A stretch of DNA of 64,000 bases from Onthophagus taurus. Its lineage: Eukaryota; Arthropoda; Insecta; Coleoptera; Scarabaeidae. The DNA lies in the NCBI RefSeq assembly GCF_036711975.1, contig NC_091976.1:8432001-8496000 (forward strand). The letters run 5' to 3'. Shown here in pieces: positions 1 to 64,000 of this stretch. The position numbers were made by a program, and so were the translations under genes. Position 1 is the first letter of the stretch, and every line of letters begins with the position of its first letter. The notes beneath the pieces were generated by a model, which saw nothing but the letters and a program-made list of their open reading frames with translations, was not told the DNA's origin and did no database searches.

Positions 1-1076
1 TTATTAATTTTGTTGTTAGAATGATATTTTATTTATTTCTTATACTATTTATTTTTATCATATGTTGATATTTATTTTATTTGTTGGATGTTTATTAAGT
101 TTAAGTTTTATACAATGGTTATTAGGGCCCTCAAAATTCTATTTTGTCGGCGATCTCACCAATTCAAATGAAGAAAAGAGAAACGAGCCTAGAATGGAAC
201 CCCTTGGGTGGTTTGAGAATGGTTTCATTCTCATTTTGAGAATGATTTCATTCTTTGTGGAAGACCATTCGCATTTTTTATATCAATTTATTAAGTTCTG
301 AGTTTTTAATGTTAACTTATTTACACAAATCAATTTCATTGAATGCAATTTATATTAGATGTTTATGTTAAAAATTAATTTTTCATATTTATTTGTAAAC
401 TTCTATTAATCGTATGATAAGAGTAAATTTCTCTCGCTTTATAAAAGTAAGTTTCTACGTTAATCATTTGTTATGTAATCATTTTGTTTTATAAGCATCG
501 TTAACAAAATTTACCTTCTTAAAATTGTTTTTTGTATAAGAACAAACTTCTGTGTTACAATTAGTTTATCATTTTTACTGTAAACTTTTTTGAATTGTTC
601 ATAGACACATTTTCCTTTACAACAGTTTGAATTTAAAAAAATTTTTAAATAAAAATTTATTTTATAAAATTGTTTTCTGTATAAGAGTGAATTTTTATGT
701 TTAAATTAATATATGTTTATTGTAAACTTTTTTTTAATCATTTTCAAATATTTTTGTCTTTAAAACAAATTTGAATCTAAAAAATAGTTTGTATGCAACT
801 TTAAAAGCTTGTTAAAATTATTATTTTTATTGAAAATACGTATATTTTTGTTATATTTGCTCTTACTATCAATAAAAAAGCAGTTCACTTTTAAATTTGT
901 GTTTTATTTCTGATTTTTTTAAATAAAAAAAATAATAATAATAGAGTTGACCAGTTCAAATTTCGCGCCTAGTTGTGCCATGCAAAAGTGGGGGTAAAAT
1001 GTGTTGCTCTGATTTTAACATGTAGTTGGCGCTTCTTCTATATATCTGTTCTGTCGCTGGATTGATGCTTTGGGAC
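1..1076. other. AT-rich non-coding flank
   Basis: No convincing coding region is visible; short open frames here are low-complexity and match no family I recognise. The stretch is dominated by A/T runs and contains the degenerate direct repeat listed separately. Confidence 0.5.
520..790. repeat. Degenerate direct repeat, about 147 bp apart
   Basis: Two diverged copies share the order AAAATTGTTTTYTGTATAAG, TGTAAACTTTTTT and a TTTGAATYTAAAAAA end (near 520-650 and 667-787). A weaker partial copy may lie near 395-470. Origin unknown; possibly an old short satellite. Confidence 0.4.
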
Positions 1077-1113
1077 CATTGAGGTCTTATATATAATCTA
1101 GAGAGCGTATGTG
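1077..1113. repeat. Left arm of an inverted pair split by the P-like element
   Basis: The stretch CATTGAGGTCTTATATATAA and the following TCTAGAGAGCGTATG are repeated in inverse orientation at 1771-1799, continuing after the P-like insertion at 4298-4305. The pair therefore predates the P-like insertion, which entered its right arm. The arms enclose about 700 bp including the hairpin at 1343-1416, so this may be an old foldback element. Confidence 0.55.
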
Positions 1114-1342
1114 GTGGTGGTGGGGGTAATCAGAAAGTATAGGTTCAAGTCTCTATTGTACCTACAATTATAACCTCATAATTCTCATAAACATATTGTT
1201 ATTTTTATTAAAATTTGATTTTTATTGAAAGTTTTCAAATTCTTTTCGTTTCACATATGTTTTTTATAATTTGGTAGGTTGGACGAGTATTTACAACAGT
1301 CCATAAAATGTTTCTGGTTACTTGACTTGGAATTAACAATTA

Positions 1343-1416
1343 AAGACCTCGGTGTAAGAAGGGGACAACTCCTTGTCTTGATAAATGGAGCTACTCCCTT
1401 CTTGCACCGAGGTCTT
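1343..1416. repeat. Hairpin with about 22-bp arms
   Basis: AAGACCTCGGTGTAAGAAGG at 1343-1362 is matched inversely by CCTTCTTGCACCGAGGTCTT at 1397-1416 with one mismatch. The loop is about 34 bases. It sits near the centre of the older inverted pair. Confidence 0.6.
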
Positions 1417-2337
1417 CAATTGAAGTAAAGTTTATTATTAAGGACTGTTCAGTTTTTTTTTAAATAAACTAACTATTATTTATAAGCAAAGGTTAACACG
1501 ATCAGAATTGCTTTAAATATTTTCTTCTTAGTTTATGTTAATTATAAGGGTTATGGCTAAAAATTATTAAGTTCTTTTAAAATATCATATAATTAATAAT
1601 TATTTATCAATAAAAAATTAATGTTTTGTTTTGGTTATTATTTTCTGTCTTTCCAGTTTATAATAATGTAAATTCTTGCATATATATCAGACTTTCGAAT
1701 TTCCCGCTAAGTTGGTACATCTAACATGGCGACCTTTCTGGCTTCATTTTAGGCGTGGTGGGGACAATAGCATACGCACTCTAGATTATATATAAGACCC
1801 ACAGAGTATACAGAGGCCGGACTCCGGCTAATAAATTGACACTCCTATCTATCCTTGTTCAACTAATGAAAACTTCGTATGATACTTTCTCTCTCACATA
1901 AACTGAATCGATGTAGATGGCGCAATGGTCACGTTACAGTAGTATTTAAAGAAACCAATAGATGGCACCATTTATTTCAAAATTTTTAAGTCGTAAACTC
2001 GTAGAGTTTAAAGAAGGCAATAGATGGCGCCATGTATTTCAAGTCGTAAATATGTAAATCCCAGAGCTACGTCCAGTTGGTCCAGTTCTATGAGAACTTG
2101 CGTGACTTGCTTATTCAGCCATTTAAAAATTTGTATCTACTTCATCAATCTTTTATCTGTGTCTTGTTTAATTATTGTGTAGTTTTGCCTGTTTATCGTT
2201 TGATTATTACATAGATTTGTTTAGTAGATTATTTGTTTGTATACCTTAGTTTTCATTAGTTTATTACCATAGTTCGTTATCTTAGAATTAGTTAGTTTTT
2301 AAGGCCTAGTCGAGTTTTATAGTAGAATTTAGTTGTA

Positions 2338-3403
2338 ATGGATAGGAATTGCTACATTTGCGGACGTTCGGTAGAGGAAGTGGTTAAATTATTTTCTTTT
2401 CCATTAAATATCAATAAGTAAGTTTATAAATTTAAGTTAGATAAATTTTTTGTACTAAATGAAAATCTACTTTGATATTTTAGACAGCGATCATGGAATG
2501 AGTGTCTTGGTATACCAGCAGAAAACACATATTCTAGACGAATGAGAATTTGCAACAATTATTTTACAATGGAAAGCTTTATGTTGAATAAGACCCCCTT
2601 GACCTTAAAAAGAGATGCAAAGGCTCTAAGAGTGATCATGAATGTAAATTCTAATTTCTTACTTCTAATTGCTTCCATTTACTTTTAGAATTAAATTTAC
2701 AGTTCTAATGACATTTTCTTTATTCAGGAAGCACACTGTGGTATCGTTGAATTTGGATACACTACAACACGTTGTAACGAGTGAATCGCTTAGACAGCCT
2801 GAACTGGAGCAAGATAATTTAACGGATTCTGTCATAGTAAGTTTTACTTTTATTTTCACTTTATCAGTAACATTGATAGGATACCATATTATGCTGAGAG
2901 CTGTCAGAAATAAATATTAATTAATTTCTGTGCTGGTTATTGTTATTTTTAATACATTATCACTTTTTACTGAAGAAGGTTTTTTTACTTTGTAATGTAG
3001 GTGGGCATTTAATAATAATAATAATACATGTTTATTGATGATGCAACAAAAGTGCAACAAATCAAAAAAATATATATTTAAGTAAATAAAATCATGATCA
3101 CTGTAAAATTATCAACAAAAACAACCGGATTTGTGTATAAAATAACACTTTGTATATTTATAGGAGTTAAATATAACAAAAGACGCTGCCATACCTTCCT
3201 CCGCTACAAATCCAACAACAGAGTCAGTATTTAAGAAGAGCCAGTCTAGTGCAACAATCAAAGAAAAATCACTGCGACGAATTTTAAAGAAGAAAGAGAA
3301 ACAGATCCGGAGACTTAAAAAGAATTATGAAAATAAAACCACATTAGAACCACTGAGAGATATGTTAAGCACACCAGAATATGTCTGCCTGAAGAAGTAT
3401 TAA
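2338..3403 (+). pseudogene. THAP-domain protein gene, copy 1 (frame broken in exon 3)
   Basis: Four exons can be read: 2338-2417, 2484-2643, 2728-2836 and 3164-3403, with GT donors and AG acceptors. Exons 1-2 encode a THAP zinc-binding domain: C-x2-C near residue 5, an F-P pair, a W near residue 30, and a C-x2-(N/H)-F signature; the usual final histidine reads as tyrosine in this copy. Exon 4 encodes a lysine/arginine-rich coiled coil. Relative to copy 2, exon 3 holds 35 bases in place of one, and the frame then reaches TGA. THAP domains bind DNA and form the N-terminus of P transposases; no catalytic region follows here. Confidence 0.7.
3012..3060 (-). repeat. LINE 3' tail relic inside the THAP intron
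   Basis: On the minus strand the sequence reads GCATCATCAATAAACATG followed by (TAT)n. This resembles the LINE F 3' end near 51350-51400 (ACCAATAAAG followed by (TAT)n). The same relic is in copy 2 near 16590-16640. Confidence 0.4.
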
Positions 3404-4297
3404 CTACAAATGACATTCAAGACTTAATTTTGTTCCTTTTTGTTTTGTTTTAATTCTTGTCTTGGTCGCTCTGTTACTTTATTCTACTCACTGAAATATT
3501 GTTCCTTTTTGCTTTGTTTTAATTCTTGTCTTGGTCGCTATGTTATAATTTATTCTGGTCGCTGAAATATTGTTCTACTTGATACGAACAGAGACAAATA
3601 AAAAGAAATATTAAAGTTTATATAAATTATTAATTTGAAAACAATAATTACTTTATAAGTAAAACAACATTTTATCATTAATTCTGTCTACTGCTCGTTT
3701 TCGCTGTAATACTTTTAATTTTAGTCGCTTTGTAGAATTTTTTTATTCTGGCTGTCTTAAATCTGTTGTTTGCAACTGCAATTTGTATTCCTAAATTTGT
3801 CTAGAAATTTATTTGACTTATGGTATGTTAGAATTTTTCATGGGTTTTCCTCTAGCCTTGAAGCAAATGCTTTACCATTGTACAAAAACGCCCCCATGAA
3901 AACGATTAAATGTAAATATTTGTCTATAAATATACATAGATTTGTTCTTCTGAAGTTTGCATTTTTATTTAATAATATTTTATTAGTTTTTTTTAATAAC
4001 AAGTTTAAAAAATCACTGTTTTCATCTTACAACTTGTTCAAGTTTTGAGATGAAAATTTTTGATATTTTGGAACTTGTTATTAAAAAAAATTTTAAAGAG
4101 TAATGAGATTTATATTCAAACGAGCATTCAAATTCCCGCTCGTATTTATCGATCCACTACACTACCGCCATCTACATCGATTCAGTTTATGTGAGAGAGA
4201 AAGTACCATACGAAGTTTTCATTAGTTAAACAAGGATAGATAGGAGTGCCACTTTTATTAGCCGGAGTCCGGCCTCTGTATACTCTGTGATAAGACC

Positions 4298-5578
4298 TCA
4301 ATGTTTGGGACATTGACCACGAAGCTGTATGTGATGTATACCCGAAAACTAGTTTTTATCGGACTCCAAGAAATGGCGAGATCACGAAAATAAACTAAAA
4401 GTAAAACTTATCACCTCAAGACTTTCGAAATACTGATCGCGAACAAGACGATATTATTCACTTCACGATAAAAGTTTACACAATTTCGGCTAAGTTCACT
4501 TGCAGTAACTGTATAAAATAACACTTTGAATGGGAGTGACGACCAAACACGCTTCAACAGCACGCCATCTTTTTCACGATCCAATAAGAATAAGTTATTA
4601 TCGTATATATTATCGTATAAGAATCGTTAAAAAATAAAACCAAAAATTTCGTCTTTTAAACATTATTGCAAATTATTCGGAAACCGTGTAATAAAAAATT
4701 TATTTAACATGATCACCACCTGGCCAAGTAGGGTGGCTTAGTACATATCGAATTTAGGGATTCTCTCTTGAAATTTAGGTATCAAAAAAACCAATACCAC
4801 AACCGATGGGACACCCGGTACTTATTATATACAATACCAATACAAGACAAATCTGTTATATCCACAAAGGAAGAAATTTAAAAAATCGTATCTCAAGAAC
4901 CGATTGAGATATTGCAATGAGACAAAATTGATTTTAAAGCAAATTTAATCTAGTTTTAGTGTGCCTGAAATTATTTCTTAATTTCTATAAATCTCTTTGT
5001 TGTATTGTAATCCACCATTCACTTTTAAATTCCATTTTGTATTGATTTAACGTTTATTTGATTAATAATAAATAATAATTTAAGATGTGAATATTTCCTG
5101 TTATTTATATAAACGTTGTTTAATTGCCGAAAGGTGACAACGAAAACCCTCAACAGTTGCATTTTTTTGATTTCAACTCTGTTTATTTGAACGATCATTC
5201 AAAACAATGAAAATAAAAAAATCATGTCTTAAAAACAAAATCAGATATTGCAGTAAGATAAGTTAAGTTTAAAAGAAAATGTTATTGGTTTTCATCGCTT
5301 TGTAAATCGTAGCGTAAATGTGCTATGGAGCGACCAGTATTTATAAATGTTGATAGCCAAAATAAGTTGGTGTTGCTGAAATTATATTAATTTAAATCTT
5401 GTTATAAACGGTAAATTATCTTTTACTAGGCACATCATCATTGGAAAGCTTTTAGGGTATTGAAGGGTATATTTCCTTATAGCGCTTTACTCACGCAGAA
5501 TAAAACCTTATCGAAATAACGGAGCCGCAATGTTCTATAATATGTTTATAGAAGGCAAAATTAAACTAATTGTGAATA
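4298..5578. other. No gene seen
   Basis: AT-rich sequence without a recognisable reading frame, repeat or RNA gene beyond the end of the split inverted pair at the left edge. Confidence 0.5.
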
Positions 5579-5986
5579 CTATAACCACAGTATATATAAC
5601 AGACAGTCGGTTTGGCGGGAAGACATGCGCAGCCCTCATTACGCTGGTTTAAATCTTGCTAATCGATAGTGTGTCTGTGAGGTTTGTTTTTGTGCAGAGC
5701 CGTAACGATAAGTGTAAAGATTAAAATAAAATATCAAACATTATAAATAATGACGTTATTAGTTATATAGTATATAACTCAATAACTAATGTTTTTATCA
5801 GTTCAGAAATTTAATTGCGAATAACTTTTTTAATTTAATATTTTCGACGTTTTAAATATTTTTAATGCGGACCTGTTGTGTTTTATGCCAGCATAATGGC
5901 TTCGAGGTAATTGAAAATCAATTCGCCACATCAAACGTGCCGCCACTGAGTGAGAGTACTGTCTGTTATATATACTGTGCTATAAC
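5579..5986. mobile_element. MITE with CACAGTATATATA ends
   Basis: Inverted ends of about 22 bp, CACAGTATATATAACAGACA and its inverse, bound 5586-5979 (394 bp). A 7-bp direct repeat CTATAAC lies immediately outside at 5579-5585 and 5980-5986. No reading frame is inside. The terminal CACAG-TATA resembles the P-like element ends (CACAGAGTATA), but the direct repeat is 7 bp and not 8, so the superfamily is open. Confidence 0.65.
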
Positions 5987-6648
5987 ACAAGAATTTTTAT
6001 TGTATTAAAAGAAAATACATAGTTAGTCGCATTCTATTTAAAATACACCATTAATCTTTAATAATGTTTAGTACTTGTTTCTGTTAATATCGTCAGAGTT
6101 AACGAAATTCGCATTTAATAAAATTTTATTCATCATATTGCTATCAAGTTGAAGTGGTGATTATCCGAAACTTGATTTTATTTGATATCACTGAAAGTAG
6201 TTGAGGAAAGGTGTAAACATTATTTTTAACAAAACTTATCGATGTAGTGATGTTACGCTTATTTATTGTAATTTTCGCCCTTGCCACATTGGCACAATGC
6301 TAATTCAATACGAACATATAAATGAAAATAATAATAAATGTATTTCTTGAACACATAATTTTTTTTGTTTGTATCCTTACGACGACAGCACTCCACCCTT
6401 TTTCCGGGCTCATACATGGCTGAAATTAGCGAATCGCGTATATCAATTTATAGGTATTAAACAGATCTCTTCTTTAATGAGAGCCCTTTATTTAAAGAGT
6501 TCTAATCAAATAAAAAGGTCTCATAAAAAAACAGTCTATTCACCAGTAACTTTGATTGGAGCTCTGTTAATACAAATTACGAATTCAATTTCTTATTTAT
6601 TAGAAGATATGAATGAACAACCTATTAAAGGAGTTTTCATGAATTTGA
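5987..6648. other. No confident gene
   Basis: A 99-codon frame at 6369-6668 matches no family I recognise. A short signal-peptide-like frame at 6250-6303 ends in a stop without a plausible splice donor. Confidence 0.4.
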
Positions 6649-6830
6649 AGTTCTTCTTCTTCTCCTGATCCTTATACCTAATGGCGTCGGATAAATCTTT
6701 TTGCTATTCCTCCATCCACCTCTTCCACTCCCTCCGGTTCCTGGCTAATTCTTTTATATCTGCTAGTCTTCCCTCTCTTCTTCCCAACTTCTGTTATTCT
6801 TTCCTCCCACCTGATGTATATCTTGTTAAA
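6649..6830 (-). pseudogene. Possible 3' end of a LINE reverse transcriptase
   Basis: On the minus strand one frame reads LADIKELARNRREWKRWMEE, which resembles the extreme C-terminus of some LINE polymerases (basic A-x-x-R-x-x-W-x-x-W segment). It is followed by (GAA)n, like a microsatellite tail. It is short and shifted between frames, so the assignment is tentative. Confidence 0.35.
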
Positions 6831-7189
6831 AAAGTGTGAAAGAGAATAAAGAATAAAGTGGTCGTTAAATGGTTAGGATTCGATTCATCCTTTCGATCCC
6901 TTCGATAAAGATAATCGTTTAGATTTACATGTTTTTCAAAATATATGTAGATTTAGTTTGTAATTTTTTAAAATAAGTTATGTACTGTGTTTGGTTATGC
7001 TGAAGTATTGTATGTAAATAACTTACATTAAGGACCTTACTCCTGAGTTAGTCGAGTTAGCCTTGTTTAGGGAATTTCCGCTCTGATTACTTAGCAGTAG
7101 CACACATAAAATTAATAACTTCTTCTCTAACTTGAAAGATCCAACTTCTACACAGGTCAAGTCTAACGTAGTTTACAACATTGATTGTT

Positions 7190-7345
7190 CCTCCTGCTAT
7201 AATGTAGACGGGGAAGAACACCACCGCCACCAATGTAATGTAGGCGGCGGAAAGGGACCGCCGCCACCAATGTAACGGGTGCTGCCGCCAATGTAACGTG
7301 GACGGGGTAAAAGGAACACCGCCACCAACGTTATGCGGACGGAAA
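7190..7345. repeat. GC-rich degenerate tandem repeat
   Basis: Four imperfect units share CCGCCACCAATGTAA or CCGCCAATGTAA followed by a (T)GGACGG-like box, near 7225, 7262, 7287 and 7320. The block is far more GC-rich than its surroundings. No coding meaning seen. Confidence 0.45.
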
Positions 7346-7559
7346 ATGAAAGAAGTACGGTAGCGTGTACTTACAGAAAAAGAGAAAAAATTATAGAAGA
7401 TTTTTGAGATGCTGCCACCAGGCAAGTTACGTACTTGGCCGAACGGTTTAAGAAGTTAATGAGTAAAAGGAGGGAGGATCGTAGCCCTTGTGTTGAAATT
7501 GAAATAATACGAAACAGGAATTTATATAAAAAAATATTAACAATCAAATTAAGAAAAAT

Positions 7560-8438
7560 AAAATATAAACAAAAAATAAACTGATCAGGCATGCTTACGC
7601 AAAATTGAAAATGCTGTTTGCTCATAGGCAAGTCTTGAACGCCGATATTAAAAAGAATCTTTGCGAGTCTGTAATTTTATCCAACTTTACATACTGTGAC
7701 ACAATTTACGGCCACTGCCTGTTGACCGATGATGCGCGACGTATTCAGGTAGTTCACAATTCTTGTATTCGTTTTATATTTGGTATACGCCGACGTCAGA
7801 GAGTATCGTATAAGCTGGGGGAGTTGAAGTGGCTGAGTATGTCAAGTCGTCGTCAGTTACATTTTGGTTGTTTTCTTTATAAAGTTGTGTCAAGTAAGCT
7901 ACCACCTTGTACGGCGTAAGGACCTCATCGATATTCCTCGTCACCGTACCCAATTGTTCAAGAGGTCTTTTAGTTATAACGCGGCATGTATTTTGAATAA
8001 GTACAGTCTGCTTTTTGCTCAACCATCGTTTCGCACTTTTAAAGAGTCTCTGCGTCTTAAATTGCTTAATGACTAGCGCGTCGTTCTACCTTCAACTGGA
8101 ATTAGTGTATATATATATATATTTTTTCTTTTTAGTTTGTTAGGGACATTTATTAATTTTTATTTGTTTAGGCTCTTCATTTTTTATATTTTTTTCGTTT
8201 TTTACTTATCGGCCACGATAATTGTTTCAGGTTGAATTTAATTTTGATTTGTTATTACTTTATTTTGTTTTTTTTATATATTTCTTTTTTTTTGTGTATG
8301 GGATTTCCAGGAACACCAGGGTGCCATAATTTGGCTTACTGATGGAAATACCCTTTGGCAAACTCTATACTTAGTTATTTTAATGTATTACTTATATTGT
8401 AGTATTCTTTTATGCCAATAAACTATTATTATTATTAA
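7560..8438 (+). mobile_element. 5'-truncated LINE 3' end (CR1/Jockey group)
   Basis: The last part of a reverse-transcriptase ORF is followed by a T-rich 3' untranslated region. It ends at AATAAACTATTATTATTATT, a trinucleotide tail typical of these LINEs. Everything upstream of the polymerase C-terminus is missing. Confidence 0.65.
7605..8076 (+). pseudogene. LINE reverse transcriptase C-terminus
   Basis: The frame from 7605 carries the post-polymerase region: a SNFTYCDTIYG-like segment, RRIQVVHNSCIRFIFG, and a WLSMSSRRQLH-like segment. It then shifts near 7905 into the frame ending at 8076, whose RKDLIDIPRHRTQLFKRSF stretch continues the same domain (thumb and C-terminal domain of CR1/Jockey enzymes). 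No catalytic palm is present, so it cannot be active. Confidence 0.6.
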
Positions 8439-10459
8439 AACAACCAAAAAAATTAAGTTAAAATATTAAAGAAGAAAAAAAAACTAATTGAACAAATTTT
8501 GGATAACGGAACGTTAATTATGGATACAAATACTAGTGATGGTTATGAGTTTCAAGAGAACAATAGTAATTAATTATGCTTACTTATTCTACGCCACGAC
8601 GACGCTTTTCCACCAGGATTCGGACGCTTCAGGAGGTGGCTTCAAGGCACAATTTCGATAGGAAGATTCGATTTCTTTAACAAATTACCCACCACAAACC
8701 ACCAGGCGATAAAGCTGACTTAAGCAAAATAATTATACAAAACGCAATTTAATATACAGGGCGGTTTGTTACATCACCCCCTTCCTCAGAAAAGAATGTG
8801 TGCCCTGAGGTGCCATTCCTTTTCGCGTTAATCCTTTACAACGTAGAAGAACGTACAACGCTTAAAATTAACCCTTTTAAAACCTTAAAACTAACACCAT
8901 TAAATTCTTCAACGACACCCACTTCCAAAGTTCCTAAAGATCACTTTCATACTACAATCCCTTTCACTTGAAAATGGCGGTTTGTTACACTGCCATTTTT
9001 CCTACATTGAAATGACTGGTCAGAGAGTCATATCAAGAGTTCAACAACATCAAAGAGACGTAAAAAATAACAGTACTCGTACTGCTTTGTGCTCTCTGAG
9101 AATCTCTCTGTAAGAGGCAATTTATAGGTATGTGCTACATAAAAACCACGCCTAACGTTTTGAACTTCGTTATTGACTTGGAGGCTCTTAGTCCTTCTTA
9201 TGCGGAAATATTACAAATAGCATCTAAAAAATAAGGCTGTTAATTGTAGTTAGGTTTCCGTTAGTCATTTAATTTGTATTTTTGCCTATATTTAAGTTCA
9301 ATGTGAACAGATCCGGACTATGCCTGGTTATCTGTTGTAGGAAGGTGGTGAAATAAAGACGAGTAGATAATTAATTCATACTAAATTTTATTATACAAAT
9401 TTTTAGTTTATATACAAAACCTTAAAACTACAATGTGCGATTGATTCCAAAACAATCGTGTCTTATTTACAAAAATTAAATTAACAATTATTTTACGTCC
9501 TCAATTCTTGTTTGAGCACTGCCGATATCGATCCTTAATCGGCAATTGATCGATGGACCTGCTGAGTTGCAGCACTTCGTCAGGTGTTGTTGCGACCGCT
9601 AACTGGGTCGGTTCGAACCTTGCGTTATCATTATTTTAATTTATTTCCTAATTTGTTTGTAATATTAAAAAAATCTTTTTTGTTTAATTAAGATTAAACA
9701 CAATGACATAGTAGCCTCATAGTTTCTAATTAATATTTAATCAGTTGCTGTTTGGGTTGCCTATGTGTTCTCTGATTAATCGCGTGGGTGGTTGGCCATT
9801 TTCTCTCTCATCTTTTAATGTGTTTTCGTCGGCTGTCTTTTTAGATATTAACTGTTAATTTTTACTGCTTGTACCTTGTTTGCAGTTTTTTTGGGCTTTA
9901 GTATGGTGTTGCCCTTAAGTTGTGTTGCCTTTAAGTCAATTGAATTAGTAAAAATTTTGTCAAATTAAGTTGATAAGTTTATAGTCCTCGCGCCACACCT
10001 CATTGCTTTGATTGTTAATTCTCCCTTTTCCAGCTCGACAAATTTTTGAATAAACACATCTTATGAAACTAACGAGAACATAGTTTCCCTACATCATTGG
10101 AGTTAACAACCTTTCCTGTTAAGAACTTTAGTGCTTAAATTTTATGTAGTACTTTGTTACTTCTTGTACACTCAAAAGCAATCAATTTCTGATACTTCAG
10201 GTATGGTTTTGAGGAATTTGATGATACATTGACAACTGCCACAGATAGATATAGGAATCTTTCTAATTGAGTTGTAGATAATTAAATTAACAACATACGA
10301 GTATACTTCACACATTATCCCGATCTGCTACAGATTCCGTCTCCAGATTTATAAAATTCCAAAAATTGATACCTTATGACCGCCCGTTTATGCAACTTTG
10401 TTCGTATTTCTCTTAATTTCATTATTTCCTTAATTAAACTTCCAATTTTCATATATTAT
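8439..10459. other. Mostly unassigned; possible LTR edge on the minus strand
   Basis: No coding region is recognisable. On the minus strand near 8800-8770 a purine run (GAGGAAGGGGGTGA) is followed by TGTAACAAACCGCC, the arrangement of a polypurine tract entering an LTR. The same GGCGGTTTGTTACA box recurs at about 8970. No partner LTR or pol frame was found, so no element is called. Confidence 0.3.
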
Positions 10460-10576
10460 ACAACAAGACGATCGAAAATACTCGATAATACGAGACGTAT
10501 TGCCTGAAACATCACTCGACCTTCGGTTTTTTAAGGCAATACGTCGAGATTCTAGTATTTTCGATTGTCTTGTTGT
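10460..10576. repeat. 117-base hairpin with about 45-bp arms
   Basis: ACAACAAGACGATCGAAAAT at 10460-10479 pairs with ATTTTCGATTGTCTTGTTGT at 10557-10576. Pairing continues inward through an ACGTATTGCCT/AAGGCAATACGT block to a loop of about 26 bases. It is either a tiny foldback element or a small RNA precursor; the sequence alone cannot decide. Confidence 0.6.
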
Positions 10577-10611
10577 ACATGGCTAGACTATTTCATGAAT
10601 AAAAAATATAA

Positions 10612-10678
10612 ACATTTTTAGAATTTTAATATTTTTTTAATAAATTACATTGATTGTTATGGAAACATTCATGGATGT
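10612..10678. repeat. Direct repeat flanking the 10.7-12.2 kb block, left copy
   Basis: The end, ATTGATTGTTATGGAAACAT plus TCATGGATGT, is identical to 12253-12282. The preceding A/T-rich 35 bases are also alike (12217-12252). The two copies bracket a 1.5-kb block holding a Penelope terminal fragment and a pogo-like gene. Confidence 0.55.
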
Positions 10679-10724
10679 ATGTTTGGGATTCATGTTGCAA
10701 GTTTTAAATTTCAAATTTAAACTA

Positions 10725-11090
10725 TATAAAAAACTTCTTACGTGCTTAATATCAATTTATTCCGAACCGGTTTCGAGCTTAGTCCATCATCAGCCGAATC
10801 TACGTAAAAGCAATCACATTATAATCAATTAAATATAATGAAAAACATAATAAAAGTATTACAATCATAAACTTACTGTCAAATAGTTAAAAAGAAACCC
10901 ACGACGTCATTAAAACAAAAATAATGAAAAGAATACAAATTGAAATATATCAATCAATAATGATGTATGTTATTGTGAGCAATTAAAGTTAAAAACACAG
11001 TGTATAAATAAAATTGTATAGATAAAATATTTTAAAACACTTTAAAAAGAACGAAACGCACGAAACAAAACTTGACATGAGCACGAGAAA
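10725..11090 (-). mobile_element. Penelope-like terminal (pLTR) fragment
   Basis: The segment contains the CCGGTTTCGA...CAGCCGAATCTAC block that also marks the Penelope ends near 58.63 and 63.6 kb, followed by similar AT-rich sequence with a TACTGTCAAATA-type motif. No reverse transcriptase is attached. It seems to be an orphan terminal repeat of a related family. Confidence 0.45.
10761..10799 (-). ncRNA. Degenerate hammerhead-ribozyme-like motif
   Basis: Read on the minus strand: ATTCGG, then the core box CTGATGA, a weak stem II, GAAAC, CG, GTT and CGGAAT. The order matches the better copies at 58629-58670 and 63592-63633. Stem II pairs poorly here (GGA against CTC), so self-cleavage is doubtful. 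Confidence 0.3.
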
Positions 11091-11095
11091 AACGA

Positions 11096-11509
11096 CTATG
11101 AAACAGAAAAATAAAACCGTCGTTCTGAAATAATAGGATGCCGACGCAAAAAGCATTTATACCATTTTCTGCCTGGTCGGTTTTTGGTAAATTTATTAGG
11201 CCTATTTAATTTCTTTATTAACATTTGAACTGAATCCAAAAGTTGGAGTCTAGTTACAGGAAATCCGGCGTCGGCAACTGAACATATCCACTTTACCAAA
11301 ATTTCCTCTTCGTCCTTTGTAAGTGTTGTTTCGGGGCCCATTCGGCAATCTAGCTCATACTTTCCTTCTAGTTTGTATTTAATTGTAGTCCGAGGAACGT
11401 TAAAGTTTTTACTGGCAGCATTTACTGATGAACCACGCTTTACTGCCGCAATGGCATTTTGTAAATCTTCCAGGGAATATAATTTTAATTTTTTGTGTTG
11501 GCGCGGCAT
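11096..11509 (-). pseudogene. pogo/CENP-B-type transposase, N-terminal part
   Basis: The frame opens at ATG 11509 with a basic stretch and a Psq-type helix-turn-helix (AIAAVKRGSSVNAASKNFNVP, then RTTIKYKLEGK, about residues 17-50). A CENP-B/Tc5-type second DNA-binding domain follows (EEEILVKWICSVADAGFPV... about residues 68-130). Such pairs form the N-terminus of pogo/jerky transposases. The frame ends in unrelated residues after about 130 codons, and no DDE catalytic domain follows, so the gene is cut off at 11096. A full transposase would be about 400-550 residues. Confidence 0.7.
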
Positions 11510-11599
11510 TATTCTAAGAGAAAAAGATTGAAATAAGCGAAAAAATCGAAATGAGGTACAGTTTTATTTATTTTTAATAATTTATTGCGTCTGATGTTC

Positions 11600-12206
11600 C
11601 TGAAGTTGACATGTCACATGTTCTTATAGTTGGCAGGTATGTCAATTATTGGACCCGTCTGTCCTATATAACTCATTTAAACATATGTTGTCTTATACCA
11701 TTCACCAACTAATTTTACCTTGAAAATATAAAACGTTCGCGAAAATGGTATTGGTCCTTTAGTTGACACCACTGTCAAGTATAGGAACTTGTCTGGAAGC
11801 AACAGTTCTAATAGTTGACAACCCACCTATTCTAACCTCAAACATGATTTTAGTTTATAATGTTAATAAAAACATGTATGTATATGCCTTATAATTGTTA
11901 CTATACAGTAGGTAATATAGAAACAAACACAATAACATTGAAATAAATAATTTTTGCGTGTTACTTACCTTACACAAAACGCTAAATATCAGGAGATGTT
12001 CAATGAAGGTACTTACACTCGGAACTAATTTCGCGCCAATAGTTTCTATTGTGACCGATATTGCCAAATTTTTTTTTTTGCATGGAAGTACATACTTTAG
12101 AGACTAAAATAAGGTCGCATACATCAACCTATCATAAATACCATTCTTAATATCACGTTAACAAAACAAATTGTCAACTATTGGATCCCTGTCAACAATT
12201 GGGACA
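11600..12206. other. Cluster of GTTGAC-type motifs upstream of the pogo-like gene
   Basis: The box GTTGACA or close variants (TTGACAT, GTTGGC), in both orientations and often beside CAATA or CTATA, recurs near 11602, 11627, 11641, 11761, 11775, 11812, 12175 and 12192. It lies just upstream of the transposase start on its strand. Such repeats could be subterminal binding sites for the helix-turn-helix protein; this is inference from spacing and repetition. Confidence 0.4.
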
Positions 12207-12216
12207 CTCACCTTAC

Positions 12217-12282
12217 ATATTTTTAAAAATTTAATATTTTTTTAAAAATCATATTGATTGTTATGGAAACATTCATGGATGT
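12217..12282. repeat. Direct repeat flanking the 10.7-12.2 kb block, right copy
   Basis: Partner of 10612-10678; the last 30 bases are identical. Confidence 0.55.
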
Positions 12283-12598
12283 CACGAAATCAATGAAATG
12301 TTAAACAAGCGATAATACAAAGGTTCGTATTATCGTTCTCCATGGTTACGGCCAAATAACCGCTGAAATACTCGCAATTGACGGAAAACCGCGAATTCTT
12401 ATTGGCTGTTAACGATATGAGTGAAATAGTCAATAATCATTCATTTGCATTCTTGGAGTTTTTCGGATGCAACAAGCGTGTTCGGATGCGTCTCGACCGG
12501 CGAGACGATAGCAACAAACCGCTCAGCAACAAACTTTTTCCTTTATATTTTTTACCTACTTCTAGGGCCCATATCTTTGTTATCTAGAAAAATAGCGA

Positions 12599-13617
12599 AA
12601 AACTAAGCACACGGTTGGAAACCTTGGTCGTTTCTCTATCCTAAACCGAGTTTTCGTCCGCCCATATGTCGATAATAAGAGCAAGAAAAAATAAGAAACG
12701 TCGCGCTGCATTCAATTTACCTCAGAATTACCAAACTTCACGGCCTTGTGCAGCCGTTACCAGATGGAAATTCAATAAATGGTTTACGTATTTGGAAAGA
12801 GCTGACCCTGTACTATCTTATTCCGAGTTTTCGTCCGTCAATATCCGTCGGCGTCTGTAAAAAAACGCTCCTGAAAAGGAGCCTACAGTTGGCAACAAAC
12901 TTTACTTTTGTATTTCCATCTACGTACTTTTCGGCCGGATATCTTTGTTATTTATCGCGCTAGCGGAAAACTAAGCACACAGTTGGAAAGCTTGGCCGTT
13001 TCTCTATCTTAAACCGAGTTTTCGTCCGCCCATATGTCGATAATAAGAGCAAGAAAAAATAAGAAACGTCGCGCTGCATTCAATTTACCTCAGAATTACC
13101 AAACTTCACGGCCTTGTGCAGCCGTTACCAGATGGAAATTCAATAAATGGTTTACGTATTTGGAAAGAGCTGACCCTGGACTATCTTATTCCGAGTTTTC
13201 GTCCGTCAATATCCGTCGGCGTCTGTAAAAAAACGCTCCTGAAAAGGAGCCTACAGTTGGCAACAAACTTTACTTTTGTATTTCCATCTACGTACTTTTC
13301 GGCCGGATATCTTTGTTATTTATCGCGCTAGCGGAAAACTAAGCACACAGTTGGAAAGCTTGGCCGTTTCTCTATCTTAAACCGAGTTTTCGTCCGCCGA
13401 TATGTTGATAATGAGAGCAAGAAAAAATAAGAAACGTCGCGCTGCATTCAATTTACCTCAAAATTACCAAACTTCACGGCGTTGTGCAGCCGTTACCAGA
13501 TGGAAATTCAATAAATGGCTTATATATTCGGAAAGAGCTGACCTTGGACTATCTTATTCCGAGTTTTCGTCCGCCAATATCTATCAGCGTCTGTAAGAAA
13601 AACGCACCTGAAAAAGC
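12599..13617. repeat. 368-bp tandem repeat, about 2.8 copies
   Basis: The unit starting AACTAAGCACACRGTTGGAA recurs at about 12599, 12968 and 13336, exactly 368 bases apart. Units 1 and 2 are almost identical over the open stretch 12666-12860 versus 13034-13228, with a single coding difference. Unit 3 is more diverged and truncated. The 64-codon frames inside are a by-product of the repeat and not genes. Confidence 0.8.
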
Positions 13618-14096
13618 CCCTACCGATGAAAACACGCAAATATTTCTTGCACTAATAACTTTTCTATTTGACAGGGAGAAAACTCTACAACTGCTCTTTC
13701 CAACGATGTGTAACACACCGTAATCACACGTTTGCACAATCCTTTTTTCTGACTATGAACTACCTAAATCACGAATTTTTGCCGCAGCTAAACCACGCTT
13801 AGGTCAATAACTAACTCTCTTGTATGACGGGGAGAAAACTCTAGAACTATATTCATCTTATGGGAAATTTTCTGCTCTTTCCAACGGTGTCCGACGCACT
13901 TCGCTTACGCGTTTGCATACGCGTTTTTTAAATTGATGAACTGAGTTAAAATGCAAAGTTGGTAAAGTTACCAGATTCAAAACCATCAAAACACAATTCA
14001 ACAATTCGAGTCTAAAATCACTCAAATTCTTCCAGATTCTGATAAAATAGGTGTAACATGAAATAATCTTTCCTTTTTGAACAGTTCAACATGTTT

Positions 14097-14335
14097 CTAA
14101 ACGTAAAACTAAAACTAGAACTAACACTAGCACTATCACTAGAACTAACACTAGACCTAGAACTAGAAACTTTCGGGTTCGCTTCCAACTTGTTTTCTGA
14201 AGAAGATTGCAACATGGCACCCGAAACGTCAAACATTTTTTCAAAAAACGCACGGCTCAACCCGAAAGTTTCTAGTTCTAGGTCTAGTGTTAGTTGTAGT
14301 GATAGTGCTAGTGTTAGTTTTAGTTTTATTAACAT
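14097..14335. repeat. Palindrome built from CTAGAA/CTAACA hexamers
   Basis: A run of ACTAGA, ACTAAC and ACTAGC hexamers at 14102-14172 is mirrored inversely at 14262-14330. The arms continue through a GAAACTTTCGGGTT block. The roughly 90-base centre contains CTGAAGA (near 14198) and CGAAACGTC (near 14222), a spacing reminiscent of hammerhead cores. Confidence 0.6.
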
Positions 14336-15409
14336 CGGCCGTGAAAGCCTTCGTACATATATGTTTTTAAACGGTTTTAAATAAATTAAGAGTGAATGAA
14401 AAATTATCTGTCAACATGAAATGAAGTTAGAATTCTTTCTCGAGTAAAACTTTGTTCCAATTTTTCCTTCATCAAATAAGAAAGTTAGGGTAAGAAGTGA
14501 TTGCGTTCTGCTACCTGTAGGTTGTCTTTCAGGTGCGTTTCTTTTACAGACGCCGGCAGATATTGACGGCATCTGTAAATGAAAACTCGAAATAAGACAG
14601 GCCAAGGTTAGCTCTTTTCGAATATGTAAACCATTTGTTGAATTTCCTTCTATTAACGGCTGCAAATTTTTCGCTATTTTTCTAGATAACGAAAATATTG
14701 GACCGAAAAGTAGACCGAAATACAAGGGGAAAGTTTGTTGCTGGGCTGAAAAACGATTGTGCAAACGTGTGATTGAGATGTGTTACATACCGTTGAAAAG
14801 AGCAGAAAATTTCCCATAAGATGAATATAGTTCTAGAGTTTTCTCCCCGTCATATAAGAGAGTTATTGACCCAAGCGTGGTTTAGCCGCGGTAAAAATTC
14901 GTGGCAGCGTGACGTTTCTTATTTTTTCTTGCTCTTATTATCAACATATCGGCGGAGGAAAATAGCGGTTTAAGACAGAGAAACGACCAAGCTTTCCAAC
15001 CGTGTGCTTAGTTTTTCGCTATCTTTCTAAACAACAAAGATATGGGCCCTAGAAGTAGGTGGAAATATAAAGGAAAAAGTTTGTTGCTGGGCGGTTTGTT
15101 GCTATCGTCTCGCCGGTTGCGTCTCGTGCAGTTTGTTCTTTATGGTATTTTTTTCGTGGTAAAAAGTTTGCGAAGTGGTGTTTAATTAGTGTTGACACAC
15201 TCGTGATAACATTCTTTCGTTTTTTACCGGTTGTATATCTTTCGTTAGTGCATGTATCTCCAATTATTTAATTTTATTGTCGGTATCAATTTGTTCGCAT
15301 AAAAAACTAGTTTTTCCGATGCCTTCAAAACAGTGCGGGTCTTGCGGACAGCTGGTGGGGAGAAATAAAGCGGGAATTGACTGCGTGTCCTGCGATGTTT
15401 GGTTTCACG

Positions 15410-17871
15410 CACAGAGTATACAGAGGCCGGACTCCGGCTAATAAATTGGCACTCCTATCTATCCTTGTTCAACTAATGAAAACTTCGTATGATACTTTCT
15501 CTCTCACATAAACTGAATCGATGTAGATGGCGCAATGGTCGCGTTACAGTAGTATTTAAAGAAACCAATAGATGGCACCATTTATTTCAAAATTTTTAAG
15601 TCGTAAACTCGTAAAGTTTAAAGAAGGCAATAGATGGCGCCATGTATTTCAAGTCGTAAATATGTAAATCCCAGAGCTACGTCCAGTTGGTCCAGTTCTA
15701 TCAGAACTTGCGTGACTTGCTTATTCAGCCATTTAAAAATTTGTATCTACTTCATCAATCTTTTATCTGTGTCTTGTTTAATTATTGTGTAGTTTTGCCT
15801 ATTTATCGTTTGATTATTACATAGATTTGTTTAGTAGTTTATTTGTTTGTATACGTTAGTTTTCATTAGTTTATTACCATAGTTCGTTATCTTAGAATTA
15901 GTTAGTTTTTAAGGCCTAGTCGAGTTTTATAGTAGAATTTAGTTGTAATGGATAGGAATTGCTACATTTGCGGACGTTCGGTAGAGGAAGTGGTTAAATT
16001 ATTTTCTTTTCCATTAAATATCAATAAGTAAATTTATAAATTTAAGTTAGATAGATTTTTTGTACTAAATGAAAATCTACTTTAATATTTTAGACAGCGA
16101 TCATGGAATGAGTGTCTTGGTGTACCAGCAGAAAACACATATTCTAGACGAATGAGAATTTGCAACAATCATTTTACAATGGAAAGCTTTATGTTGAATA
16201 AGACCCCCTTGACCTTAAAAAGAGATGCAAAGCCTTTAAGAGTGATCATGAATGTAAATTCTAATTTCTTACTTCTAATTGCTTCCATTTACTTTTAGAA
16301 TTAAATTTACAGTTCTAATGACATTTTCTTTATTTAGGAAGCACACATTGTAACGAGTGAATCGCTTAGACAGCCTGAACTGGAGCAAGATAATTTAACG
16401 GATTCTGTCATAGTAAGTTTTACTTTTATTTTCACTTTAGCAGTAACATTGATAGGATACCATATTATGCTGAGAGCTGTCAGAAATAAATATTAATTAA
16501 TTTCTGTGCTGGTTATTGTTATTTTTTAATACATTATCACTTTTTACTGAAGAAGGTTTTTTTACTTTGTAATGTAGGTGGGCATTTAACAATAATAATA
16601 ATACATGTTTATTGATGATGCAACAAAAGTGCAACAAACTAAAAAAATATATATTTAAGTAAATAAAATCATGATCACTGTAAAATTATCAACAAAAACG
16701 ACCGGATTTGTGTATAAAATAACACTTTGTATATTTATAGGAGTTAAATATAACAAAAGACGCTGCCATACCTTCCTCCGCTACAAATCCAACAACAGAG
16801 TCAGTATTTAAGAAGAGCCAGTCTAGTGCAACAATCAAAGAAAAATCACTGCGACGAATTTTAAAGAAGAAAGAGAAACAGATCCGGAGACTTAAAAAGA
16901 ATTATGAAAATAAAACCACATTAGAACCACTGAGAGATATGTTAAGCACACCAGAATGTGTCTGCCTGAAGAAGTATTAACTACAAATGCCATTCAAGAC
17001 TTAATTTTGTTCCTTTTTGTTTTGTTTTAATTCTTGTGTGGTCGCTCTGTTACTTTATTCTACTCACTGAAATATTGTTCCTTTTTGCTTTGTTTTAATT
17101 CTCGTCTTGGTCGCTATGTTATAATTTATTCTGGTCACTGAAATATTGTTCTAATTGATACGAACAGAGACAAATAAAAAGAAATATTAAAGTTTATATA
17201 AATTCTTAATTTGAAAACAATAATTACTTTATAAGTAAAACAACATTTTATCATTAATTCTGTCTACTGCTCGTTTTCGCTGTAATACTTTTAATTTTAG
17301 TCGCTTTGTAGAATTTTTTTATTCTGGCTGTCTTAAATCTGTTGTTTGCAACTGCAATTTGTATTCCTAAATTTGTCTAGAAATTTATTTGACTTATGGT
17401 ATGTTAGAGTTTTTAATGGGTTTTCCTCTAGCCTTGAAGCAAATGCTTTACCATTGTACAAAAACGCCCCCATGAGCATGAAAATGATTAAATGTAAATA
17501 TTTGTCTATAAATATACATAGATTTGTTCTTCTGAAGTTTGCATTTTTATTTAATTATATTTTATTAGTTTTTTTTAATAACAAGTTCAAAAAATCACTG
17601 TTTTTATCTTACAACTTGTTCAAGTTTTGAGATGAAAATTTTTGATTTTTTGGAACTTGTTATTAAAAAAAATTTTAAAGAGTAATGAGATTTATATTCA
17701 AACGAGCATTCAAATTCCCGCTCGTATTTATCGATCGACTACACTACCGCCATCTACATCGATTCAGTTTATGTGAGAGAGAAAGTACCATACGAAGTTT
17801 TCATTAGTTAAACAAGGATAGATAGGAGTGCCACTTTTATTAGCCGGAGTCCGGCCTCTGTATACTCTGTG
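15410..17871. mobile_element. P-like (THAP-bearing) DNA transposon, copy 2
   Basis: Same CACAGAGTATACAGAGGCC ends as copy 1. A perfect 8-bp duplication GTTTCACG lies at 15402-15409 and 17872-17879. It was inserted within the zinc-finger codons of LINE A ORF1, so the empty site can be read directly. Copies 1 and 2 are nearly identical along their whole length, indicating recent common activity. The encoded gene is intact in this copy. Confidence 0.85.
15948..16980 (+). CDS. THAP plus coiled-coil protein, 184 aa, four exons (intact)
   Basis: Exons 15948-16027, 16094-16253, 16338-16412 and 16741-16980 join without a stop until TAA at 16978-16980; all introns have GT donors and AG acceptors. Residues 1-75 form a THAP domain: C-Y-I-C at 5-8, F-P at 22-23, W at 31, then C-N-N-H-F near 53-57. 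Residues about 140-165 are a highly charged coiled coil (RRILKKKEKQIRRLKK). No RNase H-type catalytic core follows. In Drosophila P elements, truncated proteins with only THAP and zipper regions repress transposition. By analogy this product could bind the element's own ends and act as a repressor, but that is inference. Splicing is predicted by eye. Confidence 0.65.
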
Positions 17872-18545
17872 GTTTCACGCCAAATGCGTGTAGCTCTCCA
17901 AAGCTGCGGTCTCGGCGCTCTCCGCCCCAGGTTCGTCATGGCAATGTCCTAGTTGCCGCCCGTCTTCTAATCGTAGGAGAACTATGTTGCCGCATGACTT
18001 CGATAATCGATGTATGGCCTCCACTCCGACAATCGAGGCTGTTTACGAGATGGTTAGCGAGATACGTTCGGAGGTTAGATCTATGAAAACTAAAAATGAT
18101 GAGCTAATGACCTCGGTTCAATTCTGCAGCGATCAAATATCTGATTTCGAAAAACTTCTCAAAGAAAAGTGCATGGTTATTGATAGTCTTTCCTCCGATA
18201 ATGTATAATTGAGGAAACAGGTCGACACCTTGTCGGTTAGAGTTGCGGACTTGGAACAGTATTCCAGACGTAACAATCTGGACATACAGGGCGTGCCTGA
18301 GGCGGCCAACGAAAACATTATCGATGTTATAAATAAAATTAGCGGCTTTCTCGGGGTTCCGTTAAAATCTGATGATATTGATGCTATATATCGAGTACCT
18401 CACATTGGCGATGTGAGTCGGCCAAAGAACATCGTCGTGAGTTTCTGCAATCGCACCAAACGCGATTCTTTACTCGTCGCTGCCATTGCCAAGAAGCGCT
18501 CTCTTCCTAAGGGTTCCCGTCCGGGATTTTTGATTGATGGCCTAT

Positions 18546-19205
18546 ACAGGGTGATTCAAAAAACCGCTGACAGACTTCTAGGGCAGGTAGTACACCAAAA
18601 ATATAACATGAAAAGTCCTAATATACATGGGGTCGCAAATGTCTCCTTAACGAGATATAGGGGGTCAAAGTTTCTTTAAAATTAAACATTATCTACAATA
18701 AAAAGCCTTTCTTTAAAAATATTGTCAACGCCATTGCTAATTTTGTCAAACTGGCAGTATTTTCGTGTAAAGTGATCAATTATCTATCAATAGGTCTCTT
18801 ACAAAACTTCGATCAAAGCAATAGTTTTTAAGAAAAACACGATTGTAGAAAATTTGGAGAGCTCTAAGGAGAGCCAAGCGATCACTCTTAAAATCCCGCA
18901 CGAACTGTCTATCAATTTTTTAGTCACTTACGCTTCTAAATTTTTTAATAATTTTATTGGTTTATGGTTCCTAAACTTTAACCAATGAAAATTAGTAGCA
19001 TTTCCGCCTATTAAATCTAGGGTTATTGCTCGCGATAACGACGATGGACGTCGTCGTTATTGCGACATTATCGATTGCTTAACAATCGAACTGTATCATG
19101 TTCCGTCTATCCATTTCCTCACATCGAATTTCCTGTCTCAAATTACTCTTAACTTAAATCGAAACTTATAATAATTAATAACCAATTCATTAATAGAATT
19201 ATTTC
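18546..19205. other. Unidentified insertion in LINE A ORF1
   Basis: The ORF1 frame stops at FLIDGL and resumes at YYNLTVANKKLF about 660 bases later. The left edge begins TATACAGGGTGATTCAAAAA, a start typical of insect Tc1/mariner-type MITEs, but no inverse partner is visible on the right. A hairpin (CGCGATAACGACGA at 19031-19044 with TCGTCGTTATTGCG at 19051-19064) lies inside. Confidence 0.45.
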
Positions 19206-19383
19206 TAGATTATTACAACCTTACTGTAGCGAATAAAAAACTGTTCGGCGCCGCTAGGGCCACGGCTAAAGGAAATGGTTATAAATATGTCTGGACGCGC
19301 AATTGTAAAATTCTTGTCCGTAAAAACGACAGTAGCCGTGTTATCCAGATTAATTCCGACGGAGACTTGCGCAAACTACAGTA
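19206..19383 (+). pseudogene. LINE A ORF1, C-terminal end
   Basis: Reads YYNLTVANKKLFGAARATAK, then GYKYVWTRNCKILVRKND and IQINSDGDLRKLQ before TAG. This is the conserved end of LINE ORF1 proteins (RNA-binding C-terminal domain); compare YKFVWFKGDVIRVRK at the end of LINE D ORF1. It completes the ORF1 interrupted at 18543. Confidence 0.65.
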
Positions 19384-19392
19384 GCTCTCTTC

Positions 19393-21282
19393 ATGTATAA
19401 ACAACTTAGATATTTTCTAACTCGCAATGGCGCAACTAAATTCATTTCCCTCTACTATCAAAACATACGCGGCTTACGCAGTAAAGGTACTATTTTCTAT
19501 ACAAACCTACTAAGTGCGGATTTGGATGTTGTCTGTCTCACGGAGACTTGGCTTTGTCCCGGAATTGAATCTGCAGAGTATTTTCCCGATTCATATGTGA
19601 CTTACAGACATGACCGACACATGAATGATGATTCGGGTGCTCGACGTCGAGGTGGTGTTATTGGCTGTGTCGAAAATGATCTCCAGTGCGGAACGACCGG
19701 GTTTGTTCGCGGACGTTGAAGCAGTGTATGTTGCGTTATCTAATGGCTCTTCAGTGCTTAATATATGCTGTGTTTATATTCCGCCGTGTGACAATGTTGC
19801 ACTCTCGCGATTTTCCCGGTCCTTAGTTGATGTAATTGAGCGACACCCCAATGATGGTTTTCTCATTTGTGGTGGTTTCAATATCCCGAAAATCTGGTGG
19901 TCTTTTGACCCCGTTCGCCGTTACTGTGTCCCGTCCAGGGCAACTTCTGCAAGAGCTACAGAGTTCTTGGACTCCGTCTCCTTGGCTGGTTTATCCCAAT
20001 TAAATCATCATTGTAATGACTTTGGTAACATTCTTGATCTTGTTTTTTCCTGTAATGTATTTCATTGCGAGGTGGATTTGGGTGATCATGCTTTGGTGTC
20101 GGAGGACCGTGCTCATACTACGCTAGATATATCATGCAAATTCTTAATTCCTAGAAATTTATCCCACTGTAGTGAACCAATATATAAGTTTAAAAAGGCA
20201 TTATTTGATCAAATCACTGCCCTGGCGGGATTGTCTGAGCGGTGGAACCGTGGACGAGGCTGTTACTTATTTTCACGAAGTGCTATCTGACGCTTTTAAA
20301 CTACTCGTAAACTATTCGTACCGCGCAAACGAGTCTTCGGGCTCGGTTTTCCGTACTGGTTCTCGATAGATACCACTATAAAAATAATTCGTGAAAAACG
20401 TAAGATGCACAAGAAGTGGAAGCGGTATAGAAATCGATTCGACTATTTAACTTTTTCCCTTTTGAGGGGTCGCTCAAAGTTCCTTGTCGATCGTGATTAC
20501 CGCAATTTTATTGTTAGTGCTGAGAGCAGTATACGGCATGATCCCAAAAGGTTTTGGTCATTTGTTAGAGCTAAGCGCGCGACAAGTGACTTGCCTGCAG
20601 ACGTTACGTTTGCCGGTGTCACTGCTACCGATGGTGCGCATATCTGCGACCTTTTTTCTCGTTACTTCGGCTCAGTGTTTAATGCTTCGCGGACCTCGAG
20701 CAGCAGCAATGGCTCCCGTTGTGGTGGCCCGCGTTTTTGCGACCTGCCTCTACAATTCGAGCAGGTTGAGAACTTGAAAGCTCTTAGAGCCGTTAACCCT
20801 TCCGGAGGGTCACGTGGTGACGGTATACCTCTTATTATAATAAAAAATTGTTGTGAATCTCTTAGTGAACCGTTATCAATCCTGTTCAATAGATCTCTGA
20901 AAGGCTGTATCTTCCCGCTAATTTGGAAGCAGGCCTCTGTGGTGCCTATTTTTAAATCTGGCTGTAGAAGCTTGGTCAAAAACCAATTTCTTTGTTGCCC
21001 TTTTTCGGCAAGATCCTTGAGAGCTTAATTTACAAACCTATTTTTTACACTGTAAAAAATATTTTGGACCCTCGACTACACGGTTTTTTTTGCTGGTCGT
21101 TCGGTAGAGACCAATCTTCTCGAATATACTAATTACATTTTGCATTCTTTCGATGACAACTGCCAGGTGGACTCTGTATACATTGATTTTAATAAAGCTT
21201 TTGATAAAGTTGATCATCTGCTCTTACTACAAAAAATTGAACATGTTGGTATACCCTACAGCATTCAACAGTGGCTTGCTTC
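19393..21282 (+). pseudogene. LINE A ORF2: endonuclease and N-terminal half of reverse transcriptase
   Basis: The apurinic-type endonuclease starts with FISLYYQNIRGLRSKG and CLTETWL (metal-binding N and E) at 19440-19560. It continues after a frameshift near 19690 with the VYIPP, GGFNIP and (weakly) SEDRAH segments; the usual G-D-F and S-D-H are altered. Reverse-transcriptase N-terminus follows: RFWSFVRAKR near 20550, VPIFKSG near 20945 and YIDFNKAFDKVDH near 21180. The frame is broken at least four times. The palm is cut at 21282 before the GVPQG and YADD motifs, which reappear at 27430 after the composite insertion. Confidence 0.7.
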
Positions 21283-21894
21283 TGTGGTGAGGCCGCCTCT
21301 GAACGATCTCGACCTTTGGTAATACCGCTGTCACCAGATACAGTATTTCGCGCTTCCTAACTCTTAGTCTGAAAGACCTCTAATTGATCTCAGCAAATCA
21401 ATCAAAACTAAATGACAAGCGCGCGGTCACTATTTCAGAACCATGGGTTCTTGCACTAGGGCTCTGTCAGGAAAAGGGGAAAAGGGAAAATCAAAAGACA
21501 AGTGTTCTAACCACACTTAAACTATATTAACAAAATAACAAGAAATAATTGACAATGAACAAAATGAAGCTTAAAATCTACCTACGTTTATTTACGACCC
21601 GACATTACTTAAAAAGAGATATTTCTGAATCTAACCCCGACAGCTAATTCTCGTTGACAGATAGGTGATAACGCACACTGGCAAAGGTGAAGGTTTCAAT
21701 ACCAAACTTACACCAAATCCCCAATAAAAACACAAATTACCGACACGACCCGGATGCCCGAAGTGCAAAGAATGTTTACAATTGAAACTAAGTCACAGTT
21801 CTCGATATGCGATGAAACTTAGAATTGGCGTTAAAGCGAATTCTAAGTTGCTATCTAACGGAGCGCTGACGACGTTTCGACTCAAAAATCTCTT

Positions 21895-21970
21895 AAGGTG
21901 TGTCCAGACATTGCGCGGCAATAGCGCGCGGCGTGCCGCGCATATGCCGCGCAATGTCTGGACACATCTT
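21895..21970. repeat. 76-base near-perfect GC-rich palindrome
   Basis: AAGGTGTGTCCAGACATTGC at 21895 is mirrored by GCAATGTCTGGACACATCTT ending at 21970. The pairing includes the adjacent GCGGCA/TGCCGC, and the centre is itself GCGC-rich. The whole may be a minimal MITE reduced to its two ends. It stands out from its AT-rich surroundings. Confidence 0.65.
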
Positions 21971-22444
21971 TAGGTTCGTTGTGATTCTAATTGATTGTGA
22001 TTGTCCTGAAAAAGGTCTTACAAGCTCTTAAGTAACCTCAGGTGTTGGAGGGGTGCAAAAACCTTCTTGAGGCGTTCCTATCGCATGGATGTTCCCGACA
22101 CTTAGGCCAATCCAAAATACGGGGCGGATATTTTACAATAATTTTCTGAACCAATGAGGGAATTTGGGGAAGGGAACAATTTTTGACCGCGTGGTCAGAA
22201 GATAACATCCGCCACTAACTAATCCCAAAAGTCATCACATAAATCCCAAACCGTGGGTCAAATCAACTTTACGTATTTCTAACGTCTATATTTATTATTA
22301 TTTTTATTTCCTCGTATATACGAACTATATGAAGACAAACTATTGTAATCACGAAAAATCCGCTTCGAGGTTTTGATAAATCTTTACATTTGATGGTCCT
22401 AGAATCTATTTTGACCATTTTAGCATTACATCTGTATGTATGTG

Positions 22445-23048
22445 TTAGTATATGTGAAGTATATAGTATATGTGAAACATGTCATGTTTGCTTTGTATTG
22501 CTTTTCCTTGCTTTGTAATTACCGATGGACTCAAACTATCAATTTGACTTTTTATACCATCCACAACGGATTTCGCTTTCTGGGGAGTCTCTTTAGAAAA
22601 CTCAATTGAAATTGGTCGACACAACCGCACAGAAGAGGGAACAGGATTTTGCCACACTACCCTACCGGTTTCTTCGTCAATTAATCTAATAGGTACAAAT
22701 GAAGCTATGAACAAATTAGCATCACATACCATACCACATTAGACTCTTCAGATAGTACTTGCTTGTATTATGGCTTTGTCCAGATGAGCCATCACATCCC
22801 CACTTACTATATAAAACTAACTTTTGTAATCCAGATTTTAAAAAAATCTTCTTTGTACATGATGCTTCTGTCCAACGCGAATTTATCGCAGTAATCAGAT
22901 TTCTTTTGAAGTGATTAATTATTAACTGTATGTTATTGTCTGAAAGGAGATACTGTTCACGTAAAAATTTAATTAAGCCCGAATGATTTTTTCGATCCGC
23001 AATGTAAGCGAGAGCTACTTCACGTTTTAACCATCTTAATATAACCAT
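22445..23048 (-). pseudogene. Transib-type transposase fragment
   Basis: The frame from 23048 to 22722 ends in YSKWGCDGSSGQSHNTSKYY; the frame 22732-22445 continues with IASFVPIRLID, VVWQNPVPSSVRLCRPI and FSKET. The order W-G-C-D-G-S-S-G-x-S, then S-x-V-P-(I/L), then W-Q-N-P-x-P-S-S-x-R-x-C-R-P-I is the Transib transposase core. Transib is the DNA-transposon family related to RAG1, and the D of C-D-G-S-S-G corresponds to the first catalytic aspartate. A frameshift separates the two halves, and the rest of the catalytic triad is not present. Confidence 0.6.
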
Positions 23049-23418
23049 TTTCTATAATAGTTTCTTCGCATATATTGTATTGAAAAAAATTAATTTTTGC
23101 CCATAGCAAACATAAAAAGTACTATATTACTATAAATAGAAATATTTACGGATATTAGAGCACTTACCTTATGAATTAATAATTTTAAATAATGTTCTGA
23201 AAAGAACAGTACTTAACAATGACAAACGATAAGGCGGAGGAAAACTTAAGACAAAAATCGGACGTTACTTTAGGATATATTATGACAATGACAACTAAAA
23301 ATTATGATTACACACATACTAGATTTTAAACAAAAAAAAATAAGTGCGCCATTGGCCGTTGAAGATTTATCCCCGCCAACTAAATTAATGGGCAACAATA
23401 TGTAACCGAAAACTGATA

Positions 23419-24841
23419 CAGGGTGTTTCGGTGACTCGGGGAACAAATGTAACCATATATACTAGAGTGAAAATGATAACGATTTATGTAAAAAAAATTG
23501 GTAAAAGTCCTCAAATTGCAAACATACAGGCCATCAAAGTTAGGAAATTTTAACATATTTTTCTAAATATCTTAAACACTATTTATGGTAAAACGTTGAA
23601 ATTTGGTACAGTGTAAACTAATATCACGTAAAATCATTAGGCAATTTTTGAGTTGGATCGGTACACGGGAACAATGCTATACAGGCTGTCCCAAAAGTTT
23701 GTTTGCTCAGAACTTTTTTATTCTATCATAACCCTACATTTATTTTTACAGTTTCTAATAGTAAATTTAGTTTAGAAACTTTTATCACTCTTAGAGAATA
23801 TTGATAAAATCCACCGTTTTCGTATTAAATGCAAAAATGTTAGGCTCCGAATTCAGTAACACTAAAAAAAAAAATAATAAATAATCTGAATTGGCAGTGA
23901 CAAGTGAAAATCGAACTGAGCTGTCATAACTATTATGTATGCAACATGTCCAAGTGTAGATTTAGCTAAATCACATTTTTAATTTGTTTTAGTTGGTTTA
24001 ATAAAAGAATCCAAAAACAATAAATTAAAAATCAACAAAGAATAAACAAAAAAACGACAACACTAACAGGAATAATTAAAAAAGTACATAAAATAACAAG
24101 ACAAGTAATAAAAAATACTAAAGGAAATGTTCAAAAACTTAGATTTCTTTTTTTTTTAGTGCTATTATTGAAATCGGAACCCAACATTTTTGCATTTAAC
24201 ACGAAAACGATGACTTTTATCAATATTATCTAAGAGTAATAAAAGTTTCTAAACTAAATTTACTATTAGAAACTGTAAAAATTGATTTAGCTAAATCTAC
24301 ACTTGGACATGTTGCATACATAATAGTTATGACAGCTCAGTTCGATTTTCACTTGTCATTGCCAATTCAGATTATTTATTTATTTTTTTTTTTTTAGTGT
24401 TACTGAATTCGGAGCCTAACATTTTTGCATTTAATACGAAAACGGTGGATTTTATCAATATTCTCTTCTAGTGATAAAAGTTTCTAAACTAAATTTACTA
24501 TTAGAAACTGCAAAAATAAATGTAGGGTTATCATAGAATAAAAAAGTTCTGAGCAAACAAACTTTAGGAACAGCCTGTATAGCATTGTTCCCGCGGACTG
24601 ATCCAACTCATAAATTGCCTAACGATTTTGCATCACATTGATTTATACTGTACCAAATTTCAGCGCTTTACTGTAAATAGTGTTTAAGATATTTGAAAAA
24701 ATATGTTAAAATTTCCTAACTTTGATGGCCTGTACCTTTGAAATTTGAAGACTTTTACTAATTTTTTTTTACATGAATCGTCATCATTTTCACTCTAGTA
24801 TATGTGGTTAAATTTGTTCCCCGAGTCACCGAAACACCCTG
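23419..24841. mobile_element. 1.4-kb foldback element with TA target site
   Basis: CAGGGTGTTTCGGTGACTCG at 23419 is mirrored by the inverse ending at 24841, with TA on both sides (23417-23418, 24842-24843). The arms are similar over more than 500 bp. A second pair of inverted ends (CAGGCTGTCCCAAAAGTTTG at 23685, inverse ending near 24583), also bordered by TA, lies inside. Part of the right arm is repeated in direct orientation at 24160-24285. No gene inside. CAGGGTG ends with TA duplication fit Tc1/mariner-type MITEs. Confidence 0.65.
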
Positions 24842-25002
24842 TATAGCATACTTAGAATCAAATTTTTATAAAAATAATTTTAAAATTAGACTATTTTTTT
24901 TATAATTAAAAATGATTGGGGCTTTATATTTAAATAAAAATGTACTAAGGATATAACTTTTGTGGGCACACTGTATAGCATTGCTTCTTCCGATTTTCAG
25001 AA

Positions 25003-25040
25003 AATTGACTATATTCTCGTTATAGAGAATATAGTCAATT
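25003..25040. repeat. Perfect 16-bp-arm hairpin
   Basis: AATTGACTATATTCTC at 25003-25018 pairs perfectly with GAGAATATAGTCAATT at 25025-25040, with loop GTTATA. It lies between the foldback and the Tc1-like element. Function unknown. Confidence 0.6.
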
Positions 25041-25118
25041 TAAAGTACGTTAAAGTTAAAGTACGTCAAGTTTAAGCTACTTAACCTAAGAAAAGCCATA
25101 TTGCATTTAAGCTATGTA

Positions 25119-26684
25119 CAGCTCTGTTCAAATTTAATGCGAATCGTCCACTGTTAGCTCCGACATGACGCTGGTACTGGAAGAAGACGGAGACATCTTT
25201 TGTTTCTATTCAATTCGATTTCTGAAACTAAAGGAAGTTACCCTCTTCCTTAACCCAGGTAAAACCGTCCCAGTTTGAAGTGCGCCGAAGAATGGATCAC
25301 CCTTTTTTTAAATGTGTTAATTTTATTTTATTTTAAATCTTTTTTGATATTTTTAAGAACAACAAATACTACACGATATTTTATATGTTCCTCTAATAAA
25401 TTATTTTAGAGTATTTCTATAAATAAAACGTCAGATAAAAATCTCAGTAATATAATTAATATAATATAAAACTTATAAATAAAGCTTTATGAAACTCTCC
25501 TTCAAATTTTGAATAGAATTATTCAATATCAAAGTTACGTGCATTCAAATTTGTCCGTTCTCTTAAATACAACATGCCTCGTGTTCCTGGTCAACGAGAG
25601 TCAGGTTTGACTACGAGGAGAGCAATTATTACACTTCATCAAGAAGGAATAGATAAACGGTAAATTGCCGAACGTGTAGGCTTATCAGTAAGATTTGAAG
25701 AAAACGGGAAAGTTTGCTGAATACGTCACCGCCAATCCATTTTCAACGTCCAGAATTATCAAGGATTTAATTCGATTGAATACATTCGAGTGCTGGAGGA
25801 TGTTTTGATACTATCAGTAAGAACCTTGTATCCAAAAGGGATCATCACGATTGTTCAAGACAATTCACCCGTGCATTTTTCAAGAGTTGTTCATGACTGG
25901 TTTGACGATCATAATGAGGTTAGGCGAATACCCTGGCCACCGCGGTCACCCGATCTTAACCCAATCAAAAATCTATGGACTTTGGTGGAAAAACAATTCA
26001 ATAAAAATGCCAACTTTCCGACTCGCAACGTGGATAATCTGCGCCGCAACATTACAGTTGTGTGGGAATTATTTCACGGCAAGGATGTATGCAAAAGAGT
26101 AGTAAATTCGATGTCCACCAGATTGCAATATTGCATAGAGAACAATGGGTATTATACAAAATACTGATAATGGACACCTTATAAAATTCTCCCCAATTAG
26201 ATTATTATAATATTTATTATATTTTATATGTATAATAATATATTATGTTTTTTGTTATATAGGAGTATTATATTATATTGATTTTTGATTTTATTATATT
26301 AAAATGGTTATCGATATATTTCAATATAATATATAGTTTATATATAACTTACTATCAATATATAATTTTCATTTCTTATGAGGTTCAACTTATCGTTCCA
26401 CTGTACTACCAAAGTAATACAGTAATTATTAGTAATTATTTTCATGTTCTACAGGAATTGTATAAAGTAAATGGATTGGTTATACTTATTCATTTTCTTA
26501 ATTTTTCCTTGTGATTCAGTCATCTTGGCCATAAATCACATCACCCCGCTTGCCTGTTCGGAACTTTTACAACACTACAGAGCAGGTAAAACCTGGATTG
26601 AATGCCTCGTGAACGTAGGTCGTTTCTAATACAATTTTATGCCTCTACGAGCGGCTCTTTTCGCATTATATCTGAACAGAACTG
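25119..26684 (+). mobile_element. Tc1-like transposon
   Basis: Imperfect inverted ends of about 26 bp, CAGCTCTGTTCAAATTTAAT and CAGTTCTGTTCAGATATAAT (inverse), bound 25119-26684, with TA on each side (25117-25118 and 26685-26686). The 1566-bp length, TA duplication and CAG start match Tc1-like elements. The transposase gene inside is shortened. Confidence 0.7.
25574..26167 (+). pseudogene. Tc1-like transposase, internally deleted
   Basis: ATG at 25574 begins MPRVPGQRESGLTTRRAIIT, the first helix-turn-helix. A TAA appears after about 30 codons, and the rest of the DNA-binding region breaks off near 25700. The open frame 25790-26167 gives the catalytic C-terminus: D-N-S-P-V-H (second catalytic D) and WPPRSPDLNPIKNLW, where N-P-I-K replaces the usual N-P-I-E, so the catalytic E is lost. 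Total length is about 198 codons against roughly 340 for the family; the first catalytic D region is deleted. Confidence 0.7.
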
Positions 26685-27232
26685 TACGTCGTCAGTAAAC
26701 AAAAATAACACTTCCGTGCGTGACGTGGACCTCTTAGTATTCTGATCATAACTTCTAAATAGGCAAATGTTGGCAGCTAATTTTTTTTATATGTTTTAAA
26801 GAAATAAATAGTCTTTAAAATTATATATATTTTAGACCATCGCTAAACATCGCTAACTGCTAAAACTCTAGCTAAAGAAATCTCCAAATTGATGGTATCG
26901 GATAATCCCGCGTTTATTGTTAAAACACAACGATGAAATTATTTATTGATACCTGAATTAGGTTCTCCATTGAACAACCTTTTCGGGAAGATATGACGTT
27001 ATATAGGTATCACACTAAAACTTTATATTAGCAGTCGTTAAAAATCACTACAAAAGTAACCGAAATACGTGAAATCAGAGACATATAAGCTTTGATATTT
27101 TTTTTTTTACTTAAATACGTCATATAAAAATAAAACTTATGTTAATTAATAAAATCTGACATTTCTACTATAGGATTCAATTGAAAAAAGAAATAAATTT
27201 CGACTTTCGAAAAACCCATTTATGATCAGCAA

Positions 27233-27253
27233 ACGATTCAAATTGCCCATAGT
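27233..27253. mobile_element. Possible Transib terminal repeat with CGTCG target
   Basis: Reading leftward from 27253 the sequence is CACTATGGGCAATTTGAATC, starting with the CACTATGG characteristic of Transib ends. The next five bases outside are CGTCG (27254-27258), fitting the CGNCG target preference of that family. The opposite end was not found. Together with the fragment at 22445-23048, this suggests one Transib element later filled by other insertions. Confidence 0.5.
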
Positions 27254-27378
27254 GCGTCGGTCGTAAACACGAGACATGACCTTTGGAACCTTAAAAGAAA
27301 AAGGTTGCACGCTAGGAATATATAATTCGTATGATTTATTCCCAAAACCATTAAATAATTCCCGAATTATTACACTTC

Positions 27379-28346
27379 CTACGTGGCTGATAGAACGCAG
27401 TCGATCAGAGTTAGAGGTTTTTCCTCGCAGATGTTGTCAGTCCCATCCGGGGTTCCTCAGGAAAGCGTTCTTGGACCTTTGCTTTTTAATATTTATATTA
27501 ATGACATATTTAAGTGTTTTAAATACGCTAACTGTTTAATGTATGCAGATGATCTAAAGATCTTCTGCCGCGTGTCTAATCCAAGAGATCGTTCTGCTCT
27601 TCAGCGAGATCTATATGAACTTGCTCAATATTGTTGTACAAACTTCATCACCATAAATTATAGTAAATACTTTACATTTACTTTTACAAAAAAGCCTGGT
27701 CCTATGCGCTTTGACTACATCGTTGGAGGGAAGTTGTTGAACAGGGTTACTTCTATAAAAGATTTGGGCGTGACACTTGATAGTAAGCTATTATTCAGTG
27801 AGCATGTCTATTTGGTGGTTGGCAAGGCTTTTCGTATGCTTGGTTTCGTCATGAGATCGGCTGCTGATTTTACCGACACTAGTTCATTAATGACTCTCTA
27901 TTATACGTACGTATTTTACATTTTGAATTATTGAACTGTTGTATGGAATCCTCAATGTGATATATTCGTGGGATATTCGTTTTTTATGCTGGAAATCTCA
28001 TACTACCTATGTTGACTACGACTCGGCGTGCCAATCTTTCCACTTGTTACGACTCGGCCAACGGCGACTTGCTAATGATGTAATACTTTTATATAAAATA
28101 ATTCATAATATTTATAGATCATCTTCGCTTACATCACTGCTTAACTTCCACGTCCCACGATCGCTTCGTTTTGATTTTATGTTTTTTACCACCACTCCGC
28201 GCACTAACGCCTATCAGCATTCGCCATTGTTGCGCTCTGCTCGCTCTGCTGACCGTCTTTCCATTGATATATTTGCGTACGAATCCTTAATCTCCTTTAA
28301 AAGAGCGACCCTCGCTGCTGTTGGAAACATGCCGTATATCGATTAA
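27379..28346 (+). pseudogene. LINE A ORF2: C-terminal half of reverse transcriptase
   Basis: The frame 27383-27934 has SVPSGVPQESVLGPLLFNIY (motif B; S-V-L-G preceded by E where G is usual). YADDLKIFC, the catalytic Y-x-D-D box, is near 27543, and VTSIKDLGVTLDS near 27750. A TGA at 27932 and a frameshift near 27960-28030 lead to the frame ending at 28346 with RLGQRRLANDVILLYKIIHN. This is the missing half of the polymerase broken at 21282. Confidence 0.7.
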
Positions 28347-28611
28347 TTTATACTTACAATTAGTTCGTGTCCTATCACGTGTTGATTGTCAGATACCTCG
28401 ATTTTTTTTCGCTTAATTTTGATCTATTATACTTTATTGTTCTTTGTTTTACTTTTTTTTCTCTGTTATTTTTGTCAAACTACTTATGCAATTTGAGATA
28501 CTGATTTAAGTTTTTGTGTCCTTTTTTCTTTCTTATTGTATCTTTTTAGTAGCACAGCTTGAATTGGGTTTGTCCTGTGCTGTGTCCCGTGAGCGTAAAT
28601 AAATAAATAAA
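28347..28611 (+). other. LINE A 3' untranslated region and tail
   Basis: T-rich sequence after the last stop ends GTGAGCGTAAATAAATAAAT, an (AAAT)n tail. Immediately downstream the sequence becomes Gypsy pol, so this is the LINE 3' boundary. Confidence 0.6.
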
Positions 28612-28924
28612 ACCGTAAGACAAAAATAAGAATAAGTAAGAGAGTTAGCTATAGAAACAGAAATTGAATTTCCTCATTTAGTATCAACTTTAAAACATAA
28701 AAATAATGTAGGTAATATCCTTGGGGTAAATGTTAGAGAGTTTTCGTTGCAACAAGGTTGTATAATGAGAGGTTATCGTACATTAATTCCCACTAAGTTA
28801 CGTAAAAAAATTCTTGAGGAACTACATACAGCTCACCTAGGAATAAATAAAATGAAATCTCTAGCTAGGGGCTATTGCTGGTGGCCTAATATCGATAAAG
28901 ATATTGAAAATATATGTAAGAATT
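28612..28924 (+). pseudogene. Gypsy integrase, zinc-binding N-terminal part
   Basis: A frame reads LIPTKLRKKILEELHTAHLG, MKSLARGYCWWPNIDKDIE and ICKNC before the insertion. This is the integrase H-x4-H...C-x2-C finger: H-T-A-H followed by C-K-N-C. The second cysteine pair is completed by codons after the inserted transposon (YKC at 30416), proving the two blocks belong together. A stop and shift upstream separate it from RNase H-like residues. Confidence 0.7.
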
Positions 28925-30411
28925 GAAGGGGTCGGGAGAAAAAAGTGCCAAGCATCATTTTGGCCTAACCGAATTTAACAGTGCTGTCTATGAGTAAATT
29001 GAACAAATTACAAGCAGCACTGTTTAGATTTCAATTATTGCCGTTAGATTGCTCTGTATTTGCATTGCATTTTATTACCTCAACTGGTTGTTTGCAAAGT
29101 TTTGGGGAAGACAGTGTCAAGCTCCTCATGAGAAATGGAGGGAAAGAGGAAATGTGTTAGAAATCTTAAAGATTATTATGAAAACCTAGAAGACTTGTAT
29201 GAAGAATTTGATGACAGTGACAGCGATCCCAATTATTTAGCAACAAACCTTCCCTACACCAAAACTGTCATGTGAACCTGCATTTTACTGCAGGAAACTG
29301 TGGACCTATAACGTAGGTATCCATAACTGCACTTCTGGACAAGGTTTTATGTTCATGTGGGATGAATCAGTTGGAAAAAAGGGTAGTGATGAAATAGGAA
29401 GCTGTATTGTAAAGTACTTATTAGTAGCAAATGTCCACGCAAAGAAGTTGGTAATATTTACCGACAACTGCGGAGGACAAAACCTTGTAGCTAGTAAACG
29501 TTTTGAAACAATAGAACATTACTTCCTGATAACTGGACATACTTATCTTCCATCAGACCGTGACTTTTTTTCAAATATAGAAAAGTATCATACCAAGCAC
29601 TGCCAAAATGTGTACAGTCCTGGGCAATGGAGAAAGATAGTAGCAAAGTGTGGAACAAAACACTGAACTTCATTGTAACATGCATGATGAGTGAGGATTT
29701 CCTCGATTTGTCTAGGGTGCAAGAGACCTACTTTAACACAAAAAGCAAGTTTTGTACAGATGGTGTTACTCCTCCACGATTTTCCAAAGCTATTTGCTTT
29801 AAATTTGACAGCGAAGAACCTTTTCAAATGAAACTCAAACACTTGATGAACGAAGAGTTTTTAGTGTTGAACCTAAAGAAACGTGGAAGGAGTTCTATTC
29901 CAGCACTACATTTAAAAAGAAATGCGCCCAACAAAATCAATAAAAAAAAATTAGATGATGTCAAATCCTTGATGCAATACATTCCTCCCATCTACCATGG
30001 ATATTACAATGGCCTACAGTCTTCCGCTGAAGTAGATGACCAAAAGGAAGATGTTGTGGTAATATAGACCTATTTGAAAAGTACCTTTTTGGTTAAGAGT
30101 ATTTTTGTCGATGACAGTGTGTGTTTTAATAAAAGTATAAACAAACTTAATGTCTTTTATTTTTGGGGAAAAAATGCCAAGCAACATTATTCAGTGCATA
30201 TTTTTCTATACAACCATTTTTATCTTATAATAGCATTTTTTTTACCTACATCTTCACTTTTAACGGTATATAGATACATGACCTTTGTATTAAAAAACTT
30301 TGGTTTGTTGTCTGCACTAAAATGTTATTTATAGATTTAGCCAAACTTTCAACTTGCTATATCTCAAAACAACAAACATGATGCTTGGCACTTTTTTCTC
30401 CCGACCCCTTC
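28925..30411 (+). mobile_element. DDE transposon with perfect 34-bp inverted repeats (Sola-like?)
   Basis: The ends, GAAGGGGTCGGGAGAAAAAA plus 14 more bases, are perfectly inverted at 28925-28958 and 30378-30411. Direct AATT stands on both sides (28921-28924, 30412-30415; AATTG if the first base is counted outside). Excision rejoins the Gypsy integrase codons. A 4-bp duplication and the gene inside suggest a Sola-type element, but I cannot confirm that family. The perfect ends indicate a fairly recent insertion. Confidence 0.7.
29249..30067 (+). pseudogene. DDE-type transposase-like protein, C-terminal part
   Basis: From 29249 a frame reads PTPKLSCEPAFYCRKLWTYN, then FMFMWDESVGKKGSDEIGSC, VIFTDNCGGQN and FFSNIEKYHTK. 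The order W-D-E...R/K-G-x-x-E-I-x-S-C, then D-N-C-x-G-Q-N, then I-E matches a widespread insect transposon protein family with a predicted RNase H-fold DDE core. D of W-D-E, D of D-N-C and E of I-E-K are candidate metal ligands. A frameshift near 29645 moves the reading to the frame 29627-30067, ending in a basic tail. The N-terminal part before 29249 is degraded. Confidence 0.55.
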
Positions 30412-30415
30412 AATT

Positions 30416-31402
30416 GTTACAAATGTAGTCTTCATTTGAATAACCCAAGCAATTTGTACCATCCTTGGGAAGAAGTAAAGAGACCTTTTGAAAGGGTTCA
30501 TATAGATTTTGCAGGTCCTTTTATGGGAACATATTTTTTATACTAGTAGATGCTTTTACAAATTGGCCAGAAGTTCATATTCTAAAAAAATTTACTAGTG
30601 AAAATACTATAACAAAATTAAGGGAAATTTTTGCGCGTTTTGGGTTACCTTTTGTATTAGTAAGCGACAATAGACCGCAGTTAACTTCATATAAATTTAG
30701 GGAATTCTTGCGAGTAAACGGGATTATTCATAAATTAACAGCACCTTATAATCCATCTACTAATGGGTTAGCTGAACGGTATGTTCAAACCTTAAAGCAA
30801 GCACTTCGATCAATGAATAGCACATCCGTTACTCTAGAACACGATTTATGTAAATTTTTATTGCATTATCGGAAAAGTCCCCATAGTACCACAAAACAGA
30901 GTCCTTCAAAATTAATGTTCGGTCGAGAAATTAGATCGCGTTTAGATTTAATAAAACCAAATATTGAAAATAAAGACATTCAAAGAACCAAAAATATTAA
31001 AATGCCCGTGATTATTTGTCTAAGAATAAATGGCAATTAGGTACAGTTATAAAACAAATAGGTGAATTGCATTTCTTGGTGGAATTGGATATTGGTACTG
31101 TTTGGCGCAGACATATAAATCAATTAATTAAAGTAGGATCAGATACACCTAAAACAATTGAATTTCGTGTAACACCTCCTGATCGACAAATGGTTCAGAG
31201 TAAACTTCCGTCTGGAAATTCCATTAACGATATGCAGAGTTCGGATACAACTAATAATAATAATAATAATGAAACAAAAACAAATGAAAAGACAATAGAT
31301 ACTAATGTACAAAACGAAATTATTATAATACCTCATTCGCCTATTTTGCGTAGATCTGAACGTACGAAACGAGCGCCGGAAAGATACGGAATATCTAATT
31401 GA
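30416..31402 (+). pseudogene. Gypsy integrase, catalytic core and C-terminus
   Basis: The block resumes with YKC and continues with HIDFAGPF, LVDAFTNWPEVHIL (catalytic D), LVSDNRPQLTSYKF (second D; S-D-N-R where S-D-N-G is usual), NPSTNGLAERYVQTLK (catalytic E) and HYRKSPHSTTKQSPSKLMFG. A frameshift near 31000 leads to the C-terminal frame 31016-31402, with KWQLGTVIKQIGELHFLVEL and RRHINQLIK. It ends RRSERTKRAPERYGISN, the usual end of insect Gypsy pol. Several frame breaks near 30430-30540 inactivate it. Confidence 0.7.
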
Positions 31403-31565
31403 ATTATAATTTTTTTTTTTTTACTTATGTTCACTTACATTATTATTCAATTTATTTTGATATACATTGTTAATTTTAGGTTCAAATTGATTTATGTAAA
31501 AGAATTTATATTTTTTTTTGTTTTGTAATTCAATACATGTTACTTTTTTTTAACGAGGGAAGGAG

Positions 31566-31729
31566 TGTTATATATTTTTATTTCGAATTATATGTATTGC
31601 GCATGTGCGAGGACACAGAGGTATTGTAAAGAGATGTAAAACGGACATTCGAGAAATTGATTCTCAACAATAAAGATCAAGACGAAAATAATAAGTACGT
31701 TCGTTTTAATACATACTTACATTCCTACA
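31566..31729 (+). repeat. Gypsy 3' LTR, 164 bp, with preceding polypurine tract
   Basis: The purine run GAGGGAAGGAG (31555-31565) directly precedes TGTTATATAT; the LTR ends TTACATTCCTACA at 31729, giving TG...CA termini. An AATAAAG polyadenylation-type signal lies near 31670. No 5' partner in this window. Confidence 0.55.
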
Positions 31730-31751
31730 AAAACACTACACTTTCCGTAAG

Positions 31752-32465
31752 TTGAAAGTTGCTTGGAAGTGCCTCGAGCATCTACTTAACGATTTCCATA
31801 CGCGTTTTGAAGAAATCAATAAACAGTACAACAATATACTAAATCAAATTATTGCAACCAATGAGAAGCTTTCTGAAATTACAAATGAAAACATAAAGAA
31901 AAATGAACAAATATCTCGCCTACAGCATAAAATAAATCTACAGGATCAATACAGCAGAAATAGGAATATTGAACTTCATGGTGTCACTCAGGTTCGCGAT
32001 GAAGATTGTCATGGGATAGTAATGAAAATTGCCGAAGAGTTAAAAGTAAGCTTATCCCCGGTCGATGTTGACATTACCCATCGTTTGTCTAGGAAAGGAT
32101 TGAAACCGGCTCCTATCATTGTCCAGTTTACAACTAGGAAAAAGAGAGATTTATTTTTATCAGAAAAGAGATTGATTATAACTCAGGCCAATTCTACTAA
32201 ATTTGCTGAGCAAAGAATTGGAGACGTTGTATACATAGATGAGAATTTAAATCGTGAAACAAAGGATTTATTAGGGAAAACAAAGTCACGTGCTAGAGAA
32301 GTAGGTTACAAGTTTGTATGGTTTCGTAACTCCAAAATTAATGTGAGGAAAAACGAAGACTTCCCCGTTATAAGAATTTTCAACAGAGAAAATTTAGATA
32401 GGAAATTGTTTTCTCCTGGCTATGATGATCACGTGGACGGAGGATCCGAAGAACCGACTCGATAG
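31752..32465 (+). CDS. LINE C ORF1 protein (coiled coil, RNA-binding type)
   Basis: A 237-codon open frame without internal stop. Residues about 10-80 are a heptad-rich coiled coil; DQYSRNRNIELHGV (about 72-86) is the usual ORF1 motif. THRLSRKG and KPAPIIVQFTTRKKRDLFLS form the RRM-like part, and GYKFVWFRNSKINVRKNED the C-terminal domain. The first ATG at 31752 follows shortly after unrelated LTR sequence, so the true N-terminus, often a zinc finger, may be lost. It lies about 175 bases before the truncated ORF2. Confidence 0.65.
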   Translation: MKVAWKCLEHLLNDFHTRFEEINKQYNNILNQIIATNEKLSEITNENIKKNEQISRLQHKINLQDQYSRNRNIELHGVTQVRDEDCHGIVMKIAEELKVSLSPVDVDITHRLSRKGLKPAPIIVQFTTRKKRDLFLSEKRLIITQANSTKFAEQRIGDVVYIDENLNRETKDLLGKTKSRAREVGYKFVWFRNSKINVRKNEDFPVIRIFNRENLDRKLFSPGYDDHVDGGSEEPTR

Positions 32466-32639
32466 GCTATGCTGGGAGTGTGGTAAAAGCTTAACAAGGA
32501 ATAAAATATTTTCGTTTGTTGTTTATTAACTTTTAAAATATTTTGCTTACGCTTAGAATTGAATTGATTTTTTTGGTTGTCTTTTCTTTAATTATTGATA
32601 TTGTTTTTTTTTCTTTTTTATCATATGGCTCAAAATTAT

Positions 32640-33665
32640 CTATCTAATTTAGATAGCTTAAATGTGCAGACACTAATAGCCAATGATTTACATGATCTGA
32701 ATTTATGGATTTTATTGACAAATCATGCAGTTTCGCGCTTAACACAACTCATTCTTGACTCTTTGGATAGAAGAAGGCCCTGCATAGCTACCTTTCTAGA
32801 TCTGTCTAAAGCTTTAGGATACAGTCCATCATGACATTTTGTTAAATAAATTAGAGATATGTGGATGTAGAGGTAGCACTCTTGAGTTGTTTAGGGACTA
32901 CTTAAGTGAGAGATATCAGCAAGTTATTATAAACGGGGTTGCTAGCTCTGAGAAACTTGTGATATTTGGTGTCCCGCAGGGCACCGTCCTGGGACCTCTA
33001 CTCTTCCTAGTTTACATAAATGATATATTTGGTATTCATCTTAACGCAGAGGTGATTGCATGTATGTATGTAGAGAGAGGGGTGCGTAATATTTACGCGC
33101 ACTTAGGCCCCAGCGGGCCCCTTGTGCATACTCCCTTGGAGGCTCGAGATGGTAGAGAAGATCTCGTTAGGTGACGATACCGCTTACTCGTTTCCAATGA
33201 CGAGTTACCGCCGCCCCGACCCCGAGGGGTCAGAGGGCGCTCACGCGCATTCGTCCCTATAAGTCGAGCCTCACACACATGCGTGCTAACGACAACCAGA
33301 GATGTTAGACTGGTTGCCGGGACCGACGGCTTAACGTCCCCTCCGAAGGACGGGGGGCGACTCAACGTGAATTCACCGGGGTTCGAACCCGGGACGTCTG
33401 CGTGTTAACCCGAGAGCTAACACGCTGAGCCATCACGCCCCCGAGGTGAGGTGAGGTGATTGCATATGCTGACGACACTTTGTTGAGGGCGAATCATGGG
33501 AGTGTGTGATTGCACAAACCTCATCCGATTTACGAATAATAAAAGCTTGGTTAAATAGAAATAAATTATCACTTAACATTAAGAAGTCTCATTTCATTAT
33601 ATTCTCTTCGTAATCTGCTAACTTGCCAAATATAAATGAAATAACATTTCACTCAGATAAATGCT
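32640..33665 (+). pseudogene. LINE C reverse transcriptase fragment, split by a SINE
   Basis: Frames give RPCIATFLDLSKAL (motif A, with the F-D-x-V-x-H end lost), then after a TGA and shift [20 protein letters not shown] and [20 protein letters not shown] (motif B). The catalytic YADD is separated from INDIF by the SINE and resumes at 33465 with ADDTLLRANHG. LSLNIKKSHFIIFSS follows. Premature end near 33665. Confidence 0.65.
33062..33452 (-). mobile_element. tRNA-derived SINE, GC-rich
   Basis: On the minus strand the element begins GGGGGCGTGATGGCTCAGCG: an A-box-like TGGCTCAGCG (33421-33432 region) and a B box GGTTCGAACCC (near 33381-33392), properly spaced for RNA polymerase III. It ends with a (CATA)n tail. 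The 13-bp target duplication GAGGTGATTGCAT is at 33049-33061 and 33453-33465 and restores the LINE C frame when collapsed. The body is unrelated to tRNA and strongly GC-rich. Confidence 0.8.
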
Positions 33666-33669
33666 AACC

Positions 33670-34305
33670 AGAAGCATGCATCTGCTCAAATACAATAAAC
33701 CGGGTCAGGTCAACCATCATCATTTGTCATCGGTAACCCCTTAATAAGATGGAACGGTTCTCCGGATAATGAGATCATCAAATATTGATATTTGACCACA
33801 TCGGAGAACAAAGGATTTTCATGCACCATGGTACGAAATAAATCGTAAAAGCTTGGCCACATTTTAAAATCACCAGTGAAAGTTGGTTATGTTATTTTAT
33901 TTAATCTGAAAGATACAGGGGTATGAGATGGTTCATGGGAGATAGTACTATTTTTGGAATCATTTATTTCCGTGTAAATAGCCTTTATAGTGAAATACGC
34001 TGTATCAGCCTTTTTACGAATATCATCGTGTTCTGAAAAAGTGTCGTCCGGAATTAAACCAATCACTTGGTTATGAAGGGCTTGAAATTGCCGGTAGGGA
34101 GTTTCTATGCCGCTAGCGCGAGTAATAAAAATCTTTGCTTCTTCAGGAGCGTTAGCAAGGTTACTGAAGTTTCAATCAATCGATTGAATTCGATACTACG
34201 GCGTAATAAGGTTTTTGCGAGCTTATGAACGCTCGAATTAGTTCGGCGATCTAATAAGAGGTGCTGGTAAAAAATAAACGGAACAAGAAACGAAAAGCTA
34301 AACAA
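33670..34305 (-). pseudogene. BEL/Pao gag-like relic
   Basis: Minus-strand frames, interrupted by stops and shifts, read LPTGNFKPF, KMWPSFYDLFRTMVHENPLF and KYQYLMISLSGEPFHLIKG. The order W-x-x-F-x-D-L-F-x-x-x-V then Y-L-x-x-S-L-x-G-E-(P/A) is that of DUF1759-type gag proteins of BEL/Pao elements; compare 36090-36230. No pol follows. It is an older relic than the full element downstream. Confidence 0.5.
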
Positions 34306-34549
34306 AAAAAATTATATTCAAAAAATATCAAGAATTTAAGTAATTAAATAATACATACAATTTGCAGAGGGTGGATCTGTCGGCGGGTTTAATGCGAGAA
34401 TTGCAGATTAATTGCGTGCGGTCTGCGTGCGATCGAAAATATTAATAATGTTGTTTAAAATCAACAAACGTACCTAAGGTAACGAAAAGTACAAAAACCC
34501 GACTACTTAAAAATAATAATTAAATAACAGTGCGGAGCGAACACCTTGT

Positions 34550-35112
34550 TTCAGCAATTAATACATACAGGTGCGTTTTGTTTCTTCCTGCAATTCTTAT
34601 AGTCGTGTACCGTCTTTGCACAATGCTCATATACCACATCGGACTTGCAGAACCTCTTCAAGTGGCTGTACCCCTAACACTTAAAACACCTTTAAAATCA
34701 ACAAACTGTACTACACGACACGTCTGTAGTTTAACGAATACTCTCCCGAATCTAAGCAACTCCTTTCGCACCCGATCAAAGACCTCCAACACTAGATTCG
34801 TCACCTCTCTGTCCCTCCTCCCAGTATTCTCGCCTCGTTATCCACGTTCTTTACCCATAATTGTTGCAGCACCGTACCCTCTTCATTCGTCCTGTCCAAA
34901 TCATACACAATTACATTAGGGCGCACGGTTGTGGGGGCTCGGATGGTGACTCCCGATCGGTTCATCTTTTCCTCTATAAACGGAACAACGACCTCCATCA
35001 GTACTCTCTTGCCTTTTAGCTTCGCAACTCTCCGAAACATTACTTCTTTCCAATCTTCTCCCTTCTCCAAAGTCTTGACAATAGTATCCTTCAGCTCCCC
35101 ACTGTCCGACAC
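34550..35112 (-). pseudogene. LINE gag-like ORF1 with CCHC knuckles, C-terminal part
   Basis: Minus-strand frame 35112-34801 reads TIVKTLEKGEDWKEVMFRRV and VTIRAPTTVRPNVIVYDLDR. After frame damage, RCFKC, CKSDVVYEHCAKTVHDYKNC and CINC follow. Three cysteine-rich knuckles at the end of ORF1 are typical of gag-like proteins of Jockey/R1-type LINEs. A stop falls inside the first knuckle. No ORF2 is attached; the N-terminus ends near 35140. Confidence 0.45.
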
Positions 35113-35226
35113 CTCCCTACCACCCGTGGCACAATGAAAAGTTTAACATAGAGCGAAGCTAGGAACTCCCAGAAGTGAGCCGACAAAAAAACGTCAGTTT
35201 CTATATTTTATCAGCACAAATATTTT

Positions 35227-35566
35227 TGTTCAAAGTTTTTATAATTTATATATTAGTCGGCCGTTCCGTATTTTATTCGTTATTGTTGTTCAGTTGTTCT
35301 AACGAGTTGTTGTAGTTGACATCAAAAAGCGTAATAAATCGTTCCGTGTAATTTTCGTTAAAAAGTGGTTTCAATCGTGTTAATACACACGTTCGATAGA
35401 AGCAGTTCGGCTTTTATTTGCTATTCGAAGAGATACTTCTACTTATTCTACAAGAACAGTAAGATTTTTTCCTTTTTGACAGTTTTTTTCTAACCCCCGC
35501 GTTTTTAAGTAACTTTCTATAAGCGTCTCAGATTTTTCCCGCGCCGGTCTCGACTATTTCTTAAGA
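35227..35566 (+). repeat. BEL/Pao 5' LTR
   Basis: Starts TGTTCAAAGTTTTTATAATT and ends CTATTTCTTAAGA. Identical to the 3' LTR apart from the last-but-one base as far as I could compare by eye. Confidence 0.85.
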
Positions 35567-35571
35567 TTTTT

Positions 35572-35588
35572 TGGTCCTTCGAGCCGGA
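35572..35588 (+). promoter_or_regulatory. Primer-binding site, tRNA-Tyr type
   Basis: TGGTCCTTCGAGCCGGA lies 5 bases after the LTR. It is the reverse complement of the 3' end of insect tRNA-Tyr including CCA (TCCGGCTCGAAGGA-CCA), so that tRNA probably primes minus-strand synthesis. Confidence 0.7.
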
Positions 35589-35682
35589 TATAACCGGAAG
35601 TGCGGAGAGAAGGCCGAGATTTTTTGAGACGTTTTGAGTATTTTTCGATTTTTCATTTTCGTTATTGTGTGTTTACGTTACC

Positions 35683-38600
35683 ATGGCGACCGCTCGTGAA
35701 ATTGACTTAAACCCGATTTTCGAACGGCAAAATGACATTCACGGGTTAATTTCTCGGACAATAGATAATTTGAAAAAGCTCGCGATCGCTAAACGTACTC
35801 GCGGGAACTTTCAAAGTCGTTTGGAACGACTTGAGACTAATTGGGATGAGTTTAATAATGCTCATAAACAATTAATTCAGTATCGCGACAAGTATTCGGA
35901 TACGATATATTTCACCGAGGACATTTTTTCTGAATGTGAGGAAGCTTATTTCGATGCTAAGGGGACATTGCTTGATTTGTTAAATCCTCTTCCGCTGTCT
36001 CCGACCCCGGAAGTTGATACAAAACCAGTTTCAAACGTCAGTCATTCGTCATCGCGTTCGCGTCATTTACCGAAAATTGACCTTCCAACTTTCGACGGTA
36101 AATACGCCAATTGGGCTCAATTCCAGGACCTGTTTTCTACAATGGTCAATGACAATGAAGACCTTACCGATGTCGAACGTCTTCAATATTTAAAAATGAG
36201 TTTGACCGGTGAACCCGCTCAGTTATTAAAAAACATTTCTGTTACCGGTGATAACTTTTCAAGATCGTGGCAAATATTGATTGACCGGTATGAAAATCGA
36301 CGGTTATTAATTGAAACTCAATTATCGATTTTATTTTCCGCGCGTGCCGTAAAGAGTGATTCTTCTAGCGAACTTAAACGTCTTGTCGGGGAAATTAAGG
36401 AAGCTTTCGGTGCCTTAAAAGTATTGAAGTGTCCGGTTCAGCATTGGGACTATATTCTCGTATATTTAATCGTACGAAAATTAGATACAGACGCCGTTAA
36501 AGAATGGGAGAGATCGATTGGAAATCATCGCGATCCGTCAACGTTCGATGAGCTTGAGGACTTTCTGATGAACCGTATTCACACCTTGGAAGCTGTCGAA
36601 AATCTTCAATCTAGCCGTAAAGTGTATTCCATTTCAACGGGTTCAAAAGTCTCTAGTGTGAAAGCTCATAATGCTTATTCTCCTGTAAATGGTTGTGTTA
36701 TGTGCAACTCAGCGCATTACATTTCTTCATGTCCGGCTTACCTTTCAAAAAGCCCGGCAGAACGGCAGGATTTTGTGATATCCCGAAAATTATGCTTCAA
36801 TTGTCTTGGTTCACATACCGTCAACAAATGTCGCGTTTTTAAACGATGTCGCGTTTGTCGCAAATCTCACCATACGTCTCTTCACGACGCGCCACGACGC
36901 TCAACTTCAACTAGAATACAATCTTCAGTTGAACCTTCAAAGTCAGGAACAGTTTTCGCGCCCATACAAGAACAACCGAGCATCACCGCTAATGACTTAA
37001 CCGTATCGAATCATCTTTTACATTCGCACCACATTCATGCTCCGGTACTGTTGGCTACAGCTTTAGTACGGATTGAATCATCGCGTGGACATTCCGTCAT
37101 CGTTCGAGCCCTTATTGATCAAGGATCCGAAGTTTCTTTCATCACCGAGTCACTTGTACAACAGCTTCAACTTCCGCGAAAATCAGCAAGTATTCCTATT
37201 TCCGGAATTGGTTCGCAACATACAAGTATTTCAAACGGAATTGTTACAGTTCAATTAAGTTCGCAATTCAATCCATTTCTTTCATTCAACGAAGAAGCGT
37301 TAATATTGCCGAAATTAACCGCTTATTTACCTCAAAAATATTCTGCTCAGTTACCGATTGAGCTACTGAATTTACCGTTAGCCGATTCAGATATCTCATC
37401 ATCAAAAAGAATTGATTTGATTCTTGGTGTGAGTTTATATTCTAAAATTCTTCAAAATGGTGTTAAACGAAGTAGTGATGGTTCTTTGATTGCTCAGCAA
37501 ACCGCGTTTGGATGGATTCTTTCCGGCGTACTGTCGAATCAATCACAATCAAACTTCAACCCGTATGGTTTTCAGTGTTCGATAGATCGTGAATTCGCGG
37601 ATTTAATGCAAAAGTTCTGGACGATAGAAGAAGAATCAAGTTCTAAGCCGTGTTTATCTACCGACGAAATTGATTGTGAAAAACATTTCGTCAATTCACA
37701 TTCGCGTGACAGCTCTGGACGTTTTATTGTTCGTTTACCATTTCGAAAGTCTCCGCGTGAATTGGGAAATTCTTATATGATCGCTGTTAAGACTTTTTCT
37801 CGTTCCGAGTTAAGATTCGCGCGGGATGAAAGCTTCAAGACCGCGTATAGCAAATTTATGCGCGAATATCTCGATTTAAATCATATGCGTCCCGTTACAG
37901 TGCCAGTCGAATCACCCAACTTCTATCTTCCGCATCATGGGGTGATTCGCGAATCTAGTACGACTACTAAGCTTCGTGTCGTGTTCAACGGATCACAAAA
38001 AACATTATCGTTAAACGATTGTCTTCATACTGGTCCGAAACTTCAAAGTGAACTTGTTGATGTTCTTCTAAGGTGGAGACGCCATCCCGTCGCGTTCGCG
38101 TGTGACTTAGAGAAAATGTATCGTCAAATTGACGTTCATCAAGATGATTGGCAGTTTCAACGAATCGTCTGGCGTGAAAATCCTTCGGAACCTCTTCAAC
38201 GTTACGACCTGACAACGGTAACCTACGGACTTTCATGCGCACCATATCTCGCAATTCGTTGTATTCGACAGTTAGCAGAAGAACATGTTGAAGAGCAGCC
38301 TCTCGGTTCTTCTGCTCTTTTTCGCGACACTTACGTGGACGATATCATTTCCGGTGCTAATGACATTGATGAAGTTCAAGAATTAATCTTTCAATTAAAT
38401 CGAGTTTTAACGGCGGGCGGTTTCCTAGCGCGAAAGTGGATTTCAAATGTTTCAAAAGCGCTCGCATATGTTCCTTCAGACCTTCTATCCGATACAGAAA
38501 CGTTGTGTGTTCAAGATGACAATTCCCCTCGCGCATTGTGTATTCTTTGGAACAATTCGACCGATGACTTTCTATTTTGTTTTAATAATGACGATTTTGA

Positions 38601-40893
38601 CTTCCGAGAACTTACTAAGCGTAAAGTTCTATCATTCGTTGCGCGTTTATTCGACCCCCTCGGGTGGCTTTCTCCGATCATTGTAACTGCGAAGATTTTT
38701 ATGCAAAATTTGTGGACTTGCAATCTCGAATGGGACGAAATCCTTCCGCATGACCTTTCTCTTCAATGGAACGAATACACTAACTCTTTTCAAACGTGTC
38801 CGGTAATTCGCATTCCGAGATGGCTTGGAATTACTCGCGATTGTTCTTCGATTGAATTGCACGGGTTCGCGGATGCTTCGACTAGTGCCTTTGGTGCGGT
38901 AGTATATCTTCGCGTTTCAAGAGCTGATGATGTTCGCGTTTCTCTTCTTTTTTCTAAAACGAAAGTGGCACCTCTTAAACGCGTAACCATTCCGCGACTT
39001 GAATTGTGCGCCGCCGTGTTGTTAGTTCGGTTGATAAAACGCGTTCGGGCAACACTGGATTTCAACGAAGTTCCAATTTTTCTATGGAGCGATTCTACAG
39101 TGGCACTTTCTTGGATCTGCAGTCATCCTTCAAGATGGAAAGATTTCGTCCGGAATAGAGTAACAGAAATTCAGGAGCTTTCTCATGTTCATTGGCGCTA
39201 CGTTCCGACGAAAGAAAATCCAGCCGATTTGTCTTCCCGTGGAGTTTCAGTGACGAAACTTGAAGCCGAAACGTTATGGTGGAATGGACCGTCTTGGCTT
39301 CGCTCACCACCCTCAGAATGGCCATCTCTTCGGACCAATTCGGATGCCAAAGAAATTCCAGAAGCACGTTCTATCCATACATCCAACACTGCAACTGCTA
39401 TGAAAAAAGGATGGGATTTAAAGTTGAAATATTCGTCGTTGAACAAGCTTCTGCGAGTCACTGCTTGGTGTAAGAGATTTTTTCATAAAGTAAAGACTAA
39501 TTCAAAGTTTTCAGACATACTTTCTCCTGATGAACTGAACGACTCTTTAATGTTCTGGGTGCGCGAGTGTCAACAACTTCATTTCTCGGATGAAATTCAA
39601 ATTCTAACGGACGGCCGTGTAGTGCCGCGTTCAAGTTCTCTTTTCCGACTTTCTCCGTTCATAGACGGTAAAGGTTTTCTACGAGTGACCGGGCGCCTTC
39701 GCTTTTCAAATTTGGATTGGAATGAGAAGCATCCAATCATCCTTCCAAAAGATTCGCCAATTACGATTCTTCTGATCGACAAACATCATCGAGCTACGTT
39801 GCATGGAGGAACTCAACTAACTTTATCTTCAATCCGACGCCATTTCTGGATCGTTGGAGGGCGAGTACCTGTCCGTTCGTTCATTCATCGATGTATGATT
39901 TGTGCGAAACAACGAGCAGTCATCAGCCAGCAGTTGATGGGCCAACTTCCGCCTTCAAGAGTCATATCATCCCGCCCGTTTCTACACACCGGTGTTGATT
40001 ACGCCGGACCTTTTCATTTGAAGCATCTTCGAGGACGTGGTAGTAAGACGTATAAAGGTTATCTTATTCTGTTTGTTTGTTTAGCCACTTCAGCCGTCCA
40101 TTTAGAAGTGGCCACAGATTATTCAACTTCAGGATTTCTTGCTGCGTACAAGCGATTTTCCGGAAGAAGAGGTATCAGTGAATGCCTCTACAGCGACTGT
40201 GGCACGAATCTTGTTGGAGCTGACCGTGAGCTTCGTTCCATGTTTTCCGCAGCGTCCAAAGAATGGAAAGAAATGGCTAGTCTCTTGAGCGGCGACGGCA
40301 CCCGATGGAAGTTCAATCCTCCCGGAGCACCACATTTCGGTGGAAAGTGGGAGGCCGGAGTAAAATCCGTTAAAAGCCATCTTCGAAAAGTTGTCGGATC
40401 CACACTTCTTACGTACGAAGAATTCAACACCGTTTTGATTCAAATTGAGGCCGTGTTAAATTCAAGACCTCTATGATCAATATCTGACGATCCGAACAAT
40501 TTTGATGTTCTGACTCCGGCTCACTTTCTCATCGGTAACGCTCTCACCGTTGTTCCGGAGCCGTCCGTCTTCGATGAAAAGATATCGAGACTCTCTCGAT
40601 GGCAGCTTCTTCGTCGTATGGTCGAAGATTTCTGGAAGATTTGGGAAAAGTTTTACTTACAATCCATGCAGAACGCTACGAAATGGTTCAATCAACAAAA
40701 TCTTCCTCAAATTGGACAGCTTGTACTCATTCGAGATGAAAGATTACCTCCGGCGAAATGGTCTCTAGCAAGAATTCTTCAAATTCATTCCGGTGCCGAT
40801 GGCCACGCTCGCGTCGCAACGCTCAAAACCGCAAATTCAACGCTTGTTCGTCCGTTCGCTAAGTTAAGCATTTTGCCATATTGTACAAATTAG
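35683..40893 (+). CDS. BEL/Pao gag-pol polyprotein, one in-frame TGA
   Basis: ATG 35683 (MATAREIDLN) is chosen over the in-frame ATG six codons upstream because it matches a compact leader. Order by residue: DUF1759 gag core near 137 (FDGKYANWAQF); zinc knuckles 338 and 371; aspartic protease with D-Q-G at 479; reverse transcriptase with YVDD at 884; RNase H near 1062 (FADAST). The integrase zinc finger spans 1368-1404, and the integrase core has D1439, D1505 and E1557; a C-terminal DUF5641-like region closes it. A TGA at 40474-40476 (codon 1598) interrupts between the integrase E and the C-terminus; otherwise the frame is open for 1736 codons. Readthrough is possible, but a simple mutation is likelier. 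Confidence 0.85.
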
Positions 40894-41107
40894 TAATGTT
40901 ATTCAATTCTAGTTATTTTTTCACATTTCATTCAGTTTCATTTAATTCAGTCTTTTAATGTTAATTTCTTTCTAATTATTTCATTACTTTATTTAATGTA
41001 AAAGTTTGTTTTCCTGCCGCCATTTTTTTCTTATTTAGTTTGTAATCATTTCAGTTAGGGTCAATTTTCAAATTATTGTATTTTTTTTTTTTAATTTTCT
41101 GTTGCCA

Positions 41108-41127
41108 TTCGGCAAGGCGGGCGGTAA
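41108..41127 (+). promoter_or_regulatory. BEL/Pao polypurine tract
   Basis: A short purine-rich run, GGCAAGGCGGGCGG, lies just before TAA and the TG of the 3' LTR, where plus-strand DNA synthesis would be primed. It has several pyrimidines, so it is a weak example. Confidence 0.45.
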
Positions 41128-41467
41128 TGTTCAAAGTTTTTATAATTTATATATTAGTCGGCCGTTCCGTATTTTATTCGTTATTGTTGTTCAGTTGTTC
41201 TAACGAGTTGTTGTAGTTGACATCAAAAAGCGTAATAAATCGTTCCGTGTAATTTTCGTTAAAAAGTGGTTTCAATCGTGTTAATACACACGTTCGATAG
41301 AAGCAGTTCGGCTTTTATTTGCTATTCGAAGAGATACTTCTACTTATTCTACAAGAACAGTAAGATTTTTTCCTTTTTGACAGTTTTTTTCTAACCCCCG
41401 CGTTTTTAAGTAACTTTCTATAAGCGTCTCAGATTTTTCCCGCGCCGGTCTCGACTATTTCTTAACA
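41128..41467 (+). repeat. BEL/Pao 3' LTR
   Basis: Starts TGTTCAAAGTTTTTATAATT, ends TTAACA, with ATTTT outside. Same length as the 5' LTR. Confidence 0.85.
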
Positions 41468-41472
41468 ATTTT

Positions 41473-42169
41473 CGTATGGAAAATTTTGCTATCACTTTCA
41501 GTTTTTCCGGAAAATGGATCAACAAAGTTGATATAAATTATTATAAATGTTTTTAAATATAACACCCAGTATATTATGGTATCTTCCGAAAGATGAAAAC
41601 AATACGAATCCAACGGTACCTCACAATCAAATATCGGTTTATTAAATGACACAACCAGAAGGTGGGATATTACCATTATACGTTAAGGCTGTTCAACCGA
41701 TTATACGCTAAGAATTTTTATATGTAATCTTTCAAAGAATATATCTCGGTTAATATTAGAACAAAATGCATGACTTTTCTTTTTCTGCTTTGAAATCAGG
41801 AAACGGTACTCTAGTGGGCACGCATGCCCATTTATTTATTTTAAAAAAACACAACAATTAAATTATTGAAATACGCATAAATTGTATCATTAGCGAAAAA
41901 ATAATATGCCTACCCTCTAGAGAAGGTTTCATATAGTATCCATGCAAAATTTAAAAAAAAGTTAGTGTAGTTTAGTTATAGCAACTCAGTGACGATTTTT
42001 ATAATTATAAATTATTTATTTCTATAAACTTTTTCTTATTTATTTATGAACCATTTTTTTAGTTATAAACAAAAATAATTTAGTAAGTATACTGTAGTTA
42101 TAGTAACTGAGTGATTACTGCTCTTATAAACTCTTAGTGTTTTGTGCTTGTGGGTTATTTGTGGATAAA
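41473..42169. other. No gene seen; upstream flank of Mutator-like gene
   Basis: AT-rich sequence without recognised repeats. It may contain the promoter and the left part of the element that carries the Mutator-like gene, but no copy of the ACCGGCGAGAC terminus was found here. Confidence 0.45.
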
Positions 42170-45100
42170 ATGGTGGATAAAATAAGACGGTATTTTTGTT
42201 CGATTACTACGTCACGTAAACGGTAATTAATTTGAAATCTTTGTATACCGATATCCCTTGAATCAATTAGATATATGTTTTTTTTTTACTTGTAGTCTTG
42301 GTAAGTTGCGGTGGTCGAACCGCGCTTCTCGCACTGAGGATGATAGTAATGTTAACAATTTTGATTGGTAATTATTTTTTAGAAAATCTTTACCACAGGT
42401 GTCCTATAACATATGGGCTTCCTTTTGATAACAGAAATATTATGTAAAAATAACATCATATATAATATACAACAACACTTTTTTGACACGATTGATACCG
42501 AGATCTAATGATGTATTAATACAGATAATAAGATAAAATGTTGTACTAAATTAAATTACTAACTATTCTTAATTTACTGTTGCAATTTACAAAATTGTAT
42601 CAAACTAGTTTGAATAATAACAGAGATATGATCAAAAAATACTTCTCGTATTAAAATATAATTTATTTTCTGTTTATTTTTACATACCTAACTAGATTAC
42701 TCCTAAATGCTGCATATTCTGGGACACCTGTATAATTACTAGATATAATAATATAAATAATATTTATAATACTATGATATATTATTTTGCAGCGAACTAG
42801 ATACAGTCACTTTACCAAATTTAGAAATAGACCAACCCAATTGCGATGCCAATGTTAATAACAATCATAACATTAGCGAAAAAAGAATTGTAGATATTAC
42901 ATCATTTTGGAATCAAATTAAAGAAATACAACATGTAGCATCATTCAATTGTATTGTAGATATATGCGACGTTGTAGAAGAAAGGCAAAGCGGCTGTGAA
43001 TCTATATTCACTGTTAAATGTAAAATGTGTGGAATGACATCTAAAATAGAAATGAACGGCAATAAGAATGAATTAGATGTCAATACTTCAGCAATGACTG
43101 GTGAGACTACTTGCATAATTCAAATAAATATGCATTTAAATACTACTGTAAATATGTTTATATTGTGATGTATTTTAACAGGAATAGTTTCCATTGATGC
43201 TGGATACTCTCAGCTAAGAGAGCTATGTGCCACATTAAATTTATCACACATGACGCAACGTCGATTCACAACAATCCAAACTAAATAACAGGAGGTTGTT
43301 GAAGATGTTCTTTCAAATAAATTAAAGGAAGCTGTGAAAGAAGAAGCTGCTATAGCAAAAGCAACAATTTACCAAACAACCTTTTGTACCTTATAAATGG
43401 TTTAAAAATTGGCTTGGTCCATCCACTGGCATAGAATCCGATATAATTGTTGACGGATTCAAAAATAGTGTGTCTGTACATGGTTTGAAGTACATCAAAT
43501 TAATTAGAGACGGTGACAGTAGTGTTACCAAAAAATTAAATTCCTCAAAGCCATACGGCACGCTTCTAATAGAAAAAGTTGAGTGCATCAACCACTTATT
43601 ACGCAATTTTAGTACTAAATTACCTGAGCTGTCTAGAAAAGTGCGCTCTACCGGAAAATATGTACCACTGCACGTTCGGAGGCAGCTCCACAGCAACATC
43701 TTGAGATTTCGAGTAGCTGTAAGAAAATCTGCCGAGTACAGAAGTAAGCAAGATATTACATACGCACAAAAGCTTATATTTTTTAAAGAAGACATGTTAA
43801 ATATACCATCTCATATATTTGGAGACCATGATAAATGTGCGAATTGTTTTTGTAATAATGTCACAGAAAACCAAAATATATTTACAGACGTAAAATCATG
43901 TGGTTTGGATACTGACATAAATATCTGTCTGCAAAGAATTATTACAAATGCTTCGTCTTGCTTACTTTTGAAAAATAATAACAGCGGCGAACAATATAAT
44001 AGTTTAGTAAATAAATTTATTGGTGGAAAACGAGTATATAACTAAGATGTGTTAGTTATATACTCGTAGTTATAAGATGTGTTATAACTAAGCATGTTTC
44101 TTTTTTTAATTGAGTACCCACTTTTCAGGTAAATTTCACCATAGAAGGATCCTATCAACTTAGGTGCAAACTTGCCGCAATTGTTTTTAATTGTCGTGAA
44201 CATTATATGAAGGATATAGTTGAAGGGATGGGGAAAAGATCGGTTATTATACTGCACAAAATTGTAAGGACAGGTATAAAATGTTGGTAAATCGGCAAAA
44301 CCAAAATACAAAAAGAAATAAGAGAAGAAGACCAGTTCCGCAACAAGCAGACGCAGACTACGGAAATGTTGAAGAAATATCACAAGAAAAATTAATTAGA
44401 AGACGAAAGGTTGTATTTAGATTGTTAAACAAAACAAGGGATGAAGTCAGGACAATTGAGGAAGAAACCAGAGGCCAGCATACTAATCCAAATTGGAAAC
44501 AACATAGATTATTTAGAATAACAGCTTCTAATTTTGGATTAGTTTGCAAGCGAAGGGTATCTACATCACCAAAGAACTTACTAAAAATTTTATTAGAAAA
44601 TTCTTTCTATTTCTAGAATTACCACCACAAGAAGAAATTAATAGAAGACAAGAAGTGATATTCAATTTATTGACAAAAACAAAAGAAGAAGCAGATAGAA
44701 TGGAAGAACACACTAGAGGTCAACAGCTTCAAATTTTGGAGTAGTGTGCAAAAGAAAACCATCAACACCGCAGAACAAACGTTTAAAATATAGGTACCTA
44801 TTGGGAAATATTTTCGAGGAAACAAATCTATCGAATATGGTTGCCAAATATGAAAAAAAACAGCAATAGAAGCGTTTCAAATTATTTCTGGCCTACATGT
44901 AGATCCATGCGGTTTATAAATACATTAGGTACATCTTTATTAAGGAGAGTTTTATTTTTTAGGAGCAAGTCTAGATGGGGTGATCCATAGCGACAATTCC
45001 ATAATAGAAGTGAAATGCCTATACTATTTAAGAAACATATCCATAGAAGATGGCATCCACACCAAAAAAAATAATATTTTTCAACAGCGAAACGAAGAAT

Positions 45101-45270
45101 TACAATTAAAAACACAATATAGTTATTTTTACCAATTACAAGGACACATAACGAAAAAGGAACAATGTTATTTTGTTGTATGGACTCCGACAGGACCCCC
45201 TGATATAGAACAAATAAGTAAAGACCACAATTTTTGGAACTTAAAAATGAAAAATCAGTTCGTTTTTTAA
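42170..45270 (+). pseudogene. Mutator-like transposase with YqaJ-type nuclease, intron-containing remnant
   Basis: Plausible exons: 42170-42222, 42296-42367, 42793-43100 and from 43182. Exon 3 carries C-x2-C (C-K-M-C) in the usual N-terminal finger; exon 4 has DAGYSQLRELCATLNLSHMT. A TAA lies near 43287. After an internal deletion near 43385, which removes the D-G-S-W catalytic region, the frame runs WFKNWLGPSTGIESDIIVDG, IKLIRDGDSSVTKKLNSSKP, VECINHLLRNF and SLVNKFIGGKRVYN (to 44045). GSYQLRCKLAAIVFN follows after an intron acceptor near 44128. The C-terminal half is YqaJ-like: HRLFRITASNFGLVCKRR near 44505, then GASLDGVIHSDNSIIEVKC (D...E-x-K nuclease motif) near 44965 and YQLQGHITKKEQCYFVVWTP. 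The ISQEKLIRRRKVVFRLL-to-ETRGQ segment is duplicated (44361-44490 and 44627-44730). Confidence 0.7.
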
Positions 45271-45328
45271 AAATTAAAGTTAAATAAAATTATTAAACAA
45301 CCATTATAATGTTATTGTTGTAATTTTT

Positions 45329-45434
45329 ACCGACGCTATCTTTCTATATAACGAAGATATGGGCCCTAGAAGTAGGTGGAAATATAAAGGAAAAAGTTTG
45401 TTGCTGGGCGGTTTGTTGCTATCGTCTCGCCGGT
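45329..45434. mobile_element. 106-bp mini-element with the Mutator-like foldback terminus
   Basis: The right 95 bases match the outer terminal repeat at 15023-15117 (GATATGGGCCCTAGAAGTAG... ending GCTATCGTCTCGCCGGT). The left edge is only ACCGACG. A perfect 9-bp duplication GTAATTTTT flanks it (45320-45328, 45435-45443). It is essentially one terminal repeat with a vestigial opposite end, yet it was inserted as a unit. Confidence 0.75.
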
Positions 45435-45443
45435 GTAATTTTT

Positions 45444-46308
45444 CTCGATTTCTTTAACTATATCTGAATATTTATGACATTTTTCACCAATAAAATTTTA
45501 TGATCTTGAAAAACATGTGTGTATTGGTTATCATTTTTGATTATAGCAATATTATTGAATGAGTATTTAGGTGTAGGAATTATATGATTGATAGAGATAA
45601 TAAGTTTTAGAAAAAATGTTTCTTATGATTATCTTTTTCGTATAATATATTAAAAACAAAAGTAAGAGAATGAAAGTACATATACATTTTTAATCGTAGT
45701 CGTATAATTATCAAATTATTCAAATTTTTAATACAAGAGAATGTAAAGGTTTAAACAAATTTTTTTTTAGTTCAGATGCATTGGATTACGCGATAAAAAC
45801 ATTTAATATAATTATAGTAGACATTTCTTATGAGCTATCCTTTTTTGAACTTTCGTTTCTCTTTCAACGAATTTATTCCCACGAAACGGTCGAACAACCT
45901 TAAAGGACATGAATAGAAAGATTGCAATATGGAAATTGCAATATTGGTGGACGGTAAGTTAACGGTCGGTATACGCTCGAGCTAAGACGGATTTAAAATT
46001 GCTAGTTCAATTACTTATTTTTTTTAGAATTGAAATAAAAGTTGGGTGGAAGTATATTAAATTTATGAATTAAATTTATTTAATCAAAAAATATTTATAA
46101 AGAAAAAAATCAAAGTCAATATAAGAAATGAAATTTTTTTATTAAAGATTTTGCTAGTACATATACGTAACGGTTAAAACATTGGCTTTGTGTTGTTATT
46201 GAATAATAAAAGAATTTTTTATTTATTAAGAACAAACTCTTAAGTAACTTGTTCGATATAATTACCCTCAACTTCTTGGCAGTGGTACCATCTTTGTAGT
46301 GTTTTCTC
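45444..46308. other. No gene seen
   Basis: AT-rich sequence. Its right end must contain the 3' flank of the mariner element coded on the minus strand, but no inverted terminal repeat could be identified. Confidence 0.45.
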
Positions 46309-46852
46309 TCACACACGGCTTAACATGTGATGATCAATGTTTTGGCAGAGGTCAATAATTTTTTGTTTTAAATCCTCAATACTGTCCAGCGGAATTTCAT
46401 ATACCTTGGATTTTAAATAACCCCATAAAAAGAAATCTAAAAGTGTCAGATCTGGTGATCTTGCTGGCCATTCAATCGGCCCACCTCGACCGATCCACCG
46501 TCCATTAAAATTTGTATAAAGATAATTTTGTACCATTGCCGCATAATGTGAAAGTGCTCCGTGTTGATGAAACACTAATTCCATTTCAAAATCGTCAGGA
46601 TTCTGTTGTACAATTTGCAAAAGTCTGGGATTAATATCTTCTTCTAATAATTTTAAATACAATGTTTCGGTCAAATTTTCGGTTAGGAATATTGGTCTCA
46701 CGATGTGTTTTCCCAATATGCCTGCCCAAACATTTATTTTCCTGGGAAATTGAGTGTTAACTTCGCGATATTCATGTGGATTAACATCACTCCAGTAACG
46801 TACATTTTGCCGATGCAATTTTCCATCGAAAAAGAAAGTGCATTCATCAATT
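46309..46852 (-). pseudogene. mariner-type transposase, C-terminal half
   Basis: Minus-strand frame reads DECTFFFDGKLHRQNVRYWS (D of D-E is the first catalytic residue), then NVWAGILGKHIVRPIFLTEN. FHQHGALSHYA follows where F-Q-Q-D-G-A-P-P-H is expected, so the second catalytic D is H. WIGRGGPIEWPARSPDLTLL and DFFLWGYLKSKVY supply the third acidic region. The residues after the first ATG (46861) up to I-I-D come from LINE D; the transposase really continues at 50887. DDE/D recombination is impossible with the D-to-H change. Confidence 0.75.
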
Positions 46853-46947
46853 ATTTCCTTCATTTTTGCCGGTAGAAGTGTTCATCGTCCTCACGTTCTT
46901 TTTTGCTGTGCTTACGTACCGGTACTGACTTCGCCAACGTGAGTGAG

Positions 46948-48015
46948 ATGGAGTGCGTTTCGTGTAGCGGTAAGATTTTTAGAAAATATCCCGGACTTCA
47001 GTATCCGTGACTGTGAAGCGTTCTATCAAGCGAAATGCGTTGGCCTGAGCCTGGAGACTCTTCGCGTCTATAAAGCTGAGAGCGCGAGTTGGAGATGTCG
47101 CTCCTGTTCGATCAGATCGGACCGATCTATTATAATTGCTGATGATCTACCCCCTCATCTCCCTCGACAATTCCCTCTAATTCGCGTCGATTACAGTCCC
47201 TGGGTGGCTCCTCACAGCAAAGTTCCTTACAAAAATCTTGTCAGCATTCCGAAATAAGGTCACTTGAGGGAATGTTTGAAATTCTAAAGGATATTCAGGC
47301 TGAGATGAAAGGGTTGTCCAATAAATATGAGGAAGTTCTCCGTGCTGTTACCTTTTACTGTGAGAAGATTTCCGACTTCGAAATGAAAACTACCGATCTG
47401 GACAAAAAATTAAGGGAGTTGGATTCTGTGAGGGCTGAAAATATCGCCCTTAAATCTAGCTTGGGGGAGGTTTCAATGCGGCTTAAGCGGTTGGAGCAAT
47501 ATTCCAGGCGCAATAATTGAATTATCTCTGGCGTCCCAGAGGGTGCCTCAGAATCGCTCACTGATGTTATCGGCTTGATTGGGGATGCCGCCGGCTCTCC
47601 GGTTTCTTCCAGTGATATTGATGCCGTTCACCGTCTTCCTGCTGGAGACACTCCGGCCCACAACTCTGCTTAATCTAAAGATCGTCAGCCCAATAACATT
47701 GTTGTCAGGTTCTTGTCGAGAATGATTCGTGATCGTTTCTTGGGGGCTGCAAAAATTAAACAACGTGTCGGTTCGGATGGCGCTGATAGTTCAAAAGCGT
47801 TGAGGGGTATTGCGATGGCGAGTTTGGGGAGAGGTATTTATGTTAACGAGCATTTAACTTCGGAAAATGCTAAACTTCTTCGTGAGGTGAAATTGGTGGC
47901 GGCGGAGAAACAGTACAAATTTGTGTGGTTCAAGGGTGACGTTATTCGAGTGCGTAAGTCCGAGCGATCTCATGCTGTGATCATCCGATCACTGCGCGAT
48001 CTAAATAAACTGTAG
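46948..48015 (+). pseudogene. LINE D ORF1: zinc finger, coiled coil, RNA-binding region
   Basis: MECVSCSGKIF (46948) and, after a shift, DCEAFYQAKCVGLSLETLRV and WRCRSCSI form a PHD-like finger with C-x2-C pairs. From 47272, MFEILKDIQAEMKGLSNKY begins a coiled coil. KRLEQYSRRNN ends in TGA, then IISGVPEGASESLTDVIGLI and DIDAVHRLPAGDTPAH. The last frame, 47713-48015, has GIYVNEHLTSENAKLL and KQYKFVWFKGDVIRVRKSER and ends at TAG. Domain order matches LINE A ORF1. Three breaks make it a pseudogene. Confidence 0.65.
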
Positions 48016-48048
48016 CTCCGTTTCTTTACGGTGTAGCGCTCGAAACTA

Positions 48049-50714
48049 GTGCTTTTGCGGATTTTTGTTTTTTCAATCACTAGCACAGTTTATTATCAGA
48101 ATGTAAATGGTTTGCGGTCAGAGACTGCAACATCACTCATTAACTCCTCTACTCTTGGCCACGATATCATCTGCCTTACCGAAACTTCTCTTAATCCGTC
48201 GATTGCTGATGGTGAGTTTTTCTGTTCGAACTATACACTCTTTCGGCGAGATAGATGTTCGACGATGTCACGCAAGACGGACGGTGGCGGTGTTCTGATT
48301 GAAGTAAGAAAATGTCTTCGATCGTCGCCGGCTCCTGTTTTAACTCCGACGCGGAAGATGTGTGGGTGAGCGTTGAGTGCGCGATTGGTCGTGTTTTTGT
48401 TTGCTGTGTCTACTTGCCCCCCGGGGATCCGGAATCTATTTCGGTCTTTTTACGTAAAGTGTCATCGATTTGCGATGCGTACCCTGATAATTTAATCTTA
48501 ATTGTTGGTGATTTTAATTTACCCAATATCGTATGGTTATAACGTTCGGACGATGGATATTTGGTACCATCTGGTGATCTACGCTCCGGAGAGTTTTTGG
48601 CAACGTATCGATATTGTAATTTATTGCAATTTAATGATATTAGTAATGATAATCTCAAAATTTTAGATCTGATTCTTAGTAGCACAACCTGTATACAGGA
48701 AGTTAAATCGTGTCCAGATCCTCTCGTCGGCCTGGATCGCCATCACCCCGCTGTCGAGTTTCCTATTATCGGCGCTCGACCCAAGGAATTGCGCGATGAC
48801 CCCACTCTTAAATATTTCTTTAATCGTGTAGATTACGAGGCATTTAACAACGTCCTTCTAGATCTTAACTGGTCTGATCGACTGGTGAGTCGTAGTGTAG
48901 ATGATGCAGTTAATGTATTTTATAGTACCATTTACTACCTTATTGATGCTCACGTTCCGCATCGGCAGCTATCTAAACGCAGAGTTCCGACCTGGTGATA
49001 GGGCTGATTATCTTACATTCACGATTTTACGTAACCGTACCAAAACCTTCATTAAATCGGATTACGATAACTGCATTAAGTCAATTCAATCTCAGCTGAT
49101 TGAGTGTCCGGATCGCTTGTGGTCCTTCGTTAAATATCAGAGGGGCGAATGCGCCGGTATTCCAGCTAGCATGAAGTTCCGTGGCGTTCATGCCGACAAT
49201 TCTTAGGATATTTGTTCTTTATTCGCCCTGTATTTTAATTCTGTTTTTTTTATGGTAACCCCTCCGTTCCCTCGCGTGTTATGCCCATTGGGGGTTTTCT
49301 GCCCTGGTTTGGTAAGGAGGGTGTTTTGCGTGCTTTTAATGAAGTAGATGCGAAGGCTGGAGCTAGTCCGTATAAACTGACGGGTTGTTTTATTAAAAAC
49401 TGTGCTATCGGTTTAGCAAAGCCCCTATTTCTTTTATTCTCCTTATCCTTACGCTCCGGTGCATTCCCTAGTGAATGGCGGAGAGCATTTGTATTCCCTG
49501 TATTCAAGTCTGGTAACCGTTGCGACGTATCCCAGTATCGCCCTATTTCATGTTTGTCTGTATCTTCAAAAAATTTTGAAAAAATAATTTACCCTAAATT
49601 GTTATATATTCTGAAGCCCTTCATGATCGTTGAGCAGCATAACTTTCTGCCTGGTAGATCGGTTGAGATTTAATAACCTATACCAATTTTATTCATCGTG
49701 CTTTCGACCGATTTTGCCAGGTGGACGCTATCTACACCGATTTTAGTAAAGCCTTCGATAAAATTGATCACACCAGCTTAATAAGAAAGTTGTCACTGCT
49801 TGACATTCCTCCGGGTCTTTTAACGTGGTTGGGTTCCTACGTCAGTGACCGTTACCAGGCTATTCGAATTGGCAATTGTGTGTCTGCTTATCAACGGGTC
49901 ACTTCTGGGGGTCCCCAAGGAAGCCACCTCGGCTCCATTGTTGTTGTGTTGCATTGATGTTCTGGCATGTTTCGAACATTCTAAATTTCTGCTTTATGCT
50001 GACGATTGCAAAATTTTTTTTGGATTTATCATCTAACTCCGACTGTATTAAACTTCAGGCAGATCTGGACCACAATCACAATCTGTTAATCGTATCAGCG
50101 ATCTGGGGGTTACCCTTGATAACAAATTATCGTTTAATTTACATGTAGAATCCTTTATTTCCAAAGCTCTGAAGAGGTTGGGTTTCGTGATTCGAACCTG
50201 CCGCCCTTTCACAAATATTAATTGCATCAGATTGCTGTATTTAACGCACGTGAACAGTGTACTTAGCTATACCTCCACCGTCTGGAATCCCCAGTACCAC
50301 GTTTACATTAACGGTATCGAATCAGTTCAACGGCGCTTTTTACGGTAGCTATCTTATAAAACAAATTTACCTTATTGCGATTACTTTATGAGGTGCAAGA
50401 TGCTGGGTTTTCAGACACTGCAACAGAGGAGGCTATGTTACGATTTACTGTTTATTTTTAAACTTTGCAATGGCTTCATTAATTCGCCTGAATTGGTTGG
50501 TGGGTTACGTTTTTACGTTCCTCCCTACCAGACTAGGGATGGTCTGATGTTTAGACTAGATCGTTCGAATACAACTGCCTACTTCAACTCAGCTCTTCAG
50601 AGATTAATGCTTTCATTTCACTCTCACTGTGGAAATATTGATATGTTGAACACCTCACTGACTGCGGTTAGGCGGTTTTTGCGCGACATGGGCGTTAATG
50701 TCTCGGGTCATTAG
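48049..50714 (+). pseudogene. LINE D ORF2: endonuclease and reverse transcriptase
   Basis: Endonuclease: TSTVYYQNVNGLRSETA, IICLTETSLNPSI, then VYLPPGD and ILIVGDFNLPNIVW, DLILSS and GLDRHHPAVEF. Polymerase: LWSFVKYQRGE, FPVFKSGNRCDVSQYRPISC, AIYTDFSKAFDKIDH (motif A), SGGPQGSHLGSIV (motif B, first V of V-P-Q-G lost), LLYADDCKIFF (catalytic box). LQQRRLCYDLLFIFKLCNGF closes it at 50714. At least six frame breaks are seen. The family is close to LINE E, which shares FRLDRSNT near the C-terminus. Confidence 0.7.
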
Positions 50715-50886
50715 AATTAATTTTTCTTGTTAGTACTATATTTTTTTTCTTGTTTTGTTTTATTTTGTTTTTTTTCTCAAATCATTAATCTATAATTAAG
50801 TCCGGTAATCCGTCATTAATTTGTTTAGTGGACGCTTCGCTGGTTGTTAACCCTGTTTGCCCCCATTTAAATAAAAAATAAAAAAA

Positions 50887-51104
50887 TCACTGAAACAAAT
50901 ATGTTTCAAGTATGCTGGATTTCGTTCAACCATATTTATCATTAGCTCACAAAATTCTGTTCTTCTACCAGGGTCATCTTCTGTCAATTCATGAAGCATT
51001 TTAATTTTATATGGGTGATATTTATTCTTCTTTAAATATTTCCGCGCCGTTGTTGGACTCACATCACACATTGATGCGATAGCAGCAGACGACAACTTGG
51101 TCAA
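50887..51104 (-). pseudogene. mariner-type transposase, helix-turn-helix N-terminal half
   Basis: Minus-strand frame: SSAAIASMCDVSPTTARKYL (helix-turn-helix), KKNKYHPYKIKMLHELTEDD, FCELMINMVERNPAYLKHIC and F-S-D. The residues after F-S-D in this frame are LINE D tail; the true continuation is at 46852. The N-terminus is cut near 51105. It belongs to the same gene as 46309-46852. Confidence 0.7.
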
Positions 51105-51134
51105 ACAAAAACAAAAAAGAAATTGCTAGCAATA

Positions 51135-51345
51135 GATTATTAAATTTTTATAGCGACCACCCAAGGTCTCAAATTATTAATACCATGAACAATTACATAA
51201 AGAGAGCTATCTCAGTTACAGATTATACCTTCTTAAGTGAAATAAAAAAAAACAGTTATATAATATTTTATTAGAAAACTTCTACCCTAAAAAATTAATT
51301 AATAGATAATAATGCTTGGTATAGAATTATAAATTCTATGATAAA
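51135..51345 (+). pseudogene. Penelope A, post-polymerase segment
   Basis: A frame reads NRLLNFYSDHPRSQIINTMN and NYIKRAISVTDYTFLSEIKK, and a shifted frame adds NILLENFYPKKLINR. The pattern H-P-x-x-x-x-x-x-x-x-x-x-x-x-R-A followed by L-x-x-N-x-Y-P occurs between polymerase and endonuclease in Penelope-like proteins. A stop and a shift interrupt it. Confidence 0.45.
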
Positions 51346-51354
51346 CAAGATAAC

Positions 51355-51388
<34 letters not shown>

Positions 51389-53400
51389 TATTGGTGATAG
51401 CATCAAAGTGATTTTCACAGGTCATAAAAGAAAAGAATACAATAAACGCAAAAATGCAATTTTCAATAATAGTAAGTACACTAAACGTATTAATCAGTAA
51501 CAACAGGTAAGCAAAAGAACAAACAAAAAAGAGAGAAAAAGGCTTCTGGGAGGCGACACCCTGGTCATAGCAAGTCATCAAAATCATTGGTCAAAAACTC
51601 CTCAACAGTATAAAAGGCCTTCGCCACTAAATAATTTTTTATTTTGTGTTTGAAATTGTTACTCTCTAACAATCTTATGTGTTTCGGAAGGACATTGTAG
51701 AATTTTATGCCAAAATAATTGACGCCATCCCTGGCCCTTGCCGTCCGAGAATAGTCCGTAATTAAGGTATCACCTGCCCTTGTGTGGTAATTACGATAAC
51801 TATTAAGAGTTTTAAATTTGGAGATATTACCCTTGATATATAAGAGACAATGGAGAATATAAAGCGAAGGGAAAGTTAGTATCTTATAATCAATGAAATT
51901 GGCTCTACAACAGTCCCGAAAACCTAGACCGGCCATAACTCTAACACATCTTCGCTGCACACCAAAAACACGATCCGCATGGGCGGAGTGACCCCAACAA
52001 ATTAACGCGTACGATACGTGGCTGAAGAAATAGCCGTAGTATGTGTTCATTACAACATTGAACGGGACAAGGTCTCTCAGTCTCCGAATGACGAATACAA
52101 TGGTATTCAGTTTTTTCGTCAATTGGTCAATGTGGGCCTTCCACGTTAAACCAGAGTCAAGATAAACCCCCAGGAACTTGACCGGCTGCGTATACAACCT
52201 GAGACGTTTAAGTTTTTTCTCTATTCATGCTTAGTCTGTTGGCCTGAATCCAATTTGAGATGCAGGCTTGTGACTCAGATATGCGGTGATGCAAAGCATC
52301 GGCATCTGTTGAGGAGACCATTACGGTTGTATCATCAACAAAAAGGATGAGGTCGGAATCATGGGGAATGTTACTGGGTAGGTCGTTGATAAATATCAAA
52401 AACAGGAGTGGCCCCAATACTGAGCCCTGAGGTACACCAAACCTAAGTGGAAGACGACCGGACTCTAGACCGTCAAGGGAAACATACTGCGATCTGTTCG
52501 TCAAATAAGATTCGAGAAGATTTATGCTGCTGATGTCCATATTGAAGGCACTAAATTTACGAATTAGTAAGTCATGAGAGACGCAGTCGAACGCCTTTGT
52601 TAAATCATAAAAAGCAGCTCCCGAATAATTATTGGCTTCGAAGCCATTCTGAACAAATTGTACCAAAGTGCGGATGGCGTCCGATGTCGACCTATTTCTT
52701 CTAAAGCCAAACTGTCCGGAAAACAATAGGCTATTAGAATTGAGGTGAGTTGCCAGTTGATTGTTTAAAATTATTTCAAAGATTTTCCCGAAAATTGGCA
52801 GAATGGATATTGGTCTGTAATTGCAGGGGTCGTGTAGCGGGCCTTTTTTGTGAATAGGAATAACCTTTGCCACTTTCAGGCAGTCCGGAAAAATCGAGTT
52901 CAATAAGCACTGGTTTATTAGTTTAGATAATGGATAAACAATTATATTTGAGACTGTTTTTATTAACCTACTGTTTAATAGATGCACACCCCTGGACGTC
53001 GAATTTTTTAATTTTGAAATTATGTCACGTAGTTCGTTATAAGATATCGGTTTAAATTCGAAAAGTTTATTATTATGATCATTGACCAACGGACCCGAAG
53101 AGACATTATGATTGTTTAGTGTAGGACGGTTAATATCATTAAGAACACTTTCAGCCACATTAACAAAGTACGCGTTTAGGTCTGAGGCCGTGAGTTTGTC
53201 GGACGAACGTTTACAAATTGAAGGATTGGTGTTCCGAATAACTTCCCAAATAGCACGCTGTTTGTTTCCTGAGTTTTCAATGTGTTGACTGTTGGCTCTC
53301 TTCTTAGAGTCAGTAATAAGTTTCCGGTAAATACAACTACTAACATAATATATCGAAACCCACAGAATAATGTAATAGAGAATATTTTTTGAGAAGTAAA
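51346..53400 (-). mobile_element. LINE F, 5'-truncated (Jockey-like)
   Basis: The 3' end lies at the left with a long (ATT)n tail on the minus strand (51346-51385), preceded by CACCAATAAAG. The coding part covers the polymerase only, ending near 53395, where Penelope A resumes. It interrupts Penelope A. Confidence 0.7.
51565..53395 (-). pseudogene. LINE F reverse transcriptase
   Basis: The minus-strand frame entering near 53395 and running to 52208 has AIWEVIRNTNP, KVIPIHKKGPLHDPCNYRPI, FGFRRNRSTSDAI, GAAFYDLTKAFDCVSHDLLI (motif A), [20 protein letters not shown] (motif B) and LILFVDDTTVMVSS (catalytic box F-V-D-D). It runs to MNREKT, then a single frameshift near 52200 leads to the frame 52197-51565 with VKFLGVYLDSGLTWKAHIDQ and VFGVQRRCVRVMAGL. 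One frameshift in more than 600 codons makes it much better preserved than LINEs A or D. The endonuclease is missing because of 5' truncation. Confidence 0.75.
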
Positions 53401-53540
53401 ACAAAAGAAAAAATAGAAGTCCAATCATTAATTACACAATATTTCGATAAACATAATCAAAAGAATGAAATTGAACAAGATAGTAGAAATATAAATGCTG
53501 AAACAAGTAAAGTAACAAATTTGAACAAGTTTTGTAATAA
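53400..53540 (+). pseudogene. Penelope A, linker segment
   Basis: Reads KTKEKIEVQSLITQYFDKHN then a polar stretch NAETSKVTNLNKFCNKNYTR, then runs into the left arm of Penelope B. The order and the continuation at 56746 support the assignment; the sequence itself is not distinctive. Confidence 0.35.
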
Positions 53541-53587
53541 AAATTATACTCGAAGAGAAACGATGAAAGAAATTTATTTTTATATAA

Positions 53588-53628
53588 GTGCTACATGTTT
53601 CGAGACTTATAGTCTCTTCCTCAGGCAC
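53588..53628 (-). ncRNA. Hammerhead ribozyme candidate, left arm
   Basis: Minus-strand reading is identical to the plus-strand motif at 56654-56694. It lies downstream of the Penelope B gene in the same orientation, so it would be part of the sense RNA. Confidence 0.6.
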
Positions 53629-54192
53629 AACTAGAAACAAAAAACAAGGTAATGACTAAGTTATAACATTATATCTATTATTTACCGTCAAGTTTTTAGG
53701 AAACAAAATCAGAAAAAGGAAAAATGTTCATCGTCGAATGAATTCGATTATTTCAAAAATATATAAGTTTGGACAGATCAACGGTTAGATTTAAAATGTA
53801 AAGCCTTAGGGGATGTTAATAACAATTATTGTACGTGTCGAAAATTATTCCAAAAATTAAAAAATCTAAAAAAACACATGGTGTATTTCTGCAAGGTCAC
53901 GTTGAAGAAGTCAAAATGGCTACTTACTTGTTTCATCGCTAAAATTCTTTTGTATTTCTAAGATATCAAAAAGTTTTGAAAAGTTATACTGTAAGAGAAA
54001 AGGTTAAACTTTAAAAATGATTCCTTTGAAATTGTTTCTAACTATAAACTTACAGAATGAGATTTTATTCTGGGGCAAAGTGCGGGTCCAACCACGACGT
54101 AAGAAAAATTGTGGTGGACTGAATTATGGGTATTTAGTCGTTATTTGTGAGGGAAATTTAAATTAGTAGGGGGGGGAAAATTTATTTAAAAA

Positions 54193-54225
<33 letters not shown>

Positions 54226-54342
54226 ATAAAAAAAAAAACCTATCTTTTATAAATTTTGATGTTATGGAAAAAAGTATATATAGAAAAAGTTGGGGAAAAG
54301 GGAAATCGAATACAAAAAAACTTCCATCAGGGTGAAAAAACC

Positions 54343-55920
54343 TCATATAAATTTCAAAAAATTTCTGAAGTTGTTTAGTTCAGTAATATCATTGATTAGT
54401 CTGTTATTGTTATTATTAACATTAATATGTAGCTCTTCGTAGAGATCCATTTCTCTTGACTTCTTCAAGTGTAACAAAAGTTTCATGTTTTCAAATTCTA
54501 TTTTATGATTGCAACTATTAATATGTTTATAAACAGCTGATGATGGTTTAGTTAAATGTTCTTTAAAACGTTTAGAAATGTTACGACCGGTCTGTCCGAT
54601 GTATACTTTATCACATTCTGGGCATTTAATTTCATATATACCACTCAACTCGTTACTGTTAAATTGATGTTTATTGTTGAAAATGTGTTTGTGAATCTTA
54701 TTGTTGGAGACAAAGGCGGGGGCAAGGCCGAATTTTTCTAAATTTTGTTTTAAGGGGTTAATAATTGTGGGGTGGTATGGTAATCCTATAAATTTTCTCT
54801 TGACTTTAATTTGTGGGTATATCAATTTATTAACCTGGGAATTGTGAACTTTAAAGTAAATGTTCTGCATATCCTCTAAGGAATATCCGTTATTGAATCC
54901 TATTTTTAAAATCTTTTTTATTTCTTCTGTGAGATTATGGAGATTTAAGGGGATGTTATATATTCTATTGAAGAAGAATCTAAAACATGCCATTTTATGT
55001 TGTTCACAAGTAAATGACTTCTTTGGGATTATGGTATCGGTGGCGGTTGGCTTTCTGAATATATTAAATTCAACAGACCGTTTATTCATGTTTCTAGTAA
55101 TTTCCAGGTCTAGGAAGTTAATGCTTTGGGACTGTTCCATTTCCAAAGTAAATTCTAAATTACTGATATTGTTAAAGAGGTTGAAAAGACCTTTAAGTTT
55201 GGCAGGACATCCTTCATAGACAACAAGAATGTCATCCACATATCTGGCGTAGAATGCTATATCTTTATTAAAAAGGTGATTTTTATTTGAGAAAAGTTCG
55301 GTCTCGAAATGATCAACAAAAATGTCTGCTAGTATTCCAGATATGGGGGATCCCATGGGTAAACCATCTTTCATTCTGTAAAATTTGTTTTCAAAGGTGA
55401 AGAAATTTTGATTGCATACTATTTCTAAGAGACCAATAAAGCTATTAATTTCTAATATATTTAATTTATTGTGGTCCTGAAAGTTGATTAAATGTTTTTT
55501 AATAATATCAAGAGTTTGGTTGATGGGAATATTGGTATATAAATTCTTTATGTCAAATGAAACGAGTTTGCTGTTTTTATTTAGTTTAAAGTTTTTCAAT
55601 TTATTGATCAAATCTGTAGAATTCTTAATAGTATGAGTAAATTTGTTGTGGAAATGTTTGTATAGAAAATTTTGAATTAGTTTAGAGACTCTATTTGTTG
55701 GGGTATTTTGGTTGCTAATTATTGGTCTAATAGTTTTTTCGGGTTTGTGTAATTTTATAAGACATTTTAAAGTAGGTATGAGAGGATTCATTTCATTAGA
55801 ATTAAATGAGTTAATATTAAATTTAGCTAGGTATGTTGAATTTTCTCTTAAATATTTCCTGATTATGTTACTGAATGTGATGGTGGGATTGTTTTTGATT
55901 TCTACAATATTGTTGTCCAT
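54343..55920 (-). CDS. Penelope-like reverse transcriptase with GIY-YIG endonuclease
   Basis: A 525-codon open frame from ATG 55920; the frame is open a few codons further to about 55948 at the arm junction. Reverse transcriptase: IRPIISNQNTPT about residue 64, SFDIKNLYTNIP (motif A, D at 123), GLPMGSPISG about 186, YARYVDDILVV (YVDD 227-230) and NFLDLEI about 268. A GIY-YIG nuclease follows at 427-500: GIYEIKCPECDKVYIGQTGR, R at 446 and a late E. The CCHH-like C-x2-C lies inside, as in canonical Penelope proteins. Typical proteins are about 750-850 residues, so the N-terminal third is missing. Within what remains I see no stop or shift. Confidence 0.85.
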   Translation of the reverse strand: MDNNIVEIKNNPTITFSNIIRKYLRENSTYLAKFNINSFNSNEMNPLIPTLKCLIKLHKPEKTIRPIISNQNTPTNRVSKLIQNFLYKHFHNKFTHTIKNSTDLINKLKNFKLNKNSKLVSFDIKNLYTNIPINQTLDIIKKHLINFQDHNKLNILEINSFIGLLEIVCNQNFFTFENKFYRMKDGLPMGSPISGILADIFVDHFETELFSNKNHLFNKDIAFYARYVDDILVVYEGCPAKLKGLFNLFNNISNLEFTLEMEQSQSINFLDLEITRNMNKRSVEFNIFRKPTATDTIIPKKSFTCEQHKMACFRFFFNRIYNIPLNLHNLTEEIKKILKIGFNNGYSLEDMQNIYFKVHNSQVNKLIYPQIKVKRKFIGLPYHPTIINPLKQNLEKFGLAPAFVSNNKIHKHIFNNKHQFNSNELSGIYEIKCPECDKVYIGQTGRNISKRFKEHLTKPSSAVYKHINSCNHKIEFENMKLLLHLKKSREMDLYEELHINVNNNNNRLINDITELNNFRNFLKFI

Positions 55921-56058
55921 AAAGAAGTCCGAAGCCTTTTTATTATTTTTTCACCCTGATGGAAGTTTTTTTGTATTCGATTTCCCTTTTCCCCAACTTT
56001 TTCTATATATACTTTTTTCCATAACATCAAAATTTATAAAAGATAGGTTTTTTTTTAT

Positions 56059-56089
<31 letters not shown>

Positions 56090-56653
56090 TTTTTAAATAA
56101 ATTTTCCCCCCCCTACTAATTTAAATTTCCCTCACAAATAACGACTAAATACCCATAATTCAGTCCACCACAATTTTTCTTACGTCGTGGTTGGACCCGC
56201 ACTTTGCCCCAGAATAAAATCTCATTCTGTAAGTTTATAGTTAGAAACAATTTCAAAGGAATCATTTTTAAAGTTTAACCTTTTCTCTTACAGTATAACT
56301 TTTCAAAACTTTTTGATATCTTAGAAATACAAAAGAATTTTAGCGATGAAACAAGTAAGTAGCCATTTTGACTTCTTCAACGTGACCTTGCAGAAATACA
56401 CCATGTGTTTTTTTAGATTTTTTAATTTTTGGAATAATTTTCGACACGTACAATAATTGTTATTAACATCCCCTAAGGCTTTACATTTTAAATCTAACCG
56501 TTGATCTGTCCAAACTTATATATTTTTGAAATAATCGAATTCATTCGACGATGAACATTTTTCCTTTTTCTGATTTTGTTTCCTAAAAACTTGACGGTAA
56601 ATAATAGATATAATGTTATAACTTAGTCATTACCTTGTTTTTTGTTTCTAGTT

Positions 56654-56694
56654 GTGCCTGAGGAAGAGACTATAAGTCTCGAAACATGTAGCAC
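56654..56694 (+). ncRNA. Hammerhead ribozyme candidate, right arm
   Basis: Order: GTGC (stem I), CTGAGGA core at 56658-56664, one A, GAGAC-TATAA-GTCTC (stem II, five pairs), GAAAC core at 56681-56685, AT loop, GTA (cleavage after A56690), GCAC (stem I partner, four pairs). Stem III is only two pairs, as known for minimal type I hammerheads of Penelope-like elements. The extra A before stem II departs from the textbook core. Confidence 0.6.
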
Positions 56695-56745
56695 TTATAT
56701 AAAAATAAATTTCTTTCATCGTTTCTCTTCGAGTATAATTTTAAT

Positions 56746-57340
56746 ACAACTCACGATGAATTTGGAATCGATCATTGCCAAAAAGTTTTGTAAGATTAAA
56801 TACATACCATCATTAACGAATAAAATAAGTTCAGTATTTAGAGATTATGATTTTGAAGAAATTAAATTTGCAAAATATAATGACAATAAAATTAGCACAT
56901 TGATTTCAAATATGAAAGACAGAATTAAAACGATAGATAAAATCGATACCGTTTACAAGTTAAATTGTACCAACTGTGATAAAGTGTATATTGGAGAATC
57001 AAAACAACACCTAAAAAAGCGAATTCAACAACATCAATACGATTCAAAACAGATTAAAATTAATAATAAAACAGCATTGTGTCATCATGCTGTATTATTA
57101 AACCATAAGTTTGACTTTGAAAACCACAAAATACTTATTACAAATAATAATACCATGACAAGAAAAAATTTTGAATCAATTTATGTATATAACAAAAAAT
57201 ATTAATCATGCAGTCAATGTCAAAACTGATGTTGGGAAGATTGGAGCGCATTACGCGAATATCTTAGATAAATTAAATATATCAAGTGATGTCGTTGAAG
57301 TTAGCAACGGATTCAGAAACGAAATTCACATTTTCACAAC
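56746..57340 (+). pseudogene. Penelope A GIY-YIG endonuclease
   Basis: Reads YIPSLTNKISSVFRDYDFEE, KYNDNKISTLISNMKDRI, VYKLNCTNCDKVYIGESKQH (GIY-YIG, here V-Y-K and Y-I-G) and LKKRIQQHQ. ALCHHAVLLNHKFDFENHKI and RKNFESIY follow. A frameshift near 57180 leads to YITKNINHAVNVKTDVGKIG and YANILDKL. The upstream open frame from 56642 is the arm of Penelope B fused by chance and not part of this gene. Confidence 0.65.
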
Positions 57341-57345
57341 GGACC

Positions 57346-57612
57346 CTCTTAATATGTGAAAAATTCATATTTGTATTGAAAAAGCTTGATGATCCATTAA
57401 GTTCACTCCAAATATCAAAATCACTATTTCGAATAACATATTTAAGCACCACCCGAAAATTCAGAGGATAAAGGGTCGAAATCACCCTCGAAATACGTAA
57501 CAAATTCATAACTTCATAACGTTTCGAATAACATATATTATCTATGAGACACGCGGAGATTACGTTGATAAAAGGGGTGTGTAATAATAGTTGTATATAT
57601 AAATAATTGTAA
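57346..57612. other. No gene seen
   Basis: Transition between the end of Penelope A and the Ulp1-like remnant on the minus strand; no feature recognised. Confidence 0.4.
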
Positions 57613-58484
57613 TTAAAATTGAATTTGATCTAATGTGTAGTGATCTGGATAAACATGATACCTTTCCGTAATATCATAAAACGTTTTATATTGCTCAAAC
57701 AAGCTTGCTTCGTCGTTCATTCCGTAATATTTATGTATAATTTTTAAATTCAGAAATCCTAGAAGAACATATTTCACAAATGCCTTGTCTGCTATATTGG
57801 TTACTGCATTATAGACTGCTGCACTAAATGATATAAACGGAGTTAACATATCCCATTTCAAATGGTACTCTGGTTTATCAACAGAACGGTACCGTTCACA
57901 AAAATCGTTTGTATCTCTTGTATTGTATATTTCTTGTAACTCGTTTTTATAATGAATAACAAAATATTTTAGAGATATATTATCCAACGCAACATTTTTA
58001 ATTGTACTTGATGTCTTGAATAAACCTGACACAAACCTGCTTTATAGTATTGACATGATGGACAACTATAAACAAAGTTGCCAAGTTTAATGGTATCTAT
58101 AGAAATTATATTAGATATGTTCGAGCAACGATCTATATGTAACCATCTGTTACATAAGTTGCAGCCTACATAATTTTCTTCTGATCCTATACTACTTTTA
58201 AAACATTTATCATACATAACGTGAGATGACAGTAATAAAATATTTTGTAAAGAAATTCTGAAAAGGTCAGGATTAAAATTACTTTGTAATAATGATGTTT
58301 GTAAATATTGCAGTGTTTCATTTTTTTGCAAAACCATCATGTACCATATAACATAGATTCCACATTTGATTGAATCCTCAGTCTCTTGGGTAGGATATGC
58401 TACTATTGTTAGTTTCCACTTCCTAGCATTTAGTTTGTCATCGTATAGGTGTAGACGGTCTCTAGTGGAAAATAGTCTTTTCAC
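57613..58484 (-). pseudogene. Ulp1/SENP-like cysteine protease end fused to a PHD-like finger
   Basis: Minus-strand frame 58484-57969 begins KRLFSTRDRLHLYDDKLNAR and KWKLTIVAYPTQETEDSIKC, then CGIYVIWYM. The last part (D-S-x-x-C-G-x-x-V) resembles the catalytic cysteine segment of C48 Ulp1-type proteases; the His and Asp region would lie upstream and is not seen. NYVGCNLCNRWLHIDRCSNI and YSCPSCQYY form a C-x2-C...H...C...C-x2-C PHD-like finger. A frameshift near 58000 leads to the frame 58032-57613, an unrecognised 130-residue tail. Ulp1-like genes are often carried by DNA transposons. Confidence 0.45.
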
Positions 58485-58628
58485 CCTTTTTATAATTTAC
58501 CAGGATTCAAAATACAAATAGAGTTAGTAGTCAAATCTAATATATGTGATAGAATCCATGTTGCAAGATTTATATATAATTAAGAAATAAAAGAAAAATA
58601 ACTTCTTTCTTGCCTTTTTATTAAATTT

Positions 58629-58670
58629 CCTCGGTACCGGTTTCGACTAAACAGTCATCCTCAGCCGAAT
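58629..58670 (-). ncRNA. Hammerhead ribozyme candidate, element C left arm
   Basis: Minus-strand reading: ATTCGG, CTGAGGA, T, GAC-TGTTTA-GTC, GAAAC, CG, GTA, CCGAGG. Identical to the plus-strand motif at 63592-63633. Confidence 0.5.
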
Positions 58671-58899
58671 CTACATATATGTTAAAAAATATTTTACATA
58701 AAAAACTTATTTCTATAATTAATACACTTACGGTCAAATAAATCTAATTATGAAACATTGAGAACACCATATACTTAAAAAACATTACATAAAAAATGGG
58801 AATAATTTGTTAACTTCTATAGTTAGAGTATAAAATTCGTGCTATTTAGTAGTTTGAACATATCCGACGAATTATTTATGCTGAGATAAGTTTGAAAAA

Positions 58900-59110
58900 T
58901 CAGTAATAAAATTTTTTTTCCTCTTTGTAACTCGATCCGGGGACATATTGTATAGCGTTACAATTAGAGCAACTGATCAAATAAATTCCAGTCTCATTCT
59001 CAATGTTGTAATCATTAAAATGGTAATTAGACAATAATTTATCAATTGAACTATTGTTAGAAAAAGAAAGGGCAGTATTATAAGAAGCAAAGATTTTTTT
59101 AGTAGAAAAA
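58900..59110 (-). pseudogene. Penelope C endonuclease fragment
   Basis: Minus-strand frame: LAFSTKKIFASYNTALSFSN, DKLLSNYHFNDYNIENETGI and YLISCSNCNAIQYVPGS, i.e. the start of a GIY-YIG domain (G-I-Y, then Y-V). It ends in a stop after YKEEKKFYY, losing the arginine and glutamate of the nuclease. The adjacent left arm is in the correct position for its 3' terminal repeat. Confidence 0.5.
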
Positions 59111-59116
59111 GCTAGG

Positions 59117-59316
59117 GGAGTGATGGTTTAAATACCCTTTATAACCGAACAAAGGAATTTAACCATATTTTTGAGTTAGCAAAGTACAATAAATTCCCAA
59201 TTCATATCATTAAAAATTTAATAAGAAAAATTAATATAACATTAGATCCAGTTTATTCGAAAACACCCAATTCTAAAATATTCAAATCCATACTAAGAGA
59301 GGAGACCTCAAGTTAA
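59117..59316 (+). pseudogene. Penelope-like fragment, post-polymerase type
   Basis: Plus-strand frame reads LYNRTKEFNHIFELAKYNKF and HIIKNLIRKINI, resembling the E-x-x-x-I-x-x-I-A-x-x-N-x-(Y/F) segment before the endonuclease of Penelope-like proteins. Orientation is opposite to the fragment at 58900-59110, so it belongs to another copy or to an inverted join. It ends at TAA near 59315. Confidence 0.35.
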
Positions 59317-59318
59317 GT

Positions 59319-59600
59319 TTGGATTTAATGTTTGGTGCGGTGTCATTTGTTCAAGAATTCTTGGTCCGTACATTTTTTTATGATACATTAAACGGAGATC
59401 GTTATCTTCACTTTCTACAGAACGAGTTCAGTAATATGTTGGATGGATTGCTCCTGCAGACACGTCATTTGTTTAAATGGTTTCAACGCGACGGGGGACC
59501 ACCACTTATTAAGCTAGCGATACGAAATCATGGAAACTTACGTTTGCAAACGTATCTATCAATTGTTTCCATAGCATACTACCTGAAGAGTTTTCCAATT
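59319..59600 (+). pseudogene. mariner-type transposase fragment, central region
   Basis: Reads FVQEFLVRTFFYDTLNGDRY, LHFLQNEFSNMLDGLLLQTR and WFQRDGGPPLIKLAIRNHGN. The pattern G-P-x-F-F-x-x-x-L-N-G-x-R-Y-L-x-F-L-Q followed by W-F-Q-(H)-D-G-(A)-P-P is that of insect mariner-related transposases around the second catalytic D, retained here. The rest is degraded. Confidence 0.55.
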
Positions 59601-59699
59601 AAAAGAATAAACGGCTATAATTTATTTATTAATACAAATATCTATGTCAAGTGGTATATCGTTAGAATCGTTGAGAAAAGGCCTTATTTATAAAGTCAT

Positions 59700-61216
59700 G
59701 GTCAACTATGGTTTCCATTAGAAAAATTACAAGTTTGTGTCATAACTCAAAAATTATTGCTTATATGTAACGCCAATACACGTACTGGGACTATCAGTCC
59801 CATAGCAGAAAACAGCTCAATTTTTGTTGCTCTAGCAACGTTGTACGTAGCACAATTTGTCCACTACATCTACTCCAGATTTTGTACTATTATAGTATTT
59901 GATAATTTCCGGTTTCCGTGGTCTATTAGTTGCCACTTCATTGTTTGACGTATGCAAGCTGGATAGCAATACAATAGTCTTACCCTTCTTTGGTGCGTAG
60001 GAGACAAGGGTTTCGTTTCTTGTGTAACCGAAAATGCTGTCATACTGTGCTCTACGTTTTGGCAAAGCAAAACTTGGTGGTAATTCTCTCTTGTTTTTTC
60101 GGACAGTTCCAACGTATGATATTTTCTTCTTTTCCAAAACTTTTACAAGTTTCAAACTTGTAAATCAATTGTCTGCGGTAATGTTTCTTCCGCTTCCATA
60201 AATTGACTCTGAAATTCGCATGATAATATCTTCCGCAGAATTACTTTTTTTGTAAGGTCCGTCAGGTTGTTGGCCGCAATAGATCTCCATGTTGGCTGCA
60301 TAAAAAAGTTTTGCGTCAGCAAGACAAAAGATTTTTATACCATATTTTGTTGGCTTTGACGATATATATTGCCGGAAACCACAATGACCACGAAATGCTG
60401 GAAGCATCTCATCAATAGTGACGTTTTCGCCTAAATTGTAATGTAATTTGCTGTTCTCAATAAATAAAACAAATATTTCACGAACCTACGCTAACTTGTC
60501 AGTTTCACACCTTCTTTGTCGTGTAGATCGGTCATCAAATCGGATGCATCGCATAAGGAAACGCAATCGTGAAATTGACATAACCATTCTAAAGATGTCG
60601 AGCCATCAGTTGCCCAAAAATCACAAATATTTTGGTGACCGCCTCGAAAAACTCCTGCCAAGTATAACAACCCCAGTAAAGCTTCAATTTCAATAATGTC
60701 AGTGGGGTTGCAATCTCGATCGCGGACAAATTTTTCTTTTATATTCAATATGTACTTATTTGTACTGTCAACTATGATGCTCAATATATTATTATCAAAA
60801 AATAACTTCCAACAATCTTGTTCGCATTTAGCGTCTTTTGCAAATCTACCTACTACGCCGGGTAATTTTACTAAAACATTATATGGGCGTGCCTGAGTTC
60901 GTTTCCATGGTGCCGTTTTCCATTGTGTTCCATCTTTACCTACCAAAAGTTTATCTTTGCAACGAATCATTTATCCAAAGAAACTACGTTTACTTACCGA
61001 TATAATAACCAGCTTCTTGATCTTCATCATCCTCATTTTCATCATCGTCGTCCATGTCATGATCCGTATCAGAGTCAACAGGTCTCTGTTCAATGTTATC
61101 TTCAGTTTCTGAATCATCTGATTCTTTGAAATCGTTATCCGGTAAAGTCACATTTTCGTCAATTTCTTTAAAAACTAAGCGAATTAGCTGATCTACATCA
61201 GCGGCATTACCAAAGT
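59700..61216 (-). pseudogene. piggyBac-type transposase, broken and 5'-interrupted
   Basis: On the minus strand: an acidic leader (EDNIEQRPVDSDTDHDMDDD, 61020-61210), then GTQWKTAPWKRTQARPYNVL, NNILSIIVDSTNKYI and ALLGLLYLAGV (frame 60970-60491). After a break come VTIDEMLPAFRGHCGFRQYI (first catalytic D region), KYGIKIFCLADAKLFYAANM (second D) and EIYCGQQ (60420-60165). The last frame, from 60155, has YVGTVRKNKRELPPS and KSGVDVVDKLC. These are the piggyBac DDE-D landmarks in order. Two frame breaks exist. LINE E is inserted upstream at 61217, cutting off the N-terminal end; TTAA-bordered ends were not located. Confidence 0.75.
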
Positions 61217-63055
61217 CATTTATTTATTTATTTATTACATATTCGGGATGCATACGGGGAGAATATCCCCAACAAAGCATCCTCATAATAACGAAAATAA
61301 AGCGATCAACAAAACATCCGCTATACATTAGTTAGTACATATTTTCTAAAAGAGCGCAAGGAAACGTCAAAGAGAGGTACATGGTTGAAGCCTTGGTTAT
61401 AGGAATTAAGAATTAGAAACTAATGGAGAGCTTTGGTAAAGGTTGGTGTTAGATCTATCAAGACGAAATGTAGCGTTGAAACGTATAACCCGTTGCGGTA
61501 CATTGAAACTCAACTCAGGCAGAAGATCGGGGGTATGCAGCATGCCATTAACAAGCTTGAAGAGGAAGATCAAGTCAGCAACAATTCGACGCTGCTGCAG
61601 TGACAACAAGTTGAAGACCACGCAACGCCTATCGTAATCGCAGTAAGGAAGATGAAATTTATGTGCCAAATAACGTACAAAGCGTCGCTGAATAGCTTCA
61701 ATACGACCACGATACACCGCATACATGGGGTTCCATATTACGGAACCATAACAAAGCACACTGTTGACAAATGCCAAATAAAGGGTTTTTATACACAAAA
61801 AATTCGTGAAATTCTTACTGACCTTACTGATGAAATCGCAACTTGGAATCCAATATGATGCCAAGATGTTTACTTTATAAGTGGGCGGGATAGCAGCACC
61901 GTTAAAGTTGTAAGGAAAGTTAAGAGGATAACGTTTCCTAGTAAATGTAATTTTTTGGCATTTGTCATAATTTAGGTGCAGTTTGTTGAGGCGACAGTAC
62001 TCATGCAGGCGGTCAAGATCCTCCTGTAGTCTAAGGCAGTCCAGATTAGACCCGATCCTTGTGAATATTTTATTATCGTCGGCATAGAGTAGAAACTTAG
62101 AAAATATAAAACACGAAGAAATATCATTTATGTACATTACGAATAGTAAGGGTCCAAGATGACTGCCCTGAGGCACACCGGATGTGATAGGTTTGTAGCC
62201 AGATATAAAGCTACCAATCCTAACTGCTTGACTTCGGTTAGATAAATACGACATAATCCAGTGAACAAGACCATCTGGAATATCAAAGGAGAAAAGTTTC
62301 TGTACAAGAATAGTATGATCGATTTTGTCGAAGGCTTTGGAGTAATCGGTGTAGATTGCGTCAATCTGAATATCCTCGTTTAAAGCAGAATGAATAAAAT
62401 TTACATAAGACAACAAATTAGACTCCACCGATCGCCCAGACAGAAAACCATGTTGTTCATTGATTATAGAGTGAGAAATAGACAGACCAAGATATTCGTG
62501 GACAATTTTTTCAAATACCTTGGGGATAGCTGAAAGGATAGAAATAGGACGGTAATTGGATACCAACTGTTTAACAACGGATTTAAATATTGGAATAACG
62601 AAAGCCGTTTTCCACATACTTGGGAAAACACCTTCAAGTAAGGACTTCGAAAAAATACGAAACAGTGGCATTGACAGCTCAGTAGCAAACTCTTTTAAGA
62701 ATAAAGATGGAATACCATCCGGGCCAGGACTAAACGACTGGTCAAGATGCAACAGAACGTTATGAATTGCATTAGCGGAAAACCACGGCAAAACCCCAGA
62801 GCCATGGGCAATCACTGAGCTGTCGATTGTGCCATCTACAAAAACAGACGAGAAGTAATCCGAGAAAGCACAAGAGATCGCAGAACATGAGTCAACTATG
62901 GTTCCATCAAAGGAAGTCATTGAGGCTGGCATGCCAGATGAGGAACCACTTTTGCCATTAACAAACGATCATATCTTCTTTGGTTTCCCCAACACATCTG
63001 CCTGAATGGAACTCAGATAAGCTCTGTAATCAGCAGCTATCAATTTTGGAGAACG
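61217..63055 (-). mobile_element. LINE E, 5'-truncated (CR1/Jockey group)
   Basis: The 3' end is at the left with a (TAAA)n tail on the minus strand (61217-61240) inside piggyBac. Coding similarity to LINE polymerases runs rightward to about 63055 (AADYRAYLSSIQADVLGKPK). Its coding frame is one of the least damaged of the window's LINEs. Confidence 0.7.
61406..63050 (-). pseudogene. LINE E reverse transcriptase
   Basis: The frame from the ATG at 62932 is open for 508 codons: FSPGPDGIPSLFLKE, FVIPIFKSVVKQLVSNYRPI, EQHGFLSGRSVESNLLSY, AIYTDYSKAFDKIDH (motif A), SGVPQGSHLGPLLFVMYIND (motif B), FLLYADDNKIFTRI (catalytic box) and LQQRRIVADLIFLFKLVNGM. Upstream the same frame continues (SPKLIAADYRAYLSSIQ, GKPKKI) but meets TGA at 62966-62968, where related LINEs have tryptophan, then SFVNGKSG. 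The ATG is therefore not the native start. The endonuclease is missing. Confidence 0.75.
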
Positions 63056-63491
63056 TTACTCCAAAATTTATAAATATACACAATTTTATGTATTCCCGCT
63101 ATCTGATATGCATGTCAGTTTTATTTTTATCGCGCATACTCCATCCTCCGTCTTCCGTATTTTCTTCACCAACTTCATATGTCATCGTCTTATCGTTTTG
63201 TTATCATGTCATGTCCGTTTGGTTTAAGTTTTCATTTTTAATCTGTTAACATCTGTTTATCAAAGTGTTTTTATCTTTTTACTTCATCACGTAATTGGTC
63301 ACTTTTTGCTGTTTTTTCATGTTTTACATTTATTTTAATTTTACTTCTCTCACACAACATAACATAACCCCATTTTGGATTTTGAATCCCTCTTCTTTGG
63401 ATTTGATTGTTTGATATATTTTTTGAGAAAGCTAATATACCTTCCATTATTTTCACTAAAATTTTTATGCATGATTTATTTCATAATGATG
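63056..63491. other. Presumed Penelope terminal-repeat sequence
   Basis: T-rich sequence between LINE E and the right arm of element C. It includes ACTTCTCTCACACAACATAAC and no reading frame. Position suggests terminal-repeat or leader sequence, not verified by a second copy. Confidence 0.35.
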
Positions 63492-63591
63492 ATGGTGTTC
63501 TCAATGTTTCATAATTAGATTTATTTGACCATAAGTGTATTAATTATAGAAATAAGTTTTTTATGTAAAATATTTTTTAACATATATGTAG

Positions 63592-63633
63592 ATTCGGCTG
63601 AGGATGACTGTTTAGTCGAAACCGGTACCGAGG
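63592..63633 (+). ncRNA. Hammerhead ribozyme candidate, element C right arm
   Basis: ATTCGG (stem I), CTGAGGA core 63598-63604, T, GAC-TGTTTA-GTC (stem II, three pairs), GAAAC 63618-63622, CG, GTA (cleavage after A63627), CCGAGG (stem I partner: C-G, C-G, G-C, A-U, then G-U). Same layout as the motif at 56654-56694 in a different family. Confidence 0.5.
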
Positions 63634-63690
63634 AAGTTTAATAAAAAAGCAAGGAAAAAGTTATTTTTCTATTATGTCTTAAATCTAATA

Positions 63691-64000
63691 TAATTAATAT
63701 CCAATGATTGTTGTTACAATTGTGGGGCAACAGAATAAAACGGATTTCTTTAAGTGGTTTTATAAAAGGTAAAAATTTAAACGAATTCTTTATCTGATCT
63801 GAAAACAAAATTTAGACGGATATTGTGTCGATGTAATAAATGTCTTCGCGGTCTTTAAAAAAAGTAAATGCCAGAGAATCTATGCAATAAACTGCAACCC
63901 ATGAACTTGTGTACAAGGTGGGCAAATTTGGGTGTTATTATAGGCTATCTCAGAAACTATAAGAGATACGAAAAAAGTAGGTGCCATGTCCCGGTCTCTT
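63691..64000. other. No gene seen
   Basis: AT-rich sequence to the window end with no recognised feature. Confidence 0.4.

What the first reader, a model, noticed from the sequence alone, without database searches (positions are those of the whole stretch)
56654..56694. Hammerhead ribozyme candidates in both inverted arms of Penelope element B
Core boxes CTGAGGA and GAAAC, a five-pair stem II, a two-pair stem III and a perfect four-pair stem I occur in order within 41 bases, on the plus strand here and on the minus strand at 53588-53628. Penelope-like elements are known to carry minimal type I hammerheads in terminal repeats. One unpaired A before stem II is unusual; the element C motif shows an unpaired T at the same place, so the position seems tolerated.
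Basis: partly seen in the sequence, partly recalled or inferred. Interest (0 to 1): 0.8.

Follow-up and report, generated by a model that had tools for sequence, protein, structure and literature searches.

The report
Minimal hammerhead ribozymes in Penelope retrotransposon
A young jumping gene of the Penelope type, in what is probably a beetle genome, carries a small RNA motif that should cut its own RNA, once in each of its two mirror-image ends; such motifs are already known from this type of jumping gene.

Summary
The motif is real and not chance. A strict scan (core, stem II and stem I of at least 4 pairs each) finds 4 sites in the window and none in 300 shuffles. Stem II has six pairs, not five. 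Across the motif groups of this genome stems I and II change sequence but keep pairing: 98.8% of cells paired against 76.4% shuffled, 8 of 12 pairs changed on both sides. The unpaired base before stem II occurs in every group, so it is regular here. Stem III plus loop is a palindrome, reported as needed by hammerheads that cleave as dimers. Element B is one insertion: 11-bp target duplication, 4 of 4 fetched related sites empty, arms alike except 4 nt. Inverted outward-facing arms are the rule: 22 of 22 listed neighbouring pairs in three families, each with one long and one short end, matching published Penelope architecture. Verdict: a new member of a known kind; self-cleavage is inferred, not shown. 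Most novel lead: of 8 A/B-family insertions with an arm truncated near the motif, 3 have an arm starting within 2 nt of the predicted cut, a possible trace of cleavage in vivo; small numbers, tested after the fact.

The parts
53527..53537 (.). left target site duplication AAGTTTTGTAA
   Evidence: the 11 bases occur once in 4 of 4 related empty sites fetched (L105-L108)
53538..54340 (-). left inverted arm (pseudo-LTR, short end without tail), sense to the RT-EN ORF
53588..53628 (-). hammerhead motif, sense to the ORF; predicted cut on the minus strand between 53592 and 53591
   Evidence: (60.4 bits, own model R1, which this sequence helped to build)
54343..55920 (-). RT and GIY-YIG ORF, 525 aa from its first ATG, truncated at its N-terminal side; element junction near 55946
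55946..56782 (+). right inverted arm (pseudo-LTR with tail), antisense to the ORF
56654..56694 (+). hammerhead motif: stem I 56654-56657/56691-56694; core 56658-56664; extra A 56665; stem II 56666-56671/56675-56680; GAAAC 56681-56685; stem III pairs A56684-U56689 and C56685-G56688; predicted cut after 56690
56746..56782 (+). tail present only in the right arm; holds the ORF start (ATG 56756-56758, MNLESIIAK)
   Evidence: the Onthophagus relative P0002 starts MKLESQIAK (compared by eye)
56783..56793 (.). right target site duplication
56784..57205 (+). continuation of an older, different Penelope-like ORF into which element B inserted (left part 53420-53537)
   Evidence: Pfam search of 56756-57205 found no family, GIY-YIG likeness read by eye
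58631..58668 (-). hammerhead motif of element C, left arm
63594..63631 (+). hammerhead motif of element C, right arm
10757..10801 (-). decayed copy of a related motif (family F), 31.8 bits
   Evidence: family copies

Best explanation
The motif is a minimal type I hammerhead ribozyme belonging to the pseudo-LTR of a Penelope-like element. In the sense RNA it sits just upstream of the element's start codon (65 nt lie between the cut and the ATG). It should cleave after position 56690, giving an RNA whose 5' end is GCAC and which starts just before the ORF. Its own stem III is only two pairs. Because stem III plus loop is a six-base palindrome, two copies can pair through it and act as a double hammerhead, or the element protein may assist the monomer. 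The two copies in element B exist because one insertion event joined two reverse-transcribed ends head to head. Only the left one is sense to the ORF; the right one is its mirror copy. Shown here: sequence, pairing conservation, single insertion, orientation. Inferred: cleavage, dimer mode, role in forming the template RNA.
For: Covariation over 16 distinct motifs: 98.8% of cells paired (shuffles 76.4%, slid versions 26-41%), 8 of 12 pairs with changes on both sides. Groups D and E entered through a search for core, GAAA and C..GU that did not ask for stems I or II. In the E relatives, which were found by DNA similarity and not by the core, the A-U pair beside the cleavage site is kept in 20 of 20 rows with letters. 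RNA folding of B gives stems I and II as the minimum, and two copies fold into a double hammerhead with a six-pair stem III, -26.6 against -21.8 kcal/mol for two monomers. The ORF start resembles that of a dung-beetle relative. 11-bp duplication and 4 of 4 fetched empty sites. 15 of 15 listed A/B pairs and 7 of 7 listed F pairs are outward-facing with one long and one short end.
Against: No cleavage was measured. No Rfam hammerhead model matches. The extra base between A9 and stem II departs from the textbook core (recalled). Within the E group alone the test gives no support: 94.4% of cells paired against 94.6% in shuffles, no pair changed on both sides (0 of 9), so the covariation lies between groups. 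For elements C and E the predicted minimum fold is not the hammerhead. A transcript across all of element B would fold its two arms into a ~700-bp hairpin and hide the motif (inference). No same-strand neighbours within 6 kb among the 53 listed A/B arms, so the tandem cis-dimer described for other such elements is not seen here.
Confidence: 0.88

Rival explanations
1. The conserved hairpin is kept for another reason, such as a protein-binding site or an RT initiation or termination signal of the element, and the ribozyme core is vestigial or inactive.
For: In the Anolis element the protein needs the first 172 nt of the ORF in its template, hammerhead mutants still insert in vitro, and no RNA reads began or ended at the cut site (PMC11167929, main text). 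Some copies here have a damaged core, for example CTCAGGA in C-family arms.
Against: The letters kept are the hammerhead core letters. In E relatives found by DNA similarity the A-U pair beside the cut is kept in 20 of 20 rows. The nucleotide before the cut is A, U or C except in L048 and L049, which have G. A plain binding hairpin would not require GAAAC and a UH site.
Confidence: 0.09
2. The motif is a chance match in an AT-rich repeat.
For: Core words alone appear by chance about 0.1-0.7 times per window; one of the 7 core hits (6064-6104) has no stems and looks like chance.
Against: 0 of 300 shuffles give the full structure; pairing is kept across divergent families.
Confidence: 0.01
3. 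On the inverted arms (a separate question): they arise by self-priming on an antisense template (Arkhipova 2013) rather than by priming from both cut target strands.
For: PMC3846280 (passages) proposes this from palindromes at junctions; arms of B are identical apart from 4 nt.
Against: Every listed pair has two different ends, one long and one short (22 of 22), as expected from two separate initiations; the Anolis protein cuts and extends both strands and uses two adjacent start sites in vitro, though without a difference between the strands (PMC11167929). Identical arms fit both models.
Confidence: 0.35

Closest known systems
Minimal type I hammerheads of Penelope-like elements (Cervera and de la Pena 2014; Lunse et al. 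2017; neither paper held, known through passages of PMC6155905, PMC7761336 and PMC6466107)
   Same: Location in pseudo-LTRs, type I layout, near-absent stem III, palindromic stem III region that allows double hammerheads.
   Different: Here a constant extra base separates A9 from stem II; whether the published set shows it could not be checked. Arms are inverted, not in tandem.
Hammerhead of the Anolis Poseidon element PAc (Frangieh et al. 2024, PMC11167929, main text)
   Same: Hammerhead at the pseudo-LTR/ORF border, RT-EN ORF, internal start of reverse transcription inside the ORF 5' part, tail.
   Different: There the ORF starts at stem II; here 65 nt lie between the cut and the start codon. 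There loci are tandem repeats.
Penelope elements of Adineta vaga (Arkhipova et al. 2013, PMC3846280, passages)
   Same: Inverted pseudo-LTRs, a 31-bp tail on one of them, tail inside the ORF start, 8-10 bp target duplications.
   Different: Words beginning with 'ribozyme' occur 0 times in its main text. Here the duplications are 11-12 bp in 5 of the 6 found, the sixth ambiguous.

Membership tests
Hammerhead ribozyme, minimal type I | CUGANGA and GAAA core with the A-U pair and UH cleavage triplet in order | tested here: met
   present in window and relatives (set was selected for most of it); one extra base between A9 and stem II
Hammerhead ribozyme, minimal type I | Three helices, ends open at stem I | tested here: met
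   stems I and II supported by covariation; stem III two invariant pairs, so not itself tested by covariation
Hammerhead ribozyme, minimal type I | Self-cleavage after the UH nucleotide | not testable with these tools
   needs RNA in vitro; genomic footprint only suggestive
Penelope-type dimer hammerhead | Palindromic stem III and loop | tested here: met
   ACATGT, ACCGGT, ACTAGT; a few copies deviate (ACTGGT in L064/L066 and L089, AGTAGT in L085 and L092, ATTAGT in L088)
Penelope-type dimer hammerhead | Two hammerheads in tandem in one RNA | tested here: not met
   0 same-strand neighbours within 6 kb among 53 listed A/B arms and 40 listed F arms; lists are capped; a dimer could still form between two RNAs
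Rfam Hammerhead_1 and other curated hammerhead models | Score above the curated threshold | tested here: not met
   the control genomes also rang in 0 of 14, so the genome answer is uninformative
Penelope-like retrotransposon | RT plus GIY-YIG endonuclease ORF | tested here: met
   RVT_1 E 9.3e-15, GIY-YIG E 6e-6; relatives in beetles
Penelope-like retrotransposon | Pseudo-LTRs, tail, target duplication | tested here: met

The most novel reading that the evidence does not exclude
The hammerhead cuts in vivo and its 3' product is used as the reverse-transcription template, so that insertions record the cut. In the C6:19435470-19435760 insertion both opposed arms begin 1-2 nt from the predicted cut. 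In C1:16977480-16977800 one arm begins exactly at the first base after it, followed by what looks like a template jump (the other arm begins 12 nt later). In C3:11118660-11119180 one begins one base further on. Because no tandem hammerheads were seen in these families, cleavage would run through two RNAs pairing by their palindromic stem III, or with the element's protein.
Probability: 0.35. Interest if true: 0.65.

Novelty: new member of a known kind. Interest (0 to 1): 0.42.

Why it matters
[quoted passage not shown] A genome with several young families, clean target duplications and very short double-ended insertions gives a way to ask, from DNA alone, whether templates begin at the ribozyme cut. 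It also suggests that such elements can persist with outward-facing, non-tandem hammerheads.

Tried and rejected
Rfam models on the window and slices, and RF00163 on the genome: nothing. The genome answer is uninformative, since the control genomes rang in 0 of 14. RF02275 on the genome did not complete. Genome-wide count of the core pattern: not completed. A first motif alignment used wrong coordinates and was not used. Footprint in families C, F and E: 0 of 40, 0 of 40 and 0 of 7 listed rows start at the cut (C and F lists capped at 40 of 75 and 40 of 52 candidates). The nearest C-family arm (C1:16341774) starts 4 nt upstream when read and is not counted as a hit; one E row starts about 28 nt after the cut (alignment only, not read). 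Full-length elements with a 5' end at the cut: in the two longer B copies looked at (C8:14513482, C11:4936678) the inner ends lie inside the ORF. Two alignment breaks that looked like truncations (C22:669485, C8:18705775) proved to be rearranged or interrupted motifs when read and were dropped from the count. The match at 14197 lacks a good stem II and that at 6064 lacks stems; both set aside.

Full report
Setting. The window is part of a 291-Mb genome in 33 contigs. The best named protein relative of the element's RT is from the dung beetle Onthophagus taurus (56% identity); other beetles (Photinus, Coccinella) follow, and a grasshopper, butterfly and whitefly lower down. The host is probably a beetle; this is inference.

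The motif. Stem II has six pairs with an ATA loop. The core pattern with spacer occurs 7 times in the window against 0.72 by chance. My stricter scan gives four sites with both stems, two in element B and two in element C, and none in 300 dinucleotide shuffles. Rfam's hammerhead models do not match at any level used.

Relatives and covariation. A 171-nt query found 42 places in the genome; 40 span the motif, and the two arms at C6:19435546 begin within its last bases. Thirty were fetched. They fall into the B family and a related A family in which a C-G pair of stem II is U-A. Element C is a different family with stem I UCGG/CCGA and stem II GACU/AGUC. A search of the fetched loci for core, GAAA and C..GU, without asking for stem I or II, brought in two further groups, D and E, both with matching stems. 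On 16 distinct motifs the structure pairs in 98.8% of cells; shuffled 76.4%, slid by 1-3 columns 26-41%; 8 of 12 pairs change on both sides. The two stem III pairs never vary in this set, which was selected for them, and so say nothing. Within the E group alone, 22 distinct rows found by DNA similarity, the test gives no support (94.4% paired, shuffles 94.6%, 0 of 9 pairs changed on both sides): the support comes from differences between groups. A model built from the 16 finds both elements and one decayed copy in the window and 26 matches in 20 fetched E relatives, 23 of them at E below 1e-4.

The extra base. Every motif that keeps both stems has, read by eye, one unpaired A or T between CTGANGA and stem II. 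I could not check whether the published Penelope set has it, as the two primary papers are not held.

Palindrome. Stem III and its loop read ACATGT in A and B, ACCGGT in C and D, ACTAGT in E; a few copies deviate (ACTGGT in L064/L066 and L089, AGTAGT in L085 and L092, ATTAGT in L088). A passage of PMC6466107 says, citing Lunse 2017, that dimer hammerheads need a palindromic stem III loop and, in eukaryotes, a tandem arrangement. Folding two B RNAs together gives the double hammerhead as the minimum; the single C and E motifs do not fold as hammerheads. The tandem arrangement was not seen: among 53 listed A/B arms no two neighbours within 6 kb lie on the same strand, nor among 40 listed F arms. 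These lists come (10 of 10 candidates scored; 40 of 57; 36 of 36; 40 of 52), so some arms are missing.

Element B is one insertion. Its arms are perfect inverted repeats over 698 nt and differ over ~790 nt only by 4 nt in an A/T run. It is flanked by AAGTTTTGTAA, which occurs once in 4 of 4 related empty sites (4 fetched of the 41 matches). The site lies in an older Penelope-like ORF. Shared flanks of 11-12 bp, or up to 17 in one ambiguous case, were seen in 6 of the 7 pairs examined; the seventh (L021/L022) showed none, probably because the compared end was not the element end.

Two different ends. The right arm of B ends at GCCAAAA inside the ORF start; the left stops ~38 nt earlier. In the A and B families 15 of 15 listed neighbouring opposite-strand pairs are outward-facing with one long and one short end; in F 7 of 7. 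This is the 'tail' of the Penelope literature (PMC3846280, passages; PMC11167929, main text). The Anolis protein cuts and extends both target strands from two adjacent internal start sites in vitro, without a difference in start site between the strands (PMC11167929). Two separate initiations would produce this architecture. That link is my inference; self-priming is the published alternative (PMC3846280).

Possible footprint of cleavage. If RNA is cut after GUA, a cDNA that runs off the new 5' end should begin at GCAC. Among the A/B arms (53 rows), eight insertions have at least one arm whose inner end lies between -5 and +95 of the cut (two alignment breaks dropped after reading). In three it lies at -2 to +1: C6:19435470-19435760 in both arms, C1:16977480-16977800 exactly in one arm (the other at +12), C3:11118660-11119180 at +1 or exactly with one changed base. 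The other five lie at about +5, +12, +28, +37 and +43. For 3 of 8 in a 4-nt window chosen after the fact, a uniform model gives 0.003; adding the two truncated C and E arms, which are not at the cut, gives 0.006. No arm starts at the cut in the C, F and E searches (0 of 40, 0 of 40, 0 of 7). I regard this as a lead.

Literature limits. Searches run. No listed title or abstract start reports insertions that begin at a hammerhead cut in these elements, but the library lacks most subscription papers and I opened only some of the listed ones.

Verdict. A real minimal hammerhead in a young Penelope-like element with inverted ends: a known kind. Cleavage is inferred from structure.

Noticed in passing
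window 58575-63687 and C11:8.49-9.59 Mb, C20: Element C arm pairs, about 5 kb apart, recur at many places on C11 and C20 at 93-100% identity, so this region seems to hold a series of large segmental repeats of roughly 100 kb or more; element B was found in only one of them.
   Followed up: partly
window 53420-53537 with 56784-57205: Element B interrupts an older Penelope-like ORF of another family; 40 other matches to its right flank are listed in the genome (40 of 49 candidates scored).
   Followed up: partly
L071, L072, L073, L076, L078, L080: Short double-ended Penelope insertions (about 150-500 bp) made of two opposed 3' arms; L071 has an inverted stretch at the inner junction, as if by a template jump (read by eye).
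   Followed up: partly
window 14120-14300: A possible further, decayed Penelope hammerhead (CTGAAGAAG...CGAAACGTC) between inverted copies of a simple repeat.
   Followed up: no
window 51565-53428, 59832-60960 and 61200-63000: A non-LTR reverse transcriptase-like stretch beside element B and, inside element C, stretches that look like a piggyBac-type transposase and another non-LTR element (read by eye only).
   Followed up: no
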